A DNA stretch of 64,000 nucleotides. It comes from Pseudomonas fluorescens. Its GTDB lineage: Bacteria > Pseudomonadota > Gammaproteobacteria > Pseudomonadales > Pseudomonadaceae. Position 1 is the first letter of the stretch, and each line of letters starts with the position of its first letter. Shown piece by piece: positions 1 to 64,000 of this stretch. The position numbers were made by a program, and so were the translations under genes. The notes beneath the pieces are model-generated. The model was not told the DNA's origin, did no database searches, and saw only the letters and a list, made by a program, of their open reading frames with translations. The stretch covers positions 5,828,001 through 5,892,000 of the forward strand of contig NZ_LT907842.1 of assembly GCF_900215245.1 (NCBI RefSeq), written 5' to 3'.

Positions 1-393
1 CAATGTTTCGAAACGCTCGCAACTGCGCGCTTCGATAAAGGCCCCGACCACCAGCGTATCCACCAGTTTGACCGGCTCGTGGCTGCGCACCACTTTGCGC
101 AAACCCGAGGCATAACGGCCGGCGTGCAGCTGGCGCAGCTCGATCTTGCGCTTTTTGATCAGGCGCATCACTTGTTCGTGGTGCACCAGCTCTTCGCGGG
201 CCAGTCGCGACATCATATTGATCAGGTCAACATGGGCGTGGTACTTGGCGATCAGGCTCAGGGCGGTGCTGGCGGCTTTGAATTCGCAGTTCTTGTGGTC
301 GATCAGCAGGGTTTCCTGATCGGCCAACGCGGCCTGGACCCAGGCGTCGGGGGTGCGGCAGCCGAGGAATTCGTGGATTTCGGGCAGGTTCAT
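1..393 (-). CDS. miaE: tRNA-(ms2io6A)-hydroxylase MiaE, 5' part (cut by window edge)
   Basis: MiaE is a non-haem diiron monooxygenase that hydroxylates the isopentenyl group of ms2i6A37 in tRNAs reading U-starting codons. The first 131 residues are present; the rest lies beyond base 1. The reverse-strand translation begins MNLPEIHEFLGCRTPDAW. It shows a ferritin-like ligand pattern: Glu37, Glu68 with His71 (E-x-x-H), and Glu121 in the segment FIEARSCERF. The ATG at 393 lies 75 bases from the divergent Anr-type promoter of the next gene. Family identity is confident. The iron-ligand assignments come from spacing only. Confidence 0.9.
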   Translation of the reverse strand, partial: MNLPEIHEFLGCRTPDAWVQAALADQETLLIDHKNCEFKAASTALSLIAKYHAHVDLINMMSRLAREELVHHEQVMRLIKKRKIELRQLHAGRYASGLRKVVRSHEPVKLVDTLVVGAFIEARSCERFETL

Positions 394-467
394 CGGGCTC
401 ACGGGCAAAAGGATCACAAAAGGGCGCCGATTATACCGACCCCGCTGCAGACCACCAGCCGCAGGCG

Positions 468-481
468 TTGATGTGCATCAA
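468..481 (+). promoter_or_regulatory. Anr/FNR box
   Basis: TTGATGTGCATCAA is an exact match to the FNR/Anr consensus TTGAT-N4-ATCAA. Its centre (474.5) is 41.5 bases before the start predicted from the -10 hexamer TATAGT at 505-510, which is the class II activator position. It should activate the downstream universal stress gene under low oxygen. Confidence 0.85.
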
Positions 482-504
482 CATGACGTCTGGCGGGCAG
501 CAAC

Positions 505-510
505 TATAGT
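505..510 (+). promoter_or_regulatory. -10 element of the usp promoter
   Basis: TATAGT lies 24 bases downstream of the Anr box, with a predicted transcription start near 516. There is no good -35 hexamer, as expected for an activator-dependent promoter. Confidence 0.6.
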
Positions 511-550
511 TGTCCCAGGCCCCTTTATTTGCGTCTCTGGAGATCCGTCC

Positions 551-1414
551 ATGCAAGCCATCCGCAGCATCCTGGTGGTCATCGAGCCCGAGCATTCGGA
601 AAGCCTGGCCCTCAAGCGCGCCAAGTTGATCGCCGGGGTCACCGGCGCACACCTGCATTTGCTGGTCTGCGACAAAAAACACGAGCATTCGGCGATGCTG
701 AGCCTGCTCAAGTCCGGCTTGCAGGAAGACGGCTACAACGTGACCACCGAACAAGCCTGGAATGACAGCCTGCATGAAACCATCATCGATGTGCAGCAGG
801 CCGAGGGCTGTGGCCTGGTGATCAAGCAACACTTCGCCGACAGCCCGCTGAAAAAGGCCCTGCTGACGCCGGCGGACTGGAAACTGCTGCGCTACTGCCC
901 TAGCCCGGTGCTGCTGGTGAAAACGTCAACGCCCTGGGCCGACAAAGTCGTGCTGGCGGCAATTGATGTGGGCAACAGCGATAGCGAGCACCAGGCGTTG
1001 CACAACACCATCATCGACCACGGCTTCGACATTGCACGCCTGGCCAAGGCGCAATTGCACGTGATCAGCGCCCATCCGTCGCCGATGTTGTCGGCGGCCG
1101 ACCCGACTTTCCAGCTCAAGGAAACCATCGAGGCGCGCTATCGCGAGCAGTGCAAGGCGTTCCAGGCCGAGTTCGACGTGGATGACGCGCACCTGCATAT
1201 CGAAGAAGGCCCGGCTGATGTATTGATCCCCCATGCGGCACATGCGTTGCAGGCGGCGGTGACCATCATCGGCACCGTGGCGCGCACCGGGATTTCCGGG
1301 GCGCTGATCGGCAATACGGCGGAAGTGGTGCTGGATGCAGTGGAAGGCGATGTGCTGGTGCTCAAGCCGCAGGAGTTGATGGATCATCTGGAGGAGCTGG
1401 CTAACAAAGCCTGA
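551..1414 (+). CDS. Tandem universal stress protein (UspE-like)
   Basis: The 287-residue protein carries two Usp domains, roughly residues 1-135 and 140-287. This is the tandem architecture of UspE rather than single-domain UspA. The second domain holds a degenerate nucleotide-binding loop (G-T-V-A-R-T-G-I-S-G-A-L-I-G-N-T) matching the family pattern G-x2-G-x9-G-(S/T). Start choice: ATG 551 follows the promoter by about 35 bases and fits the family N-terminus (MQAIRSILVV). Family members support survival under starvation, stress and anaerobiosis, and the Anr box upstream fits oxygen-limited expression. The biochemical activity cannot be read from sequence. Confidence 0.88.
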   Translation: MQAIRSILVVIEPEHSESLALKRAKLIAGVTGAHLHLLVCDKKHEHSAMLSLLKSGLQEDGYNVTTEQAWNDSLHETIIDVQQAEGCGLVIKQHFADSPLKKALLTPADWKLLRYCPSPVLLVKTSTPWADKVVLAAIDVGNSDSEHQALHNTIIDHGFDIARLAKAQLHVISAHPSPMLSAADPTFQLKETIEARYREQCKAFQAEFDVDDAHLHIEEGPADVLIPHAAHALQAAVTIIGTVARTGISGALIGNTAEVVLDAVEGDVLVLKPQELMDHLEELANKA

Positions 1415-1530
1415 GACAGCCCCTTAAAACGATGAGGCGCCCGTGTGGGGGGCGGGTTTGCCTGCGTTAGCCATAGGTATATACGTGTTTTTTTACGGGT
1501 TGAGTGCTGTGGTTGTCGGGGGGCACGCTG

Positions 1531-1866
1531 CGTACATATCCGTTGTTTGGGTCACGGCCGCAATGGGTTCCGCCCTTACGGCGGGTCACTTTGGAAAAGC
1601 CCCAAAGTAACCAAAGGGCTCTTGCCCCACCACTCGGCACCTCGCCTAGGCTCGGTGTGCCCTCACGCAGGCTTTGGACCGTGGGCCGCCGCCATGGGCC
1701 ATCCTTGGCCCATCGCGGCTAACCCGGCGTCCTGCCGGGTTACCCACGCTCCAAAGCCTGCGTTCGGCCAGCGTGGTTAACGGGGCGCCTAAGATCAAGA
1801 TCAAAGTCAAAAGCAAAGCACGGCGGCCTGACAGCCGACCTGAGTGGTTAGATCAAAAGCACAAGC
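1531..1866 (-). repeat. Long dispersed intergenic repeat, copy A (inverted)
   Basis: This block reads as the approximate reverse complement of 2240-2612 and of about 34870-35249. Shared landmarks are GTACATATCCGTT at the outer end, TAACCCGGCG/CGCCGGGTTA around an internal hairpin, and GTTAACGGGGC near the inner end. Short open frames inside are products of the repeat. No gene is visible between 1415 and 2739. Confidence 0.75.
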
Positions 1867-1910
1867 GAAGTGGTCTGTCAGTTGATGGAGTAGGTGACTG
1901 GCACACCGCA

Positions 1911-2207
1911 TTCGCGAGCAAGCCCGCTCCCACATTTGGAACTGGGTACATCAGGCAGAGGGTGGGCTGCTCTTCGGACTGTGTTGGGTCAATCTGGGAG
2001 CTGGTATGGGGTCTGCGACTGGATTTGCCTGATGTACCGAGGTGTCTGCATCGCAGGCAAGCCAGCTCCCACAGAAAAGCAGGACACTGCGGTGCTGGCA
2101 GCTAAACTCGGTCAACATTGTGGGAGCGGGCTTGCTCGCGAATGCGCTGGGTCAGTTACAAATAAGCCGACTGGCACACCGCTTTCGCGAGCAAGCCCGC
2201 TCCCACA
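1911..2207. repeat. REP cluster between repeat copies A and B
   Basis: There are four Pseudomonas REP units. Units near 1911-1934 and 2184-2207 read GCGAGCAAGCCCGCTCCCAC, and the unit near 2119-2142 is the reverse complement. Another at about 2051-2074 is the GCAGGCAAGCCAGCTCCCAC variant. The 2119/2184 pair is inverted and forms a REPIN. Confidence 0.8.
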
Positions 2208-2239
2208 TTTGGAACTCATTTCATCCGGTAAACGTGGTG

Positions 2240-2612
2240 TTGCTGTGCTTTTGCTTCTACCACTCAGGTCGGCTGTCAGGCCGCCGTGCTCTGCTTTTGA
2301 TCTTGATCTGCTGTTGATCTTGATCTGACAGGCCCCGTTAACCACGCTGGCCTCACGCAGGCTTGAATCCGTGGGTAACCCGGCAGGACGCCGGGTTAGC
2401 CGCACTGGGCCAGGGATGGCCCATTGCGGCGGCCCACGGATTCAAGCCGGAGTGCGGGCATACCGAGCCTGGGCGAGGTACCGAGTGGTGGGGCAAAGCG
2501 TTTTTTGGTTACTTTTTTAGGCGTTTGTAAAAAAGTGACCCGCTGTAAGAGCGGAACCAATAGCCGCCGTTACCGCAGCAACGGATATGTACTCAATCTA
2601 CCTAAACGCCTC
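2240..2612 (+). repeat. Long dispersed intergenic repeat, copy B
   Basis: Copy B is in inverted orientation to copy A, about 370 bases away, and is direct and nearly identical to the copy at 34870-35249. With the REPIN to its left, the near-identity extends from about 2060 to 2612 (matching about 34702 to 35249). It ends at the shared ACCTAAACGCCT. Confidence 0.8.
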
Positions 2613-2703
2613 ACAGGCTCAGAGCAACCTAATAGAGTTGCGTAGATACCTATGCTGCAATAGCGGTAGATCAGTCAAAGATGTGTCGCCTGGCAGACAG
2701 CCA

Positions 2704-2728
2704 TCGCAGGCAAGCCAGCTCCCACATT
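2704..2728. repeat. Single REP unit
   Basis: A lone GCAGGCAAGCCAGCTCCCAC unit lies just downstream of the 3' end of the DUF1289 gene. Confidence 0.7.
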
Positions 2729-2739
2729 GACCTGTGCAG

Positions 2740-3222
2740 TCAGCGCCCCAGCGCGTCTTTCAAAAACCCCGGCGCGATATAACGCTGATAATGCGCTTCG
2801 GACAGGATAAAAAACTCCCGATCAATGGCATCCCGCAGCTCCGGCAACGCCCAGTCACGAAACTCCGGCAACAGCACCATCCCGTAAGCTTCCAGGTTAG
2901 AAATCACCCGTGCACCACGCGCAATCAACTGGTATGCCCAGCAGTACTCCGACTGGTGCGGCACGAAGCGAATCTTGCGCTGCTCCAACTGCCCGCGCAG
3001 CATCTTGGGGTCGAAGACTTCCAGTTTGCCGGCCATTACCTGCACCAACAGTTGCTCAAGCCTGAGCCAAACCGCGCGTTTTTCTTCTTCGTTATAGCCA
3101 TTCCACAGGATCACTTCGTGGTGGAAGCGCTTGCAGCCACGGCACACGAGATCACCGTACACCGTGGAGCACAGGCCTACGCAGGGGGTCTTGATGGTTT
3201 GGTTGGGCATGGGTAACGACAC
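2740..3222 (-). CDS. DUF1289 domain protein
   Basis: The 160-residue protein has an N-terminal DUF1289 module of about 50 residues. Four cysteines are spaced C-x3-C-x8-C-x2-C (PCVGLC...VCRGC), suggesting a small metal- or Fe-S-binding knuckle. The remaining roughly 110 residues are basic and aromatic-rich, without recognised motifs. An in-frame ATG at 3210 (MPNQTIKTPC) is an alternative start that brings the Cys module closer to the N-terminus. Single gene, transcribed away from acnB. Function unknown. Confidence 0.75.
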   Translation of the reverse strand: MSLPMPNQTIKTPCVGLCSTVYGDLVCRGCKRFHHEVILWNGYNEEEKRAVWLRLEQLLVQVMAGKLEVFDPKMLRGQLEQRKIRFVPHQSEYCWAYQLIARGARVISNLEAYGMVLLPEFRDWALPELRDAIDREFFILSEAHYQRYIAPGFLKDALGR

Positions 3223-3319
3223 GCAAATCAGCGAAACAATGCGCCATGTTAGCCCTTTGTCTAAGATTGATCACCCAGCAAACTTGGTTAGGCAACTTAC
3301 CTTTAGATTTTTTTTGCCG

Positions 3320-3325
3320 TAGAAT
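3320..3325 (+). promoter_or_regulatory. acnB: Candidate -10 of the acnB promoter
   Basis: TAGAAT is close to TATAAT, with a weak -35 (TTACCT) 17 bases upstream. A start near 3332 would give a leader of about 275 nt holding the structured element at 3359-3494. Confidence 0.4.
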
Positions 3326-3358
3326 CATCCGGCCTTGTAAGGCGCCAATAATCCGCTG

Positions 3359-3494
3359 GAAGCTGTTTTCAAAGCGTCACGAGCACAGTCGTTCCTTCAG
3401 AACGGTGTTGGCGTGGATTTGACCCGGTAGGTCAGACCCCGCGCCAACCCTCATCAGCTCCGTTCTGCAGGCGTAAAACTTTGAAAGCAGCTTC
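3359..3494 (+). ncRNA. Nested multi-helix leader RNA of acnB
   Basis: Four helices are nested in 136 nt. The outer helix is 16 bp with a single G-U pair: 3359-3374 with 3479-3494. Inside are an 8-bp perfect helix CAGAACGG (3398-3405) with CCGTTCTG (3460-3467), a 7-bp helix GTTGGCG (3407-3413) with CGCCAAC (3442-3448), and an apical hairpin TGACC-CGGTA-GGTCA (3420-3434). The order of the arms makes all four compatible in one fold. The element ends 111 bases before the acnB start. I do not recognise it as a named RNA family. Confidence 0.6.
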
Positions 3495-3605
3495 TGTGAG
3501 GAATGCCGGCAGCGCTGGCTTTGCGGCCCAAAAAGCCCCCGAGCGCATGCGTGCCGTTCATTTCTGGATGAGCGTCCCGTGGGACCACTGATGAGGGTAA
3601 TAACT

Positions 3606-6215
3606 GTGCTTGAAGCCTACCGCAAACATATCGAAGAGCGCGCAGCACTGGGTATCGTTCCCCAGCCGCTTAACGCCGAACAAACCGCAGGCCTGGTCGA
3701 GCTGCTGAAAAATCCTCCGGCTGGCGAAGAAGAATTCCTCGTTGACCTGATCACCAACCGCATTCCACCAGGCGTTGACGAAGCTGCCTACGTCAAGGCC
3801 GGTTTCCTGTCCGCCCTGGCCAAGGGCGAAGCCACTTCCCCCCTGATCGACAAGAAACGCGCTGTTGAACTGCTTGGCACCATGCAAGGCGGCTACAACA
3901 TCGTGACGCTGGTCGAGTTGCTGGACGACGCCACGCTTGCACCGGTAGCTGCCGCCCAACTCAAGCACACCCTGCTGATGTTCGATGCGTTCCACGACGT
4001 GGCTGAAAAAGCCAAGAACGGCAACGAACACGCCAAAGCCGTGATCCAGTCCTGGGCCGACGGCGAGTGGTTCAAGAACCGCCCGACCCTGGCCGACAAG
4101 ATCAGCCTGCGCGTGTTCAAGGTGACTGGCGAAACCAACACCGACGACCTCTCCCCTGCGCCTGATGCCTGGTCCCGTCCTGACATCCCGCTGCACGCCC
4201 TGGCCATGCTGAAAATGGCCCGTGAAGGCATCGTGCCGGACGAGCAAGGCAAGACCGGCCCGATGAAGCAGATCGAAGAGATGCGCGGCCAGGGCTTCCC
4301 GATCGCCTACGTCGGTGACGTGGTCGGTACCGGTTCGTCCCGTAAGTCGGCGACCAACTCGGTACTCTGGTTCTTCGGCGACGACGTGCCTTACGTGCCG
4401 AACAAGCGTGCCGGCGGTTTCTGCTTCGGCAGCAAGATCGCTCCCATCTTCTACAACACCATGGAAGATGCTGGCGCTCTGCCAATCGAATTCGACGTGA
4501 CCAACATGAACATGGGCGACGTGATCGACCTGTACCCGCATGCTGGCAAAGTCTGCAAACACGGCACTGACGAAGTCCTGACCACCTTCGAAATGAAGAC
4601 TCCGGTGCTGTTGGACGAAGTGCGTGCCGGCGGCCGTATCCCGCTGATCATCGGCCGTGGCCTGACCGAGAAGGCGCGCGCCGAGCTGGGCCTGCCACCT
4701 TCGACCCTGTTCAAACTGCCGGAAGCGCCGGCTGAAAGCACCAAGGGCTTCACCCTGGCGCAGAAAATGGTTGGCCGTGCCTGTGGCCTGGCAGAAGGCA
4801 AAGGCGTTCGTCCTGGCACCTACTGCGAACCAAAAATGACCACCGTAGGCTCTCAGGACACCACCGGTCCTATGACCCGTGACGAACTGAAAGACCTGGC
4901 GTGCCTGGGCTTCTCGACCGATCTGGTCATGCAGTCGTTCTGCCACACCGCGGCCTATCCAAAGCCGATCGACGTGACCACCCACCACACCCTGCCTGAC
5001 TTCATCATGACCCGTGGCGGTGTATCGCTGCGTCCAGGCGACGGCATCATCCACAGCTGGCTGAACCGCATGCTGCTGCCGGACACCGTCGGCACCGGTG
5101 GTGACTCCCACACCCGTTTCCCGATGGGCATCTCGTTCCCGGCCGGTTCCGGTCTGGTCGCCTTCGCTGCAGCCACTGGCGTTATGCCACTGGACATGCC
5201 GGAATCGATCCTGGTGCGCTTCAAAGGCAAAATGCAACCTGGCATCACCCTGCGTGACCTGGTTCACGCCATTCCTTACTACGCGATCCAGGCTGGCCTG
5301 CTGACCGTAGAGAAGAAAGGCAAGAAGAACGCCTTCTCCGGCCGCATCCTGGAGATCGAAGGCCTGAACGACCTGACGCTGGAACAGGCTTTCGAGCTGT
5401 CCGACGCCTCGGCTGAACGTTCGGCTGCCGGTTGCACCATCAAGCTGTCGAAAGATTCCGTCACCGAGTACCTGAACTCCAACATCACCCTGCTGCGCTG
5501 GATGATCGGCGAAGGCTACGGCGATGCACGTACCCTGGAACGTCGCGCCCAAGCGATGGAAGCCTGGGTTGCCAACCCGGAGCTGATGGAAGCCGATGCC
5601 GACGCGGAATACGCCGAAATCATCGAAATCGACCTGGCCGAAATCAACGAGCCAATCCTCTGCGCGCCAAACGACCCGGACGATGCCCGTCTGTTGTCCA
5701 GCGTTGCCGGCGAGAAGATCGACGAAGTGTTCATCGGTTCGTGCATGACCAACATCGGTCACTTCCGCGCTGCCGGTAAGCTGCTGGAACAGGTCAAGGG
5801 TCAGCTGCCAACCCGTCTGTGGCTGTCGCCGCCGACCAAGATGGACGCTCACCAACTGACCGAAGAAGGTTACTACGGCATCTACGGCAAGGCTGGCGCG
5901 CGCATGGAAATGCCGGGCTGCTCGCTGTGCATGGGTAACCAGGCACGTGTAGAGCCGAACTCGACGGTTGTGTCGACGTCGACGCGTAACTTCCCGAACC
6001 GTCTGGGTGATGGCGCGAACGTCTACCTGGCGTCGGCTGAGCTGGCGGCTGTAGCTTCCACGCTGGGTCGCCTGCCGACGGTCGAAGAGTACATGGGCTA
6101 CGCGGCCAAACTGGACACCATGGCCAGTGACGTTTACCGCTACCTGAACTTCGACCAGATCGCCGAGTTCCGCAAAATCGCAGCAAGCGCCAACATCCCG
6201 GTGATTCAAGCCTAA
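3606..6215 (+). CDS. acnB: Aconitate hydratase B
   Basis: The bifunctional TCA-cycle aconitase (and 2-methylisocitrate dehydratase) isomerises citrate to isocitrate using a 4Fe-4S cluster. Cluster ligands are visible in the C-terminal catalytic domain: Cys in [12 protein letters not shown] and the pair in GCSLCMGNQ. The N-terminal HEAT-like and swivel domains precede them, the AcnB domain order. The chosen start is GTG 3606 (then CTTGAAGCCTAC), preceded by GAGGGT about 8 bases upstream. It gives 869 residues, the usual pseudomonad AcnB length. An in-frame GTG at 3579 would add nine residues that do not look like the family. Single-gene transcript with a terminator behind. Confidence 0.97.
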
Positions 6216-6233
6216 GATGTATTGACGTAAAGG

Positions 6234-6267
6234 ACGCCGCGTATCGCAAGATGCGCGGCGTTTTTTT
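6234..6267 (+). terminator. Rho-independent terminator of acnB
   Basis: A 12-bp stem (one G-U) is capped by a GCAA tetraloop (arms 6234-6245 and 6250-6261) and followed by seven T. Confidence 0.93.
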
Positions 6268-7927
6268 ATGCCTGGGAATTGACACTCAGCGCTAGCTGCA
6301 CCGCATCGTCAACGCTCAAGCCACTGAGCAAGACCTGTTGCGCCGAGGCTTCAGGCAAGCTCTGCAACACCTCGCGAGCCTCATGCCGCACGCGGGCCAG
6401 TACCAGGCGCTTGCCCTCCCCGCGCACTTGCGCGAAAAACGCCGCCAGCGCTTCGATACTGGTGCCATCGAGGTCAGGCGACTCTTCCAGGCTGAGCACC
6501 ACGGCCTCGACCTGCGATTGACGCATCAGGCGCAACGCCGCGCCGAGGATGCGTTCGGCATTGGCGAAAAACAGGGCTTCGTTGGGCCGCACGATCAACA
6601 CGCCAGGTACGTCCAACGCATCCGGATGGTGCTGGCGATCGACAAAGTCGTGACTGTCAGCCAAACGCCCCAGCACCTGAATATCCGCCGCTGACATCTG
6701 ACGCAACATCAACACTACGCTGATCGCCACCGACACCAACAGCCCGTCCAGTACGCCCAGCAACAGCACGGCTGCCACGGCACAGATCACCAGCAAACGG
6801 TCACGCCGCCACACAAAGTAACGGCCCAGGGGTTGCAGGCTCAAGCCACGCCCCAGTGCATAGATGACGATGGCAGCGAGCACCGGCTCCGGGGTCAGCG
6901 CCACATACGGCAACACCGTCAACACAATTACCAACACCACCAGCGCGGCAACGATACCGGCCAGACGTGAACTGGCACCGGCGGCCTCATTGGCCGACGT
7001 CGCCGAATAACCCGCGCCGGCCGGCACGCCGTGGAATAACCCGGAGATCAGGTTGGCTGCACCCAACGCGAGCAGGTCGCGATTGGATGACACCCGGTCG
7101 CCGTGTTTAAGCGCGAACGAACTGATCGAGCCGTAGGACTCCGCATACAGGATCATCACTAGGGCAAACGCCAATTCTCCGAGGCGCAACCAGTCCGCGA
7201 ACGGCAGGACCGGCAAGTGGCCCAATTCCAGCTGCAGGTCGATCAGGCCGATCAGCGCGACACCATGGGCCTGTAGATCCAGGTACTGCCCGGCACCAAT
7301 ACCGAGGACCACCACCAACAGCCCGCCCGGCAGACGCGGTATCCGCGCGCACAGCCACAATACGCCCAATGCAGCCGCAGCCACCCACGCAGCCGGCCAG
7401 TTCCAACGGGGTAGTTGCTCCAGCAACTGCGGCAGGAAGCGGATCAGGTTGTTATCGACCAGGTGCACACCCACCACGCTGGCCAACTGTTTGAGGATGA
7501 TCGTCAGCGCCAGGCCGAACGCAAAGCCGCGCAACACCGGCTTGGCAATAAACGACGTCACACCGCCGAGTTTGAACAACCCGGCCAACAGGAAAAGCCC
7601 CCCGGTGATCAACACCAGCCCGAACGCCAGGGACAGCCTCAGCGCCGGGTCATCGCCCGCCAGACTCGCAGTGGCTGCCGCCAACACCGCCGCAGACGAT
7701 GACGTCGCCGAGACAATTGCAAAGCGACTGGTGCCGAACAGGCCGTAACACACCAGCCCGGCAAACAAGGCAATCACACCGGCCTGCGGCGGCAGTGCGG
7801 CAATGCTCGAATACGCCACGGCTTCCGGCAGCAGTAAACCGGCAATGGACAACCCGGCGAGAATGTCTTGGGTACGATTGGGGGATACGACAACAGGCGT
7901 TTCGGTTTCAGTTTTCAATCGGCCCAA
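6266..7927 (-). CDS. SulP-family anion transporter with STAS domain
   Basis: The 553-residue inner-membrane protein has about 11-12 hydrophobic segments over residues 20-410. The SulP hallmark near residue 33 (LLLPEAVAYSSIAALPPQAG) is present. A cytosolic C-terminal STAS domain (about 440-545) contains the LDGTSIEAL motif at the usual phosphorylation position. SulP proteins move sulfate, bicarbonate or dicarboxylates; the substrate cannot be assigned. The ATG at 7927 overlaps the upstream ParB-like gene by 20 bases, so the two are probably translationally coupled. A TTG at 7918 is an alternative start. The 3' end runs into the acnB terminator. Confidence 0.88.
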   Translation of the reverse strand: MGRLKTETETPVVVSPNRTQDILAGLSIAGLLLPEAVAYSSIAALPPQAGVIALFAGLVCYGLFGTSRFAIVSATSSSAAVLAAATASLAGDDPALRLSLAFGLVLITGGLFLLAGLFKLGGVTSFIAKPVLRGFAFGLALTIILKQLASVVGVHLVDNNLIRFLPQLLEQLPRWNWPAAWVAAAALGVLWLCARIPRLPGGLLVVVLGIGAGQYLDLQAHGVALIGLIDLQLELGHLPVLPFADWLRLGELAFALVMILYAESYGSISSFALKHGDRVSSNRDLLALGAANLISGLFHGVPAGAGYSATSANEAAGASSRLAGIVAALVVLVIVLTVLPYVALTPEPVLAAIVIYALGRGLSLQPLGRYFVWRRDRLLVICAVAAVLLLGVLDGLLVSVAISVVLMLRQMSAADIQVLGRLADSHDFVDRQHHPDALDVPGVLIVRPNEALFFANAERILGAALRLMRQSQVEAVVLSLEESPDLDGTSIEALAAFFAQVRGEGKRLVLARVRHEAREVLQSLPEASAQQVLLSGLSVDDAVQLALSVNSQA

Positions 7928-8525
7928 CCCATCCTGGCAAATAACGCGCTTCCTGGCTGCGTGCCAGGAGCATGACCTTGCTTAACACCTTGGCGTTTGG
8001 CTGGCTGGCCACGTCGCTGCCAATGCGGCTGCGCAAGAAATCCGCCCACAGAAACTCGCTGAACGGCGTCGCGTCCTTGGCGTAACCGCCAGCCGTGCGC
8101 AACATGCCCGCCAGGCTGCGGTAAGGGTCGTCCTGCAAGTCGGTAATCTTGCGCGGAATGGCTTCGTAGGTACGTCGCAGGCCACGCGCATCGTAAGGGT
8201 GTACCCACTGATTGAACGCCATGACGTTCCAGAACGTGTTGCGGTCCACAAATGACAGGTCCTTGAGCATCAACAGCGACACACTCTTGACGCCCTCCAA
8301 CAGCAGCGCCAGCCCGAAATGGTGATGATCGGTGATGTAATAACGCTCGTCCGGGCCGAGCACGCAAGGAAACCAGTGCTTGTCGAGCGCCGCAGTGCGC
8401 TCCTTGCGCTTGAGTTTGGTCCAGGCTTCGCGCTTGGTGGTGACCTCAGCCAGACCCACGGTCAATTGGGTGGGGTGCAACTTTTCCAGCTTGCCTGTGA
8501 CCAGTTGCGGACGGGGCCGGGCCAT
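7908..8525 (-). CDS. ParB-like nuclease-fold protein (ParBc_2 type)
   Basis: The 205-residue protein starts at the ATG at 8525 behind a good GGAGG, preferred over an ATG 24 bases upstream. It resembles the putative ParB-like nuclease family: an N-terminal 'setting' segment (QLTVGLAEV) and the core DERYYITDHHHFGLALLLEG, analogous to the G-E-R-H-R / D-G-H-H patterns of the ParB/Srx fold. It is not a chromosome-partitioning ParB because it lacks the helix-turn-helix and C-terminal dimer domain. It overlaps the SulP transporter gene. The role is unknown; a ParB-fold enzyme coupled to an anion transporter is the only clue. Confidence 0.65.
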   Translation of the reverse strand: MARPRPQLVTGKLEKLHPTQLTVGLAEVTTKREAWTKLKRKERTAALDKHWFPCVLGPDERYYITDHHHFGLALLLEGVKSVSLLMLKDLSFVDRNTFWNVMAFNQWVHPYDARGLRRTYEAIPRKITDLQDDPYRSLAGMLRTAGGYAKDATPFSEFLWADFLRSRIGSDVASQPNAKVLSKVMLLARSQEARYLPGWVGPIEN

Positions 8526-8596
8526 GGGTGCCTCCAAATAGGGAACCAATAAGCCGACAGCTTAGCCCTCATTGATGGGCGAGTTTTTCCCACGCG

Positions 8597-8631
8597 AAAA
8601 AAAAGCCGATTCACGCTGTGCGCGAATCGGC
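8597..8631 (-). terminator. Rho-independent terminator of the SdaC-like transporter
   Basis: On the minus strand the stem GCCGATTC/GAATCGGC is followed by eight T. Confidence 0.9.
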
Positions 8632-8652
8632 CCTGGTGGGTGCAGCCTGCCG

Positions 8653-9930
8653 TCAGGACAGCAGCGAGTAGATCAATGCCGTAATCGCAACCAAGCCCAC
8701 TGCGGTGACAAACACGTTGGAGGCCTGCCCACGGTACTTGGCCATGGCCGGCACTTTACGGATCGCGTACATCGGCATCAGGAACAGGATCGACGCGATG
8801 ATCGGGCCGCCCAGTGTTTCGATCATGCCAAGGATGCTCGGGTTAAGCGTGGCGACGATCCAGCACACCACCAGCATGAACGCAGCGGTCATGCGGTCCA
8901 GCGCCTTGGCTGCCGGGCGGCGACCGGTTTTAAGCACCAGGCCCTTGAGGCCTTCGCTGGCACCGATGTAGTGGCCCAGGAATGACTTGGCAATCGCCAC
9001 GAATGCAATCAATGGCGCGGCGAAGGCGATGGTCGGGTTGTCGAAGTGGTTGGCCAGGTACGACAGGATCGACAGGTTCTGCGCTTTCGCTTCGGCCAAC
9101 TGCGCCGGCGACAGGGTCAGCACGCAGCTGAACACGAAGAACAGCACCATCACCACCATCAACAGGTGCGCACGGGACAGGATCTGCGAACTGCGCTCAT
9201 CGGCATTGGCGCCGTACTGGCGCTTCTGGTCAACCGCGAACGCCGAGATGATCGGCGAATGGTTGAACGAGAACACCATCACCGGAATCGCCAGCCACAG
9301 CGTGTTGAGCAACGCCGACGGCGCCGGCACCTCGCTGGCGGTGCTGAGGATGCCGCCGGTCCAATGCGGGACCAGGTACACCGCCAGGAACAGCAAGGCG
9401 ACGATAAACGGATAGACCATCAGGCTCATCGCCTTGACGATTACTTGTTCGCCGCAACGCACCACCGCCAACAACCCCAGAATCAGCACAAATGCCAGGA
9501 TCGCCCGCGGCGGCGGCAGGATGTGCAGTTGGTGTTCCATGAAGCTGCTGACGGTGTTGGTCAGCGCCACGCTGTAGATCAGCAGGATCGGGAAGATGGC
9601 AAAGAAGTACAACAAGGTGATCAACGCACCGGCTTTGAGCCCGAAATGCTCTTCAACCACGTCGGTAATGTCGGAACCTTCGCGGCCGGACAGTACGAAA
9701 CGGGTCAGCCCACGGTGGGCAAAGAAGGTCATCGGAAATGCCAGCAGCGCCAGGATCACCAGTGGCCAGAAGCCCCCCAGGCCCGCGTTGATCGGCAAAA
9801 ACAAAGTACCGGCGCCGATGGCGGTGCCGAACAGCCCAAGCATCCAGGTGGTGTCCTGGCGGCTCCAGCTTGTGAGGGTTGCAGGTGTCGTTGCATAGCG
9901 TTCGTCGACGCTATTGGCCTGATCATTCAT
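8653..9930 (-). CDS. HAAAP/SdaC-family amino-acid:H+ symporter (serine-type)
   Basis: The 425-residue polytopic membrane protein has about 11 segments. The N-terminal signature GTAIGAGTLFLPINAG is typical of the hydroxy/aromatic amino acid permease family, and a conserved VFSFNHSPIISAF loop supports a serine/threonine (SdaC/TdcC) branch. The start ATG at 9930 (MNDQANS) has GGAG 10 bases upstream; the in-frame ATGs further up (to 9954) lack a site. It is a single gene with its own terminator. The exact substrate is an inference from the family. Confidence 0.85.
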   Translation of the reverse strand: MNDQANSVDERYATTPATLTSWSRQDTTWMLGLFGTAIGAGTLFLPINAGLGGFWPLVILALLAFPMTFFAHRGLTRFVLSGREGSDITDVVEEHFGLKAGALITLLYFFAIFPILLIYSVALTNTVSSFMEHQLHILPPPRAILAFVLILGLLAVVRCGEQVIVKAMSLMVYPFIVALLFLAVYLVPHWTGGILSTASEVPAPSALLNTLWLAIPVMVFSFNHSPIISAFAVDQKRQYGANADERSSQILSRAHLLMVVMVLFFVFSCVLTLSPAQLAEAKAQNLSILSYLANHFDNPTIAFAAPLIAFVAIAKSFLGHYIGASEGLKGLVLKTGRRPAAKALDRMTAAFMLVVCWIVATLNPSILGMIETLGGPIIASILFLMPMYAIRKVPAMAKYRGQASNVFVTAVGLVAITALIYSLLS

Positions 9931-9965
9931 CCGGTCGGATCTCCGCATTTTCACGGCCGGGGCGA

Positions 9966-10010
9966 GTCAGAAAAACCTGACAGGCAGCGCCCCGACCATA
10001 ACAGGGGCGC
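9966..10010 (-). promoter_or_regulatory. Two hairpins in the transporter leader
   Basis: GCGCCCC (9987-9993) pairs with GGGGCGC (10004-10010), and GTCAG (9966-9970) with CTGAC (9977-9981), within 80 nt upstream of the transporter start. I see nothing else in the rest of the divergent gap 10011-10343 except an AT-rich stretch near 10210-10250 that may hold promoters. Confidence 0.4.
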
Positions 10011-10343
10011 GATTGTCCGGGATTCTTGTGAATAAGCAAAGACTTAGCAGAGGAATGGTTAGCCGCGGCAGGCGTGCACGGACAGCATTGGCTGCGGTTT
10101 GTGAACACTGAGGAGTCGCGTAAACACGGCACATACACAGCGCGCATCCCTTTAGGAGTTCGAGCTTTTCAAGAAATACCCTACAGCACGACAAGACACT
10201 GCCCGCATCTAAATTATATTTTCACTAAAACACCACTTTAACTGTTACAGGAACATTCATAGCCATTGAGCAAACTCAACCCGCCAACCTACTATCCGCC
10301 ACGCACTTGAGGTAAACACTTATTGAGTTCACTGGGGGTATAT

Positions 10344-10844
10344 ATGCGAAGACTCACTGTCGTATTTGCCGGTCTGCTTCTGGCAGGGATATTCAACCCG
10401 CCCAATAGTCATGCACAACCAGTAGAGCCTGAACGGGATATCCGCGCACTGGCGTCCTCGCCTCAATGGTTAACCACCAAGGTCTATATCGAGGGGGAAC
10501 CGGATAAAGACGTCAAGGCAAACTACCCCGGCGTGGTCGGCATATCGATGTGGGACGCTCAACGAAATCGCTATGAGTTCTTTTACACCGAGACCGGTCG
10601 ATCAAAATACGCGGATGGCGGTGGCGGGTATTTCCTGATCACGGGCGACAGGAAAACCCACATTCTGGTGCCTGACGTGGGACCTGTCAGAACGGTTGTC
10701 AGGCGCCTGGAAAAGCTGGACAACAGCGAATTCACCTACTCTCGGGAAGTACCACGCGACAGCGTAGCCAACCAGCCGACGGTTCGCATATATGTGGTGC
10801 ACGCCCCTTACAAAGGGCCCCTAAAGACAGCCATGTCCAACTAA
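10344..10844 (+). CDS. Exported DUF4822-like protein
   Basis: The 166-residue precursor has a signal peptide (MRRLTVVFAGLLLAGI..., predicted cut after SHA near residue 24). The mature part is one domain: SSPQWLTTKVY, PGVVGISMWD, YEFFYTETG, GGYFLITGDRKTHILVPD, FTYSREV and a closing VVHAPY. I recognise this order of motifs as DUF4822-like, a family described from Gram-positive and some Gram-negative secreted proteins. The start was chosen at ATG 10344 behind GGGGG; an upstream TTG would spoil the signal peptide. Function unknown; probably periplasmic. Confidence 0.65.
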   Translation: MRRLTVVFAGLLLAGIFNPPNSHAQPVEPERDIRALASSPQWLTTKVYIEGEPDKDVKANYPGVVGISMWDAQRNRYEFFYTETGRSKYADGGGGYFLITGDRKTHILVPDVGPVRTVVRRLEKLDNSEFTYSREVPRDSVANQPTVRIYVVHAPYKGPLKTAMSN

Positions 10845-10892
10845 CCAACTTCACGCGCCGCATTGAAATACCGGACTAACTCGTTCTATAAA

Positions 10893-10900
10893 AACAACAA
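10893..10900 (+). promoter_or_regulatory. Candidate Hfq/Crc CA motif
   Basis: AACAACAA matches the AANAANAA catabolite-repression motif and sits directly upstream of the AAGG ribosome-binding site of the next gene. Hfq-Crc bound there would block translation when preferred carbon sources are present. Confidence 0.45.
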
Positions 10901-10915
10901 ACAAGGTACCCAACC

Positions 10916-11362
10916 ATGAACATGCACATACCCGGCAAGTCACTGTTATTACCTGCTCTGCTTACGGCCCTCCTGCTTCCAGGCATGGTCATCGCACAAA
11001 CCGGGACAACTTCCAGCACCAAACACATTGCCGCCACGGCCGACAACGCCGTCATGTTGACCGTCTTCCTTAAACACGACCAGTCACGCCCGTTAAGTGC
11101 GTTGAAGACGCAACTGGCCCAGCAGGAATTTCACAAGGTATTCCCGCCCGCCGGCGTGGAAGTCGTCAGTTGGAATATCACCATGGGCATCGGACAGGTC
11201 ATCGTCCTGCGCCTTCCGGCCTCGCGCTTGGCTGAGGTCAATTTAGCAATCGAAAACACCGCCTGGGGCGTTTACAACACAGAATTTTTCCCCACCTATG
11301 ATTTCATGCCGATAGCACAGGCAGCGCAACTCAAGGCGCGGCAGGCTGACGCGACGCAATAG
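10916..11362 (+). CDS. Conserved exported protein of unknown function
   Basis: The 148-residue precursor has a signal peptide ending near residue 27 (GMVIAQ). The mature domain is conserved-looking: MLTVFLKHDQSRPL, PPAGVEVVSWNITMGIGQVIVLRLPA, NTAWGVYNTEFFPTYDF. The pattern beta-alpha-beta with 'MGIGQV' suggests a ferredoxin-like fold of about 85 residues. It resembles uncharacterised proteobacterial secreted proteins I have seen without a name. It lies 71 bases after the DUF4822-like gene on the same strand and may share its transcript; the CA motif before the start suggests carbon-source control. Confidence 0.6.
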   Translation: MNMHIPGKSLLLPALLTALLLPGMVIAQTGTTSSTKHIAATADNAVMLTVFLKHDQSRPLSALKTQLAQQEFHKVFPPAGVEVVSWNITMGIGQVIVLRLPASRLAEVNLAIENTAWGVYNTEFFPTYDFMPIAQAAQLKARQADATQ

Positions 11363-11459
11363 GCGTTCTCACGGCTGGACGGCTCTGCCTCGTGCGACAG
11401 ATGACTTGCTTAACGCCGTAAAAACCCCCATTAGCGTGCCAAAAGACTCGACGCCCCCG

Positions 11460-11489
11460 TTGACAGTCGCGCGCACACGCCAGCATGAT
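11460..11489 (+). promoter_or_regulatory. Sigma70-type promoter of the attenuator leader
   Basis: A perfect -35 TTGACA (11460-11465), an 18-base spacer and CATGAT (11484-11489) predict a start at about 11496, the A of the ATG of the small reading frame. Confidence 0.55.
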
Positions 11490-11495
11490 CGGGCC

Positions 11496-11579
11496 ATGAA
11501 CTTTACTCATCGCCCCCTCACCAGCACCACCACGACCGCTTATGGCGGGTCGTGCGGTTGCTGTGGGTGCGTGAACTAG
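11496..11579 (+). CDS. Candidate 27-residue Thr/Cys-rich leader peptide
   Basis: This reading frame was found by reading the gap. Residues 9-14 are TSTTTT and the tail is SCGCCGCVN, giving six Thr and four Cys in 27 codons. The predicted transcription start coincides with its ATG, so it would be translated leaderless; no ribosome-binding site is needed or seen. Inside it, CACGACC (about 11531) can pair with GGTCGTG just before the Cys codons. A terminator follows 20 bases after its stop, then the hydrolase gene. This is the layout of transcriptional attenuators such as thr or trp leaders. Evidence is positional only; it could be chance. Confidence 0.45.
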   Translation: MNFTHRPLTSTTTTAYGGSCGCCGCVN

Positions 11580-11599
11580 AGCCCCCCAGAAACAACCCA

Positions 11600-11630
11600 A
11601 GGCCCCGCCAGTAATGGACGGGGCCTTTTT
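11600..11630 (+). terminator. Terminator between leader peptide and hydrolase (possible attenuator)
   Basis: AGGCCCCG...CGGGGCCT with a short loop and a run of T lies 38 bases before the start of the next gene and on its strand. It therefore sits in the right place for an attenuator rather than only as the end of the gene at 11362. Confidence 0.8.
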
Positions 11631-11667
11631 ATTGCTCCGCCCGCTGGCCACTGCAAGGAGCAAGACC

Positions 11668-12195
11668 ATGGCAAACGCCCTGCTGATTATCGATATGCAA
11701 ACCGGTTTATACGATGGGCCGGAGAAACCCTTCGAGCGCGAACGGGTGCTCGACACCATCAACCACCTTATTCATCGCGCCCGCAGCGCCAACGCAGCGA
11801 TCTTTGTTGCCCGGCACACTGGCCCGGCAGGCTCGCCGATTGAAGCCGGCAGTCCGCTCTGGCAGCTGTGGCACGGCCTGGACGTCGACGAAGCGCGCGA
11901 CCACCTGTTCAATAAAACCCGGCCCAGTTGCTTCCTGGGGACCGATCTGGCGAATCAGTTGGCCGCCGCGCAGGTCAATGAGCTGGTGATTGTCGGGATG
12001 AAGACCCAGTTCTGCATCGACACCACTTGCCGAGTGGCGGCGGAGCTGGGGTTTTCGGTGGTATTGCCGCAGGACGGCCATACTTGCATGGACACGCCGG
12101 CGTTGTCGGCCGAGGCGATCATCGCGCATCACAATGCGACCTTGGCCGGGGCATTCGTGAAGCGGGTGACAGCGCAGACTATTGAGTTCCAGTGA
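11668..12195 (+). CDS. Isochorismatase-fold cysteine hydrolase
   Basis: The 175-residue single-domain enzyme belongs to the isochorismatase/nicotinamidase superfamily. The catalytic triad is visible as Asp9 (LLIIDMQ), Lys83 (FNKTRPS) and Cys116 (TQFCIDTTCR). The start ATG 11668 follows AAGGAG with 7-base spacing; an upstream in-frame ATG overlaps the terminator. The substrate cannot be assigned; relatives hydrolyse amides such as nicotinamide, N-carbamoylsarcosine or ureidoacrylate, or the vinyl ether isochorismate. The candidate attenuator upstream suggests control by an amino-acid or sulfur signal. Confidence 0.88.
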   Translation: MANALLIIDMQTGLYDGPEKPFERERVLDTINHLIHRARSANAAIFVARHTGPAGSPIEAGSPLWQLWHGLDVDEARDHLFNKTRPSCFLGTDLANQLAAAQVNELVIVGMKTQFCIDTTCRVAAELGFSVVLPQDGHTCMDTPALSAEAIIAHHNATLAGAFVKRVTAQTIEFQ

Positions 12196-12216
12196 TACCA
12201 AGGCGGGATTTTTTGT

Positions 12217-12237
12217 GACTGAACAAAACGTTCTGTC
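12217..12237 (+). promoter_or_regulatory. 21-bp palindrome, TetR/AcrR-like operator candidate
   Basis: The arms GACTGAAC and GTTCTGTC match at 7 of 8 positions around AAAAC. It lies 52 bases before the dehydrogenase start. Neither adjacent gene encodes a regulator. Confidence 0.4.
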
Positions 12238-12288
12238 TTACAAATCGCGCATACTTATCCTCTCAAACCCTTCAGGAAGAGCCTTCCG

Positions 12289-13239
12289 ATGCCCACCACT
12301 GTTCTGGTCCTGGTTGAAACCATAAACGAATACCTGCAAATCATTGAGAGCAACGACTTTCATGTGATTCTGGCGCCGACGCCAGCCGAGCGCGCCCAGG
12401 CGATCAAGGCTCATGGTGGGCAGATCAAGGCGGTGCTGACCCGTGGGCCGTTGGGCTTGTATGCCGAGGAAATCGCTGCGCTGCCGCTGCTGGAGATCAT
12501 CTGCGTGATCGGCGCCGGCTACGAGCATGTGGACCTGCAGGCGGCGAGCAATCGCGGGATTGTTGTGACCAACGGCGCGGGCGTGAACGCACCGTCGGTG
12601 GCCGACCACGCCATGGCGTTGCTGCTCTCGCTGGTGCGCGGCATTCCGCAAACGGATGCCGCTGTGCGGCGCAGCGAATGGCCGAAGGTGATGCGCCCTT
12701 CCCTGGGCGGCAAACACCTGGGCATTCTCGGCCTTGGCGCGGTGGGCATGGAAATCGCCAAGCGCGCCGCCCTCGGGTTCGGCATGGAGGTGAGTTACCA
12801 CAACCGCCAGCCCCGCGATGACGTCGACTACACCTATTGCGCAACGGCCGTGGAGCTTGCGCGCACATCGGACTTCCTGATCCTGGCGACACCCGGCGGC
12901 GCAAGCACCCGTCACCTGATTGATCGCCACGCCCTGGACGCCCTCGGCCCGCACGGTTACCTGGTGAACATCGGGCGCGGCAGTGTGGTCGTGACCGCAG
13001 ACCTGGTGGCCGCCCTGGAGCAGCGGCGTATCGGCGGCGCCGCGCTAGACGTGTTTGACGATGAGCCAAAAGTGCCCGACGCCCTCAAACGCCTGAGCAA
13101 CACCGTGCTCACCTCCCATGTGGCCGGGCTGTCGCCGGAAGCGGCCCATGACACCGTGCAGCGCGTGGCCGACAACCTGGTGGAATACTTCGCGGGCCGC
13201 CCCGTGCTGACCCCCGTTACCTTGCCACCACGCAACTAG
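12289..13239 (+). CDS. D-isomer-specific 2-hydroxyacid dehydrogenase
   Basis: The 316-residue protein has the two-domain fold of GhrB/hydroxypyruvate reductase relatives. The NAD(P)-binding loop GLGAVG is at residues 148-153. The catalytic triad is Arg230 (NIGRGSVV), Glu259 (DDEP) and His277 (TSHVAG). It probably reduces glyoxylate, hydroxypyruvate or a related 2-ketoacid; the substrate is unproven. Cofactor preference is also open: the residue pattern after the second beta strand (YHNRQP, with Arg) hints at NADPH. ATG 12289 lies behind CAGGAAGAG. Single gene with a palindromic operator candidate upstream. Confidence 0.88.
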   Translation: MPTTVLVLVETINEYLQIIESNDFHVILAPTPAERAQAIKAHGGQIKAVLTRGPLGLYAEEIAALPLLEIICVIGAGYEHVDLQAASNRGIVVTNGAGVNAPSVADHAMALLLSLVRGIPQTDAAVRRSEWPKVMRPSLGGKHLGILGLGAVGMEIAKRAALGFGMEVSYHNRQPRDDVDYTYCATAVELARTSDFLILATPGGASTRHLIDRHALDALGPHGYLVNIGRGSVVVTADLVAALEQRRIGGAALDVFDDEPKVPDALKRLSNTVLTSHVAGLSPEAAHDTVQRVADNLVEYFAGRPVLTPVTLPPRN

Positions 13240-13329
13240 TAGCGATTAGCCAGCGCCTGCGCAAAACCTGACTACACTGTTGGCGGGGATGCTCAGGACG
13301 TCGGTGCATGACCGGCGAAGGAACGCACA

Positions 13330-15186
13330 ATGTTTGGCCATGGACTCGGCCCGGCCCGCCAACGCGGGGCCATCGGTCTGGTGGGCGCAGTGACCCTTGG
13401 GATCGCATTGTTGTTTGTGTTGCTGGTGGTCGACAGCGGTCGTTTGTACCTGGAGAAGCGCAAGTTACAACGTGTGGCCGATACCGCGGCACTGGAAGCG
13501 GTGAGCCGCGGCGGCACCTGCGCTGCGCCGAATAACAATGCCGCGCAATTTGCCACGCAAAGCGCGGAACGCAACAACTTCAAGGTCGATGCCGATCGCA
13601 CGCTGGCAATCGCCTGCGGCACCCTGGCCACAGGGGCAGACTTCATGCGCACCTTCAGCGCCGACCCCACCAAGGCCGACGCCATCCGGGTCATCGCCAC
13701 CCATCGCGTCGCCACCAGCATCGGCGACGCCATCCACACATTATTCTCGGCGCGAACCCTCAGCCAGACCTCGCTTTTGAGCGCCACGGCGGTCGCCGCC
13801 GCACCCGCGCCGCCTGTGGCGACGCTGACCGTTCGCAGTACCTTGTTGACGGTGGACAGCACCAAATCGGCGGCACTCAACGGCTTGATCGGCGGCTTGC
13901 TGGGGGGCAAATTGCAGATCGATGCAGTGGGCTGGAAAGGCTTGATCAACACCGACATCAGCTTGCTCAGCTATCTGGACGCGTTGGCCATCCGCCTCAA
14001 CGTCAGCGCCGGCAACTACGACCAGTTGCTCAAGACCGACGCGACCGTCGGCCAGTTGATCCAGGCCGCCATCGATGTGCTCAAGCTGGGCGGTAATGCA
14101 GTCCAGGTGGTGATCAATAACCTCGAAGCAATCAAACTGATTGCCCCAGGCACGCAGATCCTGCACCTGGGCGACCTGATCAATATACAAAACGGCACGG
14201 ACAAGAGCGCCCTGGACGTCAACCTGCAACTGTTCAACCTGATTCAGGGTTTTGTGCAGCTGTCCAACAAAGCCAGCGCGGTGGCCGTCGAGTTGCCGGT
14301 GGACGTACTGGGGCTGCTGAATATCACGGTGAAGACACGTGTCATCGAACCCGCGCAAATTTCTGCGATTGGCAACCCGCAGTTGATCGACACCCAGCCG
14401 ATTTTTGTGCGGACCGCGCAAGTCCGCACCTGGATTTCCTTGAAGTTGCCCGTCATCGACGTGCTCAACAAAGTGATCGGTCTGGTCACCGATGTGGTGG
14501 GCTTGCTGCTGGGCAGCTCACTCGATCCGGTGCCGGGCACGCAAATCGACATCGCCCTCGAAGCTGCCAGCGGGAGCAGTTACGTCACCGGCTACCGCTG
14601 CAACGGCCCCGCCGACAAATCATTGGCCGTGACAGGCAGCACGTCGGCGGTGAGATTGATGGTGGGCCAGATAGATCCGAAAAACCTGTTCTCCTCCACC
14701 GAAACCCTCAAAGTCGACGACTTTGCGCTGCTCGACCTCGGCGTCAAAAAATGCAGCCGGGGCGTGTGCGAGCCCAGGCAACCCTACGCAGTCGGCGGCC
14801 TCAGCCTGAGGGTCGACAGCAGCGTGGCCAAGACCACCCGCGACCATGTCTACGTGGCGCCTGCGGAGGTGAAGCAGCCGCCGAGCTATTACAGCTTCAG
14901 TTCCACTAACGTCATCGGCAGCCTGAGCAACACCCTCAACGGTATCCGGTTAACCAGCCACACACCGACGCTCGACGGGTTGCTAGGCTTAGTGCTCGGC
15001 CTGGTGGTCGGCATACTGACCGAGGTGCTGAACCTGCTCAGCGGTGTCATTTCAAGCGTGCTCAGCCCATTGCTCGACCCACTGGTCAACAGCCTGCTCG
15101 CCGGCCTGGGCATCGACCTGGCAAAAGTCGAAATAGGTGCCAACCTGTCCTGCAACCCCGGTGGCCGGGCGATGCTGGTGATTTGA
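13330..15186 (+). CDS. TadG-like (TadE/G, DUF2134-type) membrane-anchored protein
   Basis: The 618-residue protein opens with the Tad_N module: a short basic stretch, RQRGAIG, one membrane segment (residues 15-38), then DSGRLYLEKRKLQRVADTAALEAVSRGG, the standard pseudopilin-like anchor of TadG proteins. The long remainder is periplasmic. Several hydrophobic Gly/Leu/Val-rich repeats (GLIGGLLGG, VIGLVTDVVGLLLGS, LVLGLVVGILTEVLNLLSG) and Cys pairs occur near the C-terminus. TadG normally works with a Tad/Flp pilus cluster, but none is present here, so this is an orphan. ATG 13330 follows GAAGGA. Confidence 0.75.
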   Translation: MFGHGLGPARQRGAIGLVGAVTLGIALLFVLLVVDSGRLYLEKRKLQRVADTAALEAVSRGGTCAAPNNNAAQFATQSAERNNFKVDADRTLAIACGTLATGADFMRTFSADPTKADAIRVIATHRVATSIGDAIHTLFSARTLSQTSLLSATAVAAAPAPPVATLTVRSTLLTVDSTKSAALNGLIGGLLGGKLQIDAVGWKGLINTDISLLSYLDALAIRLNVSAGNYDQLLKTDATVGQLIQAAIDVLKLGGNAVQVVINNLEAIKLIAPGTQILHLGDLINIQNGTDKSALDVNLQLFNLIQGFVQLSNKASAVAVELPVDVLGLLNITVKTRVIEPAQISAIGNPQLIDTQPIFVRTAQVRTWISLKLPVIDVLNKVIGLVTDVVGLLLGSSLDPVPGTQIDIALEAASGSSYVTGYRCNGPADKSLAVTGSTSAVRLMVGQIDPKNLFSSTETLKVDDFALLDLGVKKCSRGVCEPRQPYAVGGLSLRVDSSVAKTTRDHVYVAPAEVKQPPSYYSFSSTNVIGSLSNTLNGIRLTSHTPTLDGLLGLVLGLVVGILTEVLNLLSGVISSVLSPLLDPLVNSLLAGLGIDLAKVEIGANLSCNPGGRAMLVI

Positions 15187-15316
15187 ACACATCAAGCCCG
15201 CTGATCATCATCCAACACGCTAACCTATTAAGCCGCCCCGACCTTGTCGCTGGGCGGCGGTGCGCATTAGATTAGCCAATAGTCCAAGGCCTTTAGAATA
15301 AGCAGAAGGGATAAGC

Positions 15317-16384
15317 ATGGCGCTTAACGACCAATCGACCCAGATTCGCCCAGGCGAAGAACTTGATGCCAGCCTGATCGATCCCTACCTCAAGGCCCAC
15401 ATTCCGGGCTTGAGCGGCGCGGTTAACATCAGCCAGTTCCCCGGTGGCGCGTCGAACCTGACTTACCTGCTCGAATACCCAGGCCAGGAATTCGTGCTGC
15501 GGCGCCCGCCGTTTGGCCACAAGGCCAAGTCTGCCCATGACATGGGCCGCGAGTACCGCATTCTCAACCAGCTGAAAGACGGCTTTCCCTATTGCCCCAA
15601 AGCCTATGTGCATTGCACCGATGAGTCGGTGATCGGCGCCGAGTTCTATGTAATGGAACGGGTCAACGGGATTATTCTGCGCTCCGACCTGCCGCCTGAG
15701 CTGGGCCTGGATGCGGCCAGGACCGAAGCCCTGTGCAAAAGCTTTATCGACAAGTTCGTTGAACTGCACCAGGTCGATTACAGCGCCTGCGGCCTGGCCG
15801 ACCTGGGCAAGCCTGAAGGCTACGTAGAGCGCCAGATTCGCGGCTGGAGCGACCGCTACGAAAAAGCCCTGACCCCCGATGCCCCAAGCTGGGAAGCGGT
15901 GCGTGCATGGCTCAACGACAAGATGCCGGCCGACCACCCCACCTCCAGCATCGTGCACAACGACTACCGCTTCGACAATGTGATCCTCGACCCCGACAAC
16001 CCGATGCAAATCATCGGCGTGCTCGACTGGGAACTGACCACGTTGGGCGACCCGCTGATGGATTTGGGCAACACCCTCGCCTACTGGATCGAAGCCGCTG
16101 ACCCGGCGCCCGTGCAACTGATGCGCCGCCAGCCGAGCAACGCACCCGGCATGCTCACGCGCCGTCAGTTCGTCGATTACTACGCCGAGCGCGCCGGCAT
16201 CCGGATCGACAATTTCGATTTCTACTACACCTACGGCCTGTTCCGTCTGGCCGGTATCGTGCAGCAGATCTATTACCGTTTTTTCCACGGCCAAACCCAG
16301 GACAAACGCTTTGCGCAGTTCATTCATATGAACAAGCTGCTGGAGCAAATGAGCCTGAATGTCATCGACAAATCCGCCCTCTGA
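15317..16384 (+). CDS. APH-type phosphotransferase (ACAD10-like)
   Basis: The 355-residue kinase-fold protein belongs to the aminoglycoside/choline phosphotransferase superfamily. Motifs: FPGGASNLTYLLEY (nucleotide loop), FVLRRPP (Lys replaced by Arg in this subfamily), the catalytic loop VHNDYRFDNVILD and the metal site VLDWELTTLGDP. The close relatives are the APH-like domains linked to acyl-CoA dehydrogenases, recently tied to 4-hydroxy-acid phosphorylation. The SDR gene 10 bases downstream is therefore a likely partner in breaking down hydroxylated acids; that is inference. ATG 15317 is preceded by AGAAGGGATAAGC. Confidence 0.85.
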   Translation: MALNDQSTQIRPGEELDASLIDPYLKAHIPGLSGAVNISQFPGGASNLTYLLEYPGQEFVLRRPPFGHKAKSAHDMGREYRILNQLKDGFPYCPKAYVHCTDESVIGAEFYVMERVNGIILRSDLPPELGLDAARTEALCKSFIDKFVELHQVDYSACGLADLGKPEGYVERQIRGWSDRYEKALTPDAPSWEAVRAWLNDKMPADHPTSSIVHNDYRFDNVILDPDNPMQIIGVLDWELTTLGDPLMDLGNTLAYWIEAADPAPVQLMRRQPSNAPGMLTRRQFVDYYAERAGIRIDNFDFYYTYGLFRLAGIVQQIYYRFFHGQTQDKRFAQFIHMNKLLEQMSLNVIDKSAL

Positions 16385-16394
16385 AGGAAACCTT

Positions 16395-17162
16395 ATGTCC
16401 AAGACTCACCTGTTCGACCTCGACGGCAAGATTGCGTTTGTTTCCGGCGCCAGCCGCGGTATCGGTGAAGCCATCGCCAAGCTCCTCGCCCAGCAAGGCG
16501 CCCATGTCATCGTCTCCAGCCGCAAACTGGAAGGCTGCCAGCACGTGGCCGATGCGATCATCGCCGCAGGCGGCAAGGCCACGGCCGTGGCCTGCCATAT
16601 CGGCGAAATGGAACAGATCACCGAGGTGTTCGCCGGTATCCGCGAACAGTTCGGGCGCCTGGATATCCTGGTCAACAATGCTGCGACCAACCCGCAGTTC
16701 TGCAACGTGCTCGACACCGACCTCGGCGCGTTCCAGAAGACGGTTGACGTCAACATTCGCGGCTACTTCTTCATGTCTGTGGAAGCCGGCAAGCTGATGC
16801 GCGCTAACGGCGGCGGCAGCATCATCAACGTGGCGTCGATCAATGGTATTTCCCCAGGCGTATTCCAGGGTATCTACTCGGTGACCAAGGCCGCGGTGAT
16901 CAACATGACCAAGGTGTTCGCCAAGGAATGCGCCGAATTCGGCATCCGTTGCAACGCCCTGCTGCCCGGCCTGACCGACACCAAGTTCGCCTCGGCGCTG
17001 GTGAAGAACGACGCGATCCTGAAAATGGCCCTGGCGCAGATCCCGCTCAAGCGCGTGGCGGACCCGAGCGAAATGGCCGGCGCAGTGCTGTTCCTGGCCA
17101 GCGATGCCTCCAGCTACACCACCGGCGTATCACTGAATGTGGACGGTGGTTTCCTGTCCTGA
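16395..17162 (+). CDS. Short-chain dehydrogenase/reductase
   Basis: The 255-residue classical SDR has the cofactor loop GASRGIG (18-24), NNAAT (94-98) and a catalytic Ser148 (NVASING), Tyr161 and Lys165 (IYSVTKAAV). The C-terminal TGVSLNVDGG is typical. The start ATG 16395 follows AAGGAAA; an in-frame start at 16359 would lie inside the kinase gene. With only 10 bases to the kinase gene, the two form an operon. Substrate unknown; a 3-hydroxyacyl or hydroxy-acid substrate would fit the partner. Confidence 0.9.
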   Translation: MSKTHLFDLDGKIAFVSGASRGIGEAIAKLLAQQGAHVIVSSRKLEGCQHVADAIIAAGGKATAVACHIGEMEQITEVFAGIREQFGRLDILVNNAATNPQFCNVLDTDLGAFQKTVDVNIRGYFFMSVEAGKLMRANGGGSIINVASINGISPGVFQGIYSVTKAAVINMTKVFAKECAEFGIRCNALLPGLTDTKFASALVKNDAILKMALAQIPLKRVADPSEMAGAVLFLASDASSYTTGVSLNVDGGFLS

Positions 17163-17191
17163 CCGCCCGGAACCACCCAACTCCCCAGGAG

Positions 17192-17224
17192 GGCTGGCAC
17201 GCCCGCGACAGCGGCGTGCCAGCC
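17192..17224 (+). terminator. Strong hairpin after the SDR gene
   Basis: GGCTGGCACGCC and GGCGTGCCAGCC form a perfect 12-bp stem with a 9-base loop between the convergent SDR and tag genes. There is no T-run, so termination would be weak or Rho-assisted. Confidence 0.5.
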
Positions 17225-17275
17225 ATTGGATTGACCGGCACAGCGCGATCATGCACGAGCTTGAAGCCGGTTGAT

Positions 17276-17905
17276 TCAGGGGCGTGTGAACTGCTGGCGT
17301 AGCGCTTCGATGCGAGGTCGGCAGGCACACCCTTCCAAGTGGTCATTGACCATGCCCATGGCCTGCATCAGCGCATACATCGTGGTCGGGCCGACAAAGG
17401 TCCAGCCGCGCTTCTTCAAGGCTTTCGACAAACGCACCGACGCCGGTGATGTCGGGTTGCCTGTCCAGTACGCCATGTCCACCACCGGTGGGCGCTCCTC
17501 ATCAGCCGGTTCAAATGCCCACAGCCAGCGCGCCAGCGAGCCGGTTTCCTCCACCAGTTCACACGCTCTGCGCGCATTGTTGATGGTCGAGACGATCTTC
17601 GCGCGGTTGCGCACAATGCCCGGGTCATTCAGCAGCCGCACGATGTCGGCCTCGGTGTATTGCGCCACACGGCGAAAGTCAAAGCCGTCAAACGCGGCGC
17701 GGAACTGCGCGCGCTTGCGCAAAATGGTGATCCAGGCCATGCCCGCCTGAAAACCTTCCAGGCAAATCTTCTCGTACAGCTGGGTATCGTCGGCGACAGG
17801 CACGCCCCATTCATCATCGTGGTAACGCGGGTACTCCGGCGCCGCTGTGCGCCAGGTGCAGTGGGTCAGCCCCGTGGCATCCGTGGTCAGTCCTGGTTTG
17901 TCCAT
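17276..17905 (-). CDS. tag: DNA-3-methyladenine glycosylase I
   Basis: The 209-residue base-excision enzyme removes 3-methyladenine from alkylated DNA. The helix-hairpin-helix glycosylase fold is recognisable. The zinc ligands expected for Tag are in place: Cys16 (HCTW), His29 (YHDDEWG), His189 and Cys193 (NDHLEGC). Other Tag hallmarks: FQAGMAWITILRKR and the FVGPTTMYALMQAMGMVNDH segment. ATG at 17905. Convergent with the SDR gene and a single gene. Confidence 0.95.
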   Translation of the reverse strand: MDKPGLTTDATGLTHCTWRTAAPEYPRYHDDEWGVPVADDTQLYEKICLEGFQAGMAWITILRKRAQFRAAFDGFDFRRVAQYTEADIVRLLNDPGIVRNRAKIVSTINNARRACELVEETGSLARWLWAFEPADEERPPVVDMAYWTGNPTSPASVRLSKALKKRGWTFVGPTTMYALMQAMGMVNDHLEGCACRPRIEALRQQFTRP

Positions 17906-17984
17906 CCATCACCTCGCGTAACAAGCGGTGGATGATAAGCGAAAATTTTTCCGACCCGCCAACCGCTCAAGCATCGCCATCACC

Positions 17985-18084
17985 GACCAACTGGTCAGAC
18001 CGGGACCGGTCAAGCCGCGAATATTTACTTGTGATTTCAAAAAAACCGGGCGTAGACTGGCCGCGCACTGGACTTACCGGTAAG
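17985..18084 (+). promoter_or_regulatory. Promoter and palindrome cluster of the dicarboxylate transporter
   Basis: Overlapping GGTC/GACC inverted repeats lie at 17985-17996, 17993-18001 and 18004-18011. A promoter TTGTGA (18029-18034) with an 18-base spacer and TAGACT (18053-18058) follows. A perfect 12-bp palindrome CTTACCGGTAAG lies at 18073-18084, just inside the predicted transcript. The GGTCAGACC core resembles FadR-subfamily GntR operators (TGGT-N3-ACC), and two GntR genes follow downstream. Confidence 0.5.
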
Positions 18085-18137
18085 ACCACAACAATTAAGC
18101 CCTGGAACCACCAGGGCACCGAATAGAGATCCCTCCC

Positions 18138-19448
18138 ATGCTCAGATGGTGCTCGCGTTCGATTTTCCTGCAAGTCGTGATTGGCCTGATGCTCGGCATC
18201 GTCTGCGGCCTCGCCCTCCCCGAATTCTCCTCACAACTCAAACCCCTGGGTGACGGCTTTATCAAGCTGATCAAGATGCTGATTGGCCTGATCGTGTTTT
18301 GCGTGGTGGTCAGTGGTATTTCCGGGGCCGGTGACTTGAAGAAAGTCGGGCGCATCGGCCTCAAGTCAGTGATCTATTTTGAAGTACTGACCACCGTCGC
18401 CCTGGTGATCGGCCTGATCATGGCCTTCAGCACCGGCATCGGCACCGGCGCCAATATCCACCTGGAGCAGTTGTCCTCGGCCGGCCTGAATGAACTGGCC
18501 GACAAGGGCCAACATATCCGCGGCACCAGCCAGTTCCTGATGGAGCTGATTCCCAACTCGGTGATCGGCGCCTTCGCCGACAACAATGTGCTGCAAGTGC
18601 TGCTGTTCTCGGTGCTGTTCGGCAGCGCGCTGAACCTGGTGGGTGAAGCCGCTTCCGGGATCTCGCGGCTGATCAACGAGCTGAGCCACGTCATCTTCCG
18701 CATCATGGGCATGATCGTACGCCTGGCGCCCATCGGCGTGTTCGGTGCCATCGCCTTCACCACCAGCACTTATGGCCTGGATTCGCTGCAACACCTGGGC
18801 AGCCTGGTGGGTTTGTTCTACCTGACCTGCTTTGCCTTTGTCGGGCTGGTGCTGGGCCTGGTGATGCGCCTGTCCGGCCTGCGCATGCTGCCGCTGCTCA
18901 AGTACCTGCGCGAAGAGCTGCTGATCGTGATGGGCACCGCGTCGTCCGACGCCGTGCTGCCGCAGATCATGCGCAAGCTTGAACACCTGGGCATCGGCAG
19001 CTCGACGGTCGGCCTGGTGATTCCCACCGGCTACTCGTTCAACCTCGACGGCTTCTCGATCTACCTGACCCTGGCCATCGTGTTTATCGCCAATGCCACC
19101 GGCACGCCGTTGTCGATGACCGACCTGCTGACCATTTTGCTGGTGTCACTGATCACCTCCAAAGGCGCCCATGGGATTCCAGGCTCGGCGCTGGTGATTC
19201 TGGCGGCGACCCTCACGGCCATTCCGGCGATTCCGGTGGTGGGCCTGGTGCTGGTGCTGGCGGTGGACTGGTTCATGGGTATCGGCCGCGCGCTGACCAA
19301 CCTGATCGGCAACTGTGTCGCCACCGTGGCCATTGCACGCTGGGAAAAAGACATCGATATCCAGCGCGCCAACAAGGTGCTGCACGGCGAGCAAGGCTAT
19401 GCCTTTCAGACCAAGAAGCCGGTGTTGCCGGCGCATCAGGAGTTCTGA
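18138..19448 (+). CDS. DctA-type C4-dicarboxylate symporter
   Basis: The 436-residue protein is in the dicarboxylate/amino-acid:cation symporter family, with eight main membrane helices and two re-entrant loops. Family hallmarks include the serine-rich hairpin MGTASSDAVLPQ, the Na+/substrate motif SFNLDGFSIYLTLA and GAHGIPGSALVILAAT. It resembles DctA (succinate, fumarate, malate, orotate). It may be a paralogue with a narrower substrate because it sits next to two dedicated GntR regulators. ATG 18138 is 80 bases after the promoter. Confidence 0.87.
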   Translation: MLRWCSRSIFLQVVIGLMLGIVCGLALPEFSSQLKPLGDGFIKLIKMLIGLIVFCVVVSGISGAGDLKKVGRIGLKSVIYFEVLTTVALVIGLIMAFSTGIGTGANIHLEQLSSAGLNELADKGQHIRGTSQFLMELIPNSVIGAFADNNVLQVLLFSVLFGSALNLVGEAASGISRLINELSHVIFRIMGMIVRLAPIGVFGAIAFTTSTYGLDSLQHLGSLVGLFYLTCFAFVGLVLGLVMRLSGLRMLPLLKYLREELLIVMGTASSDAVLPQIMRKLEHLGIGSSTVGLVIPTGYSFNLDGFSIYLTLAIVFIANATGTPLSMTDLLTILLVSLITSKGAHGIPGSALVILAATLTAIPAIPVVGLVLVLAVDWFMGIGRALTNLIGNCVATVAIARWEKDIDIQRANKVLHGEQGYAFQTKKPVLPAHQEF

Positions 19449-19478
19449 CCCATTCCATGTGAGAGACCGATCAACTGG

Positions 19479-19566
19479 GGGAGCGGGCTTGCTCGCGAAT
19501 ACGGAGTGTCAGTCAGCCTATTATTTAGCTGACACAACGCCGTCGCGAGCAAGCCCGCTCCCACAG
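19479..19566. repeat. REPIN between transporter and regulator genes
   Basis: Two inverted REP units (GAGCGGGCTTGCTCGCGA and its reverse complement) flank a spacer that itself contains GTCAGTCAGC/GCTGAC. The long hairpin separates the symporter from the first regulator gene. Confidence 0.8.
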
Positions 19567-19619
19567 TTTGATCGTCGCCAGTTTGGCCACCGTATTTGCA
19601 CTATCAAGGAGACGTAGAC

Positions 19620-20321
19620 GTGATCAGCACCTCAACCGTCGTCAACTCAGTCGTCGAAAAGCTGCGCGCCGCCCTGGCGCGGGGCCAGTGGCGGCGTGGC
19701 GAAATGCTGCCCGGCCAGCGCGAACTGGCCGAGCAGATGGGCATCAGCCGCCCGAGCCTGCGTGAAGCCGTGATCGTCCTGGAAACCCTCGGCCTGGTGC
19801 GTTCGATGCCGGGCAAGGGCGTGGTAGTGCTGGAAACCAGCCTCAGCGAACCGCAATCGAGCGACGCCGTGGCGGACGCCAGCCTCGAAGACATTCTGCA
19901 ACTGCGCTACACCCTCGAGCCCTTCATCGTCGGCCTGGTCGCCCAGTCCATCAGCAGCAAGGAAGTCGGCCAACTGCGCCTGACGCTCATGGACATGCGC
20001 GAAGCCCTGGATGCAGGCGATGCCGAAGCGGGCATGAACGCCTACATCGGCTTCCACGAAGAACTGTTCGCCCTCACCTCCAACCCGATCTTCCAGAACG
20101 TGGTGCAACAGACCAGCAACGCCCTCAAGCAGAGCGCCCAGGTGTTGCGTAACTCACCCGAACACCTGGCCGAACGTCTGCAGGAAAACGAGGCCGTGGT
20201 GCGCGCGATCCGCAACAAGAACAGCGCCCTGGCGAGTGCCGAAATGCGTCGGCACATCCTCCAGGAAGGCCTGCGCATGGGCATTCGCTTGAACATCCCG
20301 GACGACCATCTGGGCAGCTGA
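19620..20321 (+). CDS. GntR/FadR-family transcriptional regulator
   Basis: The 233-residue protein has an N-terminal winged helix (about 1-75: LPGQRELAEQMGISRPSLREAVIVLETLGLVRSMPGKGVVV) and a C-terminal FCD ligand domain. The helical bundle has the metal/ligand histidines in GFHEELF and MRRHIL. The start is GTG 19620, 8 bases after AAGGAGAC; the upstream in-frame TTG overlaps that site. The FCD domain and the neighbouring DctA-type gene suggest an organic-acid effector, with the operator cluster at 17985-18084 a likely target. It is followed 18 bases later by a second GntR gene. Confidence 0.9.
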   Translation: MISTSTVVNSVVEKLRAALARGQWRRGEMLPGQRELAEQMGISRPSLREAVIVLETLGLVRSMPGKGVVVLETSLSEPQSSDAVADASLEDILQLRYTLEPFIVGLVAQSISSKEVGQLRLTLMDMREALDAGDAEAGMNAYIGFHEELFALTSNPIFQNVVQQTSNALKQSAQVLRNSPEHLAERLQENEAVVRAIRNKNSALASAEMRRHILQEGLRMGIRLNIPDDHLGS

Positions 20322-20339
20322 CTTTTTTGGAGACAGGCC

Positions 20340-21056
20340 ATGACCGCTCACGCGCTGCACCGCAAATCAGTCTTCACCGCCCTGCCCGCGATGCGCCTGG
20401 TAGCCGGTAAAAAGCCGTCGGTGGAAGACATCTACCCGCGCCTGTTCGACGCCATTCTGGAGCAACGCATCGCCCCCGCCAGCCGTTTTACCGAAGAAAG
20501 CCTCGGCGAAACGTTTGGTGTCAGCCGCAGTGTGATTCGCCGGGTACTGGCAAAGCTGTCGCACCAGCAAGTCATCATTCTGCGCCCCAACCAGCGCGCC
20601 CAAGTGGCCGCGCCGGACGCCCTGCAAACCCAACAGATTCTGGAAGCGCGGCGCCTGACGGAAATCACCGTGGTGCAACTGGCGTGTGCGCACGCCACAC
20701 CGACGCAGGTTCGCCACTTGCGTGAGCTGATCGCTCGCGAACGTGAGTGCATCGATCGCGATCAACGCGGGCCGGCGATTCGCCTGTCCGGGGAGTTCCA
20801 CCTGCAATTGGCCGCGATGGCGCGCAATGCGCCCCTGGCGCAGTTTCTCAACAGCCTGGTGCCGCTAACCTCGCTGATCATTGCCCAATATGAGGCGCAC
20901 GCCTGCACTTACTGTGCGTGGCAGGAGCACGCAGCCATTGTCGACGCGGTCGAGCAACAGGATGCGCACAGCGCAGTCAGCCTGATGACGCGGCATCTGG
21001 ATCACCTGGAAACCAAGCTACTGAACCGCGATACGTTTGCGAAAAAGCCGACATAA
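20340..21056 (+). CDS. GntR-family regulator (FCD type)
   Basis: The 238-residue protein has a winged helix at about 28-90 (YPRLFDAILEQRI, FTEESLGETFGVSRSVIRRVLAKL) and a more divergent FCD domain. It keeps the histidine positions (GEFHLQL, MTRHLDHLE). It differs in sequence from the regulator just upstream, so this is not a recent duplication. The two lie 18 bases apart and are almost certainly co-transcribed. Two GntR proteins in one operon beside a transporter could mean two effectors for one pathway. ATG 20340 after TTTGGAGACAGGCC. Confidence 0.88.
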   Translation: MTAHALHRKSVFTALPAMRLVAGKKPSVEDIYPRLFDAILEQRIAPASRFTEESLGETFGVSRSVIRRVLAKLSHQQVIILRPNQRAQVAAPDALQTQQILEARRLTEITVVQLACAHATPTQVRHLRELIARERECIDRDQRGPAIRLSGEFHLQLAAMARNAPLAQFLNSLVPLTSLIIAQYEAHACTYCAWQEHAAIVDAVEQQDAHSAVSLMTRHLDHLETKLLNRDTFAKKPT

Positions 21057-21113
21057 TCGGTTATGGCTGAGCGGCAGAATGCATTCATCCCTTAGCTAAC
21101 GCCTTACACACGG

Positions 21114-21755
21114 ATGAATACTGCCATGCGAGCCTTCACCTCTACCTTGTTCGCTGCCCTTTTCGCGCTACCTCTTCATGCCGACGCACAGGCAGGCGAC
21201 GCGTCAGGTTTTGGCGCGGCGATCATCACCCCAGCGCGCCCAGTGTGGTTGCTCGAGCAACCCTACGCAGACAGCCCGAAGCTCACCGCACGCACCGTCG
21301 GGGTCAGCGCCTACGGCGGCTTTCACGTCAAGGCCAGCCTGGAGATCAGCTGTTACCCGCAGAACCCGCTGGCCAGCCTTGCGCTGCAGATCGCCCCGCA
21401 GTCACTCGGTTTCGACAGCGATCCGTTTGAGGGTAAAGACGCCAGCGCAAACGGTCCGTTGCGTGTTACCACCGGCACACGCGCAAGCATCGAACTCCCG
21501 GTAAATGGGGTTTGGACTGACGGCGGGGCTTTCCAGATCGGTACACTCTTTGTGCTCAGCGCCGCTGTTCCGCCCGCTGAATTAGCCTACTGGCTCAGCG
21601 ATGCTTCACAGGGCCAAACACTGACCCTGTCGCTGGCACCTGCCACAGCAGGTGCAGCGCCGTTGACCGCAACGTTCGTACTCCCAGAAAACAACACCGG
21701 GTTGAACAAAATCCTCCGAGCTTGCCGGGGTGTCGCCAGCGCGACGCCGCGCTAG
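21114..21755 (+). CDS. Exported protein of unknown function
   Basis: The 213-residue precursor has a signal peptide (RAFTSTLFAALFALPLHADAQA). The mature part is probably beta-rich, with alternating hydrophobic stretches and two Cys (ISCYPQNP and LRACRGV) that could pair. I do not recognise a domain. An in-frame ATG at 21126 (MRAFTS) gives a more regular signal peptide and may be the true start. No ribosome-binding site is strong for either start. Confidence 0.6.
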   Translation: MNTAMRAFTSTLFAALFALPLHADAQAGDASGFGAAIITPARPVWLLEQPYADSPKLTARTVGVSAYGGFHVKASLEISCYPQNPLASLALQIAPQSLGFDSDPFEGKDASANGPLRVTTGTRASIELPVNGVWTDGGAFQIGTLFVLSAAVPPAELAYWLSDASQGQTLTLSLAPATAGAAPLTATFVLPENNTGLNKILRACRGVASATPR

Positions 21756-21770
21756 TTTTTGCGCGCAAAC

Positions 21771-21802
21771 CACTGTGGGAGCTGGCTTGCCTGCTCCCAC
21801 AA
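21771..21802. repeat. Degenerate REP hairpin
   Basis: GTGGGAGC and GCTCCCAC flank the REP-like centre TGGCTTGCCT. Confidence 0.6.
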
Positions 21803-21835
21803 TTAATCCAGGTGTTGGGTAAATCGGCCGCCAAC

Positions 21836-21869
21836 AAAAAGCCCCCGTATCTCACGATACGGGGGCTTT
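21836..21869. terminator. Bidirectional terminator
   Basis: GCCCCCGTATC and GATACGGGGGC form an 11-bp stem with a 4-base loop. It has A-runs on the left and T-rich sequence on the right, serving gdhB (minus) and the gene at 21114 (plus). Confidence 0.9.
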
Positions 21870-21884
21870 GGTTTTACCGCGGGA

Positions 21885-24800
21885 TCAAGCCGGCGCGAGC
21901 ACCGACTGGCCGCTCAATGCCAGGTCCAACAACTCACGGTTAGCCACCGCGTACATGGCGTAGTCCGTGCCAACCGCTGCACGAATTTCCACCATCATTG
22001 CACGCCAGCGATCGGCCATGTCCTGGTGCTGCTCAAGCCACAGGGCCACGCGGGCTTCCATGTCTTGTGGCGCATCGGCCATTTGCAGGACCGCGATGGT
22101 GATCGCCCGTTGCTGCCAGTCCACATCGTCGCGGAACGCTTCGCGTGCCTGGGCCTGCCAGTTGTTGGCCACCGGCAGATCGCTGATCTGCTGCAGGTAC
22201 CACGGCAAGTCCAGGGCACTGCCCACGGCGAAGTAGGCCTTGGCCACTTCAGCGGCGTCATGCCCGGTGACGTCGGCGGCTTCGATGATCGGCAGCAAGG
22301 TGTACAGGTGAGTCGTGCCTGCAACCATGCGCGCCAACAACTCCGGCACGCCGGCTTCGGTGTAGGCCTGGTAGCGGTTCTGCCAGCCTTCGCGGGTCGG
22401 GCCTTCCAGCAGTTCGTCGAGCTTGAGGCCCAGCGCGGCCAGGTGTGGACCGAAATGCGCGGTGTCACGGCCAGCGTCCTGCTCGTTGCGACGGCTGCGC
22501 AGGAACCAGCGCGTAGCACGGCGGCCCAGGCGCATCAGCTCGTCCATCAGCTCCAATTGCACGTCGGCGGAGACCTGGTGGTCCAGGGCTTCGATCTGAC
22601 GGAACCAGTGCGGGAGATGGAAGATGTCACGCACAATCACATACGCGCCCGCTACGTTCGCCGGGCTCATGCCGGTCGACTCTTTGAGTCGTTGAACGAA
22701 AGTGATGCCCATGTGGTTCACCAGGTCGTTGGCGATCTGGGTGCTGACGATCTCACGCTTGAGGCGGTGGCGACGCATGGCCTCACCGAACTTGGCGACC
22801 AGGCTCGGTGGGAACGCGGTTTCCATGTCACGGGTCAGGTAGTCGTCATCCGGCACCAGCGACTTGAGCAGTGCTTCCTTGAGGTCGATCTTGCTGTAGG
22901 AGATCAACACCGACAGCTCCGGACGGGTCAGGCCCTTGCCGGTCGCGGCGCGCTCGGAGAGCTGCTCCTCGGTCGGCAGGTACTCGATGGCGCGGTCCAG
23001 CTTGCCACGGCCTTCCAGGTCGCTCATCAGGCGCTTGTACTCAGCGGCGCGCTCGTAGGCTTTACGGGCGGCCAGCGACAATGCCTGGGTTTGCTTGTAG
23101 TTGTTGCCCAACACCAGGTTGCCGACTTCGTCGGTCATGCTCGCCAGCAGCTGGTTGCGCTGCTTGTCGGTCATGTCACCGGCCTGCACCACTTCGTTGA
23201 GCAGGATCTTGATGTTCACTTCGTGGTCGGAGCAGTCCACGCCACCGGCGTTGTCGATGAAGTCGGTGTTGGAACCGCCGCCATTGAGGCCGAATTCCAC
23301 ACGGCCCAGCTGCGTCATGCCGAGGTTACCGCCCTCGCCCACGACCTTGCAGCGCAGCTCGTTGCCGTTGACGCGCAGCGCGTCGTTGGCCTTGTCGCCC
23401 ACGTCGGCATGGCTTTCGGTGCTGGCCTTGACGTAAGTACCGATGCCGCCGTTCCACAACAGGTCCACTGGCGCCTTGAGCAAGGCATTCAGCAGTTCGG
23501 TCGGGGTCAGCTTGTCGGCCTGGATGTCGAAGCGTTCTTTCATCTGTGGCGAGATGGCAATGCTCTTCGCGCTGCGCGAGAAGATACCGCCGCCTTCGGA
23601 CATGATGCTGGTGTCGTAGTCGGTCCACGCCGAACGCGGCAGCTCGAACATGCGCTGACGCTCGACGAAGCTGGTCGCCGGGTTCGGGTTCGGGTCGATG
23701 AAGATGTGCAAGTGGTTGAAGGCCGCGACCAGTTGCAGCTTGTCGGACATCAACAGGCCGTTACCGAACACGTCACCGGCCATATCGCCGACGCCCACCA
23801 CCGTGATGCTGTCTTCCTGCACGTTGATGCCGCGCTCACGGAAGTGACGCTGCACACCGACCCACGCGCCCTTGGCGGTGATGCCCATTTTTTTGTGGTC
23901 GTAACCGGCAGAACCACCGGACGCGAACGCATCGCCCAGCCAGAAGCCGTAGTCGATGGCGATACCGTTGGCGATGTCGGAGAAGGTCGCAGTGCCCTTG
24001 TCCGCAGCCACAACCAGGTACGGGTCATCGTCGTCATGCCGCACCACGTTGACCGGCGGCATCAGGGCGCCGTCTTTCAGGTTGTCGGTGATGTCCAACA
24101 GGCCGGAAATGAAGATGCGGTAGCAGGCGATGCCCTCGGCCGCGATCTCGTCCCGGCTGCCGCCCAATGGCAGGCGTCGTGGCAGGAAGCCGCCCTTGGC
24201 GCCCACCGGCACGATCACTGAGTTCTTCACTTGCTGGGCTTTTACCAGGCCGAGCACTTCGGTGCGGTAATCCTCTTCACGGTCGGACCAGCGCAGGCCG
24301 CCGCGCGCGACGTTACCAAAGCGCAGGTGCACGCCTTCGACACGCGGCGAGTACACGAAGATTTCAAACTTCGGCACCGGCTTGGGCAGCTCGGGAATGG
24401 CGCGCGGGTCGAACTTGAAGCTGAAGTACGACTTGTTCTGGCCGTTGGCGTCAGTCTGGTAGAAGTTGGTACGCAGCGTGGCCTTGATCAGGTCCAGGTA
24501 GCGACGCAGGATGCGGTCTTCGTTGAGCACCTGAACGTCGTCCAGGGCGGTGAGGATCGCTTGTTCCAGACGTTGCTGCTTGTCTTCCAGGTCATCGGCG
24601 GTGAGCTTGCGCGCCAGGTAGAAGCGGGTCTTGAACAACCGGGTCAACTCGCGGGCGATGTCGGTGTGGTTGTTCAGGGTGCTGGCGATGTAACCCAGGT
24701 CGAAGCCCAGGCGGATCTGCTTGAGGTAACGCGCGTAAGCACGCAGCAAAGCCACGTCGCGCCACGGCAGGCCGGCGGTCAGCACCAGGCGGTTGAACGC

Positions 24801-26753
24801 ATCGTTTTCGGCATCGCCGTGAACGATGTGCACGAACGCGTCCTGCAGGGTGTCGTTGAGCTGCTGGATATCCAGGTTCACGCCTTCGGCGGCGATGAAC
24901 GCAAAGTCATGGATCCAGAACTCGCGGCCATTGGCATGGCGCAGGCGGTACGGGAACTCACCCAGCACGCGCAGGCCGAGGTTTTCCAGGATCGGCAAGA
25001 CGTCCGACAACGCCAGCGGCGTATCGGCGTGGTAGAGCTTGCAATGCAGCTCGCGTTGGCCGGAGACCTGACCCAGCGGTTGGTAGAAGCTCATCACCAG
25101 CGGGTTGGCTTCGGTCAGGCTGTTCAGGTGCTGCATATCGACCACTGCCGAATGCGCAGCAAAACGCTCGCGGTAACCGGCGGGGAAGCCTTTCGGGAAA
25201 TCCGCCAGCACGTTGGTGCCTTGGGCTTCGCCGAAGCTTTCCACGACCAGGCTGGAGTAGTCGTCCTGCCAGCTGCGGCAGGCCTGCACCACTTCTTTTT
25301 CGAGTTGCAGCGGGTCAATGGCGATGCGGTTCTTCGGGTCAACCCGCAGAATCAGTTGCACACGGGCCAGCACGGATTCGGAGAAGAAGGTCCAGAACTC
25401 GCAGTCCGAGGCTTTCAGGCGATCCATCAGCACTTGCTGGATCTTCTGGCGCACTTCGGTGGAATAAATGTCACGTGGCACGTAGGCCAGGCAGTAGCAG
25501 AAACGACCGTAGGGGTCTTTGCGCAGGAACACGCGGATCTTGTTGCGTTCCTGGATCTGCACGATCGACATCACGGTGCTGAACAGCTCGTCGACCGGGG
25601 TCTGGAACAGGTCATCGCGCGGCAGCACTTCAACGACTTGCGCCAGTTCCTTGCCCAGGTGAGCCTTGGCCTGGAAGCCCGAACGGCGTTCGATTTCCGC
25701 AACCTTGCGGCGGATATAAGGAATCACCCGCACGCTTTCGCCGTACACCGAAGAGGTGTAGAGGCCCATGAAGCGGTGTTCCTTGATGACTTTGCCGTCG
25801 GCGCTGATCTCGCGGATCGACACATAGTCCGGATAAGCCGGGCGATGCACGCGGCTTGGGTGCGCGGCCTTGGCGAACGACAGCACAACCGGCTCGTTCA
25901 GGTAGGCCACGGCGTAGTCTTCGATACGCAGGTCTTCGGCGGTGAGGCCGGCACGCAGCAGCTTGGTCAGACCGAGGAAGGAATTGGCGTCATATTCGAT
26001 ATGACCGCCCTCCGCCCCGTCACGTACCACGAACTCTTCATAGCCGAGGAAGGTGAAGTGGTTGCCCACCAGCCATTCCAGGAAGCTTTTGATCTCGGCT
26101 TTTTCTTCGCCGTCGATGCTGAACTGGCTCGCATCAATGCCGGCCAGCAGGTCCTGGACCTTGGCTTTCATCGGCTCGAAATCGGCCACGGCCACGCGCA
26201 CTTCGCCCAGCACTTGCTCAAGCTCTTTGCTCAGCACGTTCAGTTCGGCGGCATTGGCGCAGCGGTCGATTTCCAGGTACATCAGCGATTCTTGCAGGAT
26301 GCCTTCGCCCTGGGTGCCCTTAGGCAGGATTTCCAGCAGCTCGCCCTTGTTGCCACGGCGCACGCTGAGAACGGTGGTCTGCAGGGTGTGGATGCTGTAG
26401 CCGCGACGGTTCAGCTCGGTACGGACCGAGTCCACCAGAAAGGGCAGGTCATGGTGCAGCACTTCGACGGCGGTATGGGTCGACTGCCAGCCATGACGTT
26501 CGTAATCGGGGTTGTAGACCCGCACTTGCGGTTGGGTGTGATCAAAGCGCTCAAGCAGGCGCCAGGCAGACAAGGTGCAACCAGCCAGGTCGGAAAGACG
26601 ACGTTGGGTCAGTTCGTCCAGGGAAATGATGCCGAAAAATTGTTCAGCGAACAGCGCCACTTGTGGCAGTGCCTGTTCACTGATGTGCTGCGCCAGTGCC
26701 GCTTGCAGTTGATGCTGGAAGTCGGCCTTGCTGGCTGCGGTGAAGAACGCCAT
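21885..26753 (-). CDS. gdhB: NAD-specific glutamate dehydrogenase, large (180-kDa) class
   Basis: The 1622-residue enzyme oxidatively deaminates L-glutamate to 2-oxoglutarate and ammonia with NAD. The length and order match the L-180 class of pseudomonads: a long regulatory N-terminus with ACT-like parts (residues 1-700), a catalytic core ([36 protein letters not shown], then the catalytic-Lys segment [12 protein letters not shown] near 880), and a Rossmann domain ([17 protein letters not shown]). A helical C-terminus follows. The ATG at 26753 has GGAG upstream. The motif AATAACAA on the same strand at 26774-26781 fits AANAANAA and may mark Crc control. Confidence 0.96.
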   Translation of the reverse strand: [1622 protein letters not shown]

Positions 26754-27244
26754 CTGTGGTACTCCGCTTGGGCTTGTTATTGATGGAAGCGTCGCGTGTT
26801 ATCCCCTTGCGGGGAGACCGTCAGCGCTGTTCGTCGATACGGCTGATAGCACCATAAACGAATCAGGGTGACAGGTGGGTGAAGCTGGACAAGACAATGA
26901 GGTCACATACAACGCCCATAAGATAGGCCGCATGCTGGGCGACGGTACGACGGGCAGGTCAGACTCCCGGCACAGGGCACATCCGTTGCGCAGCTTAACG
27001 AGTGTAGGAAGACGGCTGCTTGCGATGCTGCGACATATTCGGTCATCGGTACGCAGGCCTGGGGTTGCGACTTGAGCAACCCGTATTGTTGCGCAGAAAA
27101 ACCGGCTATTTTCAGGCCCGCGAGTACCGAAAATGACTGATACAGTCCGTCAGGTCACACCCTGGGTCTGACACAGAATGCAGCACAAAATTCGCCGCAA
27201 TGGCACAATTGCCCCGCTGCGCCCTCCCCCAAACAGGATTTCCC
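26754..27244. other. Divergent intergenic region with little visible content
   Basis: This 491-base gap separates gdhB from the next gene. Apart from the possible Crc motif at 26774-26781 (minus strand) I see no convincing promoter, hairpin or gene. An open frame at 26875-27075 has no ribosome-binding site and an Arg-rich, non-protein-like composition. Confidence 0.5.
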
Positions 27245-27598
27245 ATGCTGCAACTGAACACCGACGCGCTGATGGCCACCCCGTGCGACGACGAAGAAGA
27301 CAACATGGCCATGCTGTGCTGCCACGGTAAAAACGGCGAGATGTTCATGCTCACCCGTTACCCGGACGAAGATGAAGTCGAACTGACCTGGGATTACGAG
27401 CCGTCGACCCTGGACGGGCTGAAGGTCACGCTGAGCGACACGACGTTGCTGATTGAACTGGCGGCGGGCGATGCCGACGCGCTGGGCGGCGAGGATCAGT
27501 TGCAGATCATCCACAGCACCGCCGCGGCGGATTTGGCTGAAGTTGAGGAAACCTTGCAGAACATCCTCAAGGGCACGGGTACGTTCGCCCGAATCTAA
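27245..27598 (+). CDS. Small acidic pseudomonad protein, unknown function
   Basis: The 117-residue soluble protein (MLQLNTDALMATPCDDEEDNM...) is strongly acidic and has no signal or membrane segment. A C-H-G/M-F-M-L-T core is followed by YPDEDEVELTWDYEP. Start ATG 27245 is preferred because upstream in-frame starts lack a ribosome-binding site and give a Pro-rich extension. I do not recognise a characterised family. Confidence 0.6.
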   Translation: MLQLNTDALMATPCDDEEDNMAMLCCHGKNGEMFMLTRYPDEDEVELTWDYEPSTLDGLKVTLSDTTLLIELAAGDADALGGEDQLQIIHSTAAADLAEVEETLQNILKGTGTFARI

Positions 27599-27614
27599 GC
27601 TGCACCCACGATCA

Positions 27615-27640
27615 AATGTGGGAGGGGGCCCTCCCACATT
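27615..27640. terminator. Hairpin after the acidic protein gene
   Basis: AATGTGGGAGGG and CCCTCCCACATT form a 12-bp stem, probably a half-REP acting as the transcript end. Confidence 0.55.
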
Positions 27641-27790
27641 GAGCGTGTTCCCATACAAATTTCCTACAAGATTTGCCAAAAATACCCGTCACGCCGTTAG
27701 TCGCCACCCCCCTCGATGCATTAAAGTAGGCGCCCCAGGCCCGGCGTTTTTTCTCGACGCCCAGGCTCACCTCTCCAGGAACCGTCATCG

Positions 27791-28750
27791 ATGGAACATC
27801 GTGAAGCGCTGCTCGCGCTGCGAACCTTTCTTTCTACGCAGATTCTCGGCCAGGAAAAACTCATCGATCGCCTGCTGATCGCCCTGCTTGCCGACGGCCA
27901 TATGCTGGTCGAAGGCGCACCAGGCCTGGCCAAAACCAAAGCCATCAAAGAGTTGGCCGAAGGCATCGAGGCGCAGTTCCATCGCATCCAGTTCACCCCC
28001 GACCTGCTGCCTGCCGACATCACCGGCACCGAGATCTATCGCCCGGAAACCGGCAGCTTTGTGTTCCAGCAGGGGCCGATTTTCCACAACCTGGTGCTGG
28101 CCGACGAAATCAACCGGGCGCCGGCCAAGGTCCAGTCGGCATTGCTCGAAGCCATGGCCGAGCGTCAGGTCAGCGTCGGGCGCAGCACCTACGACTTGTC
28201 GCCGCTGTTTCTGGTGATGGCCACGCAAAACCCTATCGAGCAGGAAGGCACCTACCCCTTGCCCGAAGCCCAGCTCGACCGCTTCCTGATGCACGTCAAG
28301 ATCGGCTTCCCGGATGCAGCGGTAGAGCGCCGCATCCTGCAACAAGCCCGAGGCGAAGCGCTCAACGGTGAAACCAAGCCCGAACGCCGCGTCAGTCAGC
28401 AGGCGATTTTCGCCGCGCGCAAAGAAATCCTCGGCCTGTACATGGCCGATGCGGTGGAGGAATACCTGGTGCAACTGGTGATGGCCACGCGCACGCCGGC
28501 CAAGTTCGACCCGGAAATGGCCGAGTGGATCGCCTACGGCGCCAGCCCGCGCGGTTCTATCGCCCTGGACCGCTGCGCCCGCGCCCACGCCTGGCTGGCC
28601 GGCCGCGATTTCGTCAGCCCGGAAGATATCCAGGCCGTGCTGTTCGACGTGCTGCGCCACCGCATCATCTTGTCGTTCGAAGCCGAAGCGGCCGGCATTG
28701 ACCAGGACCGCGTGGTGCAACGCATTCTCGACGTCGTTGCCGTCGCTTGA
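27791..28750 (+). CDS. MoxR-family AAA+ ATPase
   Basis: The 319-residue MoxR ATPase has Walker A EGAPGLAKT (41-49), Walker B LVLADEIN (about 103-110), sensor 1 MATQNPIEQEG and an arginine finger/sensor 2 region (SPRGSIALDR). MoxR ATPases work with VWA proteins as chaperone-like machines that mature or insert metal centres or remodel envelope complexes. It is the first gene of a six-gene operon; the next gene starts 5 bases after its stop. The role of this particular MoxR clade in pseudomonads is linked to envelope stress tolerance in related bacteria; that is inference here. Confidence 0.93.
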   Translation: MEHREALLALRTFLSTQILGQEKLIDRLLIALLADGHMLVEGAPGLAKTKAIKELAEGIEAQFHRIQFTPDLLPADITGTEIYRPETGSFVFQQGPIFHNLVLADEINRAPAKVQSALLEAMAERQVSVGRSTYDLSPLFLVMATQNPIEQEGTYPLPEAQLDRFLMHVKIGFPDAAVERRILQQARGEALNGETKPERRVSQQAIFAARKEILGLYMADAVEEYLVQLVMATRTPAKFDPEMAEWIAYGASPRGSIALDRCARAHAWLAGRDFVSPEDIQAVLFDVLRHRIILSFEAEAAGIDQDRVVQRILDVVAVA

Positions 28751-28755
28751 AACCC

Positions 28756-29688
28756 ATGAACGCCAGCGATGGAATCCGCGTCACACTCAGCGAATTGATT
28801 GAGATGCGCCACCGTGTGCGCGAAGTGCAGTTGTTTTCCACGCCGAGCCAGCGCAGCCCTTTGATCGGCCTGCACCACTCCAAGTTACGTGGGCGTGGCG
28901 TGGATTTTGACCAGGTGCGCGTGTACCAGGCCGGGGACGATGTGCGCACCATAGACTGGCGTGTGACGGCGCGTACCCAGGAACCGCACACCAAACTGTT
29001 CCACGAAGAACGCGAGCGGCCGATTTTCATCATGGTCGAGCAAAGCTGCCGGCTGTTTTTCGGCTCTGGCCAGATGTTCAAGTCGGTACTGGCCGCGCAA
29101 GCCGCCAGCCTGATCGGCTGGGCAGCTCTGGGGCATAACGACCGCGTTGGTGGGCTGGTATTCGGCGACAGCGAACACTACGAAATCAAGCCCCGACGCA
29201 GCAAACAAAGCCTGTTGCAACTGCTTAACCGCCTGGTGCGGGTCAATCAGAGCCTCAACACCGAAAGCCGCCCCGAAGCCGACGCCCTCGGCATGGCCTT
29301 GCGGCGTGGTCGCGAAGTGTTGCGCCCGGGCAGCCTGGTGATTGTGATCTGCGATGAACGCGCGCTCACCGAAGGTGCCGAACAGCAGCTGAGCCTGCTG
29401 TCACGGCATTGCGACCTGTTGTTGCTGCCGATCTCCGACCCGCTGGACCACGCCCTGCCCGCTGCGGGGTTGTTGCGCTTTGCCGAGCGCGGCGCGCAGT
29501 TGGAGCTGGACACGCTTAACTTTGACTTACGCCAGGCTTACAAGGCCCAGGCCGAAGCGCGCATCGCCCGCTGGGAACTGCTCGCACAGAAGCTGCGGAT
29601 TCTATTGATGCCCTTGAGCACCCAGAGCGAAATGGTCGAGCAGCTGCGCGAATACCTCAACCCGCAACGCCCGGTTAAAAAGCAATGA
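28756..29688 (+). CDS. DUF58 protein of the MoxR operon
   Basis: The 310-residue DUF58 protein has the family signature GRGVDFDQVRVYQAGDDVRTIDWRVTARTQEPHTKLFHEERERP at about 50-92. A VWA-like half follows (IFIMVEQSCRLFFGSG, then LVIVICDERAL). The canonical MIDAS D-x-S-x-S reads E-Q-S-C-R here, so metal binding is doubtful. Start ATG 28756; a TTG at 28747 would overlap the MoxR stop. It overlaps the next gene by four bases (ATGA), showing translational coupling. Confidence 0.9.
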   Translation: MNASDGIRVTLSELIEMRHRVREVQLFSTPSQRSPLIGLHHSKLRGRGVDFDQVRVYQAGDDVRTIDWRVTARTQEPHTKLFHEERERPIFIMVEQSCRLFFGSGQMFKSVLAAQAASLIGWAALGHNDRVGGLVFGDSEHYEIKPRRSKQSLLQLLNRLVRVNQSLNTESRPEADALGMALRRGREVLRPGSLVIVICDERALTEGAEQQLSLLSRHCDLLLLPISDPLDHALPAAGLLRFAERGAQLELDTLNFDLRQAYKAQAEARIARWELLAQKLRILLMPLSTQSEMVEQLREYLNPQRPVKKQ

Positions 29689-30179
29689 GCAGCCTCGACC
29701 AACTGCAACCCCTGATCGCCCCTCCGGCCATTGGTTTCTGGCCTCCTGCGCCGGGCTGGTGGCTGTTGCTGCTGGTGATTCCGCTCTGCGCCTGGGGGCT
29801 GTGGTGGCTGCGCCGTTTCCTGCCTGCGCGCCGCCCGGTGGCGCGTGCCGAACAACCGCTGGACCCGCTGCGCATCACCGCCCTGGCAGAACTGGCGCTC
29901 ATGCCCAAACCCTACGACGGAGCCCCCGCCGGCGCCTGGCTGCAACAGCTCAACGGTTTGCTCAAGCGCCTGTGCCGCAACGACTACCCTTACAGCAAGA
30001 GCCACACCCTCAACGGCCGCAAATGGCTGGCGTTCCTCGACAACCGCTGCCCTGCTGCCGGCCTGACCCGCTGGATGGTGCTGGTGGAAGGCGCCTACAA
30101 ACCCGAATGCAAACTCGACGACAAGGCCATCGCCGGCCTGACCCAAGCCGTCGACACCTGGATTCGCAAACATGTTTGA
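29685..30179 (+). CDS. DUF4381 membrane protein
   Basis: The 164-residue protein has one membrane segment at about 24-44 (WWLLLLVIPLCAWGLWWLRRF) preceded by a conserved Pro-rich stretch (LIAPPAIGFWPPAPG), then a cytosolic helical domain with WL..LD. This is the standard third gene of the MoxR/DUF58/VWA operons. Overlaps: ATGA with DUF58 upstream and eight bases with the VWA gene downstream. Probably an anchor or adaptor of the complex. Confidence 0.85.
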   Translation: MSSLDQLQPLIAPPAIGFWPPAPGWWLLLLVIPLCAWGLWWLRRFLPARRPVARAEQPLDPLRITALAELALMPKPYDGAPAGAWLQQLNGLLKRLCRNDYPYSKSHTLNGRKWLAFLDNRCPAAGLTRWMVLVEGAYKPECKLDDKAIAGLTQAVDTWIRKHV

Positions 30180-31260
30180 GTTCGCCTGGCCGTGGATCTT
30201 TGCCCTGTTGCCATTGCCCTGGCTGATGCGGCTGATCCTGCCCGTGGCCGACAGCGGCGAGCCCGCCTTGAAAGTCAGCTACCTGGCCGACCTCGAAGGC
30301 CTGGCCCGCCGTCGCGCGCGCGTCAACCTGCCGGGCTGGCGCCAGCAAGCGCCCTTCGTGGTGCTGTGGCTGCTGCTGCTGAGCGCCGCCGCCCGCCCGG
30401 AATGGCTCGGCGAACCCCTGCCGATTGCCGCCAGCGGCCGCGACCTGCTGGTGGCGGTCGACGTGTCCGGCTCCATGGACTTCCCGGATATGCACTGGCA
30501 AGACGATGAGGTCAGCCGCTTGAGCCTGGTCCAACACCTGCTCGGCGACTTCCTGGAAAGCCGTGAAGGTGACCGCGTCGGCCTGATCCTGTTTGGCAGC
30601 CAGGCCTACCTGCAAGCGCCGCTGACCTTCGACCGGCGCACCGTGCGCGCCTGGCTGGACGAAGCGCGCATCGGCATCGCCGGCAAAAACACCGCCATTG
30701 GTGATGCGATTGGCCTGGCCTTGAAACGCCTGCGCCAGCGCCCGGCGCAAAGCCGCGTGCTGATCCTGGTCACCGATGGCGCCAACAACGCCGGGCAAAT
30801 CGACCCGTTGACCGCCGCGCGCCTGGCCGCTGAAGAAGGCGTGAAAATCTACCCCATCGGCATTGGCGCCGACCCCGAGCAAACCGGCTCCCTGGGCATT
30901 CTGGGCGTCAACCCGAGCCTGGACCTCGACGAACCCGCGCTGAAAGCGATTGCCGATGCGACCGGTGGCCGCTACTTCCGCGCCCGTGACGGCGACGAAC
31001 TGCAAAAAATCAAGGACACCCTCGACCAGCTAGAGCCCGTCGCCCAACAACCGACACAAGCCCGCCCGTCCCAGGCGCTTTACAGTGCACCCTTGGCCCT
31101 GGCCTTGATCCTGAGCCTGTTGCTGGTGGTCCAGGAACGCTGGCCCAACAACGCGCTGCAACGCTTTTTCAATAAACTCTCGACCAAGGGCATTTTCCTG
31201 CAACAGCACCCCGAATGGCGCCAACGCCTTAAACGCCTGCGTTTGCGGAGGCGTCGATGA
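30172..31260 (+). CDS. VWA-domain membrane protein (BatA-like)
   Basis: The 362-residue protein has N-terminal membrane segments (about 5-25 and 58-78), a VWA domain facing the periplasm (about 90-285) and a C-terminal membrane segment (about 303-322). The MIDAS is intact: DVSGSMDF at about 99, a Thr in GKNTAIGDAIG, and TDGANNAG. It should bind a divalent metal and a protein ligand. It overlaps the following gene by ATGA. In BatA-type systems this subunit pairs with the second VWA protein. Confidence 0.92.
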   Translation: MFEFAWPWIFALLPLPWLMRLILPVADSGEPALKVSYLADLEGLARRRARVNLPGWRQQAPFVVLWLLLLSAAARPEWLGEPLPIAASGRDLLVAVDVSGSMDFPDMHWQDDEVSRLSLVQHLLGDFLESREGDRVGLILFGSQAYLQAPLTFDRRTVRAWLDEARIGIAGKNTAIGDAIGLALKRLRQRPAQSRVLILVTDGANNAGQIDPLTAARLAAEEGVKIYPIGIGADPEQTGSLGILGVNPSLDLDEPALKAIADATGGRYFRARDGDELQKIKDTLDQLEPVAQQPTQARPSQALYSAPLALALILSLLLVVQERWPNNALQRFFNKLSTKGIFLQQHPEWRQRLKRLRLRRRR

Positions 31261-32996
31261 TCGACCTCTGGCCGCATTGGTTCCGCCCCTGGTGGCTATT
31301 GCTGCTGCCGCTGCTCGGCTGGCTGCTGTGGCAACTGTGGCACCGGCAAAAACGCGCCGGGCGTTGGCAGATGATCCTGCCACCGGCCTTTCATGCGGTG
31401 CTGCTCAGTGGTGGCAGCGGTCGCGAAAGCAAATCGCCGTGGGTGCTGCTGGGTGTCGGCTGGCTACTGGCTGTGCTGGCGTTGCTGGGGCCCAGCTGGC
31501 AACGGGTTGAACAGTCCAGCCAAAAACCCTCCGACCCGGTCGTGGTGTTGCTGGAATTGACCCCGGAAATGCTCGCCACCGACAGCCCGCCCAATCGCCT
31601 GGAGCAAGCGCGGCGCAAGCTGTATGACTTGCTGCAAGCCCGCGACAATGCGCCGACCGCAATCGTCGTGTATGCCGGCAGCGCCCACACCCTGGTGCCG
31701 CTGTCGGATGACCTGGCCACCAGCCGTAACCTGCTCGAAGCCTTGCGCCCTTCAATCATGCCCGAGCCCGGCCATCGCGCCGACCTGGCAGTGGCAAAGG
31801 CGCTGGGTTTGCTCAAGCAGGGCGGCCTCGGTCAGGGCCGCCTGCTGCTGGTGGGCTCATCGCTGTCGAAACAGGAACGCCAAGGCATTCGGCTGCAGTT
31901 GCAAGGTGCGCAGGCGCCGACGCTGTCGATCCTCGGCATCGGCAGCCGCGAAGGCACACCGGTGACACAGGAAAGCGGCGAGTTCCTCAAGGATGACCAA
32001 GGCGCGATTCTGGTGCCGCGCCTCGACAGCCCGACCCTCAAGGCCTTCGCCACTGAAATGGGCGGCCGTTACCGCGCCGCACGCCTGGACGACAAAGACC
32101 TGCGTCAACTCAACCTGCTCGACGGCCCGCAAACCCTGCGCAACGATGGCCAACTGCTGCACCTCGACGCCTGGGCCGACCAGGGTTACTGGCTGCTCCT
32201 GCCGCTGTTACTGCTCGCCGCCTGCGCCGGGCGCCGTGGCTGGCTGTTTTGCTTGCCTTTGCTGTTACTGGGGGCGCCGCAACCGAGTTACGCCTTTGAA
32301 CTTCAGGACCTGTGGCTGCGCCCCGACCAGCAGGGCCAGTACCTGCTCAAGCACAAGCGCCCCGCCGAAGCGGCCGAGCGCTTCGAGGACCCGCAATGGC
32401 AAGGCGTCGCGCTGTACGAGGCCGGTAACTATGCCGAGGCCATCAAGCGTTTTGCCCAAGGCAATGACGCCTACGCCCACTACAATCGGGGTAATGCCCT
32501 GGCCAAATCCGGCGAACTGGAAGCGGCCATCGACGCCTACGAACAGGCGCTGGAAGCCCAGCCTGACCTGCAACCGGCGCTGAAAAACAAAGCCTTGGTG
32601 GAAAGCCTGATGCAGCAACAGGCACAGCCCGAACCGACCAAGCCGGCAAAAAACGAAGATGACGAAACCACCCAACCCGGCCAAACTGCGCAACCGGGCA
32701 ACGCCGGGCAAAGTGCCACAGGTGGCGAGCAATCGCCCCAACACCAGGGTGAAACCGGCACCGGCGAGACCCCGCCGGGCACTGCACCCAAGGCCGGCGG
32801 CAACGACGTACCGGGCAGCGAGTTAGGGGATGAGCAAACCACCACCCCGCCCTTGCGCCCTGCCGATGCCAGCATCGACGGCGAGCACCGTCAGGCTCTG
32901 GAGCAATGGTTGCAGGAGATCCCGGACAACCCCGGCGAACTGCTGCGCCGCAAATTCTGGTACGAACAGCAACAACATCAGGACAAGACTCGATGA
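31257..32996 (+). CDS. VWA-TPR fusion protein (BatB/BatC-like) with degenerate MIDAS
   Basis: The 579-residue protein has two N-terminal membrane segments, a VWA-like domain (about 90-280), another membrane hairpin (about 303-345), TPR repeats (about 375-445; YNRGNALAKSGELEAAIDAYEQALEAQPDLQPALKNKA) and a low-complexity Gln/Glu/Gly/Thr-rich tail (450-545). The C-terminus is conserved-looking (WLQEIPDNPGELLRRKFWYEQQQ). Where BatA-like proteins have D-x-S-x-S, this one reads ELTPEML, so metal binding is probably lost. The arrangement fuses what are BatB and BatC in other bacteria. Confidence 0.9.
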   Translation: MIDLWPHWFRPWWLLLLPLLGWLLWQLWHRQKRAGRWQMILPPAFHAVLLSGGSGRESKSPWVLLGVGWLLAVLALLGPSWQRVEQSSQKPSDPVVVLLELTPEMLATDSPPNRLEQARRKLYDLLQARDNAPTAIVVYAGSAHTLVPLSDDLATSRNLLEALRPSIMPEPGHRADLAVAKALGLLKQGGLGQGRLLLVGSSLSKQERQGIRLQLQGAQAPTLSILGIGSREGTPVTQESGEFLKDDQGAILVPRLDSPTLKAFATEMGGRYRAARLDDKDLRQLNLLDGPQTLRNDGQLLHLDAWADQGYWLLLPLLLLAACAGRRGWLFCLPLLLLGAPQPSYAFELQDLWLRPDQQGQYLLKHKRPAEAAERFEDPQWQGVALYEAGNYAEAIKRFAQGNDAYAHYNRGNALAKSGELEAAIDAYEQALEAQPDLQPALKNKALVESLMQQQAQPEPTKPAKNEDDETTQPGQTAQPGNAGQSATGGEQSPQHQGETGTGETPPGTAPKAGGNDVPGSELGDEQTTTPPLRPADASIDGEHRQALEQWLQEIPDNPGELLRRKFWYEQQQHQDKTR

Positions 32997-34633
32997 GCCG
33001 CCGCACCACCCTTCTGCTCCTGCTCGCGCTGTCGGCAGGCCACGCCCAGGCGGCGAACCTCGTCGCCAGCGTCGACCGCAGCCGTGTCAATTCCGGGGAA
33101 ACGGTGGAACTGACGGTGGAGTCCAGCGACGTCACCCAATTCGGCAAACCCGACCTGTCGCCCCTCGACGCACAGTTCGAAGTCAGCGGCACCCGCCAGA
33201 TCAACCAACTCACCACCCTGGGCGGCGATAACCACGCCACCACGCGCTGGATCATCACCCTGCTGCCCAAGGAAAACGGCACCGTGGTGATTCCGCCGCT
33301 GCAAGTCGGTGAGCTCAAGACCCAGCCGATCAGCCTGCAAGTGGTCGAAACCGCCAGCCAGAACACCAGCGCCGAACTGGCCCCGGTGTTCATCGAAACC
33401 AACCTCGACCAAAGCACTGTGTACGTGCAGGCCCAGGCCCTGTTGACGGTGCGCGTTTATCATTCGGTGTCGCTGTATGACGATAGCAGCCTGACCCCGC
33501 TGCAGATTCCCGATGCACGCATCGAGCAGTTGGGCGAGTCGCGCACCTACGAGAAAGTCATCAACAGCATTCGCCATGGCGTGATCGAAACCCGCTACGC
33601 GATCTACCCGCAGCACAGCGGCGCGTTGATGATTCCGGCACAGACTTTCAGTGCGACCCTGGTGGAGTCGCGCCCGCCTCAAGAGAACACGCTGCAAGGC
33701 ACCAAGCCGGGCAAGTTGATTCATGTCAGTTCGGCCGAGTTGCCATTGACGGTCAAACCCAAGCCGGAGTTCTACCCCGCCGATGCGCCGTGGTTGCCTG
33801 CGCGCAGCCTGAGCCTGAGCGAAGCCTGGAACCCCGAGCCTGATCACGTGCAAGTCGGCGACTCCCTGACCCGCAGCCTCACGGTCAAGGCCGAGGGCCT
33901 TTCCAGCGCGCAACTGCCGGCGCTGCCCAGCACCGACATCAACGGCCTGCGCCGCTACCCCGACCAACCGGTGCTCGCCAACCAGAGCAACGACCACGGC
34001 CTGACAGGCAGCCGCGAAGACCGCGAAGCCCTGGTGCCGACCCGCGCCGGCGCCATGGAACTGCCGGCCGTGGAAGTGGTGTGGTGGAACACCCACGAGG
34101 ACCACCTCGAACGCACCAGCCTGCCCGCGCGCACCCTGCAAGTGGCGACCAACCCTAGCCTGGTGGTGGACACCCCTGCCACGCCGACGGTGATCACTGC
34201 GCCGGACGACGACCGCCTGTGGCTGTGGCAACTGAGCACCCTGATCTTTGTGTGCACCACACTGCTGGGTTTCGGCCTGTGGTGGCGTGCACGTCGGCAA
34301 CCGGCGGTGCAACGTGCCGCGCAAACCGGCCCAAGCCCACGCACACTGCTCGACGACCTCAAGCGCGCCACCCAGGCCAACGACCCGCAAGCCACACGCC
34401 AGGCCCTCGACGCCTGGGCGCGGCAACAACCGGAAACCCTGGCGGATATGGCCGCGCGGTTTGTACCGTTGTCAGATGCGCTGGATGGACTGAACGGCGC
34501 GCTGTACAGCGAGAGCGGCCAATATTGGCTGGGCGAAGACCTATGGCGCGCGATAAAAGCCATTCCCACCGCTGAACGCGAACAAGACCCGGCGACGGAT
34601 ACCACCAGCTTGCCGCCTTTGTATCCCAAGTAA
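32993..34633 (+). CDS. BatD-family protein
   Basis: The 546-residue precursor starts at ATG 32993 (ATGA overlap with the gene before). It has a signal peptide (LLLLLALSAGHAQA), repeated periplasmic beta-sandwich domains of the BatD type (VNSGETVELTVES, PPLQVGELKTQPISLQV), one membrane segment at about 405-427 (WLWQLSTLIFVCTTLLGFGLWW) and a cytosolic helical tail. It is the last gene of the MoxR operon and presumably presents the VWA subunits to envelope clients. No terminator is visible; REP and repeat sequence follow. Confidence 0.9.
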   Translation: MSRRTTLLLLLALSAGHAQAANLVASVDRSRVNSGETVELTVESSDVTQFGKPDLSPLDAQFEVSGTRQINQLTTLGGDNHATTRWIITLLPKENGTVVIPPLQVGELKTQPISLQVVETASQNTSAELAPVFIETNLDQSTVYVQAQALLTVRVYHSVSLYDDSSLTPLQIPDARIEQLGESRTYEKVINSIRHGVIETRYAIYPQHSGALMIPAQTFSATLVESRPPQENTLQGTKPGKLIHVSSAELPLTVKPKPEFYPADAPWLPARSLSLSEAWNPEPDHVQVGDSLTRSLTVKAEGLSSAQLPALPSTDINGLRRYPDQPVLANQSNDHGLTGSREDREALVPTRAGAMELPAVEVVWWNTHEDHLERTSLPARTLQVATNPSLVVDTPATPTVITAPDDDRLWLWQLSTLIFVCTTLLGFGLWWRARRQPAVQRAAQTGPSPRTLLDDLKRATQANDPQATRQALDAWARQQPETLADMAARFVPLSDALDGLNGALYSESGQYWLGEDLWRAIKAIPTAEREQDPATDTTSLPPLYPK

Positions 34634-34701
34634 CGCTCGGGCTGCCTCACACCAAAGAACCTCTATGGGCGCGAGCTTGTCTGGAAGCCGGGCTTGCCCG
34701 C

Positions 34702-35249
34702 TCCCACAGAAAAGCACAGCGCCACGGCCTGGCAGTTGAACTCGGTCAAATTGTGGGAGCGGGCTTGCTCGCGAAAGCGGTGGGTCAGTTACAAATAAGC
34801 CGACTGACCCACCGCTTTCGCGAGCAAGCCCGCTCCCACATTTGGAACTCATTTCATCCGGTAAAAGTGCTGTTGCTGTGCTTTTGCCCCGCTTTTGCTT
34901 CATCCACTCAGGTCGGCTGTCAGGCCGCCGTGCTCTGCTTTTGATCTGCTGTTGATCTTGATCTGACAGGCCCCGTTAACCACGCTGGCCGAACGCAGGC
35001 TTGAATCCGTGGGTAACCCGGCAGGACGCCGGGTTAGCCGCAATGGGCCAGGGATGGCCCATTGCGGCGGCCCACGGATTCAAGCCGGAGTGAGGGCATG
35101 CCGAGCCTAGGCGAGGCACCGAGTGGTGGGGCAAAGCGTTTTTTGGTTACTTTTTTAGGCGTTTGTAAAAAAGTGACCCGCTGTAAGAGCGGAACCCTAA
35201 GCCGCCGTTACCGCAGCAACGGATATGTACTCATATCTACCTAAACGCC
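34702..35249 (+). repeat. Composite intergenic repeat, copy C (REPIN plus long repeat)
   Basis: This block is nearly identical, with small indels, to about 2060-2612. It includes an inverted REP pair (units near 34753-34777 and 34816-34839), the shared stretch GTCAGTTACAAATAAGCCGA between them, and the long repeat with the AACCCGGC/GCCGGGTT hairpin. It ends at ACCTAAACGCCT. No gene is visible between 34634 and 35574. Confidence 0.8.
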
Positions 35250-35387
35250 TGATCGACATGCATTGTTAAAGGCCAGCAATCCATATCCCTTTAATTTGCG
35301 GGAAGTTTCCTAGACAATCCTTTGGCCTTGCGCCTGCTCAGTCCACTGGCTAGCCTTCGCTCCGTCGCTGCATATCAGCGATCGGGT

Positions 35388-35565
35388 GTGAGATCCCGTG
35401 AACCTTTAGGCGCCACGAGCAATATGCTCTATGGCGGCTGTGTGCGGGCAGACTTCGGTCTGGCCGGGTGCTCCTACCTACTGGTTCCGGTATCTCACCC
35501 CGTACATAGCTGCCACCCTTTTGACGTGTGAGATCGGCAAAAGAAAGGCGCCCAACCCAGTAGGT
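35388..35565 (+). ncRNA. Switch-like leader RNA with mutually exclusive helices
   Basis: Fold 1 is a three-way junction closed by TGAGATCCCGTGAACC (35389-35404) with GGTTCCGGTATCTCA (35483-35497; one mismatch and one bulge). It encloses a hairpin CGCCA-c-GAGCA/TGCTC-ta-TGGCG (35411-35436) and a UUCG-capped hairpin CAGAC-TTCG-GTCTG (35449-35462). Fold 2 pairs ACCTACTGG (35476-35484) with CCAGTAGGT (35557-35565) and ATCTCAC (35492-35498) with GTGAGAT (35528-35534). Its last strand contains the AGG ribosome-binding site. The strand 35483-35498 is needed by both folds, so they compete. Confidence 0.6.
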
Positions 35566-35574
35566 AAATCATTC

Positions 35575-35874
35575 ATGAAAAAAATCGTCCCAGACCCACC
35601 CCGCTTCACCCTCGACCGAGAAATCTTCGAACGCGCCCTGAGCCACTACCTACAACCCGACTCAACGCCGTCCTTCACCGTGCACCACGACCTCAGCTTC
35701 GAAGACGCCCTCGCCCAAATCTGCGACTTGCTACGCTGTGCAGCCGCCACCGCAGCCGTCTCCAGCCAAGGATTGAACGGCGATCAACGCCACATCGCCG
35801 GCGCCACCGAGCACCTGATCAACAGCGCCAGAGCCCTCGCCGACCGCGCCCTGAACTGCCTGCACGCCGCATGA
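35575..35874 (+). CDS. Small pseudomonad protein (DUF3077/DUF6124-like)
   Basis: The 99-residue protein begins MKKIVPDPPRFTLDREIFERAL, an N-terminus I associate with a group of small Pseudomonas-only proteins named DUF3077 or DUF6124; the exact family is uncertain. It is mostly helical, with no signal or membrane segment. The C-terminal half (DLSFEDALAQICDLLRCAAATA ... ATEHLINSARALADRAL) looks like a two-helix hairpin with a Cys pair. Function unknown. Start ATG 35575 has AGGT 10 bases upstream, inside the strand that can be sequestered by the leader RNA. A REPIN follows its stop. Confidence 0.7.
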   Translation: MKKIVPDPPRFTLDREIFERALSHYLQPDSTPSFTVHHDLSFEDALAQICDLLRCAAATAAVSSQGLNGDQRHIAGATEHLINSARALADRALNCLHAA

Positions 35875-35882
35875 CCCCTGTT

Positions 35883-35965
35883 GGCGCTGGCTTGCCTGCG
35901 ATACAGACACCTCGGTCTTTCTGTCACACCGAGGTGATGCCATCGCAGGCAAGCCAGCTCCCACA
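35883..35965. repeat. REPIN
   Basis: Inverted REP units of the GCAGGCAAGCCAGCTCCCAC type are connected by an inner hairpin CACCTCGG/CCGAGGTG. It lies between the small protein gene and sbcD and probably also ends the upstream transcript. Confidence 0.85.
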
Positions 35966-36047
35966 GTTGATCTGGGTCAGCCGCGGGCACGGTGTGGGCT
36001 TTTACAGGTAAACTCCCCTCCTTTTCATCTTCTCCACGGAGTTCGCC

Positions 36048-37289
36048 TTGCGTCTGTTCCACACCTCCGACTGGCACCTCGGCCAAAACCTGCATGGCCA
36101 GGAACGCGACTTCGAACACGCCTGTTTTCTCGAGTGGCTGCTGGGTCAATTAAAAGCCGAGCAGCCGGATGTGTTGCTGATCGCCGGGGATATCTTCGAC
36201 ACGGTCAACCCGCCGCTCAAGGCCCAGGAGCGCCTGTATGACTTCATCATCAGCGCCCACGAACAAAACCCTAAACTCACGATTGTGATGATCGCCGGCA
36301 ACCACGACTCCGGCTCGCGTATCGAATTGCCGGCGCCGTTGATGCGCCGTTTGCGCACGCATGCCCTGGGGCGAGTGCTGTGGCTGGATGACGGCCAACT
36401 GGATGCCGAGCGTTTACTGATCCCGCTGCCTGACGCCAAAGGCAAGATCGCCGCCTGGTGCCTGGCGCTGCCGTTCTTGCGCCCGGCGGAAGTCACTGGC
36501 GCACACCTGGGCGATGATTACTTGCGCGGCATTGGCCAGGTGCACGAATGGCTGATCGCCGCCGCCAATGCCAAACGCAAAAAAGGCCAGGCGCTGATTA
36601 CCATCAGCCATGCCCACATGGCGGGTGGTTCGGTGTCGGAAGACTCCGAACGCAGCCTGATCATCGGCAATGCCGAAGCGCTGCCCGCCAGCCTGTTTGA
36701 TGCCAGCGTGAGTTATGTGGCCCTCGGCCATTTGCACAAGCCGCAACGGGTGAATGGTGAGGAACGGATTCGCTACAGTGGCTCGCCGATTCCCTTGTCG
36801 TTTTCCGAAATCGGCTACAAGCACCAAATTCTCGATGTGACCTTTCAGGGCCAATGCCTGGTGAGTGTCGAGCCACGCCTGATTCCGCGTTCGGTCAACC
36901 TGCAACGCCTGGAAGCCGCGCCGCTGGCAGATATCCTCAAGCAATTGGCGGACCTGCCCGACATCGACCTGCTCGCCGAAACCCAGCGCCACCCGTGGCT
37001 GGAAGTGCGCGTGCGCCTCGACGAGCCGCAACCGGACCTGCGCCAGCAAATCGAGACCGCCTTGCAAGGCAAGGCCGTTCGCCTGGTGCGCATTGCCGCC
37101 GAATATGCCGGCAAACGCGGCAGCGACGAGACTGACGACGAGCGCCTGATCGAACTCGACCAGCTCACGCCCCAGGAACTGTTCAGCCGCGCCTGGCAGG
37201 ACAGCTACGGCAGCGAAGTGGATGAACAAACCTTGAAGGACTTCGCCGTGCTGCTCCAGGAAGTGCAACAGGAGGGCGAACAGCCATGA
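36048..37289 (+). CDS. sbcD: Exonuclease SbcCD, nuclease subunit D
   Basis: The 413-residue Mre11-type metallo-nuclease has the phosphoesterase motifs in order: TSDWHLGQ (Asp8, His10), AGDIFD, AGNHDSG, ISHAHMAGG and GHLHKPQ. With SbcC it cleaves DNA hairpins and protein-blocked ends. The start is TTG 36048 with GGAG 6 bases upstream, giving the family N-terminus LRLFHTSDWHLG. It overlaps sbcC by four bases (ATGA). Confidence 0.96.
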   Translation: MRLFHTSDWHLGQNLHGQERDFEHACFLEWLLGQLKAEQPDVLLIAGDIFDTVNPPLKAQERLYDFIISAHEQNPKLTIVMIAGNHDSGSRIELPAPLMRRLRTHALGRVLWLDDGQLDAERLLIPLPDAKGKIAAWCLALPFLRPAEVTGAHLGDDYLRGIGQVHEWLIAAANAKRKKGQALITISHAHMAGGSVSEDSERSLIIGNAEALPASLFDASVSYVALGHLHKPQRVNGEERIRYSGSPIPLSFSEIGYKHQILDVTFQGQCLVSVEPRLIPRSVNLQRLEAAPLADILKQLADLPDIDLLAETQRHPWLEVRVRLDEPQPDLRQQIETALQGKAVRLVRIAAEYAGKRGSDETDDERLIELDQLTPQELFSRAWQDSYGSEVDEQTLKDFAVLLQEVQQEGEQP

Positions 37290-40200
37290 AGATCCTCGCC
37301 ATCCGCCTGAAAAACCTCGCCTCACTGGCGGGCCCGTTTGAAATCGACTTTACCGCCGAGCCCTTGGCCAGCGCCGGGTTGTTCGCCATCACCGGGCCGA
37401 CCGGCGCAGGCAAAAGTACCTTGCTGGATGCCTTGTGCCTGGCGCTGTTTGGCGCGGTGCCGCGCCTTGGCGATACCGGCCAGGCGAAAATGCCGGATGC
37501 CGACAGCGACATTTCCATCGGCGACCCGCGCACCCTGCTGCGGCGCGGCACCGGCGGTGGGTATGCCGAGGTGGATTTTGTCGGCGTCAGCGGCCGTCGC
37601 TACCGCGCGCGCTGGGAAGCCAACCGCGCCCGTGACAAGGCCAGCGGCAAGTTGCAGAACAGCCGACAGAGCCTGATCGACCTCGACAGCGACCAACTGC
37701 TGGCCAGCCAGAAGACCGAATACAAAACCCAGCTGGAACTGGCCCTGGGCCTGAATTTCGAACAGTTCACCCGTGCAGTGTTGCTGGCGCAGAGCGAATT
37801 CAGTGCCTTCCTCAAGGCCAACGATAACGAGCGCAGCGAGCTGCTCGAAAAGCTCACTGACACCGCGCTCTACACCCAGCTCGGCCGCCGCGCCTTCGAC
37901 AAGGCCAAGGAGGCCAAGGACGCGCATAAACAGCTGCAAGACCAGGCGACCGGCGTGGTGCCGTTGCCCGCCGAAGCCCGCGCCGAACTCGACCAGCAGT
38001 TGGCCGAGGCTCAGCAACAGCTCAAGACCCAACAGGCCCAGCTCAAGCAGTTGGAGTTGCAGCACACCTGGCTCAAGGAGTTGCGCGAGTGGCAGGAGCG
38101 CCAACAAGATGCAACTGAGCAATTGCAACGAGCGCAAGCGGATTGGGCAGGCCAGGGCCAACAGCGTCAGGACCTGAGCCGCCTGGAGCAATTGGCACCG
38201 CAGCGCCATCAGTTTGCGCGCCAGGCTGAACTCGCCACGTTGCTGGCGCCGCTCGCCGTGCAGATTCAGCAGCACCTTGAGCAGCAGACCGCGCTGCAAG
38301 CGCGTCAGGAGCAGGCGCAACAGCAGCAGTCCGCCGCCCAGGCCGCCTTGGCTGACGCCCTGAAACAGCAGGCCGACGCCGTGCCCTTGTTGCGTCAGGC
38401 GTTCGAACAACAAAGCACCCTCGCCCACCTGACCCAAGACCTGGCCAAGCGCAGCGACGACAAACAGCAACAGGAAAGCGCCTGCCAGGAAGGCCAGGCC
38501 TTGCTCACGGGGTTGCAGGAGAAGCAAACCCAAGTGGCCGGGCGCCTGCAACGCCTGGCGGCCGAGCTTGAGCGCAGTGCCGCGCTGGCACCGTTGAGCG
38601 ACGCCTGGAGCGCCTACCGCGACCGCCTGCAACAGCTGATGCTGATCGGCAACCGCCTCAACAAGGGCCAGAGCGAGCTGCCGCAACTCGAACAGCGCGC
38701 CAGCAGCGCTGCCGAAACATTCGCCCAGCAACGCGACGCGCTGGACCTGCTGTACCAGGAAGCCGGTGCCGAGCCGCAGGCGGTCGCCGAGCAGATTCAA
38801 TTACTCGCCAGCCTGTTGCAAGACAACCGCAAGCAACAGCGCGCCTTCGAAGACCTCACTCGCCTGTGGGACAGCCAGCAACAGCTGGACCAACAGGCGG
38901 CTGCATTGACGCAAAAGCTCGCGCACGCCCAACAGCAACGCGAACACCTGAACCAGATCGGCCTGCAGGCCAAGGCCGAACTGACGGTGGCCGAACAGAC
39001 CCTGACGGTGACCAAGCAACTGCTGGAACGCCAGCGCCTGGCCCGCAGTGCCAGCGTCGAAGAGTTGCGCGCGCAGTTACAGGATGACCAACCGTGCCCG
39101 GTGTGCGGCAGCCATGAGCACCCGTATCACCAGCCCGAAGCGTTGCTGCACAGCCTCGGCCGCCATGATGAAAACGAAGAAGCGACAGCGCAGAAAGCGG
39201 TCGACACGCTCAAGGAAAAACTCACCGAGCTGCGTGGCGAAGTCGGCGGCCTGATTGCCCAGCAAAAAGAGTTCCTGCAGCAGCAGGAGCTGCTGGCGAC
39301 CCAGCAACACGGCCTGACACCCAGCCTGCAAGCGCACCCATTGGCCGCTTCGTTGTTCAATCAGGATGCCGCCAAACGCAGCACTTGGCTGGCCCAGCAA
39401 CTGGCGCAACTGACGCAAAGTATCAGCCAGGACGAACAACGCCAGGGCGCCCTGCTCAACCTTCAGCAAAATGCCGGGCGCTTGCAGCAACAACTGCAAG
39501 CCGCCCAGGACGCGAGCCAGCAAGCCCGCCAGTTGCTGGTGGACCAGCAGCGCGAGCTGTCCAACGACCGCGAACGCCTCGACGAAGAACTCCATGCCTT
39601 CGCCAGCCTGTTGCCTGCGGAAACCCTCGAAGGTCTGCGTCGCGAACCGGCGGCGACGTTTATGCAGTTGGACCAGCACGTCAGCCAACGCCTTGAGCAA
39701 CTGGGCCACCAGCGCGATGAACTGGCCGAGCAGCACGAGCGCCAGCAGGCCATCGAGAAAGAACACACCCATCAGCAGCATCGCCAGCAGCAACTGGACG
39801 CCTTGCTCCAGCAGGTCACCGAGCTGTCTGCTCGGCAACAGGCCGCCCAGGACACGCTCCGCGCGCTGCTCGGCGAGCACAGCAGTGCCGAACAGTGGCA
39901 ACAGCAACTGGACCAAGCGGTGGCCCAGTCACGCCAGAGCGAGACCGACGCCAACCACCAGTTGCAAGAGACCCGCAACGCCCTGATTCAATTGGCTGCC
40001 GACCTCAAGGCGCAGCAGGATCGCCAACAGGCGTTGGCCGCCGAGCAACACACCCTGGGCGAACGCCTGAGCGAATGGCGTGCCTTGCACCCGGAACTGC
40101 ATGACGACGGGCTCACGCGCTTGCTGGCCTTTGATGACAGCCACGTCAACGCATTGCGCCAGCAGGTGCAGCACAGCGAAAAAGCCGTCGAACAAGCCAA

Positions 40201-40924
40201 GGTGCTGCTGCAGGAGCGCGAGCAACGCCTGGCCGAACACCAGGCGTTGCACAATGGCAACCTGGCAGCCGAACAACTGGACGCCGCCCTGGCTGCGCTC
40301 AATCAGCAATTGGCTGACGCTGAAAAAACCTGCGCGGAATTGCGTGCGCGCCAGTCCGAAGACCAGCGCCGCCAGGAGGCCAACCATGTACTGGCCGAGC
40401 ACATCGCCAAGGCCTATGACGAGTGGCAGCGCTGGGCACGCCTGAATGCGCTGATCGGTTCGGCCACCGGCGACACCTTCCGCAAGATCGCCCAGGCCTA
40501 CAACCTCGACCTGCTGGTGCACCACGCCAACGTGCAACTGCGCCAGCTGGTGCGCCGTTACCGGCTCAAGCGTGGCGGCAGCATGCTCGGCTTGCTGGTG
40601 ATGGACACCGAGATGGGCGATGAATTGCGCTCGGTGCACTCGTTGTCGGGTGGCGAAACGTTCCTGGTGTCGCTGGCGCTGGCGTTGGGCCTGGCGTCGA
40701 TGGCGTCGAGCACGCTGAAAATCGAGTCGCTGTTTATCGACGAGGGCTTTGGCAGCCTCGACCCCGAGTCGCTGCAATTGGCGATGGACGCCTTGGACGG
40801 CCTGCAGGCCCAGGGCCGCAAGGTGGCGGTGATCTCCCACGTGCAGGAAATGCACGAACGCATCCCGGTGCAGATCCAGGTCAAGCGCCAGGGCAATGGT
40901 TTGAGCACCCTGGAGGTCAAGTGA
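37286..40924 (+). CDS. sbcC: Exonuclease SbcCD, ATPase subunit C
   Basis: The 1212-residue SMC/Rad50-like ATPase has Walker A GPTGAGKST (37-45). Long Gln/Glu/Leu-rich coiled coils run over about 190-1000. The zinc-hook CPVCG is near residue 603, between the coils. The ABC signature SLSGGETFLVSLALALGLAS and Walker B SLFIDEGFGSLD are in the last 100 residues. The very high Gln content of the coils is typical for pseudomonads. It overlaps sbcD and the GST gene by four bases each, making a three-gene operon. Given that pseudomonad chromosomes are full of REP hairpins, SbcCD is the enzyme expected to act on them. Confidence 0.96.
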   Translation: MKILAIRLKNLASLAGPFEIDFTAEPLASAGLFAITGPTGAGKSTLLDALCLALFGAVPRLGDTGQAKMPDADSDISIGDPRTLLRRGTGGGYAEVDFVGVSGRRYRARWEANRARDKASGKLQNSRQSLIDLDSDQLLASQKTEYKTQLELALGLNFEQFTRAVLLAQSEFSAFLKANDNERSELLEKLTDTALYTQLGRRAFDKAKEAKDAHKQLQDQATGVVPLPAEARAELDQQLAEAQQQLKTQQAQLKQLELQHTWLKELREWQERQQDATEQLQRAQADWAGQGQQRQDLSRLEQLAPQRHQFARQAELATLLAPLAVQIQQHLEQQTALQARQEQAQQQQSAAQAALADALKQQADAVPLLRQAFEQQSTLAHLTQDLAKRSDDKQQQESACQEGQALLTGLQEKQTQVAGRLQRLAAELERSAALAPLSDAWSAYRDRLQQLMLIGNRLNKGQSELPQLEQRASSAAETFAQQRDALDLLYQEAGAEPQAVAEQIQLLASLLQDNRKQQRAFEDLTRLWDSQQQLDQQAAALTQKLAHAQQQREHLNQIGLQAKAELTVAEQTLTVTKQLLERQRLARSASVEELRAQLQDDQPCPVCGSHEHPYHQPEALLHSLGRHDENEEATAQKAVDTLKEKLTELRGEVGGLIAQQKEFLQQQELLATQQHGLTPSLQAHPLAASLFNQDAAKRSTWLAQQLAQLTQSISQDEQRQGALLNLQQNAGRLQQQLQAAQDASQQARQLLVDQQRELSNDRERLDEELHAFASLLPAETLEGLRREPAATFMQLDQHVSQRLEQLGHQRDELAEQHERQQAIEKEHTHQQHRQQQLDALLQQVTELSARQQAAQDTLRALLGEHSSAEQWQQQLDQAVAQSRQSETDANHQLQETRNALIQLAADLKAQQDRQQALAAEQHTLGERLSEWRALHPELHDDGLTRLLAFDDSHVNALRQQVQHSEKAVEQAKVLLQEREQRLAEHQALHNGNLAAEQLDAALAALNQQLADAEKTCAELRARQSEDQRRQEANHVLAEHIAKAYDEWQRWARLNALIGSATGDTFRKIAQAYNLDLLVHHANVQLRQLVRRYRLKRGGSMLGLLVMDTEMGDELRSVHSLSGGETFLVSLALALGLASMASSTLKIESLFIDEGFGSLDPESLQLAMDALDGLQAQGRKVAVISHVQEMHERIPVQIQVKRQGNGLSTLEVK

Positions 40925-41514
40925 GCGAGGCGCTGCTGTATTCGTTTCGGCGCTGCCCGTATGCGATGCGGGCGCGCCTGGCGTTGCGATACTCGTGCGT
41001 GCCTGTGCAGATCGTCGAGGTAAGCCTCAAGGCCAAGCCGGCCGAGATGCTCGCGCTGTCACCCAAGGGCACGGTGCCGGTTCTCAGCGTGGGTGGCCGG
41101 GTGATCGAGGAAAGTCTGGAAATCATGCAATGGGCGTTGGCGCAGCATGATCCGGATGACTGGTTGCTCCAGGGCGACCCGAGGGTGCTGGACCTGATTA
41201 CCGAGAACGATCAGGTGTTCAAACATCACTTGAATCGATACAAGTACGCCGAACGCTACCCGGAGCAGCCGATGGAACATTACCGGGCCGAGGGGGAGGT
41301 GTTTTTGCAGACGCTGGAAGGTTTGTTGGCGGAAAATGACTACTTGCTGGCCGAGCAGTTGAGCCTGGCCGATGTGGCACTGGCGCCGTTTGTGCGCCAG
41401 TTTGCCCATGTGGATCGCGAGTGGTTTGCCGGGACGCCATATCGCCAGTTACAAGCCTGGCTACAGCGCTTTCTGGAGTCGCCGCTGTTTATTGCGGTGA
41501 TGGCAAAACCCTGA
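40921..41514 (+). CDS. Glutathione S-transferase family protein
   Basis: The 197-residue protein has an N-terminal thioredoxin-like domain with RRCPYAMRAR (CPYA motif, Cys12), the cis-Pro segment GTVPVL and the ES pair (VIEESLEIM) that binds the glutathione gamma-glutamyl group. An all-helical C-terminal domain follows (AEQLSLADVALAPFVRQFA). The start GTG 40921 overlaps the sbcC stop (GTGA). The link with sbcCD appears to be only co-transcription; CPYA-type GSTs are often disulfide reductases. Confidence 0.88.
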   Translation: MSEALLYSFRRCPYAMRARLALRYSCVPVQIVEVSLKAKPAEMLALSPKGTVPVLSVGGRVIEESLEIMQWALAQHDPDDWLLQGDPRVLDLITENDQVFKHHLNRYKYAERYPEQPMEHYRAEGEVFLQTLEGLLAENDYLLAEQLSLADVALAPFVRQFAHVDREWFAGTPYRQLQAWLQRFLESPLFIAVMAKP

Positions 41515-41527
41515 GCCCAACACAATC

Positions 41528-41620
41528 AAATGTGGGAGCTGGCTTGCCTGCGATGCCGACAACTCGGTCCAACTGATACACCGAGTTGATTTCATCGCAG
41601 GCAAGCCAGCTCCCACATTT
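41528..41620. repeat. REPIN
   Basis: Perfectly inverted 28-base REP arms enclose a second perfect inverted repeat (CAACTCGG/CCGAGTTG). The whole 93-base element can fold into one long hairpin. Confidence 0.88.
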
Positions 41621-41640
41621 GACCGTCGCTCAGCTCAAGC

Positions 41641-41820
41641 TCAGTGTTGAATCTTGTGATCCAGTGCAGCGTAGAAGTTGGCGCTTTGTTGCAGGTACTT
41701 CTGGGTGTAGGCGCTGCTGCTGGTTTTTTTGCCGGAGACTTCCACGCTGGCGGCGGCAGGCAATGCCACAGTGGCGGAAACAGCGGAAGCGGCGATGATC
41801 GAGAAGAGATTGAAGTTCAT
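41641..41820 (-). CDS. 59-residue exported protein
   Basis: Found by reading the minus strand. ATG 41820 opens MNFNLFSIIAASAVSATVA, a signal peptide with a likely cut after PAAA near residue 24. The mature peptide of about 35 residues has a KKTSSSAYTQKY segment and ends DHKIQH, a pattern I have seen in small pseudomonad exported proteins without a function. AAGGG lies 10 bases upstream of the start. The stop lies 20 bases from the REPIN, which may end the transcript. Confidence 0.6.
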   Translation of the reverse strand: MNFNLFSIIAASAVSATVALPAAASVEVSGKKTSSSAYTQKYLQQSANFYAALDHKIQH

Positions 41821-41948
41821 GTCGGTAACCCTTGTGTTCGTTTGGTTAGGTGGCCGGTGAAGGCCTTGAAACCAAACTTACGCCCGAGGGCTGAGCCTTA
41901 GAAATGCTTTGAAACAGTAGCCGCTATTAATAGAATTAATACAAAGAG

Positions 41949-41972
41949 TCAGGCCCCGCACTGCGGGGCCTG
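41949..41972 (-). terminator. Hairpin after the lactonase gene
   Basis: CAGGCCCCGCA/TGCGGGGCCTG is a strong perfect stem just after the stop of the lactonase gene; the following T-run is short. Confidence 0.65.
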
Positions 41973-41976
41973 TGGC

Positions 41977-52299: not shown

Positions 52300-52499
52300 A
52301 GACCTTTCTCCCCATTTATTATTGTTAGGTGGTCTCGCCTTCCCGGGCTCTGAAACCTGCACTCTAGAGCGCCTGGTGGAAGCAAGGGCCATCCTATCGG
52401 GCTTTCGAATCGTCTGACAATCGGCGCTACGTTATCTTTTGTTAACTGACGGCGTTTGGTCGTGGCCTGAATATCGCTGCATTCCCCAGGCTGATTAAT

Positions 52500-52543
52500 G
52501 AATTTTTATTCCATCTATTGAATTTAGTGAATTTTTATTCCAT
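52500..52543 (+). promoter_or_regulatory. Tandem operator candidates (RpiR-like)
   Basis: Two perfect 15-base direct copies of GAATTTTTATTCCAT (52500-52514 and 52529-52543) lie 29 bases apart. Each contains the inverted repeat GAAT-N4-ATTC, like operators of RpiR/HexR-type sugar regulators. Confidence 0.55.
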
Positions 52544-52559
52544 TAATGGTGTTCTTGAA

Positions 52560-52567
52560 AACAATAA
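52560..52567 (+). promoter_or_regulatory. Candidate Hfq/Crc CA motif
   Basis: AACAATAA matches AANAANAA and lies three bases before the AAAGGA ribosome-binding site of the dehydrogenase gene. Confidence 0.5.
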
Positions 52568-52584
52568 TTCAAAGGACCACGGCT

Positions 52585-53700
52585 ATGCGTGAACTCGGAA
52601 TCGGCCTGATCGGCACAGGCTTCATGGGGCGCGCCCATGCGTTAGCGTTCAATAATGCGCGGGCGGTATTCGAACTGCCGGTACGCCTCACGTTAGCGGC
52701 CCTGGCCGATGCCGACACCGCGCGCGCTCAGCGTTGCGCGACGGCGTGGGGGTTTGCCCAGGCCCATGGCGATTGGCAGGCGCTGATCAACGACCCCAGC
52801 GTTGACGTGGTGGCCATCACCACCCCCAACCATCTGCATTACCCCATGGCCATGGCCGCGATTGCGGCGGGCAAGGCGGTGTATTGCGAAAAGCCGCTGG
52901 CGGTCAGCCTGGAGCAGGCCGACGCGATGCGCCGCGCCGCCCGTGCCGCCGGAGTGGTCACGCGCGTCGGCTACAACTATCAGCACAACCCGATGATCAG
53001 CCTGGCAAGGCAGATGATTGCCGATGGCGAGCTGGGCGAGATCATCAGCTTCCAGGGCGAGTTCAGCGAAGACTTCATGGCCGACCCGGCCTCGCCCTGG
53101 TCGTGGCGGTGTGAAGTGGACCATGCCGGTGGTGCGCTGGCGGACCTCGGTAGCCACCTGCTGTCGATGGCGCGCTACCTGGTGGGCGATGTGCTCAGCG
53201 TGTGCGCCGACACCCACACCGTCCACGCGCAACGCCCCGCCACCGCCGGCAGCCCGACGAACCGCGCGATTGCCGTGGATGACCAGGTGCATGCGCTGCT
53301 GCGCTTTGCCAACGGCGCCCGTGGCACCGTGAGCAGCAGTTGGCTCAAGCATGGCTACAAAAACCACTTGAGTTTCGAAATCAGCGGTACGAAAGGCACC
53401 CTTGCGTTCGATCAGGAGCGCTTGAACGAGCTGCGAGTGTGCCGTGTCGGCCAGGACGGTTTCCAGCGGTTGCTGGCGGGCCCCGCCCTGCCCGGCTATG
53501 CCGCGTTCAGCCCGGCGGCCGGGCATCAATTGGGCTACAACGAGTTGAAGACGCTGGAAGTACACGAATTGAACATGGCGCTGGCGGGTCAGGGCGTTGA
53601 TGGCACCGACTTTGACCAGGCGTGGGAGGTCGAGCGGCTGGCGACGGCGATTCGCCTGGCCGCGCGCGAGGCGCGTTGGGTCAACGTGAGCGAGGTGTAA
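52585..53700 (+). CDS. Gfo/Idh/MocA-family oxidoreductase
   Basis: The 371-residue NAD(P)-dependent sugar or cyclitol dehydrogenase has the N-terminal Rossmann fold with GLIGTGFMGRAHA (8-20), VVAITTPNHLHYPMA and the catalytic-Lys motif CEKPLA (about 105). The C-terminal domain has DLGSHLLSMARYLVG, whose Asp and His are the usual catalytic and substrate residues. Start ATG 52585 follows AAAGGA with 8-base spacing; an in-frame start at 52546 is inside the leader. Family substrates include inositols, gluco- and galactosides. The RpiR-like operators and Crc motif upstream fit sugar catabolism. No other pathway gene is adjacent. Confidence 0.9.
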   Translation: MRELGIGLIGTGFMGRAHALAFNNARAVFELPVRLTLAALADADTARAQRCATAWGFAQAHGDWQALINDPSVDVVAITTPNHLHYPMAMAAIAAGKAVYCEKPLAVSLEQADAMRRAARAAGVVTRVGYNYQHNPMISLARQMIADGELGEIISFQGEFSEDFMADPASPWSWRCEVDHAGGALADLGSHLLSMARYLVGDVLSVCADTHTVHAQRPATAGSPTNRAIAVDDQVHALLRFANGARGTVSSSWLKHGYKNHLSFEISGTKGTLAFDQERLNELRVCRVGQDGFQRLLAGPALPGYAAFSPAAGHQLGYNELKTLEVHELNMALAGQGVDGTDFDQAWEVERLATAIRLAAREARWVNVSEV

Positions 53701-53705
53701 ATGCG

Positions 53706-53724
53706 GGGGAGCAGCGCGCTCCCC
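53706..53724. terminator. Hairpin between convergent genes
   Basis: GGGGAGC-AGCGC-GCTCCCC lies in the 35-base gap between the dehydrogenase and chemoreceptor stops; no T-run. Confidence 0.45.
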
Positions 53725-53735
53725 ACGCGTTCGGC

Positions 53736-55361
53736 TCAGATCACGAAACGCGCGACCATCCCGTTCAAATCCACCGCCAGGCGCGACAGCTCGTGGCTGG
53801 CCGCGCTGGTCTGGTTAGCGCCCGCCGCCGATTGAGTCGCCAGGTCGCGGATGTTCACCAGGTTGCGGTCGACTTCACGGGACACCTGCGCCTGCTCTTC
53901 CGAGGCGCTGGCGATCACCAGGTTGCGCTCATTGATCAGGCTGATGGATTGGGTGATCTGCTCCAGCGCCACACCGGCGGCGCGGGCCATTTCCAGGGTG
54001 GCGTGGGTGCGCTGGTTGCTCTGCTGCATCGACTGTACCGCGTCACCGGTGCCGCTCTGGATACCGGCGACCATTTTTTCGATTTCCTGGGTCGACTGCG
54101 CGGTGCGATGAGCCAAGGCGCGGACTTCATCGGCCACCACCGCAAACCCACGGCCGGCTTCACCGGCGCGGGCCGCCTCAATCGCTGCGTTGAGCGCGAG
54201 CAGGTTGGTCTGTTCGGCAATTGCGCGTATCACGTCGAGGACCTTGCCAATGTCGCGGCCCTGAGTGGCCAAGCCTTCGATCATGACCGAGGTGTTTTGT
54301 ACATCCTGAGTCATGGTTTGAATCGCGCCGACGGTTTCCACCACGCGATCACGCCCTTCACGCGCTGCCAGGTTGGATTGGCTGGAGGCTTCGGAGGTGG
54401 ACACCGCGTTGCGCGCCACCTCTTCCACGGCAGCGGTCATTTCGTTGACGGCGGTGGCGGCCTGGTCGATTTCGTTGTTCTGCTGTTGCAGGCCTTTGGA
54501 GGCTTCCTCGGTGACCGCGCTGAGTTCTTCCGCTGCCGAGGCAAGCTGGGTGGCGGAACCGGCGATGTGCTGGATGGTTTGGCGCAGGTTGGTTTGCATG
54601 GCCGACAGGGCACTGAGCAAGCGTGCCGGCTCGTCCTTGCCATCGTCTTCAATAACGCTGGTCAAGTTGCCACCGGCAATGGTTTGCGCCACTTCCACCG
54701 CTTTGCGCAGCGGCGTAACAATGCTGCGCGTCAACAGCCAGGCCAGCAACACGGTCAACAACGCCGCCGCGACTGAAACGATGATGATCCCGGTCACGCC
54801 TTGCTGGTAACTGGCCTCAGCATTACGCCCGGCCTGGTCGGCATCGGCGCCGTTGAACGCGATCAGTTGGTTGAGTTGCTCGCCCATCAAGTCGGTACCG
54901 TTCTTGATACGCGTGTTGATCAGGGTGCGCATCGCCTCGACGTTGTTTTGCTGGGACAGTGACAGCATCTCGGCCTGAGCCGCGAAGTAACTCTCAAGGG
55001 TCGCGGCGAAGGTTTTGTACAAGGCCGCCTCCTCGGGACCCGCCGGCATCACCGAATACGCGCTTTGAGCCTGCTTGACCTTATCCATCAATACGCCGAT
55101 GCGCGTCTTGGCTTCCTCGAGCGCCGCAGGTTCGCGGTTGATCAGTACCCGAAAGGACAGAATGCGCAGGCGCAGAACGTTTTCTGTGAGGTTACCGAGG
55201 TATTTCACACTGGGTAGTTGGTTGGCCCCCATGTCCACGGATGCCTGGCGGATTGTCGTCATGCGGTTGACGGCAAACACGCCAAGGATTACTACCAGCA
55301 ACGCAATGAACGCAAAACCGAGAAACGCGCGAGGGGCAATATTCAGATTACGAAGGGACAT
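53736..55361 (-). CDS. Methyl-accepting chemotaxis protein
   Basis: The 541-residue chemoreceptor has a membrane segment at about 9-30, a four-helix-bundle sensor (about 35-185), a second membrane segment (about 190-210), HAMP ([23 protein letters not shown]) and the signalling tip with the CheA/CheW contact hairpin ([41 protein letters not shown]). It lacks a C-terminal NWETF pentapeptide. Start ATG 55361 ([16 protein letters not shown]); an in-frame upstream start at 55409 is less likely. Ligand unknown; 4HB sensors often detect organic acids. Confidence 0.92.
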
Positions 55362-55595
55362 AGGGGTGCTCTCAAAAAGGGGTGTTTGCGCGCATCCCTG
55401 CGGCGACACGATCCGCGGGTGTCAACGCACCACTCGGACCACTAAGCGCCACTGTTGTCATTGATGTGTGGGCCTATTCAGGCTATCGGCGGACTTGAGA
55501 AATTAATGGGCACATTTCGAAATATTTTTTCACACTTCTGACAGCCAACACTTTCTGGCATCCTTCGCGTCCCTTTTCTGACCCGAGCCCGCATT

Positions 55596-57023
55596 TTGTC
55601 TGACGCTCAAGCGCCCCGCCCCCGCTATAAATCCGACCTGATCTACGGCCTGGAAGACCGCCCGCACTTCACCGCAGCGATTTTTGCTGCGCTGCAACAT
55701 GTGCTCGCGAGTTTCGTCGGCATCATCACCCCCACGTTGATCGTCGGCGGCGTGCTGGGGCTGGAAAGCGAGGTGCCGTACCTGGTGAGCATGGCGCTGT
55801 TCGTGTCCGGGCTCGGGACGTTTGTGCAAGCGCGCACGTTCGGGCCGATCGGTTCCGGCCTGCTGTGCCTGCAGGGCACCAGTTTTTCGTTTATCAGCGT
55901 TATTTTGAGTGCCGGGTTCATGGTCAAGGCCCGAGGCGGCGGTACTGATGAAATCCTCTCGACGATCTTTGGCATCTGCTTTTTCGCAGCCTTTATCGAA
56001 GTGGTGCTCAGCCAGTTCATCGGCAAGCTGCGCAAACTGATCACCCCGGTAGTGACGGGCACCATCATCACCTTGATGGGTTTGTCGTTGATCAAGGTGG
56101 CGGTCACCGACATGGCGGGGGGCTTCGGTTCCAGCGATCTGGGCGCGGCAAGCAATATGGGGCTGGCGGCGCTGGTGCTGCTGACCATCGTGGTGCTCAA
56201 CCGCTTCAGTAACCCGTTCCTGCGCCTGGGTTCGATCGTGATCGGCCTGACCCTGGGCTTCGTGGTGGCCTGGTGGATGGGACGTGTCGATATGGCGGCG
56301 CTGCCGCAGGTGCCGTTAATCAGCGTGCCGGTGCCGTTCAAGTACGGGTTCTCGTTCGACTGGGTGGCGTTTATACCGGTGGCGGTGATTTTTCTGATTT
56401 CGCCATTGGAAGCCGCCGGTGACTTGACGGCCAACTCGATGATTTCCCAGCAACCGGTCAAAGGCCCGCTCTACATCAAGCGAATCAAGTCGGGCCTGCT
56501 GGCCGACGGCCTCAACTCGGCGATGGCCGCGACGTTCAACAGCCTGCCGATGGTGACCTTCGCGCAAAACAATGGCGTGATTCAGCTGACCGGCGTGGCC
56601 AGTCGCTACGTGGCGTACTTTATCGCCGGCCTGCTGGTGCTGCTGGGGCTGTTCCCGATGATCGGCGCCGTGCTGCAACTGATGCCCAAACCGGTACTCG
56701 GCGGCGCCACCCTGATCATGTTCGGCACCGTTGCCGTGGCCGGGATCAAGATTCTTGCCGAAGCCGGGCTGCATCGGCGCAATGTGCTGATCGTGGCGAT
56801 TTCCCTGGGCATGGGCCTGGGGGTCGCCGCCGTGCCGGAGGTATTGCGCGACTTGCCCAAGGCGCTGCACAACATCTTCGAATCGCCGATCACCGTGGGG
56901 GCGTTCTGTGCAATCGTGCTGAACATTTTCCTGCCGGAAGAGTTCTTAGAGCTGGAAGAAGATGAATTTGATCCGGAGTCCTCTACCCTCAAGGTCATGC
57001 AGGATCCGGACGTCACGAAATAG
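55596..57023 (+). CDS. NCS2-family nucleobase (xanthine/uric acid-type) permease
   Basis: The 475-residue protein has 14 membrane segments. NCS2 hallmarks include LQHVLASFVGIITP, the segment SPLEAAGDLTANSMIS (with the Glu that binds the purine) and LLADGLNSAMAATFNSLPMVTFAQNNGVIQLTGVASRYV (the QNxGxxxxTG motif). The sequence favours a xanthine or urate type over a uracil type, not proven. The best start is TTG 55596 (LSDAQAPRPRYKSDLIYGLED), without a clear ribosome-binding site. It lies 12 bases before the lipoprotein gene and is the first gene of a three-gene operon. Confidence 0.88.
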   Translation: MSDAQAPRPRYKSDLIYGLEDRPHFTAAIFAALQHVLASFVGIITPTLIVGGVLGLESEVPYLVSMALFVSGLGTFVQARTFGPIGSGLLCLQGTSFSFISVILSAGFMVKARGGGTDEILSTIFGICFFAAFIEVVLSQFIGKLRKLITPVVTGTIITLMGLSLIKVAVTDMAGGFGSSDLGAASNMGLAALVLLTIVVLNRFSNPFLRLGSIVIGLTLGFVVAWWMGRVDMAALPQVPLISVPVPFKYGFSFDWVAFIPVAVIFLISPLEAAGDLTANSMISQQPVKGPLYIKRIKSGLLADGLNSAMAATFNSLPMVTFAQNNGVIQLTGVASRYVAYFIAGLLVLLGLFPMIGAVLQLMPKPVLGGATLIMFGTVAVAGIKILAEAGLHRRNVLIVAISLGMGLGVAAVPEVLRDLPKALHNIFESPITVGAFCAIVLNIFLPEEFLELEEDEFDPESSTLKVMQDPDVTK

Positions 57024-57035
57024 GAGCATCTGTTA

Positions 57036-57497
57036 ATGCGCAAGCTCATGGTTCTATCGCTACTGCTGCTTACCTTGAGCGCCTGCGCGCTGTTCCCAAA
57101 CCGCGACCCGCTCAACATTACGGTGGTCGGCATCGAGCCGCTGCAAAGCCAGGACCTGGAAGTACGCTTCGCCGTGAAGCTACGGGTGCAGAACCCCAAT
57201 GAAACGGCAATCGACTACAGCGGCGTAGCCTTGGACCTGGACGTCAATGGTCGGCCGCTGGCGTCGGGGGTGAGTGATCAATCCGGTTCCATTGCACGCT
57301 TTTCCGAAGCGGTGCTGATGGTGCCAGTCAGCGTTTCCGCATTTTCGGTATTACGCCAAACGCTGGGGCTGAGCCAGACCCAGAGCTTGAACAACTTGCC
57401 GTACGTACTGCGTGGCAAACTGGCCGGTGGGCTGTTCGGCACCCTGCGCTTTGTGGAGCGCGGCACGTTGGACCTGCCAAACACGGCGACCTGGTAA
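57036..57497 (+). CDS. LEA14-like (LEA type 2) lipoprotein
   Basis: The 153-residue lipoprotein precursor has lipobox LTLSAC with Cys17, then one WHy/LEA2 domain: NITVVGIEPLQSQDLEVRFAVKLRVQNPNETAIDYSGVALDLDVNG. The LEA2 fold is a fibronectin-like beta sandwich linked to desiccation and membrane stress. The residues after the Cys (ALFP) do not give an Asp at +2, so outer-membrane sorting is expected. Placed between the permease and a GNAT gene. Confidence 0.88.
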   Translation: MRKLMVLSLLLLTLSACALFPNRDPLNITVVGIEPLQSQDLEVRFAVKLRVQNPNETAIDYSGVALDLDVNGRPLASGVSDQSGSIARFSEAVLMVPVSVSAFSVLRQTLGLSQTQSLNNLPYVLRGKLAGGLFGTLRFVERGTLDLPNTATW

Positions 57498-57502
57498 AGG
57501 CC

Positions 57503-58054
57503 ATGCAACCGACATTGCTCACTGAACGGCTGATCCTGCGCCCACTCACCCTGGACGACGCCGACGGTATCCAGCAGCAATTCCCGCATTGGGCCGTGGT
57601 GCGCTACCTCAATGCCTTGGTGCCCTGGCCCTACCCGGCCGACGGCGCGCGTACTTATCTGCAACAGCACGCCCTGCCCGCCATGGCCCGTGGCAAGGAG
57701 TGGCACTGGTCGATCCGCCTCAACAGCGCGCCTGAGCAACTGATCGGTACTATCAGCCTGATGGACGAACACGACAACAACCGTGGCTTTTGGCTCGGCC
57801 CGCAATGGCACGGCCTGGGCTTGATGAGCGAAGCCAGTGCGGCGGTGACCGAATACTGGTTCGATACCCTCAAACGCCCGCTGCTGCGCGTGCCCAAGGC
57901 TGGGCCTAACCGAGGGTCACGGCGGATTTCCGAGCGCACCGGCATGCGCTTGATCCGCACGGATTACGGGGCGTTTGTAGAAGGGACTTTGCCACGCGAG
58001 TTATGGGAGATGACCCGCGAGGAATGGCTTGAAGCCCACGCGCGCGCACGCTGA
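57503..58054 (+). CDS. GNAT-family N-acetyltransferase (RimJ/RimL type)
   Basis: The 183-residue protein starts TERLILRPLTLDDADGIQQ, the RimJ/RimL-like opening. It contains FWLGPQWHGLGLMSEASAAVTEYWF, the acetyl-CoA binding region, in which the usual Q/R-x-x-G-x-G/A loop is P-Q-W-H-G-L-G-L-M. It has 5 bases to the lipoprotein gene and no obvious functional link to it. Substrate unknown, probably an amine or a protein N-terminus. Confidence 0.85.
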   Translation: MQPTLLTERLILRPLTLDDADGIQQQFPHWAVVRYLNALVPWPYPADGARTYLQQHALPAMARGKEWHWSIRLNSAPEQLIGTISLMDEHDNNRGFWLGPQWHGLGLMSEASAAVTEYWFDTLKRPLLRVPKAGPNRGSRRISERTGMRLIRTDYGAFVEGTLPRELWEMTREEWLEAHARAR

Positions 58055-58059
58055 AATTT

Positions 58060-58091
58060 ACGCTGGGCGCGGGCTTGCCTGCGCCCAGCGT
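58060..58091. terminator. Hairpin after the GNAT gene
   Basis: ACGCTGGGCGC and GCGCCCAGCGT form an 11-bp stem around a REP-like GGGCTTGCCT loop, between convergent genes. Confidence 0.6.
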
Positions 58092-58103
58092 GCTCGACGG
58101 GTT

Positions 58104-59030
58104 TTAGTCGGTGATGAAGCGCACGCCCGGTTTGGCACGCTCATCCACTACCAGCTCAAATATGTCCGGCCGCGCATAATGCCCCACCACGTCATAGTCG
58201 TACCGTGCGCGCACCAGGTCATCGGTGTTGATCTGCGCGGTCAATAACCCCGCCCCGCCCAGCAACGGCCCGGCCAGGATGTCGCCCATCGGCCCGATGA
58301 TCACGCTGCCGCCCGCGATCAAGGCGCGGTCTGACGGCCAGTTGGCAACCTCCACCCCCAACGCCTCGGGCGAAGCCTGCACTTGGCAGGCACTCACCAC
58401 AAAGCAGCGGCCTTCGTGGGCAATATGGCGCATGCTCACTTGCCACATCTCGCGCTCATCCACCGTAGGCGCGCACCACACCTCCACGCCCTTGGCGTAC
58501 ATCGCCGTGCGCAGCAACGGCATCATGTTTTCCCAGCAGACTGCGCCGCCAATGCGGCCTACCGCTGCATCGATCACCGGCAAGGTCGAGCCATCGCCCT
58601 TGCCCCAGATCAGCCGTTCGGTGCCGGTGGGCATCAGCTTGCGGTGCTTGGCGACCAAACCGCCCGACGGCTCGAAATACAACAGTGTGCAATACAGCGT
58701 GCTGCCACTGCGCTCAATCACACCGAGTACCAGGCTCGCGCCGGTACGGGCCGACAACCCGGCCAGTGCTTCGGTTTCGATGCCCGGCACGTCGATGGCA
58801 TTGGCAAAATACCGCGCAAACGCTTCGCGGCCTTCCGGCAGGCGGTAACCCAACTGCGTGCCGAAGCTTTCGCCCTTGGGGTAGCCGCCGAGCAAGGCCT
58901 CGGGCATCACCACCAATTGCGCGCCACTGCGCAGGATTTCTTGCTCATAGGTCAGGATTTGCGCCAGGGTTTGCGCCTTGCCACCCGGCAGGGCGCCAAT
59001 TTGCAAAGCAGCCACGGTAGAAACAGGCAT
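58104..59030 (-). CDS. Nitrilase (carbon-nitrogen hydrolase)
   Basis: The 308-residue enzyme has the Glu-Lys-Cys triad: Glu44 ([11 protein letters not shown]), Lys131 ([13 protein letters not shown]) and Cys165 ([14 protein letters not shown]). These exact contexts mark the true nitrilase branch (nitrile to acid plus ammonia) rather than amidases. P. fluorescens members act on arylacetonitriles or beta-cyano-alanine; the substrate is not settled. The divergent LysR gene starts 81 bases away and is the likely regulator. Confidence 0.9.
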
Positions 59031-59111
59031 GACGAACTCTCCGAATAAGGGGGTTGCCCATTCTCCGGCCAGCCTGGATCATGAATAAAGCCTACTTCAG
59101 TGCTGAATGAT

Positions 59112-60041
59112 ATGAACCAGATGAATATCGCCCAGGTTGACCTGAACCTGCTGAAAACCTTCGAAGCCCTGCACGACGAGTCGAGCGCCAGCCGCGCGGC
59201 ATTGCGCCTGGGTGTTACCCAGTCGGCGATCAGTGCGGGGTTGCGGCGCCTACGCGAAATGTATGGCGATCAGCTGTTCGTGCGCACCGGCCGGGGCTTG
59301 GCGCCAACCTTGCGGGCCAATCAGCTGAAGCCGGTCATCAGCGAGGCCCTGGACCGCTGTCGGCAGAGCCTGGCGATGACCCATCCGACCCATCCCAACT
59401 ACCAGGGCCGGTCGGTGGTGCTGGGTTTGTCCGATGATTTCGAGATCGCCCATGGCCGTCGGCTGATGGCGGAAATAGCGCAACGCGCGCCGAAACTGCG
59501 GGTGATTTTCCGCCAGACCCATAGCCAAATCGTCGCCGCCGCCCTGCTCGACCGCACCCTGGACCTGGCGATTACCGCTGGCGGCTTTGCCGAGCGCCGG
59601 CTGAGCCGGCACGTGCTGGGAGACGGGGATTACCGCTGCCTGATAGACCCGCAAAGCCTGACGCCAGGCCAGCACGGCATCACCTTGGAAGAATTCGTCA
59701 CGCGCGAGCATGTGCTGGTGTCGTCGGGCGGGTTTATCGGGATTACCGACGAAGGTTTGGCGGCGCAAGGGCTGAGCCGCCAAGTGTGCGCATCCACCAG
59801 CCATTTTGCCGCGCTGCCGTACTTGCTCAAGGGCAGCCAGGCGCTGGCGACGATTCCCGGGCATGCCGCCGAGGCCATTGCGCAGATGACCGGTTTGCGC
59901 GTGCTGCCCTGCCCGCTGGCATTGCCGCGCTACCCGGTGGAACTGGGCTGGCGCACCCAGTCCCAGCTTGATCCGGTGCTGCTTAAAGTCCGTGAGGCGA
60001 TTGTGGCGTGCTTTACTTGGCCGCAGCCATCAGCTTGTTGA
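59112..60041 (+). CDS. LysR-family regulator, divergent to the nitrilase
   Basis: The 309-residue protein has an N-terminal winged helix (VDLNLLKTFEALHDESSASRAALRLGVTQSAISAGLRRLREMYGDQLFVRTGRGLAPT) and a LysR substrate-binding domain (about 95-300). Start: ATG 59112 (MNQMNIAQVDLNLLKTFE); GTG 59100 and ATG 59121 are alternatives, none with a clear ribosome-binding site. It is transcribed divergently from the nitrilase, the usual sign of control. Its last 29 bases overlap the end of the convergent 84-codon gene. Confidence 0.9.
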   Translation: MNQMNIAQVDLNLLKTFEALHDESSASRAALRLGVTQSAISAGLRRLREMYGDQLFVRTGRGLAPTLRANQLKPVISEALDRCRQSLAMTHPTHPNYQGRSVVLGLSDDFEIAHGRRLMAEIAQRAPKLRVIFRQTHSQIVAAALLDRTLDLAITAGGFAERRLSRHVLGDGDYRCLIDPQSLTPGQHGITLEEFVTREHVLVSSGGFIGITDEGLAAQGLSRQVCASTSHFAALPYLLKGSQALATIPGHAAEAIAQMTGLRVLPCPLALPRYPVELGWRTQSQLDPVLLKVREAIVACFTWPQPSAC

Positions 60042-60267
60042 CTTCGCTGCGTACCATGTTGGAAAACTCCGGCGGCGACATGCCGTCGAGTTCCGCACGC
60101 ACCCACTCAGCCCACTTGCCCTTGCGCTTGGCGCGCTCGCCGAACAAGCGTGCCGCTTCGCCTTTGGCCTTGCCCAGGTTGGTTTGCCACAGGTCGTAGA
60201 GGCGGGACTTTTCATCTTCCAGCTCGGCGCGTTCGGCGAGGGTTTTGTTGGCCAGATTGAAGCTCAT
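60013..60267 (-). CDS. Small helical protein, unknown function
   Basis: The 84-residue, highly charged, soluble protein (MSFNLANKTLAERAELEDEKSRLYDLWQ...) is almost entirely predicted helix, with a WAEWVRAELDGM segment. Its 3' end overlaps that of the LysR gene by 29 bases. I do not recognise the family. Confidence 0.65.
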   Translation of the reverse strand: MSFNLANKTLAERAELEDEKSRLYDLWQTNLGKAKGEAARLFGERAKRKGKWAEWVRAELDGMSPPEFSNMVRSEVNKLMAAAK

Positions 60268-60431
60268 GTTGAATTACCTGCTGCACAAATAGGTGACATC
60301 TTACACGGTAGGTCGAAACTTCCAGATTCGGATTTTGCTCGGGACCACGCTACCGGCAAAAAAACTGCAACTTTTGCCGCCACCCGACACTCCATTGTTC
60401 ACTGTCACATTCACCTGCAAGGAGTCACACA

Positions 60432-60752
60432 ATGGCCCGCAAAACTGCCGCCCAAGCTGTCGAAGACCAAATCAAGGATCAAGCCTTCAGTGAACTGACG
60501 GCGCTGATCGAAGAATCGGACAAACTGCTCAAGAGCAGCGCCGCCCTGGTGGGCGAAGAAGGCGAAACCTTGCGCGAGCAGGTTGCCATCAAGCTCAAGC
60601 AAGCGCTGGACTCGGTGTCCAACGTGCGCGAGCGCAGCAAGCCTGTGGTCGATGCCACCGAAACCTACATCGGCGGCCATCCATGGCAGACCGTGGCGAT
60701 TTCCGCAGGCTTTGGCCTGGTGGTCGGCCTGCTGCTCGGTCGCCGCAACTGA
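60432..60752 (+). CDS. DUF883 (ElaB/YqjD-type) ribosome-associated membrane protein
   Basis: The 106-residue protein has an amphipathic helical N-terminal part (about 1-75) and a C-terminal single membrane segment with the GHPWQTVAISAGFGLVVGLLLGRRN ending, the DUF883 signature. Relatives in E. coli are tail-anchored inner-membrane proteins that bind ribosomes in stationary phase and are made under RpoS control. AAGGAG precedes ATG 60432 (5-base spacing after CACAC). Terminator follows. Confidence 0.9.
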   Translation: MARKTAAQAVEDQIKDQAFSELTALIEESDKLLKSSAALVGEEGETLREQVAIKLKQALDSVSNVRERSKPVVDATETYIGGHPWQTVAISAGFGLVVGLLLGRRN

Positions 60753-60757
60753 GTGAC

Positions 60758-60792
60758 GGGGGCTGCTGCCTGAGGCAGCGGCCCCCTTTTTT
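60758..60792 (+). terminator. Rho-independent terminator of the DUF883 gene
   Basis: GGGGGC...GCCCCC with an inner CTGCC/GGCAG stem is followed by six T. Confidence 0.92.
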
Positions 60793-61828
60793 AACCCTCG
60801 GCTAATGCCTGCAACTGCCGAAGGTCCTTCGCGTCAAGCTCAATACCTGTTTCCTGCGACTTCGCCCGTGTGCGATGACGTCGATCCCCTGGTAACCGCC
60901 GTAATCCCGCCGCATGCATCTGCCGCACCAGCTCCTGGCTGCGCTCGGCGAAGTGTTGCCCGGCGGTTTTGCTCGGGTCGATCAGGATCAGTAACTGTCC
61001 GGTCCAGGGCGTGCGCGCGCCCGGGTGATCCGACCAATTGAATTCAAACGAGAAGTTGCCCCCGGTGAGTGCCGCCGCCAACAACTCGACCATCATCGAC
61101 AGCGCCGAACCTTTATGGCCGCCAAACGGCAACAACGCTCCGCCCTCGAGAATGGCCTTGGGGTCCTGGGTCGGCTGGCCCAGGCTGTCGACGCCCATAC
61201 CCGGCGCAAGGCGCTCGCCCTTGCGTGCGGCAATCTGCACGTCACCGTGGGCGATGGCACTGGTGGCGAGGTCAAACACGATAGGCGCGCCGTCCGCCCG
61301 GGGTGCGGCAAACGCAATCGGGTTGGTGCCGAACAGCGGCCGATCGGCGCCATGGGGCACCACGCAGGTCATGCTATTGACCACGCTCAGCGCCACCAGC
61401 CCTTCTTCGGCGAAGGGTTCGACATCCGGCCACAACGCGGCGAAATGATGGGAGTTGTGAATAGCCAGCAATGCGATGCCGGCGCTGCGGGCCTTGGCTA
61501 CCAGCTGTGAACGGGCCGCTGCCAGCGCCGGTTGGGCGAAGCCGTTGCAGGCGTCGACCCGCACGCAACCGGACGCGACGTCCGTGACCACCGGCACGGC
61601 TTGGCCGTCAACCCAGCCGCTGGCCAGCGTGCTCAGGTACCCAGGGATGCGGAAAATGCCATGACTGTGGGCACCGTCACGTTCAGCACTGGCGCAGTTG
61701 TGCGCCAGGATGGCAGCCACCTGCGGGGATGTGCCATGCCTGATAAAAATCCGTTGTAGCAATGCCACCAGCTCAGAGAAGCCGATTGAGGTGGATGCCG
61801 TGGCAACTGTCGGAGACTGCGCAGACAT
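60791..61828 (-). CDS. dpkA: Delta1-piperideine-2-carboxylate / pyrroline-2-carboxylate reductase
   Basis: The 345-residue NADPH-dependent enzyme of the MDH/LDH2 family is used in D-lysine and D-proline catabolism. DpkA-type hallmarks: NCASAERDGAHSHGIFRIPGY, HNSHHFAALWPDVEPFAEEGLVALSVVNSMTCVVPHGA, FGTNPIAFAAP and ALLPFGGHKGSALSMMVELLAAALTGG. Start ATG 61828 has GGAGC 5 bases upstream; an in-frame ATG at 61861 would add a non-family extension. The single gene converges on the DUF883 gene, with the terminator between them. Confidence 0.9.
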   Translation of the reverse strand: MSAQSPTVATASTSIGFSELVALLQRIFIRHGTSPQVAAILAHNCASAERDGAHSHGIFRIPGYLSTLASGWVDGQAVPVVTDVASGCVRVDACNGFAQPALAAARSQLVAKARSAGIALLAIHNSHHFAALWPDVEPFAEEGLVALSVVNSMTCVVPHGADRPLFGTNPIAFAAPRADGAPIVFDLATSAIAHGDVQIAARKGERLAPGMGVDSLGQPTQDPKAILEGGALLPFGGHKGSALSMMVELLAAALTGGNFSFEFNWSDHPGARTPWTGQLLILIDPSKTAGQHFAERSQELVRQMHAAGLRRLPGDRRHRTRAKSQETGIELDAKDLRQLQALAEG

Positions 61829-61997
61829 TTGAAGCTCCGTTTTTATGATTGGAAGGGGCAACGAATGAACATTCAGGCGGTTGATTAAACACCACGCACG
61901 CCGCCTGCTGTCAACTTGTGCGGGGCTGATTATGTACCCCCGCTCGGCGCTGACGCGTACTTACCCTGTGATCTCCCGTCCACAAAGGAGACAGACC

Positions 61998-64000: not shown

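Follow-up and report, generated by a model that had tools for sequence, protein, structure and literature searches.

The C4 antisense RNA was first recognised in phage P1 as an immunity regulator, and RNase P reportedly cleaves it at the GG that begins its P1 helix. The record of the phage P1 immI region (Accession No. AF234172) contains c4 (48343–48419), icd, ant1, and ant2; two elements, a1 and b1, are described there as 'putative', and two others, a2 and b2, as sites at which icd ant translation is repressed. The phage P1 a2 (TTGACAG) and b2 (GTTAGTG) are, by eye, complementary to stretches of the phage P1 C4. A second RNA family, c4-a1b1 (RF03163), appears in the list of Weinberg et al. 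2010, as far as the consulted part of that paper extends (PMC2864571). For Acinetobacter baumannii, the published account describes 21 'Group 1' C4-like sRNAs in one chromosome, together with RNA-seq signs that its C4-type RNAs arise from longer transcripts by processing at a GGW site (PMC5320573).

The locus described here lies in a 64,000-nt stretch of Pseudomonas fluorescens DNA, hereafter referred to as the window, and was regarded in the initial annotation as a switch-like leader RNA for which its author knew no named RNA family. However, positions 35427–35520 matched the Rfam covariance model of the C4 antisense RNA (RF01695) over its full length (71.1 bits versus a cut-off of 45, E = 3.7e-14), and the leader RNA is therefore a member of the C4 family rather than an unnamed riboswitch. 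Immediately upstream, positions 35350–35402 resemble c4-a1b1 from end to end with 45.9 bits (E = 1e-10), a score just 0.8 bits below the gathering score of 46.7. None of the 4227 Rfam families searched gave a match of the leader to a known riboswitch class, and nothing points to a sensed ligand. Three matches to the TwoAYGGAY RNA (RF01731) above the cut-off were also found in the window (2353–2455 and 34991–35093 on the + strand and 1658–1770 on the − strand), one of which precedes the C4 leader by ∼260 nt.

The elements of the cassette, all on the + strand, are arranged in the order of a promoter-like site, a1/b1, C4, a2, b2 over the ribosome-binding site, and a small ORF. At −87 from a1 lies a box, GGAAGTTTCCTAGA (35301–35314, by eye), which is related to a family motif (GGAc.ttTCC.ACA) and is a possible activator site. 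It is followed by a −35-like TTGCGC (35328–35333), which was obtained by a promoter-pattern search and is absent from the list of a generic promoter scan, and, after a 17-nt spacer, by a −10-like TAGCCT (35351–35356) that ends 31 nt before a1. The c4-a1b1 element forms two hairpins and carries a1 (GTGAGAT, 35388–35394) in the second loop. The imperfect complement of b' that we designate b1 (GAACCTTTAGG, 35400–35410, by eye) is placed like the putative b1 of phage P1. Downstream of C4, a2 (GTGAGAT, 35528–35534) is the target of a' (ATCTCAC, 35492–35498), and b2 (CCAGTAGGT, 35557–35565) is the target of b' (ACCTACTGG, 35476–35484) and includes the AGG (35562–35564) of the ribosome-binding site. 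The presumed regulated gene starts with the ATG at 35575 and encodes a 99-aa protein (35575–35874) that belongs to DUF6124 (PF19619; 49.5 bits versus a cut-off of 27). Thus, as expected for a C4 RNA, a' and b' are complementary to downstream sites of which the second covers the ribosome-binding site, and a second copy of the target is present upstream, a1 being exact and b1 imperfect. The initial annotation had already read the two copies of GTGAGAT, the single ATCTCAC between them, and the perfect 9-bp complementarity between ACCTACTGG and the ribosome-binding site region, all of which are present at the positions given above.

The initial annotation had also proposed that the leader is structured and that pairings which exclude one another can hide the ribosome-binding site, and this view holds: the fold of 35380–35600 was better than those of all 200 dinucleotide shuffles (z = −4.39). 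When the C4 part (35427–35520) was folded alone with RNAfold (z = −5.31), a three-way junction consisting of the P1, P2, and P3 helices was obtained, in which a' is single-stranded and b' sits in the large P3 loop, where it is partly paired in the minimum free energy (MFE) structure. The conserved junction is closed by the 17-bp P1 helix (35432–35448 paired with 35499–35515, supported by RNAfold and alignment) and, according to RNAfold and the Rfam model, encloses the P2 hairpin with a UUCG loop (35449–35462) and the P3 hairpin with the b' loop (35463–35491). The closing helix of the initial annotation (35389–35404 with 35483–35497) can be drawn by eye but is not the one that closes this junction; its first fold corresponds to a1/b1 paired with a'/b', and its second fold to a2/b2 paired with a'/b'. 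At the putative RNase P processing position, the GG of the P1 stem, TATGGCGG is present.

These features make it very probable that the locus is a chromosomal C4 antisense RNA cassette that regulates the adjacent DUF6124 gene. A promoter near 35328–35356 would drive a transcript containing a1/b1, C4, a2/b2, and the DUF6124 ORF, from which the C4 part, once folded into the three-way junction, would be excised, RNase P being the probable nuclease and the GG that starts the P1 helix the probable site. The a' and b' loops would then bind the a2 and b2 sites of this mRNA species, acting either in trans or in cis, and this pairing would cover the ribosome-binding site and block translation of the small protein. 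The a1/b1 element may bind the same loops and perhaps serve as a decoy for or a brake on C4, although this role is a guess. Given the annotation of phage P1 and the processing reported in Acinetobacter, intact C4 would expose a' and b' and keep the gene off, which is most likely the reverse of the initially proposed logic, in which the formed junction turned the gene on. Alternatively, the leader might be a cis-acting riboswitch or attenuator, a single molecule toggling between the two folds on a signal and involving no separate antisense RNA. Such toggling is physically possible because a1 and a2 compete for one a' within one transcript, but the fold that is conserved is that of the C4 junction, not the closing helix originally drawn, and the lack of any riboswitch match in Rfam also speaks against it; we consider this explanation very improbable.

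The genome that contains the window carries 30 C4 matches, 29 of which exceed the cut-off, and 24 DUF6124 matches. Each of the 29 C4 RNAs above the cut-off directly precedes a small ORF that starts 41–56 nt past the C4 end; the start was chosen by hand in two cases, namely 4636136 (the second in-frame ATG) and 1038194 (a 24-codon ORF that precedes the DUF3077 ORF). The targets comprise 19 DUF6124 proteins, three with DUF3077, one with Bro-N, and six of no assigned family. Three of these six are clearly of the MNQY type, and the other three, which are more divergent (26–38% identity to the first), were grouped with them by judgement. Eight of the 10 non-DUF6124 targets were scanned against Pfam; those at 1139681 and 1604687 were assigned via their identities to 1247781 (93%) and 2403793 (75%), respectively. 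The presence of several apparently unrelated small proteins downstream of C4 suggests that one RNA device serves several protein families. At 1038194–1038280, the short ORF that follows C4 ends in GGAQ-stop and overlaps the DUF3077 ORF by ATGA, an arrangement reminiscent of that in phage P1, where icd ends at ant1. A short ORF ending in GGAQ-stop also follows C4 at another locus (L052:1637–1795), where further small ORFs come after it.

To these 29 cassettes we added loci from other genomes. The searched set of 110 loci consists of 30 with the highest C4 scores (mostly one per genome), 79 found via the protein alone, and the phage P1 locus, which was missed by the DNA profile; 112 C4 RNAs in 105 of the other loci, together with the 29 of the window's genome, form a pooled set of 141 C4 loci. 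A perfect 7-mer match between a' and a2 was found in 137 of the 141 loci, as compared with 132 of 2820 controls that used the leader of a locus differing in a'; in the window's genome, the match is perfect in 28 of the 29 cassettes and 6-of-7 in the remaining one. In fixed register, 33 distinct a'/a2 combinations were observed, with three to five pair types at each position and failure of the seventh position in eight of the 33. An exact upstream copy of a2, namely a1, is present in 130 loci (61 of 2820 controls). The evidence for b'/b2 appears weaker than that for a'/a2: an uninterrupted run of at least 8 was found in 101 of the 138 loci with an identifiable start (1038194, L055, and L073 were dropped), versus 443 of 2760 controls, and the run is shorter than 8 in the other 37. 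Because the loop length varies, b'/b2 cannot be placed in fixed columns, but the sequences found across loci include sets such as CCTGTTC/GAACAGG, CCTGCTC/GAGCAGG, and CTCCTGC/GCAGGAG. Thus, the compensatory changes that the initial annotation had looked to for support are found in a'/a2, which covaries, and the b'/b2 match exceeds its control. Among the 30 loci from other genomes that were picked by C4 score alone, 28 contain an ORF that is 45 or more codons long and starts 28–110 nt past C4, the exceptions being L055 and L073; these ORFs include DUF6124, DUF3077, Bro-N, and a 52-codon family.

The leaders closest to that of the window were analysed separately in an alignment of 18 sequences (the window and 17 orthologous or near-copy leaders), in which the P1 helix, P2, and a'/a2 were scored as the structure. 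This structure was 99.4% paired (94.7% in shuffled alignments), 31 cells were changed on both sides (10.8 in shuffled alignments, none of 500 being as high), and the covariation score was 0.216 versus 0.127 (none of 500). Pairing fell to 29.5–50.8% when the partner was slid by 1–3 columns, although this control favours any structure derived from a sequence within the alignment, as was the case here. Six pairs had changes on both sides, a number that was not above the shuffles (69 of 500), nor was that of further pair types (13; 500 of 500). In the P1 helix, 99.7% of the cells were paired and both sides were changed in three of the 17 pairs; in a'/a2, the corresponding values were 98.4% and three of seven, and the P2 helix showed no two-sided change. 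The two-sided changes of the P1 helix and a'/a2 occur mostly in the same six sequences, indicating that they represent few independent events.

The pairing between C4 RNAs and leaders within the window's genome was predicted to be largely specific. The mean RNAduplex energy of a' plus b' was −22.7 kcal/mol for cognate and −12.9 kcal/mol for non-cognate combinations (none of 10000 permutations was as low), and for 26 of the 29 C4 RNAs, no leader surpassed their own as a partner. When each element was considered alone, the own leader was preferred by b' in 15 and by a' in 13 of the 29 cases. Seen from the leader, however, the cognate C4 is the best one in only 20 of the 29 cases; therefore, some cross-talk is predicted and insulation is incomplete. 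For example, according to the predicted energies, the leader at 3043813 is bound more strongly by the C4 of the window (−25.6 kcal/mol) than by its own C4 (−22.0). The 29 RNAs contain 17 distinct a' decamers and 29 distinct b' loops. In nine paralogue pairs with at least 60% protein identity, the C4 scaffold is 80–93% identical, whereas the b' loop is 42–71% identical; in the 397 other pairs, the means are 76% for the scaffold and 52% for the b' loop, the latter being hardly higher in the close pairs. This comparison indicates that b' changes faster than the surrounding C4 scaffold, and selection for insulation may drive this divergence. Variation of the b' loop among paralogues with similar scaffolds suits specificity elements rather than a ligand pocket and is a further point against a cis-acting riboswitch. 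Since a'/b' and a2/b2 differ together among the approximately thirty cassettes, each C4 probably serves mainly its own gene.

The region upstream of a1 is also shared among the cassettes. The pattern TTGnnn-16/17/18-TAnnnT, with the −10 end 29–33 nt before a1, was found in 28 of the 29 loci but in only three of 1450 mononucleotide-shuffled regions, suggesting that a1 is part of the transcript; a start before a1 is thus the predicted one, and a start downstream of 35404 seems unlikely. The GGAc.ttTCC.ACA box was obtained by Gibbs sampling of 20 deduplicated loci of the same genome, a set that does not include the locus of the window; in 14 of these 20 loci, the site is located at −85 to −98 from a1. 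Among the 112 other loci, 96 have a1 and enough sequence, and in 56 of these the box exceeds the 95th percentile of mononucleotide shuffles, 54 of the 56 lying at −86 to −100 from a1. Its conservation is in part a matter of shared ancestry, the loci being related by descent; the box may be an activator site shared by the cassettes.

C4 appears to be dispensable in some copies, given that five of the 24 DUF6124 matches in the window's genome have no C4 upstream and that three of the loci found via the protein alone (L094, L095, and L100) lack a C4 match. Three C4-less DUF6124 genes of the window's genome carry an a-type element a short distance ahead of the ribosome-binding site (L046:668–749, L047:590–674, and L049:630–715), and these elements (TCGCGGC, GTGGAAG, and GTGCAAG) are identical to the ones in the cassettes at 3807628, 2247247, and 1714386, respectively. 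A c4-a1b1 match is present in L046 (40 bits) and L047 (48.4 bits) but not in L049, and the hairpin is the MFE structure only in L046. The three genes may be remnants from which C4 has been deleted or targets in trans, the predicted b' pairing lending no support to control in trans. Sub-threshold matches to isrK (RF01394) overlap the a1/b1 leader in the window (35364–35432), in L046 (667–725), and in L047 (589–658), and perhaps hint at a kinship between isrK and the family of the a1/b1 leader. Another C4-less DUF6124 gene (L048:608–958) lies immediately upstream of a PrrF sRNA (L048:1002–1151, 160.8 bits).

The product of the window's ORF is, as initially proposed, a small pseudomonad protein: its named close relatives all belong to Pseudomonas, the best being 92% identical and from P. 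antarctica. The predicted model consists of a helical hairpin and one further short helix, and structure comparison yielded generic helical hairpins without an informative match. DUF6124 and DUF3077 are related according to profile comparison (97.6%), and no relation of the MNQY-like group to either was detectable. An N-terminus like M.K..P[DN]PP occurs in many DUF6124 proteins, some DUF3077 proteins, and, less exactly, the Bro-N target in the window's genome, the remainder of the proteins being different; in the related loci, the count of this N-terminus is biased because such a peptide was one of the patterns used in the search. Bro-N is a domain of phage antirepressors. Bro-N or Bro-N-like cargo was found in the C4 cassette at 2247247–2247334 of the window's genome and in L058, L060, L061, L064, and L067, with Pfam matches obtained for 2247247 and L060. 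In an evolved furfural-tolerant strain of P. putida, insertion of a single base reportedly restored the reading frame of PP_RS01475, a pseudogene with DUF3077 (PMC9630843). The combination of an antisense RNA with a small ORF in many copies raises the question of a toxin-antitoxin-like use, in which C4 would be an antisense antitoxin, the small helical protein a growth-arresting product, and the copies would multiply as such modules do. The phage P1 record, in which the product of icd, a gene under C4 control, is named an inhibitor of cell division, fits this idea, and the idea is compatible with the C4 cassette as the best explanation. However, no toxin match of the window protein was found in Pfam (DUF6124 only), NCBIfam, or PADLOC, the protein is by eye not a hydrophobic peptide, and its structure gave only the generic matches mentioned above; we therefore regard such a use as rather unlikely.

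C4 was found in 92 of the 99 sampled Pseudomonas genomes, in 91 of them above the cut-off. The median number of copies is 15; 42 genomes contain 20 or more, and eight contain at least 39 each (these counts are minima, since up to 39 candidates were scored per genome). In an order-level sample, in which 21 candidates were scored per genome, 30 of 195 genomes contain C4; the matching genomes outside the bacterial family have at most six copies each, and one genome of another genus in the family has 14. DUF6124 is present in 79 of the 99 Pseudomonas genomes, and its copy number correlates with that of C4 (rho = 0.88 over 99 genomes, kinship ignored). Among the 79 loci found by the protein alone, 75 have a C4 match; besides the three C4-less loci mentioned above, L101 is cut by a contig end. 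The next gene after the DUF6124 ORF of the window is sbcD, and 15 of these 79 loci are located near sbcD and/or the gene upstream of the cassette (12 near both), suggesting a stable chromosomal position in related species; L100 is one of the 15 and yet has no C4. A decaying prophage remnant without a present function is extremely improbable: C4 is known from phages, and the thirtieth C4 of the window's genome (1234898, 44.9 bits, sub-threshold) has no evident target, but the locus is syntenic beside sbcD and the pairing is kept over many species while the letters change. The role of C4 in phages P1 and P7 likewise suggests an anti-phage defence, in which chromosomal C4 RNAs would silence the incoming antirepressor mRNA of phages with C4-type immunity, as has been suggested for Acinetobacter (PMC5320573). 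This explanation is improbable because all 29 C4 RNAs have a matching adjacent target, so that self-regulation explains their specificity; in addition, a search of 50,697 phage records gave no match to the window protein.

As a whole, the initial annotation is partly supported by our analysis. C4 and c4-a1b1 (PMC2864571) and the multiplication of C4 in A. baumannii (PMC5320573) are already known, as far as can be judged from the consulted parts of these papers. Our literature searches, which did not reach supplements, returned no description of a Pseudomonas C4 array with its own cis targets. We tentatively propose, as a possibility that we favour less than its opposite, that an immunity RNA of phages was domesticated and now exists throughout the genus as chromosomal cassettes, up to at least 39 in a genome, which have their promoter layout and upstream box in common, whose largely insulated antisense specificities re-diversify after each duplication, and which are attached to several apparently unrelated small-protein families. 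The set would then represent a near-orthogonal library of RNA regulators and possibly a toxin-antitoxin or anti-phage repertoire. If so, a phage regulatory RNA would have become a widespread feature of a bacterial genus. The 29 related antisense pairs in one cell make the evolution of RNA–RNA specificity directly testable, and two Pfam families without a known function, DUF6124 and DUF3077, gain a regulatory context.

In comparison with the known systems, the immI region of phage P1 has a1, b1, C4, a2, b2, and a small ORF in the same order as the window, with a2 a few nt past C4 and b2 at the ribosome-binding site. The flank of the phage P1 a2 (GTTT...GCG) is common to many sister copies in the window's genome but not to the window's own copy. 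The immI regions of phages P1 and P7 are carried by phages and have a small ORF followed by an antirepressor gene; in contrast, the cassette of the window, with 15 related loci sharing a chromosomal neighbourhood and no phage-record match, is chromosomal, exists in tens of copies per genome, targets DUF6124 instead of icd/ant, and is followed by sbcD. An annotated C1 operator is located upstream in phage P1, whereas the Pseudomonas cassettes have the shared box. The Group 1 RNAs of A. baumannii resemble the Pseudomonas array in that many C4-type RNAs are encoded in one bacterial chromosome. Their targets were left open in the part of that account available to us (PMC5320573), whereas each C4 above the cut-off in the window's genome has an adjacent target with matching a2/b2, and these cassettes thus supply candidate targets for host-borne C4 RNAs.
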